Assembly (NCBI RefSeq): GCF_009601705.1
Contig: NZ_CP045687.1
Location: 2,020,001 to 2,084,000 of the forward strand
Length of the DNA: 64,000 bases
Source: Sulfolobus sp. E5-1-F
Lineage (GTDB): Archaea; Thermoproteota; Thermoprotei_A; Sulfolobales; Sulfolobaceae
Reading direction: 5' to 3'
Position 1 is the stretch's first letter. Each line of letters begins with the position of its first letter. Both the position numbers and the translations under genes were made by a program. A model generated the notes under the pieces. The model did no database searches, was not told the DNA's origin, and was given only the letters and a program-made list of their open reading frames with translations. This document shows positions 1 through 64,000 of this stretch, one piece after another.

Positions 1-163
1 CAAAAAATGCCAGACCATATTCCTTTAAGTGTTCGACGAAAAAATAATATGGGTAATTTTCTGGAAGTGTTAGTCTATTTATTTTTATTATTTGATCTAT
101 ATCATCCATTCTTGCATTTCTCAGTGTGAAATCTCTTCCTTTATCTTTTTCTGCGAGCTCCAT
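1..163 (-). CDS. N-terminal (RimI/Ard1-type) protein acetyltransferase, N-terminal part
   Basis: An open frame runs from an ATG at 163 down to the window edge: 54 codons without a stop, so the gene is cut by the window. It begins MELAEKDKGRDFTLRNA and continues MDDIDQIIKIN, NRLTLPENYP and YYFFVEHLKEYG. This is the first beta-alpha part of a GNAT fold with the LPENYP segment of RimI/Ard1 amino-terminal acetyltransferases. I recognise it as the Sulfolobus Ard1/NAT homologue, which acetylates protein N-termini and reportedly the chromatin protein Alba (established knowledge). It is divergent from coaBC across a short shared promoter region. A TATA-like box lies only 8-20 nt before this ATG, so the transcript may start inside the frame and a downstream Met (near 109) may be used. 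Confidence 0.85.
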   Translation of the reverse strand, partial: MELAEKDKGRDFTLRNARMDDIDQIIKINRLTLPENYPYYFFVEHLKEYGLAFF

Positions 164-168
164 ATCAA

Positions 169-182
169 TATCTTTATATAAT
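169..182. promoter_or_regulatory. TATA-like box between the divergent NAT and coaBC genes
   Basis: TCTTTATATAAT at about 171-182 is TATA-like on both strands. On the plus strand its centre lies about 26 nt before 203. That favours ATG 208 over ATG 196 as the coaBC start in a leaderless transcript. Inference from crenarchaeal promoter spacing. Confidence 0.5.
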
Positions 183-207
183 GTAGTTAATATATATGCA
201 CACATAT

Positions 208-1437
208 ATGGCTCATCCTTCAAAGAAAATAATTGGAAGTGTAAGTAAGGAACTAGCTGACAAAAAGGTATTATTAGCAGTAACTGGAAGCGTAGCAATA
301 TATAAGTCATTGGATTTAGCCAGAAGTTTAATGAGGAATGGTGCAGAAGTGAGCGTTATCATGAGTAAAGATGCAGCGAAACTAATTTCTCCAGAGATGT
401 TTAAGTGGGCTACTGGGAAGGATGTGGTTGCTAAGCTTACTGGTGACTTAGAACACGTTTCATTAGCAGAAGATAATGATGTGATGATTATAGCTCCATC
501 TACTGCGAATACTATAGTAAAGATAGCTTATGGAATAGCTGATACGCCAATAACTGCTACTGCATTGAATTTTGTTGGTATGAAAAAACCCTTAATCATA
601 GTTCCTTCAATGCATTTACAAATGTATATTTCACCTCAGGTCGCAGATGCTGTAAATAGGTTAAAGGGGATAGGAGTAGAGATAATAGAACCAGATATAA
701 TAGGAGATTTAGCGCATTATCCGGAATTAGAGTACCTAGCTGGCAGAATAACCTCATTTATTTTGAGAGGAAAAGACTTATCTGGACTTAATATATTAGT
801 TACTGCTGGGCCTACACGTGAGTACTTAGACTCTGTCAGGTTTGTTTCAAATCCTAGTAGCGGAACTATGGGGATATCTATTGCGAATGAAGCTTATTTT
901 AGAGGAGCAAATGTTAGAGTTATTTGTGGTCCTATAAGTTCTAAGCTAGAGCCTTACGTTAGGGATATAGTGCGCATAGAGACAACTGAGGAAATGCTTA
1001 ATGAAGTTGTAAAAAGTATAGAAAATGATAAGTTTAGTGTTGTAATTTTAGCAGGAGCTCCTGCTGATTATAAGTTTAAAAACAGATTTGACAGTAAGAT
1101 AGATAGTCATACAGAAATACCTAAGGTTGAATTAGAAAGAACACCAAAAATTTCTGAATATATTAGGAAATATAATATATTATTGGTTGGTTTTTCTGCG
1201 GAGACTGTAAATTCTGATGAGGAGTTAGTAGAGAAAGCTAAAATTAAGATGAGAAGACACGGATTTGATTTAATTGTGGCAAATAATGTTAGGAGGAAGG
1301 ATATAGGATTTTCATCAGAATATAACGAAGTTATAGTTATAGATAAGGCTGGTAATGTAAGGAAGATAGAAAAGGATTTTAAGACAGTAGTAGCGAGGAA
1401 GATATTGGATATAGTGAAGGAGCAATTAAAAAGATGA
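208..1437 (+). CDS. coaBC: Bifunctional phosphopantothenoylcysteine decarboxylase / phosphopantothenate-cysteine ligase
   Basis: Two steps of coenzyme A synthesis: CoaB joins cysteine to phosphopantothenate and CoaC decarboxylates the product with FMN. The N-terminal third is the flavoprotein domain (TGSVAIYKS, catalytic His in EHVSLAE, APSTANT, PSMHLQMY). The C-terminal half is the ligase domain (TAGPTREYLD, NPSSGTMG, APADYKF). At about 409 residues it has the usual length of the fused enzyme. The open frame also has an ATG at 196 (MHTYMAHPS). I chose ATG 208 because the only TATA-like box would place transcription initiation near 203. The classic cysteine of the bacterial CoaC clamp (LACGxxG) is not visible; the region reads DLAHYPELEYLAG. 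It is followed by tRNA-His. Confidence 0.95.
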   Translation: MAHPSKKIIGSVSKELADKKVLLAVTGSVAIYKSLDLARSLMRNGAEVSVIMSKDAAKLISPEMFKWATGKDVVAKLTGDLEHVSLAEDNDVMIIAPSTANTIVKIAYGIADTPITATALNFVGMKKPLIIVPSMHLQMYISPQVADAVNRLKGIGVEIIEPDIIGDLAHYPELEYLAGRITSFILRGKDLSGLNILVTAGPTREYLDSVRFVSNPSSGTMGISIANEAYFRGANVRVICGPISSKLEPYVRDIVRIETTEEMLNEVVKSIENDKFSVVILAGAPADYKFKNRFDSKIDSHTEIPKVELERTPKISEYIRKYNILLVGFSAETVNSDEELVEKAKIKMRRHGFDLIVANNVRRKDIGFSSEYNEVIVIDKAGNVRKIEKDFKTVVARKILDIVKEQLKR

Positions 1438-1485
1438 TAAAAGAAGAGTTTAAAATGAATTAGATAATGATATACAATAGCGGCT

Positions 1486-1560
1486 GGCTCGGGTAGCTCA
1501 GCCTGGGAGAGCGCCGGGCTGTGGACCCGGAAGTCCCGGGTTCAAATCCCGGCCCGAGCC
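1486..1560 (+). tRNA. tRNA-His (GTG)
   Basis: A complete cloverleaf without an intron. The acceptor GCTCGGG (1487-1493) pairs with CCCGAGC (1553-1559). The D stem is GCTC/GAGC. The anticodon stem CCGGG/CCCGG encloses the loop CTGTGGA with anticodon GTG at 1521-1523, and the T arm is CCGGG-TTCAAAT-CCCGG. The extra G at 1486 opposite C at 1560 is the G-1:C73 identity pair of histidine tRNAs, encoded in the DNA. CCA is not encoded. Confidence 0.97.
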
Positions 1561-1595
1561 CTTCCATGTAATTGTGCTAATATACATAAAGCTCA

Positions 1596-1605
1596 TTTTT
1601 ATATT
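1596..1605 (+). promoter_or_regulatory. TATA-like box of the phosphosugar mutase gene
   Basis: TTTTTATATT is centred about 27 nt before the ATG at 1628. This fits a leaderless transcript independent of the preceding tRNA and supports the start at 1628 over an upstream ATG at 1574. Confidence 0.6.
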
Positions 1606-1627
1606 TCATGACATTTTATACTATTAT

Positions 1628-2995
1628 ATGGGTAAGTTATTTGGAACAGATGGGATAAGAGGAATTACTAATACTGAATTACAACCAGAATTTGCGTTGA
1701 AGATTGGAAAAGCTATAGGAACATATTTTGGTAAAGGTGCTAGAATTCTAATAGGTAGGGATGTAAGAGCTGGAGGAGATATGTTGCTTAAAGCCGTTGA
1801 AAGTGGACTGTTGAGTAGTGGTGTATTAGTCTATGAAGCAGGGATGGCTCCTACTCCAGCTTTCCAGTACGGTGTAAAAACTTTAGGATATGATGGCGGT
1901 ATTATAATAACTGCGAGTCATAATCCAGCAGAATATAACGGTATCAAAGTTCTTTCCCCCGATGGTATTGAGATATCTAGAGAAGACGAGGATAAAATAG
2001 AAGATATATACTTTCATGATAAATTTCATGTAGTAGAATGGAACGGTTTAGTAAATGATGTGAAAAGAGAAGACAAAGTTATTGAAACTTACGTAAAAGG
2101 GATACTCTCTCACGTTGATACTGATAAAATTAGGAATAAAAAGTATAAGGTTCTCATAGATCCTGCTAATAGTGTAGGTGCATTAGTAACGCCAATTGTC
2201 GCTAGAGAGTTGGGATGTAAAGTTTTTACTATTAACGGGAATTTAGATCCTCTATTTCCAGCTAGAACACCAGAACCCACATTTGAGAGTCTTAGTGAAA
2301 CTGCAAAAATTGCTAAACAATTAGGCGTAGATTTGGCAGTAGCTCATGATGGCGACGCGGATAGGACAATTTTCATAGACTCTATGGGAAGAATTCAATG
2401 GGGTGATAGAAGTGGTACTTTATTGTCATATTGGGCTTCGATAAAAGCTCCAAATCTGCCTAAGCGTATATATACCGCAGTTTCTAGCTCTAGTTTAGTT
2501 GAAGAATATCTAAAACAGTATAATATAGAGGTTAAGTGGACTAAGGTAGGTAGTGTAGATATAGCGCATATGTTATTTAAGGAAAAAGGAGTGGCAGGAT
2601 TTGAGGAAAATGGTGGATTTATGTATCCTCCTCATCAGACGGTAAGAGATGGCGCAATGTCATTCGCTTTAATGCTAGATATGATGGCATCTGAAAATGA
2701 AAACTCTGCTGAACTGTTTAATAGATTGCCCGTTTATTATTTAGTGAAAACAAAAGTGAGAATTACGGAAAAAAGTGATATAAAGAAGATTTATGATAAA
2801 ATAATAGATAAGTATGGGAAGTACGGGAATATAGTTACAATAGATGGTGTAAAGATTATTGGTAATGATTTCTGGCTTCTCGTTAGGAAAAGTGGTACAG
2901 AGCCAATAATAAGAATATTAGTAGAGGCAAAAGATGAGAATAAATCCAAAGAATTATCTAAAGAGCTAGAAAAGTTAGTTAGTGAGTTAGTATGA
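1628..2995 (+). CDS. glmM: Phosphoglucosamine/phosphomannomutase (alpha-D-phosphohexomutase)
   Basis: Interconverts sugar 1- and 6-phosphates through a phosphoserine; archaeal members act on glucosamine, mannose and glucose phosphates, so the exact substrate is not fixed by sequence. The 455-residue protein begins [12 protein letters not shown]. It has the phosphoserine loop [11 protein letters not shown] (about residue 95), the metal loop DGDADR, the sugar-binding segment GFEENGG and the C-terminal phosphate-binding [10 protein letters not shown]. The start at 1628 follows a TATA-like box at the expected distance; an upstream ATG at 1574 would add an atypical hydrophobic extension. The stop overlaps the next gene by 4 nt (ATGA), indicating co-transcription. 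Confidence 0.93.
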
Positions 2996-3381
2996 AATAT
3001 AGGCTAATGGATTTACTTGCATGTCCTATGTGTAAACATTTTCCGCTGAAACTTTTTGTTTTCTCAGAAAAGGAAATAGATAGAAAATTAAGTCAAGAAG
3101 ATAAAAAACCGTTGTGTGAATTATATTGTGCATATAAATCTGCATTTATTAAGGAATTGAACTCTCTTCCTCCTTGCGAGGAATGCATTAGAAACGAAAT
3201 AGTGGAAGGTATGCTTTATTGTGAAGCTTGTAATAGATGGTATCCAATAATTGATGAAATTCCAAGAATGTTACCAGACAAACTGAGAAAAGAAGAGGAG
3301 GATATCAAATTTTTGGAAAAACATAAAGACAAGATTCCGAAGACAATACTAACTAGTGGCGTTCCATTTCGTTTAAAATGA
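2992..3381 (+). CDS. Trm112-like zinc protein (methyltransferase activator family)
   Basis: A 129-residue protein beginning [19 protein letters not shown], typical of the Trm112/YcaR family. Cys pairs in ACPMC, CEEC and CEAC are followed by [14 protein letters not shown], the family's C-terminal motif. Archaeal and eukaryotic Trm112 proteins bind and activate tRNA, rRNA and release-factor methyltransferases (established knowledge). An insertion of about 40 residues with extra Cys separates the two halves, which makes it longer than bacterial YcaR. It overlaps the mutase stop by 4 nt and is probably translated with it; a functional link to the mutase is not evident. Confidence 0.85.
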
Positions 3382-3423
3382 GCTTATTAATTTGTTTGAC
3401 GAGTGTATAATATGGTGTAAGTG

Positions 3424-3843
3424 ATGGAGAGTTCATTTATAGGAAATTTAGATGAGTGGATAAAATTGCAGAAGAATTTACTGAGTACTTTAAAAGATAT
3501 GGAGAAAAAGGAGAAAACTGAGGATATGGATAGATTAGACTTAATATTAGCGTCCAGAACAGCATTTCAGCATATGATGAGAACATTAAAAGCCTTTGAT
3601 CAATGGTTGCAAGATCCAATGGTTATAAAGCATATGCCTAGAGAAATGTTGGAGGATGTAAAGAATACCAGTTGGGAATTGCTTCAGAGGTTATTAGAGT
3701 TAGATATTAGACATACGAGCCAATTTAGAGAAATGATCTCAAAGATGAGCAAAGAAGGTAAATTGGATCCATTAATCTGGACCAGACCAGTAACAGAGGA
3801 ACATCCAGAAAGAGAAAGAAGAGGTCCACTATCTACGATTTAA
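3424..3843 (+). CDS. DUF2153-like crenarchaeal protein
   Basis: About 139 residues, mostly helical and charged, with a Pro-rich C-terminus ([17 protein letters not shown]). I recognise it as a conserved crenarchaeal family resembling DUF2153; no function is known to me. It reads GTG-ATG at 3421-3426, and I take the ATG. There are no membrane segments, Cys or catalytic motifs. It follows the Trm112-like gene by about 40 nt on the same strand and converges with the next minus-strand gene. Confidence 0.8.
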
Positions 3844-3857
3844 AAATTTTTTATTAA

Positions 3858-4325
3858 TTATCTCCTTCTCAATTTCATCTCATTTTTTATCTTTAGGTTA
3901 TACTCTTCGTCATATGCGAGTATTTTTGTTTTTATTTCATTTAGAGCCTGAGCTAATTTATTTTTGAAGTCCTCTTCTATTTGAGCTTTGTCTAACATCT
4001 CTATACCATTGCTTGAGATACCTATTTTCTTAGATATCGGATCATTTTCTATTAGCCCTAGATATAAGAGCGAAGTTAAGTCTTCTTTTGCCATTAAACT
4101 AAACACATTGTTTCCTATTACGTTGAATTGATATCCTAAATCAATACCTTTCTGCTTCAATTCGTATAATAACATTATTATAGATTTTTCGGTTAATTTT
4201 CCTATTTGTCTTATTATATATAATAACTGCAATTTTCTCTTATCTTCATTTATTATATTAGAACTTATAACTTGTTTAGATACCATCTTCACGTCTTTAG
4301 ACTTTTGTTGTCCTGGTTGTGACAA
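3858..4325 (-). CDS. Conserved crenarchaeal hypothetical protein, winged-helix-like
   Basis: A 155-residue protein of unknown function. After a polar N-terminus, residues of about 30-110 (LLYIIRQIGKLTEKSIIMLL, then LTSLLYLGLIENDP and GISSNGIEMLDKA) have the rhythm of a winged helix: helices, then a short hydrophobic wing. The C-terminus is a charged helix. The frame opens at TTG 4325; an ATG at 4286 is an alternative start. It lies downstream of the hexulose-phosphate synthase on the same strand (23 nt gap) and is probably co-transcribed. Confidence 0.7.
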   Translation of the reverse strand: MSQPGQQKSKDVKMVSKQVISSNIINEDKRKLQLLYIIRQIGKLTEKSIIMLLYELKQKGIDLGYQFNVIGNNVFSLMAKEDLTSLLYLGLIENDPISKKIGISSNGIEMLDKAQIEEDFKNKLAQALNEIKTKILAYDEEYNLKIKNEMKLRRR

Positions 4326-4347
4326 ATTTAAACCCCATATATAACTA

Positions 4348-5025
4348 TTATCTCCCCTTTAATATGTTAACTATCTCTTTAGAGACGTTCTTAGGTTCCT
4401 TACTTCGAGTTATCGCTCCTCCTACTACATATATGCTTACTGGTAGATCTATGAGTTCTAAAATTCTATCTTTATTTAATCCTCCAGCTATTGATATTAT
4501 TAAGTCTAGTTCAGATACCTTTCTAATCTCATTCTTTAAATCTGCTACACTAATGCCTCTACTTTTTTGTACATCCAAACCTACATGGAAACCTATAATA
4601 TCTACTCCCAATTGTTTTAGCTCTTTTGCTCTTTCATATATATTTTTAACGTTGATCAAATCAGCTTGGACTAATATATCTAATTCTCTAGCCTTTTTTA
4701 CTGCTGAATGAATAGTGGAATCATCCATTATTCCTAAAACTGTCATTATGTTAGCTCCACCTAATTTAGCAATTTCAACTTCAACATCTCCTGCATCTGC
4801 AGTTTTAGTATCAGCTACAATTATTTTATCTGGTACTATTGATTTTATTTTTCTTATTCCTTCTATCCCGAATGATTTTAGTAGTGGTGTTCCTATTTCA
4901 ATGATTTCGTTTTCTAGATCTTTAACTTCATTAACTACTCTTATTGCATCATTGATATCTATAAAATCTAGAGCTATTTGTAAAAATTTTTCAGAATGAA
5001 GTTTTTCAAGTAGTACCTCTCTCAT
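4348..5025 (-). CDS. 3-hexulose-6-phosphate synthase (OMP decarboxylase superfamily)
   Basis: A 225-residue TIM barrel. [21 protein letters not shown] and [16 protein letters not shown] carry the Asp-x-Lys-x-x-Asp-Ala-Gly signature of hexulose-phosphate synthases, and GFHVGLDVQ and SIAGGL follow. OMP decarboxylase would carry DxKxxDI here. The enzyme condenses formaldehyde with ribulose 5-phosphate or runs in reverse. In archaea lacking the oxidative pentose phosphate pathway the reverse direction makes ribulose 5-phosphate from fructose 6-phosphate (established knowledge). Its partner isomerase is encoded separately at 53236-53865. It is transcribed divergently from pyrG. Confidence 0.88.
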
Positions 5026-5115
5026 TTAAGGTTAATATGTGCTTTAAAAGTACTTAAAGTAATTGACAGTGACTTTTTATTTTATAGCAGTGAATGCAAA
5101 TTACTGTGAATATTA

Positions 5116-6723
5116 GTGTCTAATAAGTATATAATCGTCACAGGTGGGGTTTTATCAAGTGTTGGTAAAGGTACGTTAGTTGCCTCTATTGGTATGCTAC
5201 TTAAAAGAAGAGGATACAAAGTAACTGCAATAAAAATAGATCCGTATATTAATGTTGACGCGGGCACAATGAATCCTTATATGCATGGTGAAGTATTTGT
5301 AACTGAAGATGGTGCAGAGACGGATTTAGATTTAGGTCATTATGAGAGATTTATGGATATTAATATGACAAAATATAATAACATTACAGCAGGTAAGGTG
5401 TATTTTGAGGTTATAAAGAAAGAAAGAGAAGGTAAATATTTAGGTCAAACCGTGCAGATTATCCCTCACGTTACAGATCAGATAAAGGATATGATAAGAT
5501 ATGCAAGTAAGATAAATAACGCAGAGATTACCTTAGTGGAAATAGGTGGCACCGTAGGGGATATAGAAAGTTTACCATTTTTAGAAGCAGTTAGGCAGCT
5601 TAAACTAGAAGAAGGAGAAGATAATGTTGTTTTTGTGCATATAGCTTTAGTAGAATATTTATCTGTAACTGGAGAACTGAAAACTAAACCATTGCAGCAT
5701 AGTGTACAAGAATTAAGAAGAATTGGAATACAACCAGATTTTATTGTTGGTAGAGCAACATTAGCCTTAGATGAGGAAACTAGGCGTAAAATTGCTCTGT
5801 TTACTAACGTTAAGGTAGATCATATAGTCTCTAGTTATGATGTAGAAACATCTTACGAAGTACCCATTATACTAGAAAACCAGAAATTAGTTTCTAAGAT
5901 ACTTAGTAGGCTTAAATTAGAGGATAGACAAATAGATTTAACAGATTGGATAAACTTCGTCAATAATATAAAAGGAATCAATAGTAAAAAAATCATTAAT
6001 ATTGCGCTAGTTGGGAAGTATACAAAGCTAAAAGATAGTTATATCAGTATAAAAGAAGCAATTTATCACGCTTCAGCACATTTAGGAGTAAGGCCTAACC
6101 TTATATGGATAGAGTCAACTGATTTAGAAAAAGATTCCATAAATTTAGACGAGGTATTAGGGAAGGCTAATGGAATTATAGTTTTACCCGGGTTTGGAAG
6201 CAGAGGAGCTGAAGGCAAAATTAAAGCTATAAAGTATGCTAGAGAACATAATATACCATTCTTGGGTATATGCTTTGGTTTTCAACTATCTGTAGTAGAA
6301 TTTGCTAGAGATGTTCTAGGTCTTAGCGATGCTAATTCAACTGAAATTAATCCAAATACTAGGGATCCGGTTATTACTTTACTAGATGATCAAAAAAATG
6401 TAACTCAGCTAGGAGGTACCATGAGACTAGGAGCCCAGAAGATTATAATAAAAGAAGGGACAATTGCATATCAACTATATGATAAAAAGGTTGTATATGA
6501 AAGGCATAGACATAGATATGAGGTAAATCCTAAATACGTTGATTTACTAGAAAGTGCAGGATTAGTTGTTTCTGGTATTAGTGAAAATGGTTTAGTCGAA
6601 ATTATAGAGTTACCTTCTAATAAATTCTTTATAGCAACTCAAGCTCATCCAGAATTTAAGAGTAGGCCAACAGCACCATCTCCTATATATTTAGGTTTCA
6701 TTAGGGCTGCTGCTAGTCTTTAA
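5116..6723 (+). CDS. pyrG: CTP synthase
   Basis: Makes CTP from UTP, ATP and glutamine. The 535-residue protein has an N-terminal amidoligase domain ([19 protein letters not shown]-loop, [34 protein letters not shown]). The C-terminal class I glutaminase domain has LPGFGSRG, the nucleophile in GICFGFQ (Cys) and the His-Glu pair in QAHPEFKS. The start is GTG at 5116; no ATG gives the complete P-loop N-terminus. The 3' end overlaps the convergent regulator gene by 33 nt. Confidence 0.97.
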
Positions 6724-6990
6724 AACTATTATGATTTTATCATATTTTGCTTTTATAATCTTTTTTATTCCTTTTATTCCATTCTGATATTCAACTTCAA
6801 CCAGACCTAAATTTTCAAGTTCAGAAATATGTGAGCTTATGTTTCCCTTACTCATATTAAGTTTTTCAGTTAGCTCTGTTATACTCATTGGCATTGTTGA
6901 AACTAGTTGCAGTATATTTATTCTAGTCATTGTAGATAACGCTTTCGAAATTTCGTAGATTTTCTCTGGATCATCAATTACTAGATCCAT
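6691..6990 (-). CDS. ArsR-like winged-helix transcriptional regulator
   Basis: A 99-residue protein with the ArsR-type core: [20 protein letters not shown], then [20 protein letters not shown] as recognition helix and [16 protein letters not shown] as wing. No metal-binding Cys pair is visible, so the effector is unknown. It is transcribed toward pyrG and overlaps its 3' end by 33 nt. It probably has its own promoter in the AT-rich gap before the Sm-like gene. Confidence 0.85.
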
Positions 6991-7096
6991 GAATATTAGC
7001 TTCTAATTGCTAACTCTAATAAACAATAATGCATATATTCCAGCAAGCTAAAGCTTACAAGAGAAAATTTAAATTAGAAAATAGAGGGATGATATT

Positions 7097-7360
7097 GTGC
7101 AAGCAAAAGTAGAAAATCCGTTGAAGAGTCTAAGAACTGCAATAAATAGGGTAGTGCTGGTAAAACTCAAGGATGGCTCAGAGTACATTGGAAAACTAGA
7201 GCAAACTGACGGTACTATGAATTTAGTATTAAGAGATTGCACTGAAATTAGAGAAGGTACTTCTGAACCAGTAGCAAAATATGGTAGGGTACTTATAAGA
7301 GGTAGTAATATACTATTCATTAGCGTTGACTATGAGACAGTTATGAATAGTGAGAAATAA
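7097..7360 (+). CDS. Sm-like archaeal RNA-binding protein (SmAP)
   Basis: An 87-residue Lsm protein. The Sm1 motif is [20 protein letters not shown] with MNLVLRDC, and the Sm2 motif is [15 protein letters not shown]. Archaeal SmAPs form seven-membered rings that bind U-rich RNA (established knowledge). The start is GTG at 7097, preceded by a purine-rich GAGGGATGAT that may act as a weak ribosome-binding site. It lies 36 nt upstream of the SAM synthetase gene on the same strand and is probably co-transcribed. Confidence 0.93.
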
Positions 7361-7395
7361 GATTTAAATTATTAGAGGTATTTGAGGAACCTATA

Positions 7396-8610
7396 ATGAG
7401 AAACATAAATGTACAGTTGAATCCCCTTTCAGATATAGAGAAACTTCAAGTAGAACTAGTTGAGAGAAAAGGATTAGGACATCCAGATTATATTGCAGAC
7501 GCAGTAGCTGAAGAAGCTAGTAGAAAGCTTTCATTATATTATCTCAAAAAATATGGTGTAATTTTACATCATAATTTAGATAAAACACTAGTAGTTGGAG
7601 GACAGGCTACTCCTCGTTTTAAAGGTGGGGATATAGTTCAACCAATATATATTATAGTCGCAGGCAGAGCTACAACAGAGGTAAAAACGGAAAGTGGAGT
7701 AGAGCAAATACCTGTGGGTACTATCATTATAGAGAGCGTAAAAGAGTGGATAAGAAATAACTTTAGATATCTCGACGCAGAAAGGCATCTTATAGTTGAC
7801 TATAAGATAGGTAAAGGGTCAACTGATTTAGTAGGTATATTTGAAGCTGGCAAGAGAGTTCCACTATCTAATGATACTAGTTTTGGGGTAGGTTTTGCTC
7901 CATTTACTAAGTTAGAAAAACTAGTCTATGAAACAGAGAGATATTTGAACTCAAAACAGTTGAAAGCTAAATTACCTGAAGTAGGAGAGGACATAAAAGT
8001 GATGGGATTAAGGAGAGCGAATGAAGTTGACCTCACGATAGCAATGGCAACAATTAGCGAACTAATTGAAGATGTTAATCATTATATTAATGTAAAAGAA
8101 CAAGTAAAGAATGAGATACTAGATCTAGCATCAAAAATAGCACCAGATTATAATGTAAGAATTTATGTTAACACAGGAGATAAGATAGATAAGAATATAC
8201 TTTATTTGACTGTAACTGGTACTTCTGCTGAGCATGGTGACGATGGAATGACTGGAAGAGGAAATAGAGGTGTTGGACTAATAACACCAATGAGGCCCAT
8301 GTCATTAGAAGCTACTGCTGGAAAGAATCCCGTTAATCATGTTGGTAAATTGTATAACGTTTTAGCTAATCTTATAGCTAATAAAATAGCTCAAGAAGTA
8401 AAGGACGTGAAATTCTCACAAGTTCAAGTTCTTGGACAAATAGGAAGACCAATAGATGATCCTTTAATAGCTAATGTTGATGTAATTACTTATGATGGAA
8501 AACTCAGTAATGAGACTAAAAATGAAATTAGTGGAATCGTAGATGAAATGCTAAGTTCATTTAATAAGTTAACTGAGCTAATATTAGAAGGAAAAGTTAC
8601 CCTCTTTTAA
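7396..8610 (+). CDS. Archaeal S-adenosylmethionine synthetase
   Basis: A 404-residue archaeal-type methionine adenosyltransferase, which makes SAM from ATP and methionine. Family signatures are [13 protein letters not shown] near the N-terminus, [39 protein letters not shown] in the second half and [20 protein letters not shown]. Length and order match the archaeal family, which is very divergent from bacterial MetK. The last 27 nt overlap the convergent DUF460 gene. Confidence 0.96.
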
Positions 8611-10425
8611 TCTTTTATTTCTGTATTCATCAACTATTCTTTTTATATCAATATTCTTAGACCTTTCTATTTGTAGTTCTTTCCGTAATACTTCCAGATC
8701 TTTCAAGACTAGTTTATCTAGTATTATAATCTCCTTATCTACATATTCTGCTATCTCACAGTTGACTTTTTCCTCTCCAATGTAAATATTACTTCCATCA
8801 AATACTATACCATTAATGTTAGTATCTCTCTTAATTACTATTACTTTTCCATTTAATAGTTTATGTATTACATTCTTTAGTTTTTCAATCTGTTTCTCAT
8901 TATAACGTAATTTATTCTCAAGTTCATTTATCACCTTGTACACATTCTGTAAGTTTAGATTTAGCTCGTAAATTTTTCTGTCTCTTTCTATTTCTTTATT
9001 AGTCTGCAGTTTAATCTCATCAATTTTTCTTATTAAAGTATCCCTTTCATTAATGAGATTATAAATTATCCTTTTGTAACGTAATAATTCCGATTTTAAC
9101 TCCTTATTTTCTTCTTCTAATTTAGTTAGTTTATTTATATCTTTAGCGGTATCTTTTTCTTTTTGTTTCTCCTTAATTCCATTTTTATTATCTTTTTCGA
9201 TAATTTTTTCAATTTCTTTCTCCACGCATTCAGATACTGTAGTACCGAATATTACGCAATCATAAATACGATTTTCATCTATTATATCAATATCTAATCT
9301 ACTGATGAAACTCTCAATTTGTCTTAATTTGCTCTCTATTTCATTATATGCCTTTAAAGCAGCAGCTAATGAGTCTCTAACATGAGGATTATCTATTTTT
9401 AACTTATGTAACTTGGAGTACTCGTCAATAAGTCTTTGCTTTTCATCTACACTTAGACTTTTTTCCGGGATAAATATCTTAGCGTTAAATTTGCTAGCGA
9501 TCTTTTTTACAGTGTCAGGTAATGGATTGACATCAGTAGCTACTATTATTGCTTTTCCCTCTTTAGAGATTAAGGATACAATTTCATCTCTGTCAATGTT
9601 TCTTCTTGATGTTAATAAAATTGGTCTACCATAGATATCAATTATTGATAGTCCAACTTCTGTACCAGGATCTATTCCAACAATTAATCTTCTTTCACTT
9701 TTTTTGTCTTTAAATTCGATCTTATTTTTATATATTGGCTTAATATCCACTACTACATCGTGTCCTCTCATTTTTCTTACAATTCCGTACAGTCTCTCTC
9801 TAGGAGTATAAACTATAAATACTGCTCCCTCAATTCCAGCTCTAGACCTTCTCACTATCATGTCGTAATCAAATCCTTTCATATCAAGTTTTTCCTTTAT
9901 CTCCTTAGCTACTCGCAGAAGGGTTCCCCTTATATACCTTTTATATCTATTCTGGCTCATTCCTCCGGGGCCTAATGCTCTTCCCCTTGATACAACTATT
10001 TTAGTACGTTTCTCTTCAATTTTTATACTAGTTCCATATCCTTTTAAAGCCAATAACGCATCTAAATATGCAGTTTTTTGCGGGGATAATTTTCCTTGTA
10101 CTTCGTACCCTATTTCCTTAGCTAATTCTCTTATTTGTTTAAATTCTCCATTATGGTATGTGACTTGAACGATATTAGTATTTTGTGGTAATAATTTTAC
10201 GATATTAATGATGTCTTTATCATTTTCCCCCAATTCGTAAATATTGTCAGTCGCTAATATATCAATATTGTATTCCCAACATAATCTAATAACTCTACTT
10301 AAACTTACGTTCTCTGCTTTATAGATTATTTTCTCGTTTTCATCAATGATAATAACTGAGTATAGTGGCTGTGACTTAGAGGAAGGACTTTCCATCGCCT
10401 CTATATCAATTCCCATAATTTTCAT
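8584..10425 (-). CDS. DUF460 protein: RNase-H-like nuclease fold with coiled coil
   Basis: A 613-residue protein. The first 360 residues contain two acidic RNase-H-like cores ([13 protein letters not shown] at the N-terminus and [19 protein letters not shown] near residue 250), each beginning with a hydrophobic strand plus Asp as in RuvC/YqgF folds. An Arg-rich segment ([20 protein letters not shown]) lies between them. Residues of about 395-530 form a long charged coiled coil. This layout matches archaeal DUF460, suspected to act on nucleic acid; no substrate is established. It overlaps the RIO2 gene by 4 nt, third in a minus-strand run with the NFACT protein. Confidence 0.85.
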
Positions 10426-11285
10426 GATACCCCTCTTACATAATCAAAAATATCATGAATATCTACATTTATCCCATGTTTTCTAAAAAATATTGTAAGA
10501 TTTGATAAATCTTTTTCTAATCTTTCCTCTGATTTCGTTGCCTGTGTCCAATCAATAATATATGGATTTCCATCTTTGTCTATAAGTACATTATATGGGC
10601 TTAGATCTCCATGTGTTATGTTGCAAATAGTATAGCCTATTCTTATGGTTTCCAAAATCTTTTCAAGGATTTCATCTAAGTTTAGATCTGGATTGGTAAC
10701 TGGTATTTTGTAAAGCTCTATCCCATCTATATATTCCATTGCTACTGCGTTATACTCTACTCCTAATGGCTTAGGGACATAGCCCCCTTCGTTATTTAAA
10801 CATGTAAGAGCCTCATACTCTCTTTTAGCATTCTCCACAGTAATCGAAAGCCAACTTTTCTTTTCTGGGCTTTTTCTAAATTTAACTTTCCTATAACTAT
10901 CCGTGCCAACTCGATGAAACTTAACTACTATTTTGTTATCATTGAAATCGTACCCATAATACACTACGCTTTCTTTTCCTATCCCTATTATCTCCGCTAG
11001 TCTATTTAAGATTTTATTTACATACAGCAATTTTATTCCTAAAATATCTAGGCCAGAAAATGTTAACCTAAAAGATAAATCTGTTGGATTTTTAAAAATA
11101 AGTCTAAGCTCAGATAATTTCATTAAAGATATTTTAAGTTCCTCATCATCCTTAATATCTAATCTTCTCTTTAAGGAATTAAAATTAACGAATTCGTTTT
11201 TATCTCTAAGGCTATATATTGCCTTTAGTAATATATAATCAAAAGGCCCCACGAGTGATGCTTTCTCAGCCAGTGAAAGTCTCAT
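10422..11285 (-). CDS. rio2: RIO2-type serine/threonine kinase
   Basis: A 287-residue atypical protein kinase. The N-terminal winged helix (about residues 1-90) is specific to RIO2. The kinase domain has GIGKESVVYYGYD as nucleotide loop, VVKFHRVGTDSYRKV with the conserved Lys, hinge MEYIDGIELY, catalytic HGDLSPYNVLI and metal-binding IDWTQA. Eukaryotic and archaeal RIO2 act in small-subunit maturation (established knowledge). It lies 19 nt after the NFACT gene and overlaps the DUF460 gene by 4 nt. Confidence 0.95.
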   Translation of the reverse strand: MRLSLAEKASLVGPFDYILLKAIYSLRDKNEFVNFNSLKRRLDIKDDEELKISLMKLSELRLIFKNPTDLSFRLTFSGLDILGIKLLYVNKILNRLAEIIGIGKESVVYYGYDFNDNKIVVKFHRVGTDSYRKVKFRKSPEKKSWLSITVENAKREYEALTCLNNEGGYVPKPLGVEYNAVAMEYIDGIELYKIPVTNPDLNLDEILEKILETIRIGYTICNITHGDLSPYNVLIDKDGNPYIIDWTQATKSEERLEKDLSNLTIFFRKHGINVDIHDIFDYVRGVS

Positions 11286-11304
11286 TCCTATTTTATATTA
11301 GTTT

Positions 11305-13134
11305 TTAACTATTATATGTTATACTTGTCTTAACTATCTTACTCTTACCTGGAATTTTATCTTCAATATCTGATTTTAATACATTTAGCCCTTTTATGTC
11401 TGGTAAAGCCCTACTAAACACTTTTGTAATCTTTTGAGCTATTCTCTCCTTATCGTCATCACCGGGAGCTATAATAACATAGTATTTAGTCTTAACTGAA
11501 ACAGTTTCTTCACTTCCCACGATCACTGATACACTGTTTTCGCTTTGTATGAGGCCAATTGCTAATTGTAGTTTAACGTTTTTTACGAAATTCTTTTTTC
11601 CATATATCATGAATGAACCTTTATTAAGATATTCTCCGCTAGGAGGTGATTTAGAGACTTGATTACCTAAAACCCAAAATACATCAATAGATGCTAAACC
11701 TAATTTCCAGGCTTTTGAATAACTTGCTGCGATAACTGCCGCGTCATAGATATCTTCTTCAAGTACTGTCTTATTATCTTGTGTTATGATAATTGTCGCT
11801 GGAGCACCAGCGATATCGGCATGGAGAAATATATCCTTATCCCTTAGGTATTTTTTTACTATACTTTCATTTTGACTTGCATCTTTTCCTGCAATTATTA
11901 AATATCCATTTCTTGAGATACTCCATCTATATTTTTCATACCATTCTTTTTTCCTTAGCACAAGTTTTATCTCGTTTTGTTTTTCTATTTCTTGTTTTTC
12001 TATTTTCTGCAATTTTTCTTTTAATTCTTCTAAACTTTCAATAGCTCTTTCAATTTTTCTTTTATATTCCTTAGCTTCTTCAAAAAATCTTATTGCGTTT
12101 TTAGTAGCTGAAAGTGATGTATCTAATTCAATTTCAACTCCATCTAGATTAAGCTTTATTTTTTTACTTTTTGATCTATTGTCTAATAATATTTGATCTA
12201 TTTCGTATGACTTGGAAAGTATAATATTGCCCAATTGTCTATAACTTTTTTCTTTATTCTCATAGTCTTTTATACTATCCTCTATTTGTTTAATTGTATT
12301 TATGATCTTCTGTTTCTCCTCTGAGATAACTTTAGAGGATTTTTCAGATAACTCTTTTTGAGAAATAGTATAGAAATAGTCATCTATTGCATCATTAAAT
12401 CTTTGGTATTCTTTGCACCCGTCAAGATGAAAAGGAACTACAGTTGTATCTTCTATAAGGCATGGTTTTATTTCTCCATTTATTAGTGAAAGCTCTAAGT
12501 TCTTTATTTTTTCTCTTATCAAGTTAATATCTGATGTAACGCTTTGTAAGCTAAGATAGTTTATTACTTCTTGTGGAATTCCTAAGGCTTTTGCTATGCT
12601 CCCCTTCTTAATTAATTTTTCTAATTCTTCTTCATTAGGTCTGCTTGCGGGAGGAGGTTTATATGTTTCCCCTATTCTTATGAGTCTATCTTTGAATTCT
12701 TTATATTCGCTTGCAAATAATATTTTATTATTTTTATCTACTATTACCAAAACTCCTCTAGGTAGTAATTCTACTATTATCTTTTTCTCGTCTCTTTTAA
12801 GTTCTAGAATTAATATCCTTTCATTGTTTAATATGTGTATATTTGCAATTATATCTCCCCTAATTAGCTCTCTCAGTGTAGTTATTTTTGTTGAAGAAAT
12901 TTTTGGATAATTATATTTGGTTATGTTTATTCTTTTACCCGGCTCTATTATTAATTCTTGGTCTCTTCCAAAACAGTGTAATTTCAGAATATACATATTT
13001 TCACTATTTTGTACTAAGAAAACATTATCTATTATACATCCTTCTATTGCTTTTTTATTTTCTGTAATCCATGCTATTAAATCAAAGTATGTCATACTGT
13101 TTTTTCTCTGTAATTTTATATTCTGAGAGCTCAT
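11305..13134 (-). CDS. NFACT family protein (Rqc2/RqcH-like)
   Basis: A 609-residue protein with the NFACT layout. The N-terminal domain includes FDLIAWITENKKAIEGCIID, then RGVLVIVDKNNKILFASEY and the KPPPASRP region. A helix-hairpin-helix segment and two long charged helices follow (about residues 250-400). The C-terminal NFACT-R domain has IAGKDASQNESIVKKYL, FLHADIAGAPATII and YGKKNFVKNV. The family binds split large ribosomal subunits carrying peptidyl-tRNA and adds C-terminal tails in bacteria and eukaryotes (established knowledge); archaeal function is less defined. It heads a minus-strand set with RIO2 and DUF460 and is divergent from the small membrane protein at 13173. Confidence 0.93.
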   Translation of the reverse strand: MSSQNIKLQRKNSMTYFDLIAWITENKKAIEGCIIDNVFLVQNSENMYILKLHCFGRDQELIIEPGKRINITKYNYPKISSTKITTLRELIRGDIIANIHILNNERILILELKRDEKKIIVELLPRGVLVIVDKNNKILFASEYKEFKDRLIRIGETYKPPPASRPNEEELEKLIKKGSIAKALGIPQEVINYLSLQSVTSDINLIREKIKNLELSLINGEIKPCLIEDTTVVPFHLDGCKEYQRFNDAIDDYFYTISQKELSEKSSKVISEEKQKIINTIKQIEDSIKDYENKEKSYRQLGNIILSKSYEIDQILLDNRSKSKKIKLNLDGVEIELDTSLSATKNAIRFFEEAKEYKRKIERAIESLEELKEKLQKIEKQEIEKQNEIKLVLRKKEWYEKYRWSISRNGYLIIAGKDASQNESIVKKYLRDKDIFLHADIAGAPATIIITQDNKTVLEEDIYDAAVIAASYSKAWKLGLASIDVFWVLGNQVSKSPPSGEYLNKGSFMIYGKKNFVKNVKLQLAIGLIQSENSVSVIVGSEETVSVKTKYYVIIAPGDDDKERIAQKITKVFSRALPDIKGLNVLKSDIEDKIPGKSKIVKTSITYNS

Positions 13135-13172
13135 TCATTAGACATGTGGAAGTAGAGGATAAAATATTAATT

Positions 13173-13397
13173 ATGCGAGGCATTTTAGGAATCGTAGCTG
13201 GAGGCATCTCGACAATATTTTATTCAGCAATTTATGTCCTTGCAGTAGTAATCTCCTTTTATGTATTCTCAGCTATGCTTTCACTTTTCTTATTTAGAGA
13301 AAAAAAGGCTAGAAATATCTTTGGTAAAGGTACCGGAATATATCTTTCTTCTTGGTTTGTAAGTTTACTATTAATCTATAATCTTGCAATGAGATGA
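13173..13397 (+). CDS. Small two-helix membrane protein, unknown
   Basis: A 74-residue protein from ATG 13173. Two hydrophobic segments (about residues 3-36 and 55-72) flank a short basic loop (FREKKARNIFGKG). The frame is open further upstream, but that part overlaps the NFACT coding start and lacks promoter support. It overlaps the Mut7-C RNase gene by 3 nt (GAG-ATG-AGG read across the TGA), so the two are translationally linked. I do not recognise the family. Confidence 0.65.
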   Translation: MRGILGIVAGGISTIFYSAIYVLAVVISFYVFSAMLSLFLFREKKARNIFGKGTGIYLSSWFVSLLLIYNLAMR

Positions 13398-13924
13398 GGC
13401 TCATGCTAACGCAAAAATTCGTTGTAGATAGTATGCTTGGTAAAATTGCAAGATGGCTAAGGATCATGGGTTATGATACGCTATATAGTAATGATTTCGA
13501 AGATTGGAAGATTCTGAGGATTGCTGAGACACAAAAAAGAATCATTATAACTAGAGATAGAGGTATTTATAACCGCTCTATCAAAAGGGGATTAGTTTGC
13601 ATCCTACTTTCTGCAGATTCTAATATAATACGAGATTTGGCCTTTATTGCATTTAGATCTAAAATTGATTTATCTGTAAATATAAACGCTACTAGATGTC
13701 CTCAGTGTAATTCAGTTTTGAGTAAATTGTCAGAAGGTAAGTGGATGTGTCCTAAATGTAAGAAGGAGTATTGGAAAGGCAGACATTGGAAGACGATTGA
13801 AGAGGTAATAATTAAAGCTAATTCTGAACTACTAAAATTAGAAGGCAAAAATGATTCAAGGGGATCTAGTACAGATACAGGAATTAAACAAAGAGATAGG
13901 ACAGTTACTAATAGAAATAGCTAA
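13394..13924 (+). CDS. Mut7-C RNase domain protein
   Basis: A 176-residue protein. The PIN-like Mut7-C domain begins [20 protein letters not shown] (first catalytic Asp in VDSMLG) and continues [20 protein letters not shown] four-Cys zinc ribbon follows ([17 protein letters not shown]) with the family ending [10 protein letters not shown]. These are predicted RNases (family knowledge). The last 25 residues are low complexity and overlap the AMMECR1 gene by 74 nt, so that tail may not be under selection as protein. Confidence 0.92.
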
Positions 13925-14534
13925 AAAATCCATTAAAGAAGAATTCAAGTTAGACAAGCTAGATTTGAGTAACTATAATAATCCCATTTTAGATAAAAAA
14001 GGTCTAGCTTTTGTAACTTTGGAGAAAATTACGCATAACACGACTTCCTTAAGAGGTTGTATAGGTTATGTTGAAGCAGTTGCTCCTTTGAAGCAGATAG
14101 TTGCGTCTGCAGCTAAAGCTGCTGCTTTTTCAGATCCAAGATTTAATCCACTACAAAAGGACGAATTATCAGAAATTATTATTGAGGTTACAGTTCTAAC
14201 AAAACCAGAAGAGATAAAGGTAGAAAATAGGTGGGATTTACCTAAGATTATAAAAGTCGGAGAGGATGGTTTGATAGTTGAAAAAGGTATTCTCCATAGT
14301 GGTCTTTTACTGCCTCAAGTTCCCATGGAATATTGTTGGGACGAAGAAACGTTCTTAGCAGAAACTTGTATTAAGGCTTCTTTGGAACCAGATTGTTGGT
14401 TAGACAACTCGGTCACAATTAAAAGATTCCATGGAATAATATTTAGAGAGACTAGACCTAATGGAAGCGATATTATAGTGATAGAACCTCGCGATATTAA
14501 ATGTAAATTAAACGAATTACTAAATAACTTCTGA
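13851..14534 (+). CDS. AMMECR1 domain protein
   Basis: A 227-residue protein. The signature is [16 protein letters not shown], followed by [41 protein letters not shown] and EPDCW. These match the AMMECR1 family, a compact alpha-beta fold with an invariant Cys but no proven activity. In archaea it often neighbours MEMO-like or radical-SAM genes, which I do not see here. The only good start is ATG 13851, giving an unusually long 74-nt out-of-frame overlap with the Mut7-C gene; a purine-rich AGAAGG precedes it. Confidence 0.93.
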
Positions 14535-14681
14535 GGATATTATCAAGTAAGAAAACGAACTTCTTATAATAACTTATACGGTAATTCTCGGAAATAAAAC
14601 TCTTTCTTCCCGAATAAATACTTAAAAAATATAATAACTATAAAGTAGGACGAACGAGATTTAGATAAAAAGCTCAGAAAT

Positions 14682-14692
14682 ACTTTTTTATG
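14682..14692 (+). promoter_or_regulatory. TATA-like box of the disulfide oxidoreductase gene
   Basis: ACTTTTTTATG at 14682-14692 lies about 40 nt before the ATG at 14728. That would give a short leader of about 10-15 nt. The 193-nt gap after AMMECR1 otherwise holds only AT-rich sequence with no gene. Confidence 0.4.
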
Positions 14693-14727
14693 CTAGTAGT
14701 GATATGTTGTATATACGGTGTTAAAGT

Positions 14728-15429
14728 ATGGAACAAGAATATGCCGAACTATTTAGTGATGAAGTTAAAAATGCATTACAAGATGCATTAAAAGATATGA
14801 GAAATCCCGTAGATGTTTATGTCTTCGTAGATAGCGAAGACTCTAATTGTCAATATTGCAGCGTCACTACTAAATTTCTGGAGTTTATCGCTAGTGCTGC
14901 GCCAAAAGATGACAATGGTAGTTTATTAAAGGTTCATATAGTGGATAGAGCAAATCAAAATGACAGAAAAATTTTCGAAGAGTTCCACGTGGAGAGAGTT
15001 CCTACTGTAGCATTTTATAACGGATATATTAGATGGACAGGAGCTCCGTTGGGTGAGGAAATAAGAGCATTAGTTGAGACTATAGTAAGGCTTTCACAAG
15101 GCGAGAGCGGGTTAAGTCAAGAAACCATAGAAGCTATAAAATCTAAACTGAACGGTAAAGTAAAGATAGAAACTGTTGTCACGCCATCTTGTCCATACTG
15201 TCCTTATGCAGCATTAATGGCACATATGGTTGCTTTTGAGGCTTGCAGAGCAGGAAAGTGTAATGTTATATCTGATGTAGTGGAAGCTTATGAAAATCAA
15301 GATATTGCTGAGAAATATCAAGTAATGTCAGTACCATCTATAGCTATAAATGAATCTGTAGAATTTATAGGCGTACCATATGAAGAGAACTTTATCAACG
15401 CAATTTTAGAAAAGCAAAAGATAAGCTGA
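14728..15429 (+). CDS. Protein disulfide oxidoreductase with two thioredoxin folds (PDO)
   Basis: A 233-residue tandem thioredoxin-fold protein. The N-terminal unit has the CxxC motif CQYC (about residue 41); the C-terminal unit has CPYC (about residue 155), each with its cis-Pro (RVPTVAF; SVPSIAI). It forms and isomerises disulfides in the cytosol, where thermophilic crenarchaea are rich in protein disulfides (established knowledge; I recognise the close S. solfataricus SsPDO). A short gap separates it from the coiled-coil RHH gene. Extra Cys occur at ACRAGKC. Confidence 0.95.
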   Translation: MEQEYAELFSDEVKNALQDALKDMRNPVDVYVFVDSEDSNCQYCSVTTKFLEFIASAAPKDDNGSLLKVHIVDRANQNDRKIFEEFHVERVPTVAFYNGYIRWTGAPLGEEIRALVETIVRLSQGESGLSQETIEAIKSKLNGKVKIETVVTPSCPYCPYAALMAHMVAFEACRAGKCNVISDVVEAYENQDIAEKYQVMSVPSIAINESVEFIGVPYEENFINAILEKQKIS

Positions 15430-15473
15430 AACTCTTTTATCACAGTATCTATTAAATATTATAGTAGAGAGTA

Positions 15474-16163
15474 ATGAGGATAATTTCAATAAAGCTAACA
15501 GATGAGGAGTATAAGGAGTTAGAAGAACGGGCGAGAAAAGAAGGTTTCGTTTTAATGAGTGATTTTATTAAATCACTTATTTTCTCTACTTCATCTTATT
15601 CTCATGGTTCTCAAGTAGATAATGCGCAAATTGTATCAAGAATAGAAAAAAAGATGCAAGATATGATTAATCCTTTTACTTCTCAGATTGATGAACTTAA
15701 ACAAAAAATAGCCATATTAACAGAAAGAATAGAGATATTAGAGGAAAAAATAGGCGAAAATAAGGACACTACAAAAGATATAAATAAGAAACCAAAAAAG
15801 ACTTTTGAGTCTAAATCTCTTAATGTAAAATCTGAAAGTCAACACAAGAAGACTGCGATAGATATACTAAGAGATCAAGGTGTGATATATGAATCTGAAT
15901 TGAAGTTGAATAATCCTGATGCGTTTTTTGATAAATTAGAAACTCAAGGAGCAATAGTAATAACAACTGACCCAGAGAGGATAGCGATAGACTCTAATTT
16001 CTATGAGGAATTTAAGAAGAAAATAGGTAGTATTTCTACTTCAGATGAGATAGAAGTTCAAAAATATTTGACAAAACAAGAATATAAGTTGTTCCAGAAA
16101 CTTAGACAATATAGTGTTATATACTTTGATGCTGATAGTAAAAGCTGGAAATTTGTGAGTTAA
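15474..16163 (+). CDS. Ribbon-helix-helix protein with coiled coil and winged-helix-like tail, unknown
   Basis: A 229-residue protein. Residues 1-45 ([20 protein letters not shown] then SDFIKSLI) form a CopG/Arc ribbon-helix-helix unit, a DNA-binding dimer fold. Residues of about 55-100 are a coiled coil with regular heptads. A Lys/Ser-rich linker follows, then about 100 residues ending SKSWKFVS that look like two short helix-strand units ([32 protein letters not shown]). I do not know the family; DNA binding is inference. The final 47 nt overlap the convergent dCTP deaminase gene. Confidence 0.75.
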
Positions 16164-16671
16164 ATCTAGGTAATGTAACTCCTTTTTGTCCTTGGTATTT
16201 TCCTTGATATGGATATTCAACTGGTGTGAGTGTTCTGGCAAAGATTAAGTGAATGAAACGTGTGCCTCTCTTTATTTTTACAGGAAAAGATGAGCCCACT
16301 ACTTCTATTGTTACTTGTCCTTTAAATCCTGCATCAACTATTGTAGGCGGGATAAATAGACCTAATCTGGCGAATGTTGACCGTAGATTCACGAAAGCCA
16401 TAACATCATTATTTAACTCTATATATTCTTCAGTTGTTAGTAGCACATGTTCATAAGGCTGAATTATAAATTCCTCTCCTTTTTCCGTATGGAAGAAAGA
16501 AGGATCAGGATTATCAGGATCAAACACTTTGTCAGTTTTTTTGAATCTAGCTATTTCATTACCTACTCTTAAGTCAACCCCGTTTTCCCTTACTGTGTCA
16601 TTTTTAAGTGGTTCAATTTTTATCCAACTCTTTTCTAAATAATACTTCAAATCCCTATCTGATAGAATCAT
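16117..16671 (-). CDS. dcd: dCTP deaminase
   Basis: A 184-residue dUTPase-fold enzyme converting dCTP to dUTP. It starts [17 protein letters not shown], the usual family N-terminus. Motifs are [24 protein letters not shown] (the S-R pair), [16 protein letters not shown] with the catalytic Glu, and [21 protein letters not shown] chose ATG 16671; the frame is open to 16764 but those residues are atypical, and a TATA-like CTTTATAACT lies about 20 nt upstream of 16671. The C-terminal 15 residues overlap the RHH gene. Confidence 0.95.
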
Positions 16672-16807
16672 ATTAAAAATATTGTAGTTATAAAGGGTTA
16701 AAAACCAGTAGTACCTCCTAATATTTATATTACATACATGTTCAGAGTAACTCTGACTCTTCATTTGAATTCGGTAATTGCCGAGTATTCATCATCCATG
16801 AAATGAT

Positions 16808-16816
16808 TATAAATAA
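16808..16816 (+). promoter_or_regulatory. TATA box of the DNA ligase gene
   Basis: TTATAAATA is centred about 28 nt before ATG 16840, typical spacing for a leaderless crenarchaeal transcript. Confidence 0.65.
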
Positions 16817-16839
16817 CTGCAGATAATATAAATTAATCT

Positions 16840-18645
16840 ATGGAGTTTAAAGTTATTGCCGAATATTTTGATAAATTAGAGAAGATATCCTCAAGGCTCC
16901 AACTTACAGCTTTACTAGCTGATCTTTTAAGCAAAAGCGATAAGGCAGTTATAGATAAGGTAGTTTATATTATACAAGGCAAATTATGGCCTGATTTTTT
17001 AGGTTATCCAGAGCTTGGAATCGGAGAGAAATTCTTAATAAAAGCAATTAGTATAGCTACGAATACAGATGAAAATTCAGTAGAAAATCTCTATAAGTCA
17101 ATAGGTGATCTTGGAGAAGTAGCTCGAAGGTTAAAAAGCAAGCAGCAAAGTACAGGGATTTTAGGTTTTTTGGGTACTTCAAATAAAGAGAGCTTGACGG
17201 TGGATGAAGTTTACTCTACATTATCTAAGGTAGCATTAACAACTGGAGAGGGCAGTAGAGATTTAAAGATAAGATTACTGGCTGGCCTATTAAAAAAGGC
17301 AGATCCATTAGAGGCTAAGTTCCTAGTCAGATTTGTTGAAGGTCGACTTAGAGTTGGTATAGGAGATGCAACAGTCTTAGATGCTATGGCAATAGCTTTT
17401 GGCGGGGGGCAGTCCGCATCAGAAATAGTTGAAAGAGCGTATAATCTCAGGGCGGATTTGGGAAACATTGCAAAAATTATAGTAGAGAAGGGAATTGAAG
17501 CATTAAAGACTCTAAAGCCGGAAGTCGGAATACCAATTAGGCCGATGCTAGCTGAAAGATTATCGAACCCCGAAGAAATATTAAAGAAAGTAGGTGGGAA
17601 TGCATTAGTTGATTATAAATATGATGGAGAGAGGGCGCAAATACACAAAAAAGGAGACAAAATTTTTATATTTTCTAGAAGATTAGAGAACATTACTTCG
17701 CAGTATCCAGATGTAGTAGACTACATTAACAGATATGTTGAAGGCAAAGAGTTCATTATAGAAGGAGAAATAGTGGCTATAGATCCAGAAAGCGGCGAGA
17801 TGAGATCATTTCAAGAGTTAATGCACAGAAAGAGAAAGTCAGATATTTATGAAGCAATTAAGGAATATCCAGTAAACGTATTTCTCTTTGATTTAATGTA
17901 TTATGAAGATGTAGATTATACTACAAAGCCGTTGGAAGTTAGGAGAAAATTGTTAGAAAGTATTGTAAAACCAAACGATTATGTAAAAATAGCTCACCAT
18001 ATTCAAGTTAATAATGTAGAGGATCTTAAATCCTTCTTCTATCGAGCAATATCCGAGGGTGGAGAGGGAGTGATGGTGAAGGCAATTGGAAAAGATGCAA
18101 TATATCAAGCCGGTGCTAGGGGTTGGTTATGGATAAAGCTTAAACGTGATTATCAAAGCGAGATGGCTGATACAGTTGATCTGGTAGTTGTTGGTGGTTT
18201 CTATGGGAAGGGTAAAAGAGGCGGTAAGATAAGCTCGCTATTGATGGCTGCATATAATCCTAAGACTGATACTTTCGAATCTGTTTGCAAGGTGGCTAGT
18301 GGATTTTCGGACGAGCAACTTGACGAGTTACAAAAGAAGTTAATGGAAATAAAGAGGGATATAAAGCATCCTAGAGTTAATTCTAAGATGGAACCAGATA
18401 TATGGGTAGAGCCAGTTTATGTAGCGGAAATAATTGGAGCGGAGATAACAATATCTCCTTTACATACTTGTTGCCAAGACGTCATAGAGAAGGATGCTGG
18501 TTTATCTATAAGATTTCCTCGATTTATAAGATGGAGAGATGATAAAAGTCCAGAAGACGCTACAACAACTGATGAGATACTTGAAATGTACAACAAGCAA
18601 CCTAAGAAGAAAATTGAATCGCCATCTATAGACGAGAGCGTTTAA
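16840..18645 (+). CDS. lig: ATP-dependent DNA ligase
   Basis: A 601-residue replicative ligase, nearly identical by memory to the structurally studied S. solfataricus enzyme. The N-terminal DNA-binding domain spans about residues 1-225. The adenylation domain has the nucleophile Lys260 in [10 protein letters not shown], then [33 protein letters not shown] and WIKLKRDY. The OB domain follows. The C-terminus is Lys-rich (QPKKKIESP). It seals nicks in replication and repair and acts with PCNA and FEN1, whose gene lies at 29.8 kb. It is followed after 30 nt by a beta-CASP nuclease-like gene. Confidence 0.98.
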
Positions 18646-18675
18646 AATATATCGGGGCTCTGCAAATGTTATTAT

Positions 18676-19662
18676 GTGCAAAATCTTGTAAAGATACTTC
18701 CTAACGGCGCTATCTTGATCGGTGAAAAATTTACTGTAGATGGACATTATGAACGTCCATTCCGGGTTGTTACACATTTTCATGCTGATCATATAACGGG
18801 ACTTGAGAAAAGTATTTCCATTTGTGATGGCATAATTGCAACACCTATTACGTTAGAGATATTAAATCTGGATTACGCTATACCACCAAGAAAGGCATTT
18901 GGTTTAAATTATGATATAAAAATGACTATTGATGATGAGACTATTGTGCTAAAAAAGTCAGATCATGTGATAGGTTCTGCGCAAGTTCTTATTACACTCA
19001 AAAACGGTTTAGAAATAGGGTATACCGGTGATTTTAAGAATCCAGATAAAGGTACTCCAATACTTCATCCAGATATTTTAATAATTGAAGCTACGTATGG
19101 TAGGCCAGATTTCAGAAGACCTTTTAAAGATGATGTGGAGAGTTTATTTGCAGATTATGTTAGAGATGCGCTTATAAGTGGCCCAGTGAGAATTTACGGC
19201 TATCATGGGAAATTGCAAGAGATAATGATCAGTTTAAGAAAAATGGGTATCGATGCTCCTTTTATAGTAGGTGGTAAAATCTCCAAGATGACAAATATTG
19301 CAATAAAGTATGGCTATAATATAAGTCAAGTTTTTGATGAAAGTCAAACTGAAGCTAAAGAAATAATGCGTGATAATTGGTATATTTCTTTTTCTCATTA
19401 TAATGAATTCAAACGAAGAAATGGTAAATACTTCAATTTTTTGTTAAGTGGATGGGAATTTAGGGATGTGGTGAAAAAGATTGATGAAAAGTCATATACT
19501 GTATCGTTTAGTGACCATGCTGATTTCGATGATCTTATATATTACGTAGAAAAAACTTCTGCAAAGTATATCATAACTGATAGCGGAAGGAGAAGCTATG
19601 GTAAAGAGTTAGCTGAATATATTTCCAAAAAATTAGGTAAAATAGCGATTAATATGCCATAA
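18676..19662 (+). CDS. Metallo-beta-lactamase/beta-CASP nuclease-like protein, ligase-adjacent
   Basis: A 328-residue protein. The metal-binding motif is THFHADHITG near residue 40. KSDHVIGSAQVLI and GYTGDFKNPD supply later ligands. YISFSHYNEF and SFSDHADFDDLIYYVE match the C-terminal beta-CASP His motifs. The start is GTG 18676. It resembles the mRNA-end-processing-like exonucleases often encoded beside DNA ligases in bacteria. It lies 30 nt after the ligase gene on the same strand, which supports a repair role (inference); RNA processing remains possible. Confidence 0.82.
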   Translation: MQNLVKILPNGAILIGEKFTVDGHYERPFRVVTHFHADHITGLEKSISICDGIIATPITLEILNLDYAIPPRKAFGLNYDIKMTIDDETIVLKKSDHVIGSAQVLITLKNGLEIGYTGDFKNPDKGTPILHPDILIIEATYGRPDFRRPFKDDVESLFADYVRDALISGPVRIYGYHGKLQEIMISLRKMGIDAPFIVGGKISKMTNIAIKYGYNISQVFDESQTEAKEIMRDNWYISFSHYNEFKRRNGKYFNFLLSGWEFRDVVKKIDEKSYTVSFSDHADFDDLIYYVEKTSAKYIITDSGRRSYGKELAEYISKKLGKIAINMP

Positions 19663-19665
19663 AAA

Positions 19666-20784
19666 TCAAATTACAAGTGTCTCGTTAATTAACTTATTTA
19701 ACTTAAATCTGGAAGGCGAGAAGATATCTATGAATTTATTCTTGATGTTATCCGCAATTAGATCAGCCATTATTTTTCCAGAGTATGGGGCAAACATCAT
19801 ACCGTGACCACTATAGCCTGCATCAATAAACAGACCTTCTGGCCAATCATCAGAATATCCCATAATTTGAGAACTATCTGGAGTCATCTCATAATAACCT
19901 GACCATCCTCTCAATATTCCTATGCCCTCTATTCCTTTTATTAATTGTCTTATACCTTTAAGAAATTTTATGGCATTAGATATAGATATTGTGAACTCCT
20001 CAAATTTATAGTCCCTTTTATCTTCTATTCCACCAATTATCTCTCCTTTTAGTGTCTGTGAGAAATAGATTTGAAGTTTAGAATTTATAATTAATGGTTC
20101 AATAAAATATTTTAAAGGTTCTGTTATATATATTTCTTTTTTCTCTGGAAATATAGGTACATTTATTCCAATACTGGATAGTATTTCATTACTCCACGCT
20201 CCTGCAGTAACTATAACCTTATTGCCATATACTTCTTTTCCGCTACTTAATTTTACGCCTTTTATTTTGTTGCCATCTTTTATTAGCGAGACCACTTTAT
20301 CATAAATCGTCGAAATCTTATCCTTGATTGAATAATAGTAACTATACAATATGTAATCATGATGAAATGCACCATCTTGAGGTGCTAAGTAGCATTGTCC
20401 TTCAAATTTTATGTAAGGTAATTGGTATTTACATTCTATAAATTTGCCTCCTATATTATATGAGCTCCAAAAACTATCTAGCTTTTTGAATAAACTATAC
20501 TCTTGTTCTTCGTTAATGATCCATAAATATCCAGTTCTTAATAATAATGAATTATACTCCAGTTCTTTCGACTGTTTCCTTAAATAATTTATCGCATTAA
20601 TGGCATACTCTACGTTTTCCTTACTGTAAAAATGATATCTATATCTAGATGCGTTCCTGCTGCTCGATCCATAACCAATTCTTTTCCACTCTATTAGTGT
20701 TATATCTTTTTTATCATAGCCCTTTTTTACTAGATGATATGCTAAACTCAAACCATGTGAACCAGCGCCAACGATAATTATCAT
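19666..20784 (-). CDS. FAD-dependent amine/amino-acid dehydrogenase, DAO-type subunit
   Basis: A 372-residue protein of the D-amino-acid oxidase/sarcosine oxidase beta family. It has an N-terminal GAGSHGLSLAYHLVKKG dinucleotide fold, IEWKRIGYGSSSRNASRYR covering the flavin, VTAGAWSNEI, LRGWSGYYEMTPDS and the C-terminal DAGYSGHGMMFAP. It follows immediately after the partner at 20785, so the two likely form one complex like heterotetrameric sarcosine oxidase or dye-linked proline dehydrogenases. The substrate is unknown: glycine-, proline- or sarcosine-like amines are all possible. Confidence 0.85.
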   Translation of the reverse strand: MIIIVGAGSHGLSLAYHLVKKGYDKKDITLIEWKRIGYGSSSRNASRYRYHFYSKENVEYAINAINYLRKQSKELEYNSLLLRTGYLWIINEEQEYSLFKKLDSFWSSYNIGGKFIECKYQLPYIKFEGQCYLAPQDGAFHHDYILYSYYYSIKDKISTIYDKVVSLIKDGNKIKGVKLSSGKEVYGNKVIVTAGAWSNEILSSIGINVPIFPEKKEIYITEPLKYFIEPLIINSKLQIYFSQTLKGEIIGGIEDKRDYKFEEFTISISNAIKFLKGIRQLIKGIEGIGILRGWSGYYEMTPDSSQIMGYSDDWPEGLFIDAGYSGHGMMFAPYSGKIMADLIADNIKNKFIDIFSPSRFKLNKLINETLVI

Positions 20785-22236
20785 TCAAATCACCATTCTA
20801 TATAATGGAGTTCTAAACGTTATGAGTTGCCTATCTCCTAGAAAACTTCCTAATGAATACGTGCATAACTTTCCTTGGCACTCACCTGTACCTAAACCTG
20901 TAATTCTTTTTATTTCTTCTACTTTGCTAAATCCTCTACTTATCTGTCTCTTTACTTCGTTTAGGGTAATATCTTCGCATTCGCATACGTATCCCTTACT
21001 TCCATAAATATATGGAGAGAAATTTCTTTTAGGTCCCTTATTCTGATAATAATCATAAATATATGTATAGTCCCTTAAATTATTTATGAATTCATCTAAG
21101 TATTTCTCATTAACAGCTATTTTGCCACTCAAAAATGAGGTATATTCATCTGAAATTCCACGCATTCCTCCAACTACGTAAACGTTTTCATAAGTCTTTC
21201 CCTCCATGGAATGTATTGGCATATAAAGATGGAAATACTCATTGAAATCGTATGAAATCCCAATATTGTATGAATGATCTATTTTTGGTTGCTTAATTAT
21301 TGCATAAACTAGCATATTTGAAGTAAATGTTCTTTCATCAGTTATTATCTTTATCATTCCACTTTTTTCCCTTTTCACTTGCAGGTTAGTACTCTTTATT
21401 ATTTCAATGCCCAGCTCATCTATTAATTCTCTGTAATATTTTGACAAAAACAATATACCATTATTGATTATAATTCTCTTTTCAACTTTAAATAGCGCTT
21501 TTATTATATCGTCACTATTTCCTAAAGCAACTATGTTCGTAATCTGATTTCCGTATCTTAAGTAAAGATTCTTTGATATTACACCAGGTACGTCATTTCC
21601 ATCAAATATTGGTGGAATGTATCTTCCTCCACTTGCTAAAAATATTCTTTTAGCCTTTATTATTAATATCTTGTTAGACGTAAGAAATCCTATTCCTTCA
21701 TCGAATTTACCTAGTAAAACTCCCTCTACAATTTTATCCTTATTTTCATTAATAATATTCTTTAATAACTTAGAGAATTCGTCTTTATTAGTTTGTGGTA
21801 ATGGATAAGGTATATAAGTATTCCATTCGATATTAGATGATACCAAGATCGTTTTCTCCATCTTATTTATTTCCGATAAGACCCCTAACCCAGAAGTTCC
21901 TCCTCCTATAATTAGATTCTGTACTTCAAGGAATTCCAGCTCTTTTTGACCATTATAGCTTGTTATTGTATCTGGTAAATTGATAAAGTGTTTAGAGTAA
22001 GTTTTTACTAGGTTTGGAAATGTTCGCAATAGTTTATTATGTAAGATACTGTTACTAACTGGTATCTCAATTTTTCTCGTATATTTGTTAATCTGTGAAC
22101 TATAACATAAGTCGATTCTTTTTCCGTTCTCTATTATCTCGTTATATGGTAAGCCTGGCTCACAATCTTTTATACTTCTAGGTCTTCTATGCCTTTTGCT
22201 TAGTACTATTGGCATATCCATTTTTGAAGACCTCAT
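20785..22236 (-). CDS. FAD/[2Fe-2S] dehydrogenase, SoxA/HcnB-type subunit
   Basis: A 483-residue protein. An N-terminal segment of about 105 residues (PRSIKDCEPGLPYNEIIENG) precedes a dinucleotide fold (NLIIGGGTSGLGVL). NAD(P)-reductase-like domains follow (IFLASGGRYIPPIF, VYVVGGMRGISDEY). The C-terminus has a BFD-like [2Fe-2S] site: YVCECEDITLNEV and GTGECQGKLC give four Cys. It lacks the aminomethyltransferase domain of true sarcosine oxidase alpha. The gene overlaps the upstream phosphodiesterase by 50 nt if it starts at ATG 22236; ATGs at 22221 and 22215 are alternatives. It is coupled with the DAO-type gene downstream. Confidence 0.82.
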   Translation of the reverse strand: MRSSKMDMPIVLSKRHRRPRSIKDCEPGLPYNEIIENGKRIDLCYSSQINKYTRKIEIPVSNSILHNKLLRTFPNLVKTYSKHFINLPDTITSYNGQKELEFLEVQNLIIGGGTSGLGVLSEINKMEKTILVSSNIEWNTYIPYPLPQTNKDEFSKLLKNIINENKDKIVEGVLLGKFDEGIGFLTSNKILIIKAKRIFLASGGRYIPPIFDGNDVPGVISKNLYLRYGNQITNIVALGNSDDIIKALFKVEKRIIINNGILFLSKYYRELIDELGIEIIKSTNLQVKREKSGMIKIITDERTFTSNMLVYAIIKQPKIDHSYNIGISYDFNEYFHLYMPIHSMEGKTYENVYVVGGMRGISDEYTSFLSGKIAVNEKYLDEFINNLRDYTYIYDYYQNKGPKRNFSPYIYGSKGYVCECEDITLNEVKRQISRGFSKVEEIKRITGLGTGECQGKLCTYSLGSFLGDRQLITFRTPLYRMVI

Positions 22237-23833
22237 TTATAATTTTCCCATCGGATTTATAATTTATTCCATAAAGTTTCAATATAGTAGGTGTAACGTC
22301 AACTATTTTCATGTCTATTCGTTTTTTGGTAAAATTTTTTCCATATAATATTATAATCCCGTTGATGTCATCATTTCTGTAATATCCATGGTCCGCAGTA
22401 GTCGTGTTGTAAGGAATGACGTTTTCAAATATTGTATTTTTTTCTATGTTGCTTGAGATGGAGTATTTTGGATTAACGCCATTGATTACTATATCGCCTT
22501 GTCTATCATTTGCTGGTGTCTCATTAGAATATATCACGGTAAATATTCTTTCTCCAGTTTCAGGATCTTCCAATCTTTCTAAGTTAATAGTTAAATATTT
22601 AATTAACTTATTGAATTCCTTTTTACTTACTATTCCAGATTTTTCCCTCTCTCTTAGATTAATTCTAATAATTCCTCCGCCACCATAATACGCCTTAGTT
22701 CTCTTCCAATCTATTTTCTTATTATCGACTATTTTTAGTACGTTAAGCTTTTCTAAAAATTTATTAAGATATAATCTCTTTTTGACCTTATTTATTCCAT
22801 GATCCGAACAAATAATTATATTATCAGCTAATTCAACATGCGCTTTCACAAAGTTATCTGCCATCTTATATACTTGGAAAATAAAATCTAATGACCTTGA
22901 ATCGTCTATACCATAAAGTAGGTGTTGTATATTATCTACTATTGGTAGGTATGTTATTGCGAAATCCCAATCTTCACGTTTAAGCAAAAATAACGAATAG
23001 TTATAGAAAAAATCATAGGCGAATTTTAAAGTTTCGAAGTATTCAGTGAAACTAATTATATTAGATTTTAGAGAAACATAATCACCATCTAGGACCATTC
23101 CATGTTTTTTAACAACGTTCTCCCATACTTCCTTTTGTAACTCTTGATTATTAGACCAATTAGGAATTAGAAAAGATATCGGTGTAAGATAAATACCATT
23201 ACTTAACCCCTTTAATCTAAACGTTCCCTCTATTTCCTTTCCTTTGCATCTCATCATTGCCTCAAGTGGAGATGTCCATTCATTTTGCCTCAAATTTAAT
23301 GATAAGATATTATTCTTAATATCAGTTATTTTTATAGTATATTCCCCATTATTATTTTCAATACTAAAATTAACGCCGTTTATATTTGTATTGCCAATAT
23401 CGAGAAAAGCTCCATCACTGCACTCTTTAATTTTTGACTTATAGGGATCAAATAACGTAAGATTTTTTAGTTTCCATTTATCGGGTAAAGCTTGCGGTGC
23501 TGAAGTCACTATTACTTTATACTCTTTCTTCGCTAAAAGATACCATATTGGATCAACCTTTAATGGTATACTACTATGTGCAGATAGTGGTTTACTTAGA
23601 CTATAGCCTTTTATGAAGATCTTGGTGGAAGTTATTCCATGATTTACTGGTAAGAATCCTGTAAACAAAGACGCCAATGCTACTGGTGTTATTGATGGGA
23701 AAACGCTCTCTAGTTTACCAAAGCTACCATTCTCAACAAGATTATTCATAGTATCCAAATTATATCTAAATTGATTAAAAACGGAATAACTAACTCCATC
23801 AATGACTATTAGTAGTGTCTTCAAATTACGCAC
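22187..23833 (-). CDS. Alkaline-phosphatase superfamily phosphodiesterase (type I phosphodiesterase/nucleotide pyrophosphatase)
   Basis: A 548-residue protein. The first metal Asp is in LLIVIDGVSY and the Thr/Ser nucleophile region is FPSITPVALASLFTG. Later ligands are ITYLPIVDNIQHLL, ICSDHGINKV and TTADHGYYR. No signal peptide is visible, so it is probably cytosolic. The substrate is unknown (nucleotide, phospholipid or other diester). The start is GTG 23833, directly after the stop of the 85-residue protein. It continues the minus-strand series beginning with the haem genes. Confidence 0.85.
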   Translation of the reverse strand: MRNLKTLLIVIDGVSYSVFNQFRYNLDTMNNLVENGSFGKLESVFPSITPVALASLFTGFLPVNHGITSTKIFIKGYSLSKPLSAHSSIPLKVDPIWYLLAKKEYKVIVTSAPQALPDKWKLKNLTLFDPYKSKIKECSDGAFLDIGNTNINGVNFSIENNNGEYTIKITDIKNNILSLNLRQNEWTSPLEAMMRCKGKEIEGTFRLKGLSNGIYLTPISFLIPNWSNNQELQKEVWENVVKKHGMVLDGDYVSLKSNIISFTEYFETLKFAYDFFYNYSLFLLKREDWDFAITYLPIVDNIQHLLYGIDDSRSLDFIFQVYKMADNFVKAHVELADNIIICSDHGINKVKKRLYLNKFLEKLNVLKIVDNKKIDWKRTKAYYGGGGIIRINLREREKSGIVSKKEFNKLIKYLTINLERLEDPETGERIFTVIYSNETPANDRQGDIVINGVNPKYSISSNIEKNTIFENVIPYNTTTADHGYYRNDDINGIIILYGKNFTKKRIDMKIVDVTPTILKLYGINYKSDGKIINEVFKNGYANSTKQKA

Positions 23834-24091
23834 CTATTCTTTGTATATTTTCTTTTCTAAGTCTTTTCTTATATTTTTCGGAGAAATCATATTAATATGA
23901 GATCTTTTTAAATTACCTTTTTTATCGAAACTTATCGCGAATTCATAAATACCTATTTGATTTTCATATTCACCGAACACATCGAATCTATCTTTAAAGC
24001 TCTGATAATACTTAATTTGGAGACTATTATCAATTATCGTATTATCGATCTTTTTAAGAACTTTAAGCGTTAAATCTTTAATTTCGTCCAT
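23834..24091 (-). CDS. Small conserved hypothetical protein after hemD
   Basis: An 85-residue polar protein with a helix-strand pattern: MDEIKDLTLKVLKKID as a helix, then strands QIGIYEFAISFDKKG and SHINMISP. There are no Cys, membrane segments or known motif. It lies 1 nt after hemD and directly against the phosphodiesterase start, so it is certainly co-transcribed. Function unknown. Confidence 0.7.
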   Translation of the reverse strand: MDEIKDLTLKVLKKIDNTIIDNSLQIKYYQSFKDRFDVFGEYENQIGIYEFAISFDKKGNLKRSHINMISPKNIRKDLEKKIYKE

Positions 24092-24092
24092 T

Positions 24093-24788
24093 TCATTTCA
24101 TCTCCACCAGAATAGTTTCTATGATGCCTTTGATAGAATGTGTTTTACTTTCTATTATTTTTACCTCATTATTAACTCGTTTCAAAGTTTCTGTCGTCAT
24201 TGGACCTATACTATAAACTATAATTTTACACTCTCTACCAATATAAGGACCAATTAGTCTTGCCATCAATGAGCTAGTAAATGCTATGGCATCAACTTTA
24301 CATTTAGCTAAAATTTCTAACACCCTATCTACATTATCTCTGATTATTTCTGAGTCATACACATAAATCTCATCATATTTAATTTTGCTAGTAAGAAGAT
24401 TTCTCATATCTTCAGAAGCTTTTTTACTCCTTATGCCGAGTACACTACTTATCTTATCTTCCAAGATTCTTTTAGCTAGTTCTACACTTGTAAATTTCCC
24501 TGGAGTTATTGGATTAATTTCGTACATTTTAATTAACAACTCTGAAGTTTCTTCTCCTATAGCATATATCTTATGATTTTTAAGGAGATAATGTTCTTTA
24601 AAACAAATAACTGAATTTCTGCTTGTAAATGCAAGGGCCTCATAATCGTAGTTAGGTATTGAATATGGGATACATTTTATTTTAAAAATGGGTATGTTTA
24701 GAACCTCAATCCCATTTTTCTGAAGTATCATAAGCTTTTCATTGAGTTCTACATCTTCGTTATCAGGCCTAAGGAATAACACTCTCAT
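24093..24788 (-). CDS. hemD: Uroporphyrinogen-III synthase
   Basis: A 231-residue two-lobed protein, poorly conserved as usual for HemD. It starts [15 protein letters not shown], and has the segment [24 protein letters not shown], then [14 protein letters not shown] and [14 protein letters not shown], which are the HemD-type strand-turn motifs. It cyclises hydroxymethylbilane with inversion of ring D. It overlaps hemC by 20 nt, and position in the pathway operon raises confidence. Confidence 0.9.
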
Positions 24789-25650
24789 TCTTCATCTCCT
24801 TCTTTAATAACACGCCTAGTTCAGATCCTATAGCATATGGATCTCCTGGCTTGCTAATAGATACAGTAATTTTTTTCTTTCCATTGCTATAACTCGCAAT
24901 ACCATATAACTCTTTTCCTTCTTTCTTAAACAATACGCCAATTGGAGAATGACATCCACCTCCTACTAAGCTAATTACCGCTCGCTCTGCTAATGCCTCA
25001 TCCAACGTATCTTTATGGTTAATTTCTTCGAATATCTCTTTTATCTTCTCATCTTTTTTTCTTCCAAGCGCTACTATAATACCTTGATTTGCTTCTGGAG
25101 TAAAATCGTAGACATTAAGTCTGTGATAGTTTATACTTATATTAAGCCTTTTTAAGGAGGCCTCGGCTAAAATTAAACCTTGATATTCTTTTGAGAGATA
25201 TTTTCTTATTCTAGTATCTACGTTTCCTCTAATATCTTTTATATTTATTTCTGGCTTGATGTATTTAAGGAAGTTTTTTCTTCTTATGCTACTGGTACCT
25301 ATAGTAATATTTGAATCTAACTTATCTAAATTTTTCTCTGCAATCAATATATCAAAGGGAGGATCTCTTTCCAGTACCGCAAATATTTCAAGATTAGGAT
25401 TTATTTCTGATAAAATATCTTTCATACTATGCACTGCAATGTCGGCTTTTCCCTCTAATACAGCTTCATTAACTTCTTTTTCAAAAACTCCTTTCCCTAA
25501 CTTACTTAAGGGTTCATTAGAAAATAAATCGGCTTTCGTCTTTATTTCTATCATTTCGTATTCTATTCCAATTTTCCCTAATTTTTCACCTATCATATCA
25601 ACCTGTATTCTACTTAGTTTACTTCCTCTTGCGGCTATTCGGATTTTCAA
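24769..25650 (-). CDS. hemC: Porphobilinogen deaminase (hydroxymethylbilane synthase)
   Basis: A 293-residue enzyme joining four porphobilinogens. Motifs are [51 protein letters not shown] and [13 protein letters not shown] with the cofactor-bearing Cys. The start is TTG 25650, overlapping the hemL stop as TTGA. It also overlaps hemD by 20 nt. Confidence 0.97.
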
Positions 25651-26927
25651 CTTAGTTCGCCTATTACTTTCACAAGTTTATCGATAGTATCGTTAATTAC
25701 ATCGTCTTTGTGTGAAGCTGAAGTGAAAATCGTCTCATATTGACTTGGCGGAATGAAGACTCCCTCCTTTAATAATCTTTCATGAAACCTTATGTAATAC
25801 TCCTTATCAGCCCTTTTAGCATCTGAATAATTTCTAACCTTGTCTATTCCGAAAAATACTTGAAACATACTTCCAACATGATTTATTGTATGCTTTATTT
25901 TTAGTAATCTTTCTAATTCCTCTACGAGAGTCTTAGCGGCTTTGTTTGCAATATTATATGGGTATTCTTTTTCAAGTTCTTCTATCGTGGCAATTCCAGC
26001 GATCATGGATATGGGGTTGGCGTTAAATGTACCAGCATTAAATACTTTACCAGCAGGTGTAAGGTTATCGATAATTTCAGCTTTGCCTGCTACTGCGCCT
26101 ATAGGGAAACCACCACCTATAATTTTACCTAGTGTTGTTATGTCTGGATAAATTTGATAGTAAGCCTGTGCTCCACCTATATCGACCCTAAAACCAGTTA
26201 TAACTTCATCGAAGATTAATAATGAATTGTAGGACTTTGTAAGTTCTCTTACTCCAGATAAGAAGTCCTTATCAGGTAAGATTACACCAGCATTGCCCAT
26301 GATAGGCTCTAAGATTACTGTAGCAATTTCCTCACTTCTTAATTTTTTATCTACGCAATCGAGATCATTAAACTCACATACTTCTACTGTTTTTATTATT
26401 TCCGTAGGAACACCTTCAGAAGTTGCAACGTTATACTCAGTAGCAGCACTTCCAGCTTCCACAAGTGCATAATCGTGAGCTCCGTGATAATTTCCGCTAA
26501 ACTTCAATATTTTGCTTCTTTTTGTATAGCCTCTAGCTAACCTCATAGCTGTCATTGTAGCCTCAGTTCCACTATTCACAAATCTTATTTTCTGAGCTGA
26601 TGGTATATGCGAGCTAATTTTTTTAGCTAATTCTATTTCTAATTTATTAGGAGTTCCGAAAAGCCAACCTTTTTCTAATTGTTCAATTATTTTCCTCTTT
26701 ACGGATTCCGGAGAGTGACCTAAAATTAGCGGTCCGTAACCCAATACATAGTCAATGAACTTTTTACCATCGACTGTGTAAATATAGGCTCCTATCCCCC
26801 TCTCTACATAAAATGGGAATGGTTTGACTGCTGCTCTAACCGGACTATTTACTCCTCCTGCAAATAATTGCTTAGCTTGAGTCCACAGTTCCTCACTATT
26901 CAAAATGGTACACCTTCCTTTAGCCAT
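25647..26927 (-). CDS. hemL: Glutamate-1-semialdehyde 2,1-aminomutase
   Basis: A 426-residue PLP enzyme making 5-aminolevulinate. Motifs are [51 protein letters not shown] and the PLP Lys in [18 protein letters not shown], then [14 protein letters not shown] 26927 gives a 28-nt overlap with hemB. TTG 26903 would start MNSEELWTQ, overlap the hemB stop as TTGA, and sit 7 nt after AAGGTG. Given the TTGA start of the next gene, the TTG is a serious alternative. Confidence 0.97.
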
Positions 26928-27910
26928 CTTGCGATATCGTTAGCATAATAAGTGATAATTAAATCAGCTCCTGCTCTTTTTATTGCGGTAGTGATTTCCA
27001 ATACTGCGGTCTTTTCATCTATCCATCCATTAATTGCTGCAGCTTTTATCATGCTATATTCGCCACTAACATGATATGCAGCTAGAGGATATTCTGGGAA
27101 ATGATCTTTTACTAACCTTATTACATCTAAATATGTGTGCGCAGGTTTTACCATTAGAATATCAGCGCCTTCCTCTATATCTAATCTAGCTTCTTTTAAT
27201 GCTTCAAATCCATTCCTAGGATCCATCTGATACCCTCTCCTATCTCCAAACGCCGGTTTAGAGTAAGCTGCGTCTCTAAAAGGACCATACATTACTGAAG
27301 CGTACTTTACACTATATGACATTATTAATGTATCGTTGTAACCAGCTTCATCAAGCGTATCTCTTATGGCCTTAACCACACCATCCATCATGCTTGATGG
27401 GGCTATAATATCTGCTCCAGCTTCAGCTTGGCTTAACGCGATCTTTGCATGAATTTTTAGGCTTTCGTCATTATCTATTACATAACACCCATTATTGTAT
27501 TTAACAAGGCCGCAATGGCCATGAGATGTATATTCATCAGTACATTCGTCGGTGATTACTATAATCTTATCTTTAAAACTATCTTTTATTATTTTAACCG
27601 CTCTCTGTATTATACCATTTTTATCATAGGCTGAGGATGCTATATCATCTTTATAAGATGGAATTCCAAACAGTATGACACTACGGATACCATTTTCATA
27701 GCTTTCTTGTACATAATTGATTAACTTATCATTTGGTGGATATCTATATACTCCCGGCATTGAAGGAATTTGCTCTGGCTCATTTATACTTTCCTTTATA
27801 AATATTGGAAGTACTAAATCGTTTTGAGAAAGAGTCGTTTCAGCTACTAGATCCCTTACTAATTTAGTTTTCCTTAATCTTCTTGGTCTCAAAACTGGGA
27901 ATGTTACCAT
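26900..27910 (-). CDS. hemB: 5-aminolevulinate dehydratase (porphobilinogen synthase)
   Basis: A 336-residue TIM barrel condensing two aminolevulinates. The Schiff-base lysines are in [19 protein letters not shown] and [14 protein letters not shown]. The metal loop reads [17 protein letters not shown]: two of the three zinc Cys are present and the middle one is Asp, so metal use may differ from the classic three-Cys zinc enzyme (inference). ATG 27910 overlaps hemA by 47 nt. Confidence 0.97.
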
Positions 27911-29120
27911 CTTTAAAAATATCGATTAGAAAGTTAATGTAGTTGATTGCATCTTTCTCGTTAAATATTAGAGATCTTACATTATCAAAAAGGGGTTGGA
28001 AAGACTTTTTAATTATTGATCTTGTCATTAAATCTAATATTTCCTTAACCTGTTGATTGTTTATTCCAAGTTTTTCAAGTTCTTTATAGGCTTTTAGAAT
28101 TTCATTTTCTCTTATACTTTCTACACGATTCATTATTTTTGACATAAATTCGCTATAGATTTCTTTTTTGTAATCATATATCAATTCATTTATCGCATCT
28201 TCTACGAATTTATTAATTTTAGTTAACTCCTCTTCTCTAGTTTTAAAGTTAAGTTTTGATATTCTTTCTAATTCTTCCAAGGTAATTACATTATTCCCAG
28301 TAAATAAGGGAGGGACAGTTATATCGACAATTAATGTGTTCCACTTGTTTTCCAGTCTGAGATTCTCATGATAAATTGAGATAAAAGCAATATCGAAGTT
28401 ACCTAGCTTGTCTAAATCTAATTTTTCATAATTGTAGCCAAATTTTAGGGCAAGTTGTTTTGCTTTTTCTACTGTTCTATTCATAATGGTAACATTTTTG
28501 ACATCTTCATTATATAGCATATTAGCTATTTTCTGTCCCATTTCACCAGCGCCTACTATTACAATTTTTCTATCACGGAAATCATTAAATCGCTTTTTAG
28601 CCTCATCAATAGCAAGAGAATATATACCAATTTTTCCCTTGGAAATACTAGTCTCTTCTCTGACTTTTCTACCTATTTTAATTGCCCTTTCAAAGAGTAT
28701 TTGCAGATATTTTCCACTAAATCCTAATTTCTTAAACATGTCAATAGTTGATCTAATTTGAGATAAGATTTCATACTCTCCAATAGACAAAGAATCAGCA
28801 CCACTGGCTACTAGAAATAGATGTTTTATACTATCTTTACCGCAGAGAACTCTAGCTTGATTCCCAATTGGCTCATTATGTACATTATTTAAATATTGGA
28901 TTATTTTATTAATTTCATTTATTGTATTTGTATCTGAATATAAGTATATCTCAACTCTATTACATGTTTGTAGAACAGCAAATTCAGCATTGACTAATTG
29001 TTTTAGGGACTTTATTTCCGTTTCTCTAAAATAATATAAGTGAAGATTACTTATCCCTATAGTTTTGTACGTGAATAAGATTGAACAATAGTTTTGTAGT
29101 AATTCCTCATTGCTTGTCAT
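27864..29120 (-). CDS. hemA: Glutamyl-tRNA reductase
   Basis: A 418-residue enzyme reducing glutamyl-tRNA to the semialdehyde, the first step of C5 haem synthesis. Motifs are [15 protein letters not shown] with the nucleophile Cys, [38 protein letters not shown] and [15 protein letters not shown] for NADPH. A helical dimerisation tail follows. It begins 14 nt inside the Met8-like gene. It feeds hemL encoded two genes downstream. Confidence 0.97.
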
Positions 29121-29754
29121 TAATTATCTCCTCCGCTCTATATAAGGCTTTTTCTATTAATCCATTAGTAGCATAATATCGGAATTTTTCATCATTATAT
29201 ATTTTATGATAAAAGGAATATCTAACAGATGGATCGACTACTTTCTTCTTTAATATGGTTTTTACACCATACATTGCATTTAATAAATTTCTAGTTTCTG
29301 GACTATTAGCAATACTGGTTATTTTAGATAGGATCTCTTTAGCTAGAATACTAGATTTCCCTTTAGTAGTTATAGCTATTTCTAGATCATTATCAGAATA
29401 GAATATTGGAACTATAAAGTTAGAGTTTTCTGGATTAGTAGGATTATTACAAAGTTTTCTTAAATTTTTAGCTATATTACAAAGTTTCTCATTGAGCTCA
29501 AAATTATTCGTACAAGTTAAAATTATATCGTATTTTTCTAGTACATTTCTATCAATATTATTTGCATCTTCTTTAATTAATTTTATATCTGAGTTGAGAA
29601 GATCTTGGGAAAAATCCAAACTTATAACAGATACATCAGCTCCATATTTTTTAAAAGCTAATGCTCTTTTTGTACCTACTTTGCCTCCCCCGATCACAAG
29701 TACACGAAAATTAGAAAGATCTATAAAAATTGGATAATAATCCTTTGTGATCAC
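29107..29754 (-). CDS. Met8/CysG-N-like precorrin-2 dehydrogenase family protein
   Basis: A 215-residue protein. The Rossmann N-terminus is [19 protein letters not shown], then [36 protein letters not shown] with SILAKEI matches the siroheme synthase central domain. The stretch normally read as N-V-x-D-D-x-x-x-C-x-F is [11 protein letters not shown] here, so the Asp proposed as catalytic in Met8p/CysG seems replaced. It may retain only dehydrogenase-like or other activity. GTG 29754 is the start. It heads the haem operon, with a TATA-like AAACTTAAAG about 30 nt upstream. Confidence 0.82.
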
Positions 29755-29800
29755 AAGGTAGTAGATATAAGTAGATAACTTTAAGTTTAACTTTAAACTT

Positions 29801-30856
29801 CTAAAACCACCTATCTAATCCGGTTTGCCTAGACGCTCCTTTAGCTTCTTTTATTGCTTTAGTTAATCTTTCAATTCCATTCTTAACTCTTTCCTCATTG
29901 AAGTTATGTTCATTTACTAAGATATCTACTATATTCTTCTCATTAGGTTCATTTAAATCCAAAGTTTCTTCCGGTTTTATTACTTGTGGATTCAAAAACA
30001 AACCTCTAATCTCATCAATATTGAAAGTGATATCTCTTTTTGAAATTTCTCCGTACTCTATTGCCTTCTCTATCTTGCCGTATTTTTTGATTATCCTTAG
30101 CGCTCTTTCTGGTCCTATTCCTTTAATTCCATCAGGGTTGTAATCAGTTCCAATTAATATAGCTATATCGATTAATTGTTCTCTTGTTATTCCTAATTTC
30201 TTAAGTAATAATTCAGTTTCTATTAATTCTGGTTTTATATCTATATATACGTCTTTGTTAGGAAGTTTTCTTTTTCCCGTGATTGTCAAATTTCTTACCA
30301 ATCTCTTAGCCCCAAAAAGTAATGAGTCGTAATCTTGACTAGCTGCTGCCCAGCTAAATCCTAATGTATTTAAATATGCAGCCTCAGCTTCTCCCTCTGA
30401 AGGTGCTTGAACTATAGGTATTCCCATAGCCCTCAATAAGTTTTTACTTTCTTCTACCATCGTATTGGACAATCTAAGTATAGCTTGTGAATATTTCCTT
30501 AGTTCTTCTATTTTCCCTTCACTCTTAGCTCTTTCTAACTTTCTCTCTGCTTCTTCCTTTACTTTTCTCCTTCTCTCTATCTCTTCACTTTTTTGCTCTG
30601 GTGGCTTACCGTCAAAAACGTAGATCGGTATAACACCTTCTTCTAAGATATTTATCGTTCTATAAAATAATCCACTTAGGTGGCTTGTTATCCTTCCATG
30701 GGAGTCCATTAATGGAGTTCCATCCGGTTGTCTTATTGCTGCTAAAAATTGATATAACGCATTATATCCATCAATACTTACTTTCTTTCCTTTAAGTTCG
30801 GAAAGTGAAAGCTCTCTTTTTACGTCTTTTACTAAATCTGCTAAATCTACTCCTAT
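29801..30856 (-). CDS. fen: Flap endonuclease 1, probably initiated at AUA
   Basis: A 351-residue structure-specific nuclease cutting 5' flaps in replication and repair. The N-terminus reads [20 protein letters not shown], then VSIDGYNALYQFLAAIRQ with the first catalytic Asp, IYVFDGKPPEQK, QAPSEGEAEAAYL, AAASQDYDSLLFGAKRLVRN and GTDYNPDGIKGIGPERAL. The PCNA box QTGLDRWF ends it. In the frame between an upstream TAA and Met50 at 30709 there is no ATG, GTG or TTG. Starting at 30709 would delete the first catalytic Asp. ATA at 30856, preceded by AGGTGAT, is the only plausible start. It overlaps the TAG of the previous gene. Confidence 0.93.
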   Translation of the reverse strand: MGVDLADLVKDVKRELSLSELKGKKVSIDGYNALYQFLAAIRQPDGTPLMDSHGRITSHLSGLFYRTINILEEGVIPIYVFDGKPPEQKSEEIERRRKVKEEAERKLERAKSEGKIEELRKYSQAILRLSNTMVEESKNLLRAMGIPIVQAPSEGEAEAAYLNTLGFSWAAASQDYDSLLFGAKRLVRNLTITGKRKLPNKDVYIDIKPELIETELLLKKLGITREQLIDIAILIGTDYNPDGIKGIGPERALRIIKKYGKIEKAIEYGEISKRDITFNIDEIRGLFLNPQVIKPEETLDLNEPNEKNIVDILVNEHNFNEERVKNGIERLTKAIKEAKGASRQTGLDRWF

Positions 30857-31104
30857 TCCTTATCACCTAAATATGTTATCATTCTTACATTTTCTTTAAT
30901 TAGTGAAACCGATATATAACCTCTAATTTCCAATGCCATTAGTGCTTTTAAGAAATCATTGTAAGATACTTCATAGTTTGTTGAATTTTTCACTTCTTTA
31001 AAAAGATCATCATCTCTTATATTATTATTATTCTTTCTTATTTTATCTAAGATCTTTTCTAAAACAATATTATATAATGGTACATTTCTCCACATTAACT
31101 TCAC
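30853..31104 (-). CDS. Small winged-helix-like protein between cdc48 and fen
   Basis: An 83-residue protein with the pattern helix ([12 protein letters not shown]), helix ([10 protein letters not shown]), helix ([18 protein letters not shown]), two-stranded wing ([17 protein letters not shown]). This fits a winged helix, but I cannot name the family. It overlaps the cdc48 stop by 4 nt (ATGA) and its TAG overlaps the FEN1 AUA. The three genes are therefore translated as a unit. Confidence 0.75.
30862..30868 (-). promoter_or_regulatory. Shine-Dalgarno sequence before the AUA start of FEN1
   Basis: AGGTGAT (minus strand) is complementary to the conserved 3' end of archaeal 16S rRNA (ATCACCT). 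It ends 5 nt before ATA 30856, the ideal spacing. It decides the otherwise missing FEN1 start. Confidence 0.75.
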
Positions 31105-33410
31105 GCATATGTACTTGGTTTAACTGTAGTTTTTGGTAATTGTTGTCTGGCCTTTTCAACCCAATTTTGATAGAATTGCAGCATATCTTGCGTAACTGAT
31201 GGTTTAACTTTCTTCATAGCTTCTTCGAAATGTCTTAAGGAAACCTTGACCCCGTTAACTTTCATACACTCTTTCATAGTTTTATCTCTGCATTCGGTGT
31301 CAGTGGATTTACAATTCTCGTTAGCTTTGTCTATGCATATTTTCATACTCTCTCTTATAGCTCTCATTGTAGCTTCTCTTACTAATGCAGCTAAATCAGC
31401 TCCAGTATAGCCTTCAGTCTTTTCAGCTACATCCTCTAAGCTGATGTCCTCTCCTAACACTATGTTTCTAGTATGAACCTTTAATATTTCTATTCTTGCT
31501 TTCTTATCTGGTGGAGGTACATATATTAACTTTTCAAATCTACCTGGCCTTAATAGTGCTGGATCTAAGATATCTGGTCTATTGGTTGCAGCTATTACTA
31601 CTACGTTTTCTAGTTTTTCAATTCCATCCATTTCCGCTAATAACTGATTTACTATTCTCTCCGTTACTCCTGAATCATAAGAGATTCCTCTTATTGGTGC
31701 TATTGAATCTATTTCGTCAAAGAATATTACAGCTGGTGCGTACATTCTAGCTTTTCTAAATATTTCTCTAACTGCTTTTTCACTTTCACCTACCCATTTG
31801 GATAATATTTCTGGTCCTCTAACTGCTATGAAGTTTGCTCCGCTCTCAGTTGCCACAGCCTTTGCCAGCATTGTCTTTCCAGTTCCCGGTGGACCAAACA
31901 GCAATATACCCTTAGGTGGCTCTATACCAGAATTTTGGTATAACTCTGAGTATTTCAGAGGATATTCAACTACTTCTTTTAACTCCTCTTTTATTTCTTC
32001 AAGGCCGCCTATATCTGTCCATTTAACCTCTGGAACTTCTATGTAAATTTCTCTTAAGCCACTTGGTACTATTTCTTTAAATGCGTTTATGAAATCTTCC
32101 ATCTTAACTTCCATAGACTCTAGTATTTCTGGAGGTATCTTATCCTGATTCAAGTCTATCTTTGGCAAGTATCTTCTTAAGGCATTCATCGCGGCTTCTC
32201 TTACTAATGCTGACAAGTCAGCACCAGTATACCCATGTGTCATATCTGCAAGCTTCTCTAGGTCAACATCTTTAGATAGGGGCATGTTCCTTGTATGGAT
32301 TTGTAGTATTTCTAATCTTCCTTGCTTATCCGGTAACGGTATTTCTATTTCTCTATCAAATCTTCCTGGTCTTCTTAGGGCTGGATCAACAGCACTAGGT
32401 CTATTGGTTGCAGCTATTACTATTACGTTTCCTCTATTTTCGAGACCATCCATTAAAGTGAGTAGCTGTGCAACAACTCTTCTTTCTACTTCTCCTATCA
32501 CTTCGTCTCTTTTCGGTGCTATTGCGTCAATTTCATCTACGAATATTATTGCAGGAGCATGTTTTTTAGCGTCTTCAAATATTTCCCTTAATCTTTGTTC
32601 ACTCTCTCCATAGAATTTGCTCATTATTTCTGGCCCGTTAATTGAAGTAAAGTACGCATCAGTTTCATTAGCTATTGCTTTTGCTAGTAATGTCTTTCCC
32701 ACTCCAGGAGGGCCATATAATAATATACCCTTAGGCGGCTCTATTCCTAATCGTTTAAATAGTTCTGGATGTCTTAAAGGTAGCTCAACTAACTCTCTAA
32801 CTTTTTCTATAATATTTTTCATTCCACCTATGTCCTCATATGTGACTCTAGGATATCTGGAAGGTTCCACTGGCTTATCAGATATACTTATTATCGTATC
32901 GTCATTCACTAGAACGATACCAGCTGGTTTGACTTGAACTACAGTAAACGGTATGGCTTGGCCTAGGACAGGAATTAACACTGTATCTCCTTCAACTAGG
33001 GGAAATTCTTTTAATCGTTTCTTAACATAACTAATGAAACCTGGATCTACAGTAATTGAGAAGTTAGATGGTGCTAGTTTTACTGTGCTAGCTGGCCTTA
33101 CAACTGCTTTTCTTACTATAACCTTATCTCCAATTGAGACTCCAGCGTTTTTCCTGGTGATTCCATCCATTCGTATTATGTCCTTTTCTCCAGTTGTTGT
33201 ATCCTCTGGTGATAAAGGCCATGCTAGTGCTGCAGTTTTTCTTGTTCCCTCAATTTCAACTACGTCACCTGGGCTTACATCAATTTGTGAAAGTAAATCG
33301 ATGTCAATTCGTACCTTTCCTCTCCCAACATCTTTTTGTCTTGCTTCCATTACTCTAAGTATTAACTCCTTTCTTTGCGGTTTCTGTTCCTCTCCAGAAC
33401 TAGCGCTCAA
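31101..33410 (-). CDS. cdc48: Cdc48/VAT-type AAA+ ATPase
   Basis: A 769-residue unfoldase. The N domain (residues of about 15-195) has the double-psi barrel. D1 has [31 protein letters not shown] and [20 protein letters not shown]2 has [32 protein letters not shown] and [19 protein letters not shown]. Near residue 690-715 the D2 helical domain carries a Cys-rich insertion ([19 protein letters not shown]). The start is TTG 33410 after GGAGAT; no ATG is available. It likely unfolds proteins for the proteasome. Confidence 0.97.
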
Positions 33411-33474
33411 TTTTTATCTCCAAAATATTTTAGCGTATAAAGGATATATAAGAACTAACGTACCAAAGAGTTTA

Positions 33475-33750
33475 TTAGAATCCTAATCTTGTTATCCCTA
33501 CTACTTCGGCATGACTAACTCCTTGTATATTATTTACTACTTCTTCTAAATTGTCTGTCCCTCCTTCAGTTTGCTCAGGCATTTGAACATATAGGATTAA
33601 TGCATTTAGGCCATAAGCTATAGGTTCAGTTTCCTTTCTAATAATTTTATATTCTTTAGGTAATTTGGTGCTTATATCTGCGTATAAATTGTCTAAATTA
33701 ACCTCATCACTGTCCGGAAAGACTTTAAGGACTACTAACACGTCTGTCAT
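33475..33750 (-). CDS. Archaeal elongation factor 1-beta (aEF1B)
   Basis: A 91-residue guanine nucleotide exchange factor for aEF1A. It starts DVLVVLKVFPDSDEVNLDNL and has EPIAYGLNALILYVQMPE with the GLNALI core, then GGTDNLEE and VSHAEVVGITRLGF. Length is typical of the archaeal factor. It lies 14 nt after the zinc-ribbon gene and both lead toward cdc48. Confidence 0.96.
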   Translation of the reverse strand: MTDVLVVLKVFPDSDEVNLDNLYADISTKLPKEYKIIRKETEPIAYGLNALILYVQMPEQTEGGTDNLEEVVNNIQGVSHAEVVGITRLGF

Positions 33751-33764
33751 TTTGAGCTAACCCC

Positions 33765-33962
33765 CTAAGGTCCTTTAAATCCGCAGTTTGGACAAATATA
33801 TTCTACCCCTTGTTTTCTACACATGTGGTCTCTTCTTATTAGTACTTCACCGCAATTTGGGCAATAAAATTCAACTCCCTTCTCTCTTGGATGTATTATT
33901 TTTCCACAACTTGAACATATTGGTGGTTCCACTTCTTCCCTAATACTTAGCTTAACTGACAT
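33765..33962 (-). CDS. Zinc-ribbon protein (HVO_2753-like)
   Basis: A 65-residue protein with four CxxC-type knuckles: ICSSCGK, FYCPNCGE, an isolated Cys in RDHMCRKQG, and ICPNCGFKGP. It matches the short archaeal family usually encoded just before aEF1B. A role in translation or RNA contact is suspected from context only. It is divergent from pth2. Confidence 0.9.
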   Translation of the reverse strand: MSVKLSIREEVEPPICSSCGKIIHPREKGVEFYCPNCGEVLIRRDHMCRKQGVEYICPNCGFKGP

Positions 33963-34030
33963 ATCTATACTTCCCCTTTATTTAACCTCAATAAAAGTTT
34001 AAAAGTGTTTGTTGTTTTCCTAGTTACATT

Positions 34031-34393
34031 ATGGTTAAGATGGTTATTGTTGTAAGAAGTGATATTAAAATGGGTAAAGGTAAGATAGCAGCTCAAGTTG
34101 CACATGCTGCCGTAAGTTTAGTAATAAGTATTATTAATTCTGATAACTCACGTTGGAAAGAATGGTTAAATGAGTGGCTACAACAAGGACAACCAAAAAT
34201 AGTTGTCAAGGCAAATTCATTAGATGAAATTATTTTACGATCTAAAAAGGCTGAGACAATGAATTTACCTTTCTCCATTATCGAAGATGCAGGGAAAACT
34301 CAATTAGAGCCTGGAACCATAACTTGCCTAGGTATTGGTCCAGCACCAGAGAGTTTAATAGATCCTATCACGGGTGATCTAAAATTACTGTGA
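34031..34393 (+). CDS. pth2: Peptidyl-tRNA hydrolase, Pth2 type
   Basis: A 120-residue enzyme that frees tRNA from aborted peptidyl-tRNA. Motifs are VIVVRSDIKMGKGKIAAQVAHAA, with the catalytic Lys/His region, KIVVKANSLDEI, PFSIIEDAGKTQLEPGT and CLGIGPAP. The stop overlaps the truD GTG start by 4 nt. A TATA-like AAAAGTTTAAAAG lies about 30 nt upstream. Confidence 0.97.
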   Translation: MVKMVIVVRSDIKMGKGKIAAQVAHAAVSLVISIINSDNSRWKEWLNEWLQQGQPKIVVKANSLDEIILRSKKAETMNLPFSIIEDAGKTQLEPGTITCLGIGPAPESLIDPITGDLKLL

Positions 34394-35523
34394 CCCCTCA
34401 TGAGATAGATATTGCGTTAGGTATGGAAAGATATTACTATGAAGATTGGAACGAGATAGATGGAACAATAGAAAGGCCAAACGGATTTAAAGTTATAGAA
34501 GAGATTGACTTTAAGCCAGCTCAAGATTGGAAAGGTGAGGAAAAAGGTAAATACGCAGTCTACTTGCTCACAAAATGGGGAATAGATCATTTTTCCGTTT
34601 TATCTGAAATTCAGAAAGTACTAAATTCAAAAGTTAATTATATGGGTATGAAGGATGCTAATGCAGTAACCTCACAGTTAGTGTATATACCATTAATCGA
34701 AAAGCAAGAATTGATCGAAGAATATAAATCTAGTAGTTTTGTTCTAAAGTTTCTTGGATATTCTTCAAAAAAATTTAATCACACCGGAAATATATTTGAA
34801 ATATCTTTGTTGACGACAAGTTTTGATCTAGTTGTAGAGAGAGTGGAACAAATTAAGAAAAATCCATATCTTCCTGCTTTTATAGGTTATCAACGTTTTG
34901 GTACTCGTAGGCCTATCACACATTTAATAGGTAAGTATCTATTGAGAAGAGACTGGGAGAAGGCATTTTATTTGATTTTAACATATCCTTTTCTTTCTGA
35001 ATCGAAAGAGATTATTGAAATTAGAAAACTAATAATGGAAGGCGATTTTAACGAAGCTATTAGATTGATTCCTTCCAAGTTTAAACAAGAGAAGTTATTA
35101 TTGAAAAACTACATGAGATTTAAGTCCTATTACTTAGCCCTTAAAAATAGTTTCATTCCAATCTCGTTATATTTAGACGCATATCAGAGTTATTTATTTA
35201 ACCTGTATTTATCCAGAAGATTAGACGACTATAAGAACTTAAATGATAAGGATAATTTATTTATAAGAATTCCTATCTATTTTAATGAATGTGATGATAT
35301 TTGTAAAGAGATTTACTTAAATGAAGGAATAGAAAAGAATTTTTTTAAGTTACCAGAATTTAAAGTTTCACTAAAAAACCTCAATAGAAAGGCATTTATG
35401 AATATTAGAAATTTAAAAATTAATGAAGAAAATAGGACAATATCTTTTGTATTAGATAGGGGGATGTATGCTACTATATTACTTAGGGAAATTTTAAGAG
35501 GGGATCCAAGAAAATTCACTTAA
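34390..35523 (+). CDS. truD: tRNA pseudouridine synthase D (TruD/Pus7)
   Basis: A 377-residue enzyme modifying tRNA position 13 in bacteria; archaeal and eukaryotic homologues modify other tRNA sites too. The catalytic Asp is in VNYMGMKDANAVTSQL, preceded by VYLLTKWGIDHFSVLSEI. NHTGNIFEISL and PAFIGYQRFGTRRPITHLIG follow. The TRUD insertion domain lies in the middle, and SLYLDAYQSYLFNL plus FVLDRGMYATILLREI end it. The start is GTG 34390, coupled to pth2. Confidence 0.95.
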   Translation: MTPHEIDIALGMERYYYEDWNEIDGTIERPNGFKVIEEIDFKPAQDWKGEEKGKYAVYLLTKWGIDHFSVLSEIQKVLNSKVNYMGMKDANAVTSQLVYIPLIEKQELIEEYKSSSFVLKFLGYSSKKFNHTGNIFEISLLTTSFDLVVERVEQIKKNPYLPAFIGYQRFGTRRPITHLIGKYLLRRDWEKAFYLILTYPFLSESKEIIEIRKLIMEGDFNEAIRLIPSKFKQEKLLLKNYMRFKSYYLALKNSFIPISLYLDAYQSYLFNLYLSRRLDDYKNLNDKDNLFIRIPIYFNECDDICKEIYLNEGIEKNFFKLPEFKVSLKNLNRKAFMNIRNLKINEENRTISFVLDRGMYATILLREILRGDPRKFT

Positions 35524-35529
35524 CTTTTA

Positions 35530-36819
35530 TTATGGTGTTAGTCTCTTCTTATCTCTAGGGAATGGTACTACTTCCTTTACACTCTGAAGGCCAGTTAACA
35601 TTAACATTACTCTTGCTAATCCCATGCCAAAACCAGCGTGTGGTGGCATACCATAATCAAACCATTTTAGGAAGAATTCAAAACTTTCTGGATTTAATCC
35701 TCTTACTTTAAGGGAATTCTCTAGGACTTCTTTCACATGATTTCTAGAACTTCCAGAAACAATCTCTAACCATCTGAAAATTAAATCGAAGCTTTCACTT
35801 AGCTGTGGATTGTCTTTTTTCTGTTTTGTATAAAATGGTCTACTTAGCCAAGGCCAATCAGTTACGAAGTAGAGATCTTCTTTTAATTCATTATATAGTA
35901 CTCTTAGTTCAGGTGTTCCTATATCATCGCCAAATTTAATATTCACGCCCTTACTTTTTAGAATCTCTATTGCCTCGGTGTAGGAAATTTTCTTAATAGG
36001 TATTTTAACATCAGGAGGAGTATAATTTAAAATCTTTAATTCATTTTCACATTCTTTCTTTACATCATTTATCATGTTATAGATTATTTGTTCGATTAGA
36101 GTCATTATATCGTTATAATCTGCAAATGCCATTTCTACATCCATACTAATGAACTCTGAGAGATGGTAAGGCGTATCTGATTCTTCTGCTCTCCATGCAG
36201 GTGCTATCTCAAATACTCTTTCTATAGCACCAGCTAATAATTCCTTGTATAATTGTGGGCTCTGAGCTAGAAATGCCTCTTTTCCAAAGTATAATACTGG
36301 AAATAATTGTGCTCCTCCTTCTGTTGCACTAGCAATTATTTTTGGAGTAAAGACTTCCACAAATCCGTATTTATATAACGTTTCCCTAAATGATTTTACA
36401 GCTACTGACTGGATTTTCAATACTGCTTGCATTTCCAATCTTCTTAAATCTAGTAATCTTTCTCTAAGTCTAGTATCTATATCAGCTTTAACCTTGCCTG
36501 TAACATCTAGCGGCAATGGAGACTTTGCATATGAGAGTATTTCTATGTCTCTTGCATGTACTTCAACTCCATTAGGAGCTCTCGGATCAGCCTTGACTAT
36601 ACCATTTACGACGAGCGTTGATTCTAATCCTATATTTATGATTTTATCATAAGCATTATTACCTTTCTCAACTACTATTTGTCCTATTCCACTCTTATCT
36701 CTTAATAAAATAAATACCTTTCCACCTAGATTTCTTATATTATGAACCCATCCAGCTACCTTTACTTCCGTTCCATCTAACTTAGAATTTAATTCTGAAA
36801 TTAGGTGTGTCCTAAACAA
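35530..36819 (-). CDS. aspS: Aspartyl-tRNA synthetase (archaeal type)
   Basis: A 429-residue class II synthetase. The N-terminal OB fold is [21 protein letters not shown]. Motif 2 contains [20 protein letters not shown] and motif 3 is [15 protein letters not shown]. Archaeal AspRS enzymes without the bacterial GAD domain may be non-discriminating and also charge tRNA-Asn, with GatCAB completing Asn-tRNA; which applies is not decided here. The start is TTG 36819, 1 nt after the KH gene stop. Confidence 0.96.
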
Positions 36820-36820
36820 C

Positions 36821-37333
36821 TTACTCTACCCTTATTCTTACTGGCGTTGAATGTATTTTAGTTAATGCTGACTCTAAAAGTTGCGCTTCAGCTGGTAGTA
36901 ATCTTCTTTCTGATCTGGATACACGAATTACGTATTGAACTGAGCCATCTGGCATCCATACGGTATTTACGCCAAGTACTCTAGCTGGTGAGAGTAATTG
37001 AACTGCACTATTCTTTATGCTATTAGTTTTTTCTAAGACTCTCACCTTTATGTTTAGTTTATCCTGCAGGATTCTTGCTATTTTGATCCACTTTTGTTGA
37101 GTCATCTCAGGTCCACTCGTAACTAATAGTATTAGTAGATCGTCTACCTTGTAAGCTTTATGATATGTACAATCTTTAAGTTCTTTGAACTGTGTTTCCT
37201 CTAGATCTAATAGTACCTTTATTATTTCAACTTCATATTCAAATACTTCTCCACTATCTATAAGTGACTGGCATCTATTGCAAAGAAGTCCACTTCTAAC
37301 GCAAACGTAATCTAGGGGGATCTTCATCTTCAT
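36821..37333 (-). CDS. KH-domain RNA-binding protein with N-terminal zinc motif
   Basis: A 170-residue protein. The N-terminus [18 protein letters not shown] supplies three Cys. The middle ([20 protein letters not shown]) and C-terminus ([20 protein letters not shown], then [18 protein letters not shown]) resemble NusA-like KH folds. It is annotated in relatives as NusA-related, but true NusA function is not shown. It precedes aspS by 1 nt and is divergent from the L40e gene. Confidence 0.8.
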
Positions 37334-37365
37334 TCACTCCGTTTACCGCAATACTTATGAATGCG

Positions 37366-37375
37366 AGATAAAATA
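37366..37375 (+). promoter_or_regulatory. TATA-like box of the L40e gene
   Basis: GATAAAATAA is centred about 25 nt before ATG 37396, consistent with a leaderless ribosomal-protein transcript. Confidence 0.5.
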
Positions 37376-37395
37376 ATTATAGCCGGGATAAATAA

Positions 37396-37566
37396 ATGCC
37401 GCTAACCGATCCCGCGAAATTACAAATAGTGCAGCAAAGAGTATTTTTGAAAAAGGTATGCAGAAAATGCGGAGCTCTCAATCCTATAAGGGCAACCAAA
37501 TGTAGGCGATGTCATAGTACAAACTTAAGATTGAAGAAGAAGGAACTACCAACTAAGAAAGGCTAA
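37396..37566 (+). CDS. rpl40e: Large-subunit ribosomal protein eL40
   Basis: A short 56-codon gene. The translation begins [20 protein letters not shown], continues [16 protein letters not shown] and [15 protein letters not shown], and ends PTKKG. The two CxxC knuckles (CRKC, CRRC) form the zinc ribbon typical of archaeal L40e. It stands alone on the plus strand between two minus-strand genes and has its own TATA-like box. Confidence 0.96.
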
Positions 37567-37580
37567 CATTTTTTACTTAA

Positions 37581-38141
37581 CTAAATTTTTATTCCAATTA
37601 TTGATAAACGTTCCTTTATACTGTTACTATTTTCCTCAAATGTTTTTACATGTTCTTTCAAATATTCTTTATCAATACTAATCTTACCTTCTCCAAGTAA
37701 GTACACTAGTGTTTTTAATTCATCTTCGTCTTCCTCCCTAAACGCGTTAGCTTTGAGCAAAATGTAATCTTCTAATCTTATACTTTTAAATTCATAAGCT
37801 CCTATTTTTATATTAATTGCACTATCTAGAATTTCTTTTGGAACAAAGAAATCTTGTATATTTTCATATAAATCTATCTGTAGTTGTTCATCATCAATTG
37901 GAGCTAATAATCTTGGAGTATCAATTGGAGTTCTACCATAATCCCATCCTCTCTCATAAGCGAAGTTTCTAATTTTATCATCGTCTACTAAGACACTTAT
38001 ATCTAGGGCAAACAAGTCTACATCACTCTCAGTCCCTTTTCTCTTTAGTGAAATATCTACTATTGTGTCTCCAATTATAATGAATTTTGTAAGATCTTGT
38101 AATTCGTGAAGAACTTCTCCTACCTTACTAAACGGTATCAA
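37581..38141 (-). CDS. Nucleotidyltransferase-like protein
   Basis: A 186-residue protein. FIIIGDTIVDISLKRKGTES followed by DVDLFALDISVLV has the G-(x)-S/D-D-x-D spacing of the minimal nucleotidyltransferase fold, although the usual G-S pair is replaced. PIDDEQLQIDLYENI gives a third acidic residue. The C-terminal half is helical (LEDYILLKANAFREEDEDEL). Substrate and activity are unknown. It is divergent from tRNA-Cys. Confidence 0.7.
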   Translation of the reverse strand: MIPFSKVGEVLHELQDLTKFIIIGDTIVDISLKRKGTESDVDLFALDISVLVDDDKIRNFAYERGWDYGRTPIDTPRLLAPIDDEQLQIDLYENIQDFFVPKEILDSAINIKIGAYEFKSIRLEDYILLKANAFREEDEDELKTLVYLLGEGKISIDKEYLKEHVKTFEENSNSIKERLSIIGIKI

Positions 38142-38192
38142 GCATATGCACCTATATAGTTTTTAAGTAGCTTTTAATAAGTTATTATTGTT

Positions 38193-38306
38193 GCCGGGGT
38201 GGCCGAGCGGTCTAAGGCGGCACTACCAGCCCATCGGTAGCGCTAGGGGCCGCAGTGGTATTAGTTGACACCCGTTATTTCGCGGGTTCGAATCCCGCCC
38301 CCGGCT
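38193..38306 (+). tRNA. tRNA-Cys (GCA) with two introns
   Basis: The acceptor GCCGGGG/CCCCGGC has discriminator T at 38306, the U73 typical of Cys. The D arm is GCC/GGC, and the T arm is GCGGG-TTCGAAT-CCCGC. Intron 1 (38222-38246, 25 nt) sits in the anticodon stem after position 28: GGCG/CGCT (4 bp), 3-nt bulges GCA and AGG and an inner CTACC/GGTAG stem form a bulge-helix-bulge. Intron 2 (38256-38269, 14 nt) is placed at 37/38. Splicing gives stem GCGGG/CCCGT and loop CCGCAGA. Position 33 would be C rather than the near-universal U, and the bulge-helix-bulge for intron 2 is weak, so its edges are less sure. Confidence 0.8.
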
Positions 38307-38314
38307 TTTAGAAG

Positions 38315-38324
38315 ATTTAAAAAG
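38315..38324 (+). promoter_or_regulatory. TATA-like box of the ThDP-enzyme-like gene
   Basis: ATTTAAAAAG is centred about 27 nt before ATG 38347, suggesting a leaderless transcript separate from tRNA-Cys. Confidence 0.55.
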
Positions 38325-38346
38325 TAGTATTAATTATAATGCTGGT

Positions 38347-39978
38347 ATGAGTCAGCCAAAAAGAAAAGAGGAGACTGTAGGTGTAGAAATGAAAGGTGAG
38401 GAAGCACTTGCATACGTTCTCAATGACATTGGAATAACCAAAGTGTTTACAACTTACTCCCTACCGAATATCATTAAGGAAATGCTAAAGAAGTATAATA
38501 TTGAAGTCGAATTTTCCATGACAGTAAAAGACGCAAGTTGGTTAGCATACGCTTATGCAATGGAAAATAATTCAGTTGGGACTATAATTCAAATACCTGG
38601 TTCTAAGTTAACTGATGCGGTAAATGTCATTGCCCAAGCGTATATGGAATCAGTTCCTCTCCTTATCATATCTAGTGTAAGATCACACAAAGACACGGGA
38701 AGGGCTAGAATTGGCGAATTTAGAACAATCGATGATTTATCAAATATTTTATCTCCAATAATCAAGACAAAAGAAAGAGTTATCAGTATAGAAGAAATAA
38801 CTGTTACAATAGAGAAAGCCTATAAGGAAGCGGTAAGTAATAGACCGAGGCCTTCATATGTCGAGATATCTGAAGACTTATTTAGGGCAAAAGCGTATCC
38901 GTTATCCACTGCAGGCCAAAAGCCTGAGAAAAGGACTCCAGATAAGAATACTGTAGCTAAAGTAGCTGAACTTTTAACTAATGCTAAATCACCAGTTATA
39001 ATTGCGGGATATGGAGTAGTTTTAAGCGATGCTGAAGACATGCTAGTTGAATTAGCTGAATTATTAGACTCACCGGTGGTTACTACATTTAAGGCAAAGG
39101 GATCAATACCATCTAATCACAAACTATTTGCTGGAGAGGGATTAGGCGCCTTTGGTACTGAGGCTGCAAATTATTTTATTGAAAATGCTGATGTAATATT
39201 AGCTTTAGGCACTAGGTTTACTCAGTTAAGCACGGCTGGCTGGTCCTTAAAGTACAAGGGTATATTAGTACATAATAATGTTGATGGCGAAGATATAGGC
39301 AAAGTTTTCATGCCTCATGTTCCAGTAGTAGCAGACACTGGACTATTCTTAAGGGAACTCTTAACGCAATTGAAAACTAAGATAAAAGAGAAAGTAAATA
39401 GAGGAACTAGTGATATTATTTATAAGACTAGACGTGAAATATCTCCGTCTAAATCCCATACTGATTTATGGCCTATTGACGTAGTGAAAATGATGGGCAC
39501 ACTAGGTGGTTTTGAGAAAGTATATGTGGATATGTCAGCTACTACAATAGATTTTGTTAGATTACCGATAAATGCTAAGAAAAGCTGGTATACAGCAGAA
39601 TCTTTGCTCGAGAGAGGTATTGCAGTGGGAGGAGCTATAGCTTCTAAATATGCTGCATATGGAATTACTGATCTAGAGGGAATATTACCATATTTATCAT
39701 TACTAGAATATAAAGTGAATAAGATTAAGGGGAAAATAATTGTGTTAAACGATGGTGGTACAAACTATATTGATGTTTCAAGCTCTGATCTACCGACTAT
39801 TTCTAGATCACAAACTACTATCAACGCTAATTTTGATGAGATCGTAAAAAGAGCTCTAGATGGTGTAACTGTTGAGACGTTAACTGAGTTAGAGGAGGCT
39901 TTAAAATCTGCTGATAAGAAAATTATAAATATAAAGATAGATCCTAATTTCGAGTCAGTCGTAGTTTCAAGAATTTAA
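38347..39978 (+). CDS. Thiamine-diphosphate enzyme-like protein, catalytic motifs altered
   Basis: A 543-residue protein with the three-domain layout of acetolactate synthase or benzoylformate decarboxylase. The Pyr domain (residues of about 15-180) has VPLLIISSVRS and RPRPSYVEISEDL; the central domain has SPVIIAGYGVVLS; the PP domain is C-terminal. The Pyr-domain motif usually read H-E-x-x-A-A-x-x-A-x-G-Y-A is MTVKDASWLAYAYA here, so the Glu that activates ThDP is missing. The GDG...NN cofactor motif is replaced by LEG and LND. It is probably not a standard carboligase. The ECF transporter genes follow 59 nt downstream. Confidence 0.8.
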   Translation: MSQPKRKEETVGVEMKGEEALAYVLNDIGITKVFTTYSLPNIIKEMLKKYNIEVEFSMTVKDASWLAYAYAMENNSVGTIIQIPGSKLTDAVNVIAQAYMESVPLLIISSVRSHKDTGRARIGEFRTIDDLSNILSPIIKTKERVISIEEITVTIEKAYKEAVSNRPRPSYVEISEDLFRAKAYPLSTAGQKPEKRTPDKNTVAKVAELLTNAKSPVIIAGYGVVLSDAEDMLVELAELLDSPVVTTFKAKGSIPSNHKLFAGEGLGAFGTEAANYFIENADVILALGTRFTQLSTAGWSLKYKGILVHNNVDGEDIGKVFMPHVPVVADTGLFLRELLTQLKTKIKEKVNRGTSDIIYKTRREISPSKSHTDLWPIDVVKMMGTLGGFEKVYVDMSATTIDFVRLPINAKKSWYTAESLLERGIAVGGAIASKYAAYGITDLEGILPYLSLLEYKVNKIKGKIIVLNDGGTNYIDVSSSDLPTISRSQTTINANFDEIVKRALDGVTVETLTELEEALKSADKKIINIKIDPNFESVVVSRI

Positions 39979-40037
39979 TATAAGGTAAAGTATTTATTAA
40001 GGCTAATTTTATTTTGTCTTATTCAGAAGTTTAAAAT

Positions 40038-40592
40038 ATGAACGATAAGTCTTCAGATCAAATTTCAATTAAAAAGGCCTTAATTTATGCAGCAGTTTTC
40101 TCAGTAGCGTCATATGCTATTGCAGCAGGATTAACACTATCTACTAGTCTTTTTGCTGTAAATATATTTGCAGATCCAATATTGAATCTCACTGTTCCTC
40201 TAATACTTCTCTCCATTGGTATACAAGTTATTAATAGAAAATTAGGACCTATTTTTATAGGCTTAATTAGCGCTGGGCTGTATGCGATTAGCTTCTTACC
40301 ATTTATTGCAATACCTTTAATTATTGTAGCGTTAATTGTAGAAGGTATAACGAGAGTCATGGGATATAGGTCTTTGAAGGCTGTAATAGCTTATACCACT
40401 ATTGCAGGTGGTTTAGAAGGGATATTAAGTACTTTGCTTGCTCTTTATATGGTGAAAGTCCCTGCACCAATAATAACTTCATTATATATCTGGACTGGAG
40501 TATCAGTTGGAATGTTTGCCGAGAGTGCATTAATGGGATTGATATCTTTCCATATTGTCTCATATTTAATCAAAGCAGGGGTCATCAAATGA
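40038..40592 (+). CDS. ECF transporter S-component-like membrane protein
   Basis: A 184-residue protein with about five to six hydrophobic helices (ALIYAAVFSVASYAIAAGL, LTVPLILLSIGIQVI, FIGLISAGLYAISFLPFIAI). Small and helical with Gly/Ala-rich turns, it fits substrate-binding S-components of energy-coupling-factor transporters. It overlaps the T-like gene by 4 nt (ATGA). The ligand cannot be read; a vitamin is likely by analogy with the family. Confidence 0.7.
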   Translation: MNDKSSDQISIKKALIYAAVFSVASYAIAAGLTLSTSLFAVNIFADPILNLTVPLILLSIGIQVINRKLGPIFIGLISAGLYAISFLPFIAIPLIIVALIVEGITRVMGYRSLKAVIAYTTIAGGLEGILSTLLALYMVKVPAPIITSLYIWTGVSVGMFAESALMGLISFHIVSYLIKAGVIK

Positions 40593-41170
40593 AGGTAAAA
40601 TTTCTTTATATCTTAAGTTTTTCCATCTTAATCTATATAAATAGTATATTTTTTAATTTTATTATACCATTTCTAGTTACATTGGCTCTATTATATAAAA
40701 GGATATGGATTATAGTAATAGAGGTTGCAATTGGAATTCTATCTTTTCTCATATTGGGTTTCCTTGGGAAGATTTTCATTTATCAGTACACCCTTAGAGC
40801 TTTCTCAATTGTTAACGTTTTTTTAATTTCAAGTGACTATACAGATAAGTCTTCAATAATTGATCTATTCGGTTCAAAAGGAGTTCCTCTTTTAATCGCT
40901 CTTACATATTATCCAAGGTTTTATGATGTCATGCAAAATGTTGCTTTTTATGCACGCGTTCGAAAAATAAATTTATTAGATCTTAAAAGGCTACTAGTTC
41001 CAATAATAGTAGAAACAGTGAAAATAGCTGATAATCTATATGTTGCGTATACCGTTAAATTGTTTGGACAGTATAGTTATAGAAGAAATTTAAAGCCTTC
41101 AAGGGAAGATTTAATACCTCTACTTATAGGTGTAGCTACTTTATGCTTGTCATTAGTCCTAAATATTTAA
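40589..41170 (+). CDS. ECF transporter T-component-like membrane protein
   Basis: A 193-residue protein with about five hydrophobic segments and a long cytosolic helical stretch. [20 protein letters not shown] includes an A-R-x-R-K element comparable to the A-R-G coupling motifs of EcfT, followed by [20 protein letters not shown]. It sits between S-like and ATPase genes, overlapping them by 4 and 28 nt. Role inferred from order and topology. Confidence 0.75.
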
Positions 41171-42264
41171 ACGGAAAGATAGAGGTAGAAAAAGGAGAAA
41201 GAGTAGGTTTAGTAGGTAAGAATGGAAGTGGAAAAACTACATTGATATTATCAGCATTATGCATAGATCAGCATACTTCTAACGTTATAGTTGACGATAT
41301 GGATTTCTGTAAAGAGAGAGATTATTCGAAAATCTCAGCGGTTTTACAAGATGTTTCTTCTCAAATATTAGCTTCGACGTGCAAAGATGAAATCGAGTTA
41401 ATGAAAAGATTTCATAGGGTAGATGAAAAAATAGCTAGAAAGTTGATGGGCAGTTACTATGAAGTTGAGTTCAAAAAATTGTCTGACGGATATAAAAAGA
41501 GGTATGCTATTGCTTCGGTTTTAGCTTCAAATCCCGAGTATATCTTGCTGGACGAACCATTTGCAAATTTGGATGATGAAGGAGTAAAATTGGTTAGTAC
41601 GATTATTCCTAAAAATAGTTTGATTGCTGAACATCGTATTGAGGAATTGCGTAAATTAGTAGATAGGGTCTATATGATTAAGAATAATGCAGAAATAAAT
41701 GAGATATCCAAAGAAAACCTTTTTGATACGGAATTCTTAAGGAAAGAAGGATTAAGAGGATTTAATTTACCTAAGATTAACAGTGAATTGGGTAATGAAA
41801 TATTTAATGTAAATGTTAACAATTTTACGATAAAAATAAGAGAAAGGGAAATTCTGTGTTTATTAGGCAGAAACGGAAGTGGTAAAACCACTATTCTCAG
41901 AAAACTATCAAGGAAGATCTTCGTAATTTTTCAAGAAGTGGATTTGCAATTCTTTGATTTTACAGTAAAGGAGATTGTAGGGAGTAAATACGCTTTATCT
42001 TTATTTAATTTAGAAAGTTTGGCAGATAGAAGCCCATATACTCTAAGTTTCGGTCAAAAAATGAGGGTTCTGATAGCATCAGCTTTTTCTTCAGACTCTA
42101 AAGTAATAGGCTTAGATGAACCTAGTGTAGGAATGGATGGAGAGGCATTACTTTCGTTTTATGAAATGGTAAAGGTTCTTAAGGAGCAAAAACGAGGTTT
42201 GATTCTCGCTACGCATGATAAAGATATAATAAATCTATGCGACACACGTATAGTCATAGATTAA
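41143..42264 (+). CDS. Fused double ABC ATPase of the ECF transporter
   Basis: A 373-residue protein with two compact nucleotide-binding domains. The first has [12 protein letters not shown], signature [13 protein letters not shown] and Walker [14 protein letters not shown]. The second has [12 protein letters not shown], signature [13 protein letters not shown] and [13 protein letters not shown] with switch His in LATHDKD. Both are shorter than usual (about 185 residues each). The first lacks the His of the H loop in its normal setting ([10 protein letters not shown] may supply it). It overlaps the T-like gene by 28 nt. Confidence 0.92.
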
Positions 42265-42315
42265 ATAGCTAGAAACCGTTTACTTTATATATTATTTATA
42301 GTAGTTTTTATTGTT

Positions 42316-42927
<612 letters not shown>

Positions 42928-43872
42928 CTAATAAACTAATTTGTATCTATATAACAAGTCTCTTACGGCTTGTCTAATCACTTCTCTAGAACCCATTTTA
43001 GGTGACCAACCTATTTCCTTTGAGATTTTTGAAATATCTAATAGCATTACTCTCACATCCCCCGGCCATCCTCTCCCTTCAGCTGTTAGATCTTTATAAA
43101 TTATTCTGGGATGCAATCCCATTTCATTTATAACAATCTCAGCAATCTCATCTACAGTGATCCAGTCTATATTACCTATATTAAAAACATCATAAATTTT
43201 GTTAACTTTTTTCTCTAACATAATGAATGCCTCTATTAAATCATCAATATACAGATAACTTTTTCTTTGTTTTCCATTTCCTAAGATTTCTAGTAAGTTT
43301 GGATTATCTCTGAGTTTTTTTACAAAATCAACTACTACTCCATGACTTACTCTACCTCCAGTTATATTTGCCAGTCTTGTGCTTATGCTTCTTATACCAT
43401 ACTGTTCTGCGTAATACTTTACTATGTTCTCACATAATAGTTTAAATAATCCATAATTAGAAATTGGCTTAAGTTCTTCTGATTCTGGGGTGGGGATTTT
43501 ATTTGTCTCCCCGTACACGGTAGATGAAGAAGCAAATATTACTTTTTCTGCATCTACTTTTCTAGCTAACTCCATTACATTTAACGTAACTTTAACGTCC
43601 CTTTCGAAATGTTCTTCGACATTTATCATTGATGTTCTTACATCTGGATTTGCAGCTAAGTGGTAAATTATCGGATTTCTTTCTAGCTTCTCTATTAGCT
43701 CTACTAGATTGCTTTGACGTAAATCAAACATTATAAATTTGGCTTTCTCATTTCGGTACCTACCATAGGATAAATCATCAATAATTACTACTTCTAAATT
43801 TTTTGAAACTAAATAATCGACCAGATGACCACCGATATATCCAGCACCGCCTGTAACTATATACATATGCAA
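42928..43872 (-). CDS. NAD-dependent sugar-nucleotide epimerase (GalE-like)
   Basis: A 314-residue extended short-chain dehydrogenase. It has [41 protein letters not shown] and catalytic [11 protein letters not shown] (Tyr-x-x-x-Lys), then [14 protein letters not shown]. It probably epimerises UDP-glucose/galactose or a related nucleotide sugar, feeding glycan or S-layer glycosylation; the substrate is not fixed. It starts at ATG 43872 or 43866. Confidence 0.9.
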
Positions 43873-43909
43873 TGAAAAGGGGCTCTTGTTCCTATTAAAC
43901 TTGATGTTC

Positions 43910-44218
43910 TTAATTCTCCCTATTAGAGTTAGCTTGACTTGTCTTTAGAAGTGCTTTATATATTATTTTTAACGTATAATTTTTGCTCTTAATTTTTTTC
44001 ACTGCTATTAAAAAATTAATCTTTCTATCTCTAGGATACTTTTTATTTTCTATAATTATTGGATCCAGACCAAGTTCTCTTAGCGTCGAGACTAGTTCTT
44101 CAGTTTTTATTTTATATGGTATTTTAGCCAGCCGTCTCCCCTTAGATCTAGTTGGCGAGAAAAAATACGAAGGCCAAATAACTATTCTATTTTCTTCTTT
44201 AAGATCCCTGAGACTCAT
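43910..44218 (-). CDS. srp19: Signal recognition particle 19 kDa protein
   Basis: A 102-residue protein that clamps helices 6 and 8 of SRP RNA for SRP54 binding. [21 protein letters not shown] is the family signature, followed by [17 protein letters not shown] and [12 protein letters not shown]. It overlaps the S8e gene by 20 nt. Confidence 0.95.
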
Positions 44219-44600
44219 TCTTTAAGAGCACCGCATTAATTACTCCATCTTGACCTGGTCTCGACGTAACTACAGCTAATCCTGCCTCTGTCCTAATTTT
44301 AGCTCCTCTTATTATTATTCCTCTCCTAGCTAGTTCTTTGTTAGCTGGTGTTTCTAAGACTTCAAGTATCTTAACTTTTTTCGCGGTATTTGTAGTTGGG
44401 TCTAATACATTAGCAGTAGTACTGTACTTTAATCTAACTTTAAAGTTCCCACCTAGCGTTCTATCTTTTATTCTTATGTCTTCTGTAGACAGTGTTGTAA
44501 GCGTAGGAGGACTTCCAATTTCATATTTTCTCTTATCTCTGTGCTTTCCTTTTAAACCACCAGTAATTTTCCTATTATCTGGACCTTGATAAAATCCCAT
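44199..44600 (-). CDS. rps8e: Small-subunit ribosomal protein eS8
   Basis: A 133-residue protein starting MGFYQGPDNRKITGGLKGKH, then RDKRKYEIGSPPTLT, RTLGGNFKVRLKY and IRGAKIRTEAGLAVVTSRPG. This is the standard archaeal S8e. It precedes srp19 with a 20-nt overlap and follows the cis-prenyltransferase gene in position, 43 nt away on the same strand. Confidence 0.97.
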   Translation of the reverse strand: MGFYQGPDNRKITGGLKGKHRDKRKYEIGSPPTLTTLSTEDIRIKDRTLGGNFKVRLKYSTTANVLDPTTNTAKKVKILEVLETPANKELARRGIIIRGAKIRTEAGLAVVTSRPGQDGVINAVLLKNESQGS

Positions 44601-44643
44601 ACTTTACGCCACTTTAAAAGTGTGTAATAAAGGATTAAAAAAC

Positions 44644-45432
44644 TTAGGCTCCAAAATTACGTTTTCTTTTTTGAAATGACCTTATTGCTCTCCATAGATC
44701 TATTTTTCTGAATTCTGGCCAGTACGCCTCACAGAAGAATAATTCAGAGTATGCCACATGCCAAAGTAAAAAGTTACTAATTCTTACTTCACCCGAAGTT
44801 CTGATTACTAGATCGATATCATGCAATTCACTATCATAGAAGTATTTTCTGAATGTTTCCTCATTTATCTCATTTTTATTAATTTTTCCATCTCTATAAT
44901 CATCTAAAAGCCTAACTACGGCATCTAATATTTCTTGTCTCCCCCCATAGCAAATAGCTAATGTAAGTTTTCTTTTATTATAGATGGAGGTTTTTTCTAC
45001 TACTTTATTTATATAATCAATAAGATCCTTAGGTAATTTATCTAGTTTTCCAATCGCATTTACTCTAACCTCGTATCTATATACGATGGGATCTTCTAAT
45101 AATTCTTGTAGACCTCTTTTAATATATGTTGTTACTATTGATAGCTCGCTCTGTTTTCTCTTCTCACAATTTTCCGTGGATAGCGCAAAAACTGTTATAT
45201 TTTTTATACCGAGTTCTAATAACCATATTAAGACCTCTTTTAATTTTTTATAACCATAGAAATAAGCATCATTAAGAGAAAGATTATTACTTCTAGCCCA
45301 TCTTCTATTTCCATCTGGTATAATACCCACATGATCTGGTAATGGACCATTACGGATTTGATTCCACAATACGATCTCATACAGTTTGTAAATAGGCTTA
45401 AAGAGAAAGCTTCTAGTTAGCTCTTTTGCCAT
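44644..45432 (-). CDS. uppS: cis-Prenyltransferase (undecaprenyl-diphosphate synthase family)
   Basis: A 262-residue protein making long cis-polyprenyl diphosphates, the precursors of the dolichol-type lipid carriers used in N-glycosylation. Motifs are [16 protein letters not shown] (catalytic Asp), [41 protein letters not shown] and [14 protein letters not shown]. It overlaps lysK by 16 nt, so it may be read through from the lysine operon. Confidence 0.96.
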
Positions 45433-46457
45433 AACTCTTCTATTGCCAACATATACGTTTTTACTCCTATATATATTTCATCCAAGCTAATTTTTTCTTG
45501 ATTAGTATGTTCTAGAATAGAATTCCCAGGGCCGTAAGTTGCAATACTCGTTGTTATCTTCTGTAATATGTTCATATCACTTGTTCCCGCTTTTCTAACT
45601 AACCTCGGCTTTATATTTTGTTTCAATAGTGCTCTAGTTAAGGACTTTACTACTGGATTATTTATGCTAACTTTCACAGGTGGTGTTTCGTCGACTATTT
45701 TGACACTACATTCTGGGAATTTATTGATAATCTCGCTAATTAAATCCTCTCTCTTATTATTTATTGCATATCTCACGTCGAAATGTAGATATAATTTAGC
45801 AGGTGTCACATTATAGGACTCTCCTGCTCGAATTATTGTTGGTACTATTGATGGCTTATCATAATTTTCAGGTTGTTTATAAACTTCAATTATCTTTTTA
45901 GAAATTTCTACGATCAGATTGTTCTTAGCTGATGAAGAGTGTTCTGGAGTGTCTTCGCACATTATATCTAGTTGTATTGATCCTCTGTATTCTACAACTA
46001 TATCTGTGCCATTTGACGGTTCTCCCACAATTATATGTTTAAAATTATAATTTTTCAATGTAAGTTCTTTAGCTCCTATGCTAGTACTTTCCTCATCTGC
46101 TAATCCTCCTACTCTAACTTTTATTCCTTTCTCATTAAGTAACCATGCAGCTATTATCATACTTATTAATGGACCTTTCGCATCCACTGCGCCTCTTCCA
46201 TAGATTATTTCGTTTTCTATTTTTGGTTCAATATATCCCGGAACGGTATCTACGTGAGATGCTAACAGTATTTCTCCTTCTCCTAGTATAAACGAGTTTG
46301 AGTCTGGTAAAATCTCAAGTTTAAGATTTAACTCCTTAGAAATTTTCTCAAAGAATTTTGTAGCATTTGCTTCACTCTTTGATGGCGTATATATTGATAA
46401 AAGATCAAGAAGCAACTCTTTTGCTTTCTGTTTCGCTAATTCCCTTTCTTGCAGCAT
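45417..46457 (-). CDS. lysK: [LysW]-lysine hydrolase
   Basis: A 346-residue M20-type metallopeptidase releasing lysine (or ornithine) from the LysW carrier. Metal-site motifs are [25 protein letters not shown] and [15 protein letters not shown], then [26 protein letters not shown] is near the end. ATG 46457 overlaps lysJ by 53 nt, and I recognise the same start in S. solfataricus. Last enzyme of the AAA-LysW pathway. Confidence 0.96.
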
Positions 46458-47571
46458 CTGAAGCCCACTCCATATCTGATTGTGTTATTAGATATGGGGG
46501 TAAGAATCTTATTGTTGTAAGCCCTGCTTTTAATGATAGTACCTTTTCGTCTTGTAAAATTTTTATAGCCATCGATGGATTAACCTTTAAGTCTATTCCT
46601 ATCATTAAGCCAAGCCCTCTTATTTCTCTGACTATTTTGAAATCTTCTAATTTCTCTTTTAGAATTTTCATAAATAGTTCTCCTTTCTTTTGAGCTTGTT
46701 CTGCAATTTTCTCAGATTTAGCAACCTTGCAAGCAGCAGTGACTGCTGCAGCAGCTAATGGATTTCCCCCATAGGTCGAACCATGATCACCTTCCTCTAA
46801 TTTCTCACCTATCCAATCTGGTAGAAATACTGCGCTTACTGGAAAACCTCCACCGATTGCTTTACCAGCTGTTACTATATCCGGTTTTATATCAAAGTGT
46901 TGATGTGCCCATATTTTCCCTGTTCTACCAAATCCTGTTTGTACCTCATCCATTATTAATATAGCGTTAACCTTTTCCGTAATCTCTCTTAACGTCTTCA
47001 TAAACTCTTTTTTAGCTGGTATTACGCCTCCTTCACCTTGTACTGGTTCTATTATTACTGCTGCTGTATCTTCGGTAATACTCTTTAGGGAATCTATATT
47101 ATTATATTCCAAGAATTCTACTGGGCCAATCAGTGGCTCGAAAGGTTCTCTATATTTTTTATTCCAAGTTACTGATAGGGCACCCATACTTCTTCCATGG
47201 AACGAATTTTTGAATGCAACAATTTTTTTTCTTTTCGTAATTTTTCTTGCTATTTTTAACGATAGTTCTACAGCTTCGGATCCACTATTTAGCAAGAATA
47301 AATTATCTAAGTTTTCTGGCTTTAGTTCGTCTAATTCTTTTATCATCTCTTCTCGTATTGGTGTATCAAAAGCTAAAGAGAGAGTAGAGATTTCCTCCAT
47401 CTGTTTTTTTAAATAATTGATAACAAGTTTATTGCCATGACCAAGAAACGCTACTCCATGTCCAGCGTGTAAATCTAAATATTTATTATTCTTTTCATCC
47501 CATACATATTGACCTTCTCCTCTAACAATCTTAATGCCTCTATCTTGATAGAATTTTAATAGCTTTATCAT
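46405..47571 (-). CDS. lysJ: [LysW]-aminoadipate semialdehyde/ornithine transaminase
   Basis: A 388-residue class III PLP aminotransferase. Motifs are [47 protein letters not shown] and the PLP Lys in [16 protein letters not shown], then [15 protein letters not shown] chose ATG 47571: it overlaps the lysX stop as ATGA and is preceded by GGTGA at 5-nt spacing. A GTG at 47583 would add four residues. Acts in lysine and probably also arginine synthesis. Confidence 0.96.
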
Positions 47572-48419
47572 TTTTTCACCCACTTTACTGCTTTTTCTAG
47601 AAGGAATTTTGATATATTAAAATTATTTACTCTTACAGTATTTTTATATTCTGGTACTCCATTAACTTCATCTACGAGATATCCACGATCCTTATCCTCA
47701 AATATATCTATTCCTAAAAAGAAACCCCCTATTATCTCCTTTACTTTCAATGCGAGTTCTTTAAGCTCTTCATCTATTTCAAGAGGATACGCTTTTGCAC
47801 CTAATGCAGTATTAGTTCTCCAATTATTTTCATTAACTCTATAAATTCCAACAGGAGCTTCGTCTCCTATTACGAATATTCTTATATCTCTATTTGGCTT
47901 GTTAACAAATTCTTGTATGTAATATATGTCCTTGTATTTTTGAGAACTAAATTCTTGATACTCTAGATAACTATATAATACGTCTGGATTATCAGCTTTA
48001 GCTACCATTCTCCCCCAACTTCCTTCAACTGGCTTTATAACTACTGGATATCCTAGTTTTTTAGAATATTCCATTGCATTAGTTTTATCGAACGCTATGA
48101 AAGTTTTAGGAGTTGGTATATTATGTTTGGCTAAAATATAGGTCGTAAAAATTTTGTTTTCACATCTACTTAGAGTCATATGATCGTTTATTACGGGATA
48201 GCCAAGCTGCTCTACTAGAAATGATGTAATAAGGGCTCTGTTATGTGATACGTTTCTTTGGATAAAAATATCCGCATCTTTATCTATATTAAGCTCATTC
48301 GAAAAAAGAACAAAATCTTTGCTATATATAGTAATAATTTGATAACCTAATTTTTTCCCTTCCTCAATTAAGTTTTTTTCCTCCCATCTAGGCATATCAT
48401 ATAGAATTCCTATTTTCAC
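47568..48419 (-). CDS. lysX: [LysW]-2-aminoadipate ligase (ATP-grasp)
   Basis: A 283-residue ATP-grasp ligase joining alpha-aminoadipate to the C-terminal Glu of LysW. Motifs are [48 protein letters not shown] and [20 protein letters not shown] with [10 protein letters not shown] chose GTG 48419, which overlaps the lysW stop as GTGA; TTG 48428 is an in-frame alternative. Confidence 0.95.
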
Positions 48420-48586
48420 TCTCCCCAATCCTCACCTATCTGCTCTGCTAATCTAAGTGATAATTTTCCGTTCTGCTTTACAACTTCTAGTTGGGCTCCG
48501 CATTCATGCTCTACAAGCTCTCCTGGTAATGCATCATCTTCTACGGTTATTTCTCCACCACAAATAGGGCATTTTAGATTTACCAT
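48416..48586 (-). CDS. lysW: LysW amino-group carrier protein
   Basis: A 56-codon gene. It begins [18 protein letters not shown], continues [16 protein letters not shown] and ends [15 protein letters not shown] and HECGA form the zinc site. The C-terminal EDWGE tail carries the Glu whose side chain receives aminoadipate. The carrier protects the amino group during LysZ, LysY and LysJ steps. It is first in the lysWXJK unit, directly downstream of the lysM gap. Confidence 0.97.
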
Positions 48587-48652
48587 TTAAGGTCAGTTAG
48601 ATACTAACTTAGTTTTGTGTAGAAAAAGTTTTTAGTAATAGGTGGTACGATT
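48587..48652 (-). promoter_or_regulatory. lysM-lysW intergenic control region
   Basis: The 66-nt gap upstream of lysW on the minus strand contains AACTAAGTTAGTATC and a T-rich tract. In S. solfataricus LysM, encoded next door, binds a single site before lysW and regulates lysWXJK in response to lysine (established knowledge). I cannot fix the exact operator; the near-palindromic ACTAAGTTAGT at about 48605-48615 is a candidate. Confidence 0.5.
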
Positions 48653-49081
48653 TTAGAACCAGGTTCTAAGGATAATAGTACTATTTGTTCCTACAACACC
48701 TTGAATACTTCTAATCTCATCTATTGTCCTATTAATTGATGTTATGTTTGTTCCCCTTACTATTACTAGAATATCATAATCTCCAGTAGTTTCATATACT
48801 ACTTCAACTCCTGGAATTTTTGCTATTTTTTTAGAGATTTCTGGCGTTGGTATTTGTGGTGTAGATTGAACCATAACTATTGCTCTAATCTCATTTTCTA
48901 GCTCATATTCTATAGTAAATCTCTTAATTATACCTTGCCGTATTAATTTCTCTATTCTCTTTCGTATCGCGGCTTCACTTACTTTAAGATCTTTAGCTAT
49001 CAATGTGTATGGTGTTCTTGCGTTCTTTTTCAAAATCTCCAATATTTTTAGATCATTTTCATCAACATTTGCATTACCCAT
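48653..49081 (-). CDS. lysM: Lrp/AsnC family regulator LysM
   Basis: A 142-residue Lrp-like protein. The helix-turn-helix is LIAKDLKVSEAAIRKRIEKL followed by RQGIIKRFTIEYE. The RAM effector domain includes IRAIVMVQSTPQI and VYETTGDYDILVIVRG. Position within the lysine cluster identifies it as LysM, the lysine-responsive regulator of lysWXJK. It overlaps lysZ by 8 nt. Confidence 0.94.
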   Translation of the reverse strand: MGNANVDENDLKILEILKKNARTPYTLIAKDLKVSEAAIRKRIEKLIRQGIIKRFTIEYELENEIRAIVMVQSTPQIPTPEISKKIAKIPGVEVVYETTGDYDILVIVRGTNITSINRTIDEIRSIQGVVGTNSTIILRTWF

Positions 49082-49868
49082 TAGTTATCACCGTCCCATT
49101 AAGTTCTAAAGCACTACTAACTGGTCTATCTTTAACTCCAGACCCTATTATTACTCTATTTACGCCATTTTCAACACTTTCAGCAGCCATTAATAACTTT
49201 CTGTTCATTCCAGGGCCTATTTTTTTCGAAAGTTCTTTTGCCTCGTCTGGAGTAAGTCTATTAACTACTTTTCCTTCCACCAATACTCCTTCCACATCTG
49301 AAAGAAGGACTAGCACGTTTGCCCTAACAGCTTTACTTATTGCAAACGCTGCTTGATCTCCATCAATGTTCAGTGGAGTGCTCTCTTGAATATCTAAAGC
49401 TAAAGGTGATACTACTATTATATCAAATAATTTCATTAAATGATTAATAACTTCACTCTTTACTTCTTTTACCTTACCGGTATAACCACCCTCAATTATC
49501 CTTTTCTTTCCTCTTTCGTCAATCACAATTATCCTTTTCTTTCTTTCTGCAAGCAATAAGCCTCCATCAACACCAGTGATCCCTATCGTGTTTTTACCTA
49601 AGCTGCATAATTTCGAAGTGATTGTTTTATTTATAAGGCTCATTGCCATAATGTAAACTTCTAATTCTTCTTTTGTGGTGTATCTACTTCTTATACCTTC
49701 TGGAGATGTTACGAAAACCGGCTCTATTCCTAATCTTTTAGTATAGTCGGTCACAATGTCCCCACCGCCATGTACTAAAATTACCTTATCGTTTATATTT
49801 ACTATATCTAAGATTACCTTATCTAATGAATTTTTTACTACTCTTCCACCTATTTTAACTACTATCAT
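49074..49868 (-). CDS. lysZ: [LysW]-aminoadipate/glutamate kinase
   Basis: A 264-residue amino-acid kinase related to ArgB. Motifs are MIVVKIGGRVVKN, ILVHGGGDIVTDYTKRLG, GITGVDGGLL, LNIDGDQAAFAISKAV and LLSDVEGVLVEGK, with PGMNRKLLMAAESVENGV at the effector end. Phosphorylates the carrier-bound aminoadipate. ATG 49868 lies 1 nt after lysY. Confidence 0.96.
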   Translation of the reverse strand: MIVVKIGGRVVKNSLDKVILDIVNINDKVILVHGGGDIVTDYTKRLGIEPVFVTSPEGIRSRYTTKEELEVYIMAMSLINKTITSKLCSLGKNTIGITGVDGGLLLAERKKRIIVIDERGKKRIIEGGYTGKVKEVKSEVINHLMKLFDIIVVSPLALDIQESTPLNIDGDQAAFAISKAVRANVLVLLSDVEGVLVEGKVVNRLTPDEAKELSKKIGPGMNRKLLMAAESVENGVNRVIIGSGVKDRPVSSALELNGTVITNG

Positions 49869-49869
49869 T

Positions 49870-50928
<1,059 letters not shown>

Positions 50929-50984
50929 TAAACTAACTATTGCAGTTTAGGTTATATATAGTTTAATGTATATAGATATTTGTG

Positions 50985-51410
50985 ATGAGTGTTAATACTG
51001 ATGAGCTAAAAAAATTTCTGGAGAACAAGATTGCAAGCCTAAGAAAAGAACTTGAATTTTATGAGTTTTTATTGAGTATTATAGAATCTGGCTATGTACC
51101 TACTATAAAGGGCAATAAAGGTAGTATAGAGTATATAAAGAATAAAAGAGGTGAGATTTTAGCTGAGATCTATTTTACACCACCTGTTGCAAAATTTGTT
51201 ATAAAAAATAAGATCACATTACCCAAGTCATATTTTTCCGCCCTAAGTAAAATTCTGGAATCGGAAAAGGAGTTGAATAAAATAGATTATACTATTGAGA
51301 TGGATAAAAACGATATACATGAAATAATTTTAAAAAATGTAAATAGCGAAATAATCTATAATAAGATAAAAACAGGTATACAAGCAATTTTAGAGAGAGC
51401 TACTAGCTAA
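50985..51410 (+). CDS. Conserved crenarchaeal hypothetical protein
   Basis: About 141 residues. A helical N-terminus (LKKFLENKIASLRKELEFYE) is followed by a beta-rich core (GYVPTIKGNKGSIEYI, GEILAEIYFTPPVAKFVIKN) and a C-terminal helix. GTG-ATG at 50982-50987; I take the ATG. The 3' end overlaps the convergent cedB gene by 21 nt. I do not know a function. Confidence 0.75.
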   Translation: MSVNTDELKKFLENKIASLRKELEFYEFLLSIIESGYVPTIKGNKGSIEYIKNKRGEILAEIYFTPPVAKFVIKNKITLPKSYFSALSKILESEKELNKIDYTIEMDKNDIHEIILKNVNSEIIYNKIKTGIQAILERATS

Positions 51411-53198
51411 ATTACCTAATTTTATAATTATTGGCCTAGGATCTCCTAAAAATCTCACAAGCGCTTCTCCTCTACTCATGAACATTAAATTGTTAGATAA
51501 CGTATCGTCATCAATATTGACAAATCTTCTAACCTCTTCCCAGAATTTTTTATCACCATTATTCATAAATACTACTACTCCTATATTATCTAGATAGATA
51601 TTAGCTAGGTTACCTAGATCTTCTAAGTTCTGTGTTGCCATTATAATGGAAATTCCATGCCCTCTTCCTCTTTTTACTAGATCTACTACAATGGGATAAT
51701 CTTCCGATTCATTTCTTAAAATAGTCCATGCTTCGTCTAATACTAAGAATACCCTAGGCATATCATATACTTTTTCTAACGAATATTTATTATATAATTC
51801 CTGAAGAATAGAATATATTATAAGTCTTTTTATTTCTTCATTTTTAACCAAAGTAAGATCTATTACATTAATCTCATTTTCACTAATTCCATGTAGTAAT
51901 GGTGGTAACTCTGAATCCTCTATTGAAGATAATATATTTATTAGCTTAATGAGATAGTATTTCAACTGTAAATCATCTACTTCGACTAAGTATTTTTCCA
52001 AATCCTTCCATTTAACTCTATATTTTAAATAACCATTGTCTATTAGTCTATTTAGATAAGTGTACAAAACAGATGAGGTAAACTTACTTAGTCTGAACGA
52101 ATTAAGGAGTATCTTCTCTATCTGAAGCAACTTAATTTTTATAGGAATTTCGTATTCATCAAGAAGCCCTAGTCTATAAAATAACGGATTTATCAGCTGA
52201 AATGGTACCTTATATCTAGAAAGTCGGTGTTTAATATCGCCCTTTATATCAAATAGGATTATTGTACCTCCATAGATCAGATTCAGCAATGTGGAAATCC
52301 ATATTAAAAACTCAGTTTTACCAGAACCAGTGGGTCCAACAATTAATAGATGGGTATTCTGACTTTTGGTTATATTCCAAAATACTAGACTATTATTGTT
52401 ATGATCTTTTCCTAACAATAATCCTTCCATTATAATGCTATTATTAGGTTTTTTCTCTAAAGACATTGGTGTTAAATATGGAATTTGAGTAGGTAATATA
52501 ACCTTGTTAAGATTTAATTTTGAACGAAAAAAATCCTTTATTAATTTTTGTATCTCATTTGATGTAGCTATTCTGGTTTTTATTCCAAGACCTTCTAATC
52601 CTTGCCTAATCATGGATGCGGTAGCCAAGGCAGAGCTCTTGTCTTTAGAGTTAACAATTATGTACATTTCATATCTAAATGGGTTCTCACCAGATTCAAT
52701 TCTTGATATTATATTTTGCATCAATTCAAGCTTTCTTTTGGCTTTTTCATTAGAAGGGTCACTATCGATCATTATCCGGAGTGCTTGCATTTTCTGTGAA
52801 AGCGATTCTATGTATGTGTTTTTATCGAAGCTTTCTTTCTTTAATACTATGTTAATATCCTTTGCTATATCCAAAATTTTATAGAACGATGATATGTGTG
52901 ATTTCAAATTAGAGTTTGTGAAATCTTTGTAATCCATTTGTATATCATCTATTATTAAAACTGCACTAGCTTTCTTATCATTATAGAATACTCCATCTTC
53001 AATATTATACCCTTGGATTTGTCTTGTATGTTTTGATATATAACTAATAATCTTCTTATTACTCTGAAATATGAGTAATACTATAAAAGCTAATGGTATT
53101 AAGTATATTAATTTATATAAAAACATTATTGCTATAAGTATTGAGATTAATAATAATACAGCTATTCGTAGGTTAAAGTCTTTTAAGTCCATATTCAT
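51390..53198 (-). CDS. cedB: CedB, HerA/VirB4-type ATPase for archaeal DNA import
   Basis: A 602-residue membrane-anchored ATPase. Residues of about 8-50 are two hydrophobic helices. The motor has VGPTGSGKTEFLIWISTLL (Walker A), VFLVLDEAWTIL (Walker B with Glu), ATQNLEDLGNLANIYLDN and VKRGRGHGISIIMATQ. I recognise it as CedB of the crenarchaeal exchange-of-DNA system, which imports chromosomal DNA between aggregated Sulfolobales cells after UV damage. The channel protein CedA is not in this window. It lies just upstream in position of the isomerase gene on the same strand. Confidence 0.88.
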   Translation of the reverse strand: MNMDLKDFNLRIAVLLLISILIAIMFLYKLIYLIPLAFIVLLIFQSNKKIISYISKHTRQIQGYNIEDGVFYNDKKASAVLIIDDIQMDYKDFTNSNLKSHISSFYKILDIAKDINIVLKKESFDKNTYIESLSQKMQALRIMIDSDPSNEKAKRKLELMQNIISRIESGENPFRYEMYIIVNSKDKSSALATASMIRQGLEGLGIKTRIATSNEIQKLIKDFFRSKLNLNKVILPTQIPYLTPMSLEKKPNNSIIMEGLLLGKDHNNNSLVFWNITKSQNTHLLIVGPTGSGKTEFLIWISTLLNLIYGGTIILFDIKGDIKHRLSRYKVPFQLINPLFYRLGLLDEYEIPIKIKLLQIEKILLNSFRLSKFTSSVLYTYLNRLIDNGYLKYRVKWKDLEKYLVEVDDLQLKYYLIKLINILSSIEDSELPPLLHGISENEINVIDLTLVKNEEIKRLIIYSILQELYNKYSLEKVYDMPRVFLVLDEAWTILRNESEDYPIVVDLVKRGRGHGISIIMATQNLEDLGNLANIYLDNIGVVVFMNNGDKKFWEEVRRFVNIDDDTLSNNLMFMSRGEALVRFLGDPRPIIIKLGNLASSSL

Positions 53199-53235
53199 TA
53201 TTATTTAATAAAGATTATGAGTGAGTGAAGAGAAA

Positions 53236-53865
53236 CTATAGTTCAATATTAGCGTGAATTAACCTTAAATCTTCTTCAGTCTTCTTTAATCTTATCATGA
53301 GCTCAGCTACAATACCATCCAAGAAGATCTGTGTAGTATCTTCAAATAATGTACCTAATGGCGCTAATGGTTCAGTTATTCCAAGTATTTGCCTAGCGAA
53401 ATAATCTTCGTTCTTTGAATATTTTGTCCTACCCGGGATTTCAATTACTACATCAGATATCTTTGCTAGTGGACTGTCGAAGTAACTTGTTATCGATATT
53501 AATTTAGCTCCAGCTTCTTTCGCTGCCTCTGCAGCTGTTAATATTAATTTAGTTCTACCAGAACCGGAAATAGCAACTACTATATCGTTCTTCCCGATAG
53601 CGGGTACAATGGTTTCCCCTAGAACGTAGGAGTTAAAACCTAAATGAAGTAATCTCATAGCAAAAGCTCTTCCTACTAGTCCACTTCTACCTGCTCCCAT
53701 TACCAATACTTTTCCGTTTCGGTTATTTTTATAGAAATTTTCTAACTCATTTATCATTTTATTCGTTTGTTCTGGTTTTATTGCTTTGGCCGCTCTTAGA
53801 ATAAATTCAGCTATATCATACATTGTCTTTAGAGAAAGCGGATAATTGTCGAGAGAAGATGACAA
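53236..53865 (-). CDS. 6-phospho-3-hexuloisomerase
   Basis: A 209-residue SIS-domain enzyme converting 3-hexulose 6-phosphate to fructose 6-phosphate. Motifs are [64 protein letters not shown] and [20 protein letters not shown]. It is the functional partner of the synthase at 4348-5025. The start is TTG 53865; ATG 53823 is an alternative that would trim 14 residues. Confidence 0.93.
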
Positions 53866-54225
53866 ACTCGGACCGCCAATTAATATCTTACTTTACTCAT
53901 TATATAAGCATTGCTCTTTCTGATATGCCGCTGCACTTATATTATCATTAATGGTAAATTAGTTTTGATTCTCCTTTTTCTCATTCGTATTTGTTTCATA
54001 TATAATTATATATATAATTATAATTGAAATTATCGTTTTCACTTCTTTTGTTATTTTAAGCATAGATCTTCAACTATGTGGTTAGCAATTATTTTGACTA
54101 GCAAAAACTAAATGAGAGGGGATTAATAGTACAGTATCGTTTGAAGTATACTACAAGTAACAGTAATATTTTAGAAAGAATGAGTACTTAATATTATATA
54201 TTTAGCCTCCACAAGTATATTATCA
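53866..54225. other. AT-rich intergenic region
   Basis: About 360 nt with no supported gene. It contains an alternating TATATAATTATATATATAAT tract near 53999-54018 and presumably the promoters of the flanking divergent genes. No tRNA, box RNA or terminator structure was recognised. Confidence 0.5.
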
Positions 54226-54519
54226 ATGTCAACAAGATGGTTACCCAAGTGGAAAGCGATAGATATTGATTATAATAATAAGAAAGTTACAGTTTGTTAT
54301 GACGAAGTTACTAAGCTTTACGTTTGCCCTATATGCTCACCAAATTGCGTTAAAGGTGTATCAACTGACTATAGTACATATTTTTTTAATTTAGAGGATT
54401 TAAAAAGGCATTTAGATGCACATAAACATGGGTTATGGCTACAGAAAAAGATAAGAACTGAAGAAGAGGAAGAGGAACCTAAGCTATCAATTGGTGAAGA
54501 GGAAAGTGAAGAGGAATAA
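54226..54519 (+). CDS. C2H2-like zinc-finger protein with acidic tail
   Basis: A 97-residue protein. YVCPICSPNCVKG gives two or three Cys and LEDLKRHLDAHKHG gives two or more His, a C2H2-like zinc site. The C-terminus is a run of Glu (EEEEEEPKLSIGEEESEEE). I recognise it as a conserved crenarchaeal small protein; the partner is unknown. Its 3' end overlaps the PfkB-like gene. Confidence 0.82.
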   Translation: MSTRWLPKWKAIDIDYNNKKVTVCYDEVTKLYVCPICSPNCVKGVSTDYSTYFFNLEDLKRHLDAHKHGLWLQKKIRTEEEEEEPKLSIGEEESEEE

Positions 54520-55279
54520 GATACTAATAGTAGGAGGATTTACGATAGACGAGATCCAAGGGAAGATAAGGCCTGGTGGACCCTTAATATATTCGTCATT
54601 AGGTGTAATGAGAGGCGGCGGTATACCGAAACTGTATGGAGTGATAGGAGAGGATTTTGATTTTGAGATAGATTTTATATCTGATTTAGAGAAACAACTA
54701 ATATATGACGAATATACAATAAGGTTTAAAATTGATTTAACTAATAATGGAAGAAAACTAATCCTACTTAAGAAGCCTAAAATTAAGATAGGAGTGATTA
54801 ATGATACTACAGTTGATGGAATTCTAGTAAATCCAGTATGTAAAGAAGTTGACAATATGAACATACAAAGCTCTGTTCCAATAGCGGTAGATATTCAAGG
54901 TTTTATTAGAAATTGCAAAGAGTCAGAAGAAATTAAATATGAGAGTGGAGTCAAACTTCCATTTAATAATAATTATTTGGTTTTACATGGTAATAGGGAG
55001 GAATTTGAATCTTCTAAACTAGAATTAAGTGATCTATTTAAATTAGGCTTTAAGGAAATTATAATTTCAGATGGACATAATGGATTTAACGTGTACACAT
55101 ACACGTTAGCAAAATATACTTACAGACCTAGTAGAATAGGCAGAAACGAAGTAGGAACGGGTGATTTCTTATTAGGAGCATATTTTGCACTTAGGTTAAG
55201 TGGATTAGAGATTATTGAGGCAGCTACTATTGCAGGTAAACTTACAGAAGAATTTAGCAATTCTGAGTTCTTGATATAG
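54506..55279 (+). CDS. PfkB-family carbohydrate/nucleoside kinase-like protein
   Basis: About 257 residues. It begins KILIVGGFTIDEI, has GGPLIYSSLGVMRGG, YGVIGEDFDFEID and IISDGHNGFNVYT. The PfkB signature with the catalytic Asp is RNEVGTGDFLLGAYFALRLS. It is shorter than most ribokinases. The substrate is unknown (inositol, sugar or nucleoside). Candidate starts are GTG 54506, GTG 54494 and TTG 54491, all overlapping the zinc-finger gene by 14-29 nt. Confidence 0.82.
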   Translation: MKRNKILIVGGFTIDEIQGKIRPGGPLIYSSLGVMRGGGIPKLYGVIGEDFDFEIDFISDLEKQLIYDEYTIRFKIDLTNNGRKLILLKKPKIKIGVINDTTVDGILVNPVCKEVDNMNIQSSVPIAVDIQGFIRNCKESEEIKYESGVKLPFNNNYLVLHGNREEFESSKLELSDLFKLGFKEIIISDGHNGFNVYTYTLAKYTYRPSRIGRNEVGTGDFLLGAYFALRLSGLEIIEAATIAGKLTEEFSNSEFLI

Positions 55280-56150
55280 TTTCAATCACGTCGTAATTTT
55301 TCCACTCACCTAATCTCCCACAATTTATTATATTTTGTGGCATTTTGCCATTTATTTCGCCGAATAGAAGAGCTTCTGATATCAATTTACTTCTAAAGGC
55401 TACTATCTCATTAAGGGATATTATTTGTCTTCTTTTTAGATCTAGCATTATTCTATCTATATCAATGTTCTTTTGATTTGCGTCTATGAAAGAGTAAACA
55501 TAGTATAAGTCGAGATCTTTAATGATATTATCTAGCCTAATTATTACCGAGAAAGAATCTGCGGTATCTCCGCTCAAGTATACATTCCAATTTTTCCCAT
55601 ATTCTTTCCTTGTCAATATTATTAGAGTTAACACTGACTTATGCTTAAGATTTGAATTATCCAATCCTAGTAATTTACTCATTTTTTTCAAGGATCCAGT
55701 ATTATATATCTTGGTGTATTTATATACATTTCCCTTGTTAGTTATAATTTTCTTATCATCTATTCTTATCGGATATTCCTTAACTATTCTTAAATTTTTA
55801 GACAAAGTAGCTAGAAAATACGGCATATTTTGTATTATGTATAATTTTCTAGTCAAATCAAAATTTAACCATGTAGGTAATTTGTCACAAAATTTACAAA
55901 TTTTATCTTTAAAATATTCATATTTTCTATAAGATATTTTTAAATCATACTCTATGTAGTTAAGTCCTACGTTCATAATTTTCATAGGATCATTTATTAT
56001 TGGCAATACATAAGGCAAATCTACTCCAAACACATTATCAGAAGCGAAAACACCACCAATAATAGGCTGCTCTTCCAGTACTAAATCAGCGTTAACTCTT
56101 CTACTTAGCAGTAATCCAGCTATTCCTGCACCTATTGTGATAATCATCAA
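55254..56150 (-). CDS. FAD/NAD(P)-binding oxidoreductase-like protein
   Basis: A 298-residue protein. The N-terminus MIITIGAGIAGLLLSRRV is a dinucleotide-binding fold, followed by LVLEEQPIIGGVFASDN as in protoporphyrinogen oxidase or UDP-galactopyranose mutase-like flavoproteins. The C-terminus MPQNIINCGRLGEWKNYDVI resembles the flavin-binding end of the mutases. The substrate is unknown. It converges with the PfkB-like gene, overlapping by 26 nt. Confidence 0.75.
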   Translation of the reverse strand: MMIITIGAGIAGLLLSRRVNADLVLEEQPIIGGVFASDNVFGVDLPYVLPIINDPMKIMNVGLNYIEYDLKISYRKYEYFKDKICKFCDKLPTWLNFDLTRKLYIIQNMPYFLATLSKNLRIVKEYPIRIDDKKIITNKGNVYKYTKIYNTGSLKKMSKLLGLDNSNLKHKSVLTLIILTRKEYGKNWNVYLSGDTADSFSVIIRLDNIIKDLDLYYVYSFIDANQKNIDIDRIMLDLKRRQIISLNEIVAFRSKLISEALLFGEINGKMPQNIINCGRLGEWKNYDVIETISRTQNC

Positions 56151-56169
56151 CTTATATCATATAACAAAA

Positions 56170-56487
56170 TCAAATTAAAACTTCTGAAAAATTAGGACCT
56201 GGCGGAAAATCTTTGAACTCATTTTGATAAATATCCACTCCGCTTTCTCTCAGTTGATCAATCTTTCCGTGACTGGTTAATGCACTTACTATAAGATCTA
56301 TTATCTCGTCATCACTATATTCCATAACACTTATGATCTTGTTTCCTATTTGTAGCATTGGCATAGAATATAATAAGTTAAATTCTTCTTCAACATTCAT
56401 ATCGGAGTATTTCATCTTTAAATTGTAAATGGTTTTTGCTAACCCCATATCACCATTAGGACCAAAAATTAATTTTATGTGAAGCAT
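56170..56487 (-). CDS. Hypothetical protein, unknown
   Basis: A 105-residue protein: an N-terminal strand (LHIKLIFGPNGDMGLAK), a helical charged middle, then YSMPMLQIGNKIISVMEYSD, which resembles the cis-Pro region of a thioredoxin-like fold, and a final ESGVDIYQNEFKDFPPGPNF. No CxxC is present. It precedes the flavoprotein gene by 19 nt on the same strand. Confidence 0.65.
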   Translation of the reverse strand: MLHIKLIFGPNGDMGLAKTIYNLKMKYSDMNVEEEFNLLYSMPMLQIGNKIISVMEYSDDEIIDLIVSALTSHGKIDQLRESGVDIYQNEFKDFPPGPNFSEVLI

Positions 56488-56550
56488 TTCTACTATAATG
56501 GCTCTATTAGGCTAAGTTTTATAACGGAGAGGGATAAATAATACGTAGTT

Positions 56551-56805
56551 ATGCGTTCGTTTTTAGGCACTTTAGTTGCCTTGCAAGAAGCAGCGGTGTA
56601 TGATTATAGTAGGGATTATAAAGAAATTGAAAAAGCAATGCAAGAAGCCAAGAGAGTCTACAAAGGATTAAAGGTGAAAATCCTTAATTTATCTAATATC
56701 GAAGATAGAATGGAACTCATAGATCTAGACCCCGATATGGGACAATACGAGGAAGGCTATGCGGTGGTTGTAAAAGTACCAGAAACACCATTATCTACTG
56801 AATAA
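56551..56805 (+). CDS. Small hypothetical protein, unknown
   Basis: An 84-residue soluble protein: helix (DYKEIEKAMQEAKRVYKGL), strand (KVKILNLSNIEDRMELID) and strand (GYAVVVKVPETP). No motif is recognised. It is divergent from the 105-residue gene, and its last 15 nt overlap the convergent permease fragment. The start is ATG 56551. Confidence 0.65.
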   Translation: MRSFLGTLVALQEAAVYDYSRDYKEIEKAMQEAKRVYKGLKVKILNLSNIEDRMELIDLDPDMGQYEEGYAVVVKVPETPLSTE

Positions 56806-57288
56806 TATCAAAAACGAATAAATGATCATTGCATTTGGTATCAAAATAGGTATAGTATACTTCATAAAATCTACGAAATTAAATCCTTTTCCACCTCTAC
56901 TTTCAGAAGCTTCAGAAATTATTACGTTGCTTGCTGCACCTAATATAGTAAAGTTACCCGCTATAGTACTACCGGCGGCCAAAGCTAGCCAATCTACTAC
57001 TGTAATATTACCATTGGAGATCATTATCGGGATGTAGATTGCAACAAGTGGCACATTACTCAATACTTGACTTAGCAAGATGCTTGTGATCATTATGCCA
57101 GCTACGTTATCAGGAGGCGGAAGAAAATTCGCCATATATTGTATAATCCCAGATTTCAATATTCCATCAGTAAATATAAACAAACCAATAAAAAATAATA
57201 TAGTAGGCCAATCCATTCTTCTTACAATATCCCTTCTATTTTCCGCTATAAGGAGTAAGAGGGATGATGTTGCTAAAGAGCCCAGCAA
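56791..57288 (-). CDS. ArsB/NhaD-type permease, C-terminal part (frameshifted)
   Basis: A 165-residue hydrophobic segment: IVRRMDWPTILFFIGLFIFT, IMITSILLSQVLSNVPLVAI and AAGSTIAGNFTILGAASNVI. The last, with its N-x-P and G-A-A-S-N elements, is the second half-repeat signature of ArsB/CitT-type ion permeases. The frame continues upstream to the T-run at 57315-57320, where it joins the N-terminal part by one base. It is not an independent gene. Confidence 0.8.
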   Translation of the reverse strand: MLGSLATSSLLLLIAENRRDIVRRMDWPTILFFIGLFIFTDGILKSGIIQYMANFLPPPDNVAGIMITSILLSQVLSNVPLVAIYIPIMISNGNITVVDWLALAAGSTIAGNFTILGAASNVIISEASESRGGKGFNFVDFMKYTIPILIPNAMIIYSFLILFSR

Positions 57289-57308
57289 AATATCTATTCT
57301 AAAGAAAC

Positions 57309-58025
57309 TTAAGGAAAAAATAATATTACGGTAACTGCCAATAGGGTTAATGTAAGATATCCAAGTCTTCTATTGAAATCTATTTTTCCTTCATCTATTT
57401 CTATTTCAAATCCATTTGGTAGAGAAAGTGATTTTCTGAATAGCCGAAAGAGTATAAAATAAGCGAGGACTAAGCTAATTATTGATGGTAAAGTCAAATA
57501 TATTGTGAATATAATGAAAGGATTTTTAATTCCAGATTCTAAAGCTATCAGTAAGTTTTGAGGATTTCCAGTAGGCATTATAGCACTCCCAACAGTAACA
57601 CCGACAGCTAATGCATAAAGAAAAGGAACCTCAGAAATGCCTATCATTCTGCTTAACTCTAAGATAACTGGAGTCCAACTTGCTGATATTCCATCATTAA
57701 TAACTAAATTAGATAACAAACCAGAATATAAAAGAATATAAAATAGAACTTTCTTAGGCTCTTTATATTTTTCTATAATTTTATATGCAAGAAATTTCAA
57801 AAAGCCAGAAACTTCTAATGCTGATGCAAATGTGAAAAGGGTAATAAGAAATAATATTACATCTAAGTTTATTGATTGTAATGCTTCTTCTGGAGAGATC
57901 ACACCTAGAATAATCATAAGGATACCGCCAAAAAACATTGAAGCCCAAGGTGGTATTTTCGTAATACCTCTAGAAATTATAAGGCCATAAGTTATTACCA
58001 TCACTATTAGCGCACTAATTAACAT
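57309..58025 (-). CDS. ArsB/NhaD-type permease, N-terminal part (frameshifted)
   Basis: A 238-residue fragment with six or more membrane helices. ALEVSGFLKFLAYKI, LSNLVINDGISASWTPVIL and GSAIMPTGNPQNLLIA form the first half-repeat (PTGNPQN as the substrate loop). It ends at VILFFP-stop. Adding one T to the six-T run would continue the frame as FFSLSFFRIDILLGS into the C-terminal part, giving about 410 residues, a normal permease. The substrate could be an anion such as arsenite or a dicarboxylate, or sodium/proton exchange. Confidence 0.82.
   Translation of the reverse strand: MLISALIVMVITYGLIISRGITKIPPWASMFFGGILMIILGVISPEEALQSINLDVILFLITLFTFASALEVSGFLKFLAYKIIEKYKEPKKVLFYILLYSGLLSNLVINDGISASWTPVILELSRMIGISEVPFLYALAVGVTVGSAIMPTGNPQNLLIALESGIKNPFIIFTIYLTLPSIISLVLAYFILFRLFRKSLSLPNGFEIEIDEGKIDFNRRLGYLTLTLLAVTVILFFP
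57315..57320 (-). other. Six-T run at the permease frameshift
   Basis: On the coding (minus) strand, TTA-TTT-TTT-CCT-TAA ends the first frame. Re-reading one T (minus-1 slip) yields TCC-TTA-AGT-TTC and the downstream frame. Either the site of a programmed slip, a true mutation, or a sequencing error in a homopolymer. Confidence 0.6.
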
Positions 58026-58153
58026 ACCAGCGTTAGCATTTGCATTGATATAAATAAAATTAGTCTCTAAACTTCACATGTGAAGCATAATGGATGCGGA
58101 CGTAAAAAATCAAAGAAAAATTAATTAACCAAATCTCAATTATCTACTTACGT

Positions 58154-58253
<100 letters not shown>

Positions 58254-58479
58254 GCATCAGTTCTTTTTAGAGTTCCTCTAATTTTATGTGGCTAAACGTC
58301 CAGCTGTAATCGAGATTTTATTCTTGTTGATTATTTTTTTGATTAATATATATTCATTGCATGCATTAGAAGCTTTTTGTATTCACTTTATTATAATTTT
58401 AGGTATTTAATGCACTTATTTGTGGTGGAAAGTTGGGAGAGGGTTGATTAGCTATTTAAAATGACGTGGTTTTCCATAT

Positions 58480-58554
58480 GGGCCCGCTGGGACTTGAACC
58501 CAGGATCTCCGCCGTGTGAGGGCGGCGTCCTAACCAAGCTAGACGACGGGCCCT
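58480..58554 (-). tRNA. tRNA-Val (CAC)
   Basis: Read on the minus strand: acceptor GGGCCCG/CGGGCCC, anticodon stem CCGCC/GGCGG and loop CTCACAC region with anticodon CAC, T arm CTGGG-TTCAAGT-CCCAG and discriminator A from 58480. There is no intron. It faces tRNA-Lys(TTT) across a 227-nt AT-rich gap that holds no recognised gene. Confidence 0.95.
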
Positions 58555-58858
58555 TTTATTAGCAAATTTGAATTCTCTGTGGCCTTTTAAAGGTTTCTAC
58601 GAAAGAAGGATTATGTCGTAACGTTTACATTAAGGCATTGATAGAAGAGTAATTAATTACAACTTAGCGATTAACTTTGCTCTTCAGACAAGGAGAGTGA
58701 GAAATTTTATAGTTGCATAATCGATGTTGAATGTAATGGTAAACTTGAAACTGCTTATTACACAAGATTTATTACATGTTATGCTTATTCTAAATTATGG
58801 GGTATCTAGTCCCTTGACAGCCCCGAAGAAGGGTATTGTATGAGAGGGACCTCCTGCC
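58555..58858. other. Gap before pibD with a GC-rich structured element
   Basis: Bases 58555-58790 are AT-rich with no gene recognised. Bases 58801-58860 are about 55% GC. They can fold as an outer stem GTCCCT (58809-58814)/AGGGAC (58845-58850) with an inner CCC/GGG hairpin (58822-58833). The element ends directly before the GTG start of pibD. It may be a small RNA on either strand or a structured leader. Confidence 0.45.
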
Positions 58859-59569
58859 GTGACCATTATATACTATATCCAAGTTTTCCTTTCAATTATA
58901 ATGTTAGTTCATACTTCCATCCTTGATCTTAAATATAGAGAAGTTGATCCGAAAATCTGGATTTATTACTCTCCTCTATCTTTATTCATAATCTTTAATT
59001 TGCATAATTTATTCATTCCTATATATCTATACTCTTTTATAATCACCAACGTCCTATTTTTGGTTTTGTACAAGCTTTCTTTACTAGGGGGTGCCGATTT
59101 ATTTTTAAACGTGATACTTAGTCTTGCTAATGCGTCAGTTGTTCCCTTAATTCCTAGTAATTTCTCAATTATAGGTCTAGAGCCTCTGATTATAGTACTA
59201 TACTCTTCAATTACAATTCTTATATTTAGTCTAATAAATTTTTTAAAGCAATATAGATATGTTAAAAATCTTCCCTTTAATAAGAGAATTCTTTTAGCAT
59301 TATCTGCTAAGAGAATCAAGATAAGGGATTTTCTTAACTCGAAGTTTTTATTCCCTTTAACGGAGATAAAGGAAGATGGTTCAATGACTTTGAGAGACTA
59401 TTTTTCAGTGGAGGAAGATGATAAATATTGGAGAGAGCTTTATTCAAAATTAGTCAATGAAGGTAAAATTTCAGCAGATATGTATATATGGGTTGCCTGG
59501 GGTATCCCAGTGATTCCTTTCATGTTGATAGGATATATAATATCGTTGATTATAGGCTTTCCAATTTAA
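58859..59569 (+). CDS. pibD: Class III signal peptidase / prepilin peptidase PibD
   Basis: A 236-residue integral membrane aspartyl protease processing archaellin, pilin and sugar-binding-protein precursors in Sulfolobales. The two catalytic aspartates fall exactly at Asp23 (SILDLKYREVD) and Asp80 (LLGGADLFLN, the GxGD-type motif), as reported for the S. solfataricus enzyme. About six membrane helices surround a polar loop. The start is GTG 58859, directly after the GC-rich element; no ATG fits. Confidence 0.95.
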   Translation: MTIIYYIQVFLSIIMLVHTSILDLKYREVDPKIWIYYSPLSLFIIFNLHNLFIPIYLYSFIITNVLFLVLYKLSLLGGADLFLNVILSLANASVVPLIPSNFSIIGLEPLIIVLYSSITILIFSLINFLKQYRYVKNLPFNKRILLALSAKRIKIRDFLNSKFLFPLTEIKEDGSMTLRDYFSVEEDDKYWRELYSKLVNEGKISADMYIWVAWGIPVIPFMLIGYIISLIIGFPI

Positions 59570-59586
59570 TAATTAAGATTAAAAAG

Positions 59587-60489
59587 GTGTTTTTAAAAAT
59601 ATTATACGCGTTGTATGTATCAAGGATTCTAGTGAACGGCATTAATAAGGATCTGGTAAAACAAATAAAGGGATTGTTCAGCGAACTTGGATATTCGGTT
59701 GTCAATAATGATCCAGACATTATAATTTCTGTGGATTCTATTAATAATACTATAAGAAAATATTTCCAAAAATTCCGCAATAAAATCATAATAAACGTTG
59801 TACAAGATGGTAGTTCAGTAATTCCATTAACAAAAGAACATTTAGGTGGTTCTCTAATATCTAGTTTCTTAGCCGACTCCTTAGGTGCAAATTTAATCTT
59901 AACAACATCCACTGGAGTTAAGGGGCTATATAGTGTGGAAGAATTTAGCTGGTTAAATGGATTTTCGATTTATAAGTATGATCATAAAGTTGTGAATTCT
60001 CTTAATAAAAAGCTAGTAACTGAAGGAAAGATAAATGTATACTTAGACTCTTATGAAGGTAATTACATATTATATGACGGTTATTCATTAGTTGGCCGTA
60101 GAGCAACGGCTGATTTGGTAATATCTACACATGTCGATAATGCTGAAGAAAATACTGATAAGCTATACTTAATACCTGCTGGCATCTATGTTGGTATAAA
60201 GTATCTTGAATCTACTCCCCTAGATGTTCTTGTCTATTCCTTAAAGATGACCTTAAAATCTCTTTACATTCTAAATGATAGAATAGATTACATAGTAGTC
60301 TCTTCTTCATTTCAAAATGATAAGAAATTAAATCAACTTTCAAAATACTATTACTCTAAAACTATATATGTTTCTGATGTGGATGAGTTATATTCTTGTG
60401 AAACGTTACTTAAAAAATTGCAAGTTAAGGTTTTATTAAGGGATGTGAGAAGAGCGTTTGGAGTTATAACTTGTCTTGGAGTTAAATAA
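59587..60489 (+). CDS. CbiG-like protein
   Basis: About 300 residues. IINVVQDGSSVIPLTKEHLG, then SFLADSLGANLILTTST, match the N-terminal/central CbiG core (normally P-L-L-G-G-H-x-G-A-N and A-x-x-L-G-A-x-x-x-I-T-T-A-T). LIPAGIYVGIKYLESTPLDV and NDRIDYIVVSSSFQNDKKL resemble the CobE/CbiG C-terminal domain (G-x-G-C-R). CbiG opens the precorrin ring in anaerobic B12 synthesis. Several signature residues differ, so activity is uncertain. Starts GTG 59587 or TTG 59611. The BtuF-like gene follows after 37 nt. Confidence 0.65.
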   Translation: MFLKILYALYVSRILVNGINKDLVKQIKGLFSELGYSVVNNDPDIIISVDSINNTIRKYFQKFRNKIIINVVQDGSSVIPLTKEHLGGSLISSFLADSLGANLILTTSTGVKGLYSVEEFSWLNGFSIYKYDHKVVNSLNKKLVTEGKINVYLDSYEGNYILYDGYSLVGRRATADLVISTHVDNAEENTDKLYLIPAGIYVGIKYLESTPLDVLVYSLKMTLKSLYILNDRIDYIVVSSSFQNDKKLNQLSKYYYSKTIYVSDVDELYSCETLLKKLQVKVLLRDVRRAFGVITCLGVK

Positions 60490-60500
60490 ATATATATAAT
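60488..60500 (+). promoter_or_regulatory. TATA-like box of the BtuF-like gene
   Basis: AAATATATATAAT lies about 27-39 nt before ATG 60527. The BtuF-like gene probably has its own start site besides read-through from the CbiG-like gene. Confidence 0.5.
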
Positions 60501-60526
60501 AAGATGTATTCTGTTAATTTTAATAA

Positions 60527-61348
60527 ATGAGCACAAGAGTTTATAATCCATTACAAGATGATTATATAAGAATTCCAAAGCCAATTTCTAAAATAGTTAG
60601 TCTAGATCCCGCATCTACAGAGATAATATATCTCTTAGGCTTAGGAGATAAGGTTATGGCAACAGACGCCTTTAGTTATAGACCAGAAGAGGCTAGAAGA
60701 ACATTAAAAATAGGTAGCTATACTCACGTTAATATCGATATCTTAGAACAAATTAATCCGGATATAATATTTACTACTGCAGGAGCGCAAAAGGAACTGA
60801 CAAAGAAATTAATTAGTTTAGGTTTTAACGTCTATCCTTTACCAGTTCCAACTAATATTGCAGGAATTTTGAATAACGTTTTGCTTATTGGAAATGTTTT
60901 AGGAGCCTATGAAAGTGCCAGAGAATTATATTATAATCTTTATACTGTTGTAAATGAACTTAAAGCTAGGTGGTATGAGAAAAAGCTAAAAGTTTATGTG
61001 GAGTTAGACTTAGGTGGACCCATAACAGTAGGTTTTCCATCACATATCAGTGATGGAATATCGCTATTAGGAAATATTAATATTTTTGATGATATTTCTG
61101 AAGCCTATTTCACGCCCGATGATGACGAAATCACGAGAAGAGAACCAGATATTGTAATTTATGAGCCGAAAAGGCTTACAGATTACGAAAAAGAGAGATT
61201 TTATTCAATCTTACGAAAAAGAGGCTTATTTCAACTGCTAAGCAAGCGTATAATTTTCACTAAGGGTGATTATTTAGCTCATATGGGACCTAGCTTCATA
61301 ACTGATGTGCTGGTTTGGCTTAAATCAGTTATTTTTTCTCAACCTTAA
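60527..61348 (+). CDS. BtuF-like cobalamin/iron-chelate binding protein without signal peptide
   Basis: A 273-residue protein of the class III substrate-binding fold. It has PISKIVSLDPASTEIIYLLG, VMATDAFSYRPEEA, IGSYTHVNIDILEQINPDII, YPLPVPTNIAGILNNVLLIG and YLAHMGPSFITDVLVWL, the order seen in BtuF/FhuD-type proteins. The N-terminus (MSTRVYNPLQDDYIRIPKP) is polar, with no signal peptide or lipobox, so the protein should stay in the cytosol. Context with the CbiG-like gene suggests corrinoid binding (inference). Confidence 0.82.
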   Translation: MSTRVYNPLQDDYIRIPKPISKIVSLDPASTEIIYLLGLGDKVMATDAFSYRPEEARRTLKIGSYTHVNIDILEQINPDIIFTTAGAQKELTKKLISLGFNVYPLPVPTNIAGILNNVLLIGNVLGAYESARELYYNLYTVVNELKARWYEKKLKVYVELDLGGPITVGFPSHISDGISLLGNINIFDDISEAYFTPDDDEITRREPDIVIYEPKRLTDYEKERFYSILRKRGLFQLLSKRIIFTKGDYLAHMGPSFITDVLVWLKSVIFSQP

Positions 61349-61903
61349 CTTTCTAGTTATTCTACTTGCTTTAGCTAACCCTCGGATTATTGAATACAAA
61401 CCTAATATTATGGTTCCTGCCATGATGACTTCATAAATCGCTTTAAGTAGTGCTAGAGACGAGTAAAATGAAGAGATTAGGTTATAGTTGAACACACCGT
61501 AGTCAAAGGTTACATATGAAGTCTGCTGACCAGTATTTATCAAGAATATTCTGTAAGTACCGTTTATCAATTTCACTCCTACGTATCCTTGTTGATTAAT
61601 AACAGTCTTCCCAAATTCGTTTATGACTGTAATATTGGTCGTAGAAGTGTTTGAAGTAAATGCGATTAGCGTATTATTGAAATCGTTAATAGTAATGTTT
61701 GCTACATTTATACCCAAATTAGGCTGTATTTCAACGTTTTTTAGATTGCTTTTGTAAACAAGACTAATATATTTATAATTGGGAAAGTAGTTTGGGATTT
61801 CTAAGAAAAGGGTCAATGCTATTAAAAAGATTATTAACATTATGACACTAAAAATGAAATATGATTTTTTCCCATTATCATTAAAGTTTTTAAACCTCCC
61901 CAT
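61325..61903 (-). CDS. Membrane protein with predicted extracellular sequon-rich domain
   Basis: A 192-residue protein. One N-terminal helix (YFIFSVIMLIIFLIALTLFL) and one C-terminal helix (YEVIMAGTIILGLYSII) flank about 110 residues rich in Asn-x-Ser/Thr sites (ANITIND, FNNTLIAF, TSNTSTTNITV, LINGTYR). The C-terminus is basic, so it should lie in the cytosol. Function unknown; surface exposure is inferred. It overlaps the convergent BtuF-like gene by 24 nt. Confidence 0.72.
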   Translation of the reverse strand: MGRFKNFNDNGKKSYFIFSVIMLIIFLIALTLFLEIPNYFPNYKYISLVYKSNLKNVEIQPNLGINVANITINDFNNTLIAFTSNTSTTNITVINEFGKTVINQQGYVGVKLINGTYRIFLINTGQQTSYVTFDYGVFNYNLISSFYSSLALLKAIYEVIMAGTIILGLYSIIRGLAKASRITRKLRLRKNN

Positions 61904-61922
61904 TATTTTTCACCTATGTTCG

Positions 61923-63503
61923 GTGTCCAAGAAATCTGTTGAGGTTCTAGATACAACATTAAGAGATGGTTCACAAGGGGCAAATATATCTTTTACTCTA
62001 AATGATAAAATTAAGATAGCATTACTCTTAGATGAGCTTGGAGTAGACTATATTGAAGGAGGATGGCCTGGATCTAATCCTAAAGATGAGGAGTTCTTTA
62101 AAGAGATAAAGAAATACAAACTATCTAAATCTAGAATAGCAGCTTTTGGAAGTACTAAGAGAAAAGATGTTAGTGTGAAGGAAGATATTAGCCTTAATAG
62201 TATAATAAAAGCAGATGTTGATGTTGCCGTAATATTCGGTAAGTCATGGTCACTACATGCTACTGAAGTCCTAAAGGTATCTAAGCAAGAAAATTTAGAT
62301 ATAGTATATGATAGTATTAATTATTTGAAATCACATGGTCTTAAGGTGATATTTGATGCGGAGCATTTCTATCAGGGCTTTAAAGAAGATCCAGAATATG
62401 CCCTCGAAGTAGTGAGAACTGCGGAGTCTGCTGGGGCCGATGTAATTACTTTAGCAGATACAAACGGTGGGACTCCACCATTTGAGGTTTATGATACAAC
62501 AAAGAAAGTTAGAGAAGTACTACACGTTAAGTTAGGTATTCATGCTCACAATGATATAGGATGTGCAGTTGCTAATTCTTTGATGGCTATAAAGGCAGGA
62601 GTTAGGCATGTCCAAGGAACAATAAATGGAATTGGTGAGAGAACTGGTAATGCTGACCTAATACAGATAATACCAACATTAATGTTAAAAATGGGATTTA
62701 ATGCATTAAAGGGTAGGGATAGTTTAAGGAAATTAAGGGAGGTTTCAAGAATAGTATATGAAATACTAGGATTACCTCCTAATCCCTATCAACCTTATGT
62801 TGGCGATAATGCTTTTGCACACAAGGCCGGCGTTCATGTTGATGCAGTAATGAAGGTACCCAGAGCATATGAACATATCGATCCTTCATTAGTAGGTAAT
62901 GATAGAAAGTTTGTGATTTCAGAATTGTCAGGGACTGCTAATCTAGTCTCATATTTACAAGGAATAGGAGTAGTAGTAGACAAGAAAGATGAGAGGCTTA
63001 AGAAGGCTTTAAACAAGATTAAGGAACTTGAGGCTAAAGGATATAGTTTCGATGTTGGTCCTGCTTCTGCAATATTGATAGCACTAAAGGAGTTAGACAT
63101 GTATGAGAATTATATAAATCTAGAATATTGGAAAGTAATAAATGAGAGTAATGGTCTTTCAATAGGGATAGTTAAAGTTAATTCTCAGCTTGAAGTTGCT
63201 GAAGGGGTAGGTCCAGTAAACGCGATAGATCGAGCGCTAAGAATTGCACTTCAGCGGATATATCCAGAAATAGGCGAAGTTAAGTTAATAGACTATAGGG
63301 TTATATTGCCTAGTGAAGTTAAGAATACCGAGAGCGTTGTTAGGGTTACTATAGAATTTACCGATAATAAAATGAGTTGGAGGACAGAAGGAGTGTCTAA
63401 AAGTGTTGTGGAAGCTTCAGTAATGGCATTGGTAGATGGACTTGACTATTATCTACAATTAAAGAAGACATTAAAAACATCTGTGGATAATTATATTGCG
63501 TGA
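61923..63503 (+). CDS. cimA: (R)-Citramalate synthase (CimA type), alpha-isopropylmalate synthase family
   Basis: About 526 residues. EVLDTTLRDGSQGANISF, GVDYIEGGWPGSNPKDEEFF, TLADTNGGTPP and GIHAHNDIGCAVANSLMAI form the catalytic TIM barrel. The EGGWPGSNPKD element and length are typical of CimA-type citramalate synthases rather than LeuA. It condenses pyruvate and acetyl-CoA for isoleucine synthesis. The C-terminal regulatory domain follows. I chose GTG 61923 (MSKKSVEVLD); an upstream in-frame extension overlaps the minus-strand membrane gene, and a TATA-like GTTTTTAAAC lies about 30 nt before the GTG. Confidence 0.88.
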   Translation: MSKKSVEVLDTTLRDGSQGANISFTLNDKIKIALLLDELGVDYIEGGWPGSNPKDEEFFKEIKKYKLSKSRIAAFGSTKRKDVSVKEDISLNSIIKADVDVAVIFGKSWSLHATEVLKVSKQENLDIVYDSINYLKSHGLKVIFDAEHFYQGFKEDPEYALEVVRTAESAGADVITLADTNGGTPPFEVYDTTKKVREVLHVKLGIHAHNDIGCAVANSLMAIKAGVRHVQGTINGIGERTGNADLIQIIPTLMLKMGFNALKGRDSLRKLREVSRIVYEILGLPPNPYQPYVGDNAFAHKAGVHVDAVMKVPRAYEHIDPSLVGNDRKFVISELSGTANLVSYLQGIGVVVDKKDERLKKALNKIKELEAKGYSFDVGPASAILIALKELDMYENYINLEYWKVINESNGLSIGIVKVNSQLEVAEGVGPVNAIDRALRIALQRIYPEIGEVKLIDYRVILPSEVKNTESVVRVTIEFTDNKMSWRTEGVSKSVVEASVMALVDGLDYYLQLKKTLKTSVDNYIA

Positions 63504-64000
63504 GTTGGGACCCTGGCGGATTAAACAAGAATACTAAAAATAAATTTTATGTTATTTTACGATTCTTAAGGATAGAACAGACTTTCTTTAGTTTACCTAT
63601 GGCCTATTTAGGAGCTTTCGTTGCAATTAGAGGAGTTCCTCCAATTTCAACGTTAATATTGATTTTTTTAGCTTTATTTTTCTTAAGAACTGCTGGGATG
63701 ACTAACGATAACTTAGCAGACGTGGAGATAGATGCGAAGAATCCCAGAACCAAGAATAGGCCTTTAGTAACTGGTGCGATAAAAATAAGCGAAGCAAAGG
63801 CTATGATTACTATTTCTCTGATTTTATTCTTTATTACTTCATATTTTGTTAATATCTGGGCATTCATCTTATCTCCGGTCGTAGCGGTAATAGTAATGTC
63901 ATACCCTTATATGAAAAGATATACTGCACTAGCTAACTATCATCTGGCATCAATCCAAGGATTAGCAGTATTTAGTGGTGCTGTAGCCGTATTGGGATTG
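63500..64000 (+). CDS. UbiA-family prenyltransferase, N-terminal part
   Basis: An open frame from GTG 63500 to the window end (167 codons, truncated). The GTG overlaps the cimA stop as GTGA. The protein has several membrane helices and the Asp-rich catalytic segment GMTNDNLADVEIDAKNPRTK followed by NRPLVTG, the UbiA/MenA signature. These enzymes transfer polyprenyl chains to aromatic or lipid acceptors. In Sulfolobales candidates include quinone (caldariella-type) or ether-lipid synthesis; which one is not decided. Confidence 0.9.
   Translation, partial: MSWDPGGLNKNTKNKFYVILRFLRIEQTFFSLPMAYLGAFVAIRGVPPISTLILIFLALFFLRTAGMTNDNLADVEIDAKNPRTKNRPLVTGAIKISEAKAMITISLILFFITSYFVNIWAFILSPVVAVIVMSYPYMKRYTALANYHLASIQGLAVFSGAVAVLGL

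Follow-up and report, generated by a model that had tools for sequence, protein, structure and literature searches.

Enzymes that use thiamine diphosphate (ThDP) are a textbook case of one cofactor defining a fold. The fold normally dimerizes, with active sites at the interface, and its cofactor cleft normally cradles the cationic thiazolium; in AHAS, the Met of SSGGLGAMG supports the V conformation of ThDP. ECF transporters of group I are encoded as an S component, a T component and two ATPases in one operon. The residues of the ThDP site are highly recurrent across the superfamily, with frequencies of 94% for Glu51, 98% for Gly443, 91% for Asp444 and 91% for Gly27, and the Val found as a 3% alternative at position 51 is that of the glyoxylate carboligases (PMC3534367).

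Here we compare these systems with a locus in a 64,000-nucleotide stretch of DNA from Sulfolobus sp. E5-1-F, referred to as the window, in which an enzyme-like protein with a ThDP-decarboxylase fold is encoded upstream of a trio of S-like, T-like and fused double ATPase genes (Table 1). The four open reading frames and both overlaps, 4 nt between the S-like and T-like genes and 28 nt between the T-like and ATPase genes, lie where an earlier note on this sequence had placed them. That note also described the trio as following the enzyme-like gene at once; in fact 59 nt separate the enzyme stop from the S-like start, and this interval contains no terminator-like hairpin. Before the S-like gene, an AT-rich stretch at 39991-39999 could, from its composition, be a putative TATA box. 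On the upstream side, a tRNA gene occupies the corresponding spot in 21 of 22 orthologous loci, and the order pth2-truD-aspS-(a gene for 168-170 aa)-DUF2204 nucleotidyltransferase, then tRNA, is kept in nearly all family members; the names pth2, truD and aspS are presumed from reading the sequences, DUF2204 alone having been tested against Pfam. The DUF2204 gene is divergent to the enzyme-like gene, with the tRNA gene between them, in nearly all Sulfolobaceae examined. The context downstream of the enzyme-like gene varies by genus.

Table 1. Features of the locus, in coordinates of the window
Feature	Position	Strand	Basis
DUF2204 nucleotidyltransferase-like gene	37581-38141	-	Pfam-tested
Intron-containing tRNA gene just 5' of the enzyme-like gene	38193..38306	+	
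ThDP-decarboxylase-fold protein, 543 aa, without catalytic Glu	38347..39978	+	ORF, Pfam, 22-member alignment, full-length PDB profile and fold matches
N-terminal tail SQPKRKEETVG, residues 2-12, near-invariant in the family	38350..38382	+	Alignment
TVKD, residues 59-62, replacing the HE motif; V60 is the Glu51 equivalent	38521..38532	+	Alignment
R423, V-conformer Met/Leu position	39613..39615	+	Alignment to 7tzz and column counts
D442, GDG Asp equivalent; preceding Gly replaced by T/V	39670..39672	+	Alignment columns
N468-D469, replacing NN	39748..39753	+	Alignment
S-like membrane protein, 184 aa, Sulfolobaceae-specific family	40038..40592	+	ORF; no Pfam match above cut-off
T-like membrane protein, 193 aa, R-x-R-K resembling the EcfT coupling motif	40589..41170	+	ORF; sub-threshold CbiQ
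Fused double ATPase, 373 aa, Walker A, signature and Walker B in both halves	41143..42264	+	ORF; ECF_ATPase 1.2e-44, below family cut-off
tRNA-Lys gene, 3' end of the block	42316..42411	+	

The length and domain order of a ThDP enzyme, which the earlier note had taken to be intact, are borne out by Pfam and by profile and fold searches of the PDB, both of which give full-length matches. In Pfam, TPP_enzyme_M (4.7e-39) and TPP_enzyme_N (6e-12) score above cut-off and TPP_enzyme_C (0.006) below it, and the PYR, central (TH3) and PP domains are present in order, as in the superfamily fold. Against the ALS-type model the protein scores ~163 bits, compared to a cut-off of 538 bits, and it is thus homologous but outside any named equivalog. 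In profile searches of the PDB it aligns with AHAS, glyoxylate carboligase and HACL/oxalyl-CoA decarboxylase, several nearly end to end, and a structure model (pLDDT 60, pTM 0.53) matches oxalyl-CoA decarboxylase, HACL and AHAS at full length with E ~1e-19; this model, built from seven sequences only, is of low confidence and is usable for the fold, not for pocket geometry. A further ThDP-fold paralogue of this genome, at G000:C1:1113923-1114735 on the minus strand, reads ALQDG and has intact GDG and NN motifs. Benzoylformate-decarboxylase-type proteins read ALQEA at this place, so the catalytic Glu of the paralogue may be Asp.

The thiamine site of the enzyme-like protein is extensively altered, and we followed the changes by column counts in 22 aligned orthologues. 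Replacement of the HE motif by TVKD and of the NN motif by LND, both proposed from the single sequence, holds in the alignment, where H becomes T59, E becomes V60 and the Asn pair becomes N468-D469. The GDG motif had been read as LEG; the flanking glycines are gone, but it is D442, of T-D-L-E-G, that aligns with the GDG Asp. In all 22 orthologues the motif has become (T/V)-D-(L/I/V), with T or V for Gly443 and L, I or V for Gly445. The catalytic Glu51 that characterizes the superfamily is absent throughout (0/22), its position being occupied by V in 7, A in 5, T in 4, P in 4, G in 1 and I in 1, and the residue after it is always K or R. We considered K61 as the Glu51 equivalent and rejected it, as the gap-free alignment puts the Glu on V60 and the K/R one position on. 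The cofactor motif GDGX24-27N is likewise broken, with both Gly lost, the Asp kept and the Asn changed to Asp.

Two acidic positions nevertheless stand out within this altered site, since the counterpart of the GDG Asp, D442, and D469, which replaces Asn471, are each invariant (22/22), and the 27 residues between them match the canonical Asp-to-Asn metal-ligand spacing. Both are among the 18 invariant positions of the 198 in the C-domain, and that both ligand positions should be invariant by chance appears unlikely from these counts (about 0.09 squared, as a rough figure). The low-confidence model places D442 at the end of one strand and N468-D469 at the end of another, as at a Mg-diphosphate site. 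At R423, which aligns with the AHAS Met of SSGGLGAMG, the column holds R in 15, K in 6 and H in 1. Of the superfamily positions, A58, P94, G219, D280 and G286 have equivalents that are all invariant here, and Asp444 is also kept, while Glu51, Gly443 and the S-pocket Gly27 are lost. The motif changes are not chance decay, being fixed throughout the family under a dN/dS of ~0.08.

The enzyme-like gene was found in 22/22 Sulfolobaceae of a first sample and in 29/31 of a second, including 28/28 near-complete genomes; the two genomes without it are 71% and 79% complete. It is present in one copy per genome at E <= 1e-100. Beyond Sulfolobaceae, the best matches fall to ~31% identity at ~200 bits. 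A canonical GDG is retained in the top five of these, as is the Glu where the aligned sequence reaches the site. A scan of named genomes recovered the gene in Sulfolobales only, plus one misnamed contig with Sulfolobaceae neighbors. Horizontal transfer to the "Euryarchaeota" contig L105 was considered and rejected, as its gene order and neighbors are those of Sulfolobaceae and its protein is 80% identical to a family member; the contig looks misbinned.

Phylogenetic analysis places the family in one clade (support 100/100) with a stem of 1.63 changes per site, compared to short crown branches. Between close relatives, an overall dN/dS of 0.07-0.08 points to strong purifying selection, with values of 0.025-0.05 for the N domain, 0.03-0.04 for the central domain and 0.16-0.19 for the C domain. 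Such a burst followed by constraint is the pattern that recruitment to a new role would give. The best conserved parts of the 22-member alignment are the tail SQPKRKEETVG, the N-terminal tail being invariant at 11 of 14 positions, and the central segments AGYG, K251-G252, AGEGxG, QLxTxGW and NVDGED, which we take to correspond to nucleotide-pocket segments of AHAS and oxalyl-CoA decarboxylase. In one orthologue (L083, genome G125) the N-terminal tail is missing in frame, but it is present in the close relative L105, so a frameshift or an error of assembly probably lies close to the start of L083.

To the earlier note, the neighboring transporter genes suggested a functional link with the enzyme-like protein, for which it named conservation of the pairing across Sulfolobales as a check and an unlinked enzyme gene in other genomes among the grounds for refutation. 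The link does not survive this comparison, as adjacency holds in every genome of the window's genus (7/7) but in no other Sulfolobaceae genus in which both were placed. In all seven, the S and T genes follow the enzyme-like gene, and in the four whose neighborhood was read the ATPase gene does so too. Outside the genus, the S gene lies ~95 kb to >1 Mb from the enzyme-like gene in most genera and ~15-75 kb off or on a different contig in Metallosphaera- and Aramenus-type genomes. The arrangement of the trio also varies, with an inverted ATPase gene or non-adjacent S and T genes in some genera. Genome G392, which is 93% complete, encodes the enzyme-like protein but lacks both the S and T genes. 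In one genus (L094 and L095), an S-like gene stands without T or ATPase neighbors, the T gene being 17 kb to 174 kb away.

Two genomes from a different genus have tRNA-Lys directly 3' of the enzyme-like gene with no transporter between, an arrangement that fits insertion of the trio between the enzyme-like gene and tRNA-Lys in the window's genus; loss of the trio is possible instead. Co-transcription or co-use of the enzyme-like gene and the trio in the window's genus is possible. We did not accept operon logic as proof of shared function, adjacency being confined to one genus.

Of the S-like, T-like and ATPase trio that the earlier note described, both ATPase halves look intact, each carrying Walker A, signature and Walker B, as in the ABC ATPase pair of ECF transporters. 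The T-like protein has a sub-threshold match to CbiQ (E 0.21) and an R-x-R-K motif whose last Arg is invariant. For the S-like protein, the searches returned no Pfam match above cut-off, no PDB match and no thiamine S-component family; Trep_Strep appears at E 0.0076, below cut-off, in 2/22 members of its family, which was found in Sulfolobaceae only. The single-sequence model of the S-like protein (pLDDT 57) is too low in confidence for a fold search. Among the 31 family genomes, the T gene and the S gene are each present in 30 and ThiN in all 31, and thiC is missing in 6. We explored thiamine auxotrophy as a clue to substrate and set it aside, since the trio is present in 30/31 whether or not thiC is kept and there is no contrast to exploit; the trio being near-universal, gene content gives no pointer to what it carries. 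In a single genome of the window's genus, beyond these 6, thiC is apparently in three pieces (G397:C1:2212879-2216858). In one genus, which includes Metallosphaera, a ThiD-ThiN-like gene is found close to the trio, a few genes off (L088-L092); in other genera it is not.

Together, the alignments suggest a repurposed core protein that most likely functions without thiamine chemistry. The earlier note had supposed that the protein may bind thiamine compounds without classic carboligase chemistry; the loss of that chemistry and the retention of a fold that may bind a ligand stand, but two changes speak against thiamine binding: all 22 orthologues have a basic residue in place of the V-conformer prop, and none has the Glu by which the aminopyrimidine is anchored. 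The retained Asp pair points to an anionic ligand, such as a metal-phosphate. With moderate confidence, we regard the protein as a nucleotide- or Mg2+/anion-binding pseudoenzyme, a ThDP-decarboxylase fold repurposed to be independent of thiamine and encoded by a vertically inherited core gene of Sulfolobaceae. Its central domain would bind an adenine nucleotide (ADP, CoA, FAD or NAD, for instance), and the former cofactor cleft would either be vestigial or now hold an anionic ligand in a Mg2+-dependent way. The protein might then serve as a sensor, as a subunit with a regulatory or structural role, or as an enzyme whose chemistry does not involve thiamine, and the S/T/ATPase trio would be a separate transport unit that moved downstream in the ancestor of the window's genus. 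More tentatively, the cleft may have been rebuilt, with its invariant Asp pair and basic residues, for a different anionic ligand and Mg2+, giving a non-thiamine enzyme or a nucleotide-responsive regulator.

Other explanations draw on some of the same evidence. The protein could be a pseudo-subunit that tunes a catalytic ThDP paralogue, such as the acetohydroxyacid synthase large subunit, with the N-terminal tail docking onto the partner. The dimers of the fold, with their interface active sites, the five other genes above the TPP_enzyme_N cut-off in the same genome, and the high conservation of the tail and N domain are all in keeping with such a role, which we consider doubtful, no paralogue adjoining the gene in any neighborhood examined. 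An active but atypical ThDP enzyme that dispenses with Glu51 is also unlikely in our estimation, even though glyoxylate carboligase works without this residue and the window protein has Val, the superfamily's 3% alternative, in its place (PMC3534367). Strong purifying selection would suit such an enzyme, and the invariant D442 and D469 at metal-ligand positions could mean that Mg-ThDP is still bound. However, Val is not fixed in the family, Gly443, the S-pocket Gly27 and the hydrophobic V-conformer residue are lost, the last to R, K or H in 22/22, and constraint is weakest in the C-terminal ThDP domain. The idea offered by the earlier note, that the protein senses or stores thiamine in partnership with an ECF transporter for thiamine, has in its favor same-strand adjacency throughout the window's genus and, in several genomes belonging to one further genus, a ThiD-ThiN-like gene that is 4-5 genes from the trio. 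We judge it very improbable, as the genes are unlinked in all other genera examined and one genome keeps the enzyme-like gene without S and T, searches with the S-like protein bring up no S-component family for thiamine, presence of the trio does not track thiC loss, and a basic residue sits at the V-conformer position, where the cationic cofactor would be.

If the reading as a thiamine-independent pseudoenzyme is true, this universally conserved family, which has lost its thiamine-handling residues and retained the scaffold and metal positions, would be a clear instance of a cofactor being replaced or of a pseudoenzyme being recruited. Annotation of the Sulfolobaceae orthologues as acetolactate synthase or TPP-binding enzyme is probably wrong, and the transporter should not be named a thiamine importer on account of its neighbor gene. 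Narrow literature searches, with BbmA, S. solfataricus locus numbers and ThDP pseudoenzymes among the topics, returned no description of the enzyme-like protein.

In comparison to known systems, the trio shares with group I ECF transporters the S-T-A-A gene order with overlaps, the two ATPase halves and the R-x-R-K of the T-like protein, but its S-like protein scores above cut-off with none of the described S-component families and its T-like protein is a sub-threshold CbiQ only. The enzyme-like protein has in common with the ThDP-decarboxylases AHAS and oxalyl-CoA decarboxylase/HACL the three-domain order, the length, a central nucleotide-type domain and the residues A58, P94, G219, D280, G286 and Asp444. 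It departs from them in having no Glu51, no Gly443 or Gly445 and Asp for Asn471, as well as a basic residue for the V-conformer Met/Leu and a conserved basic N-terminal tail. Glyoxylate carboligase (profile E ~1e-28) is likewise without Glu51, and the window protein has its Val; in the family, however, Val is found in 7/22 only and Gly443 is lost in all, so the combination of Val51 with GDG is not found. The best PDB sequence-profile match is BbmA (PDB 8x3x), which aligns over residues 46-531 at E ~1e-39 and, unlike the protein described here, reads GDA where the GDG Asp lies and carries a Glu in the region of the motif.
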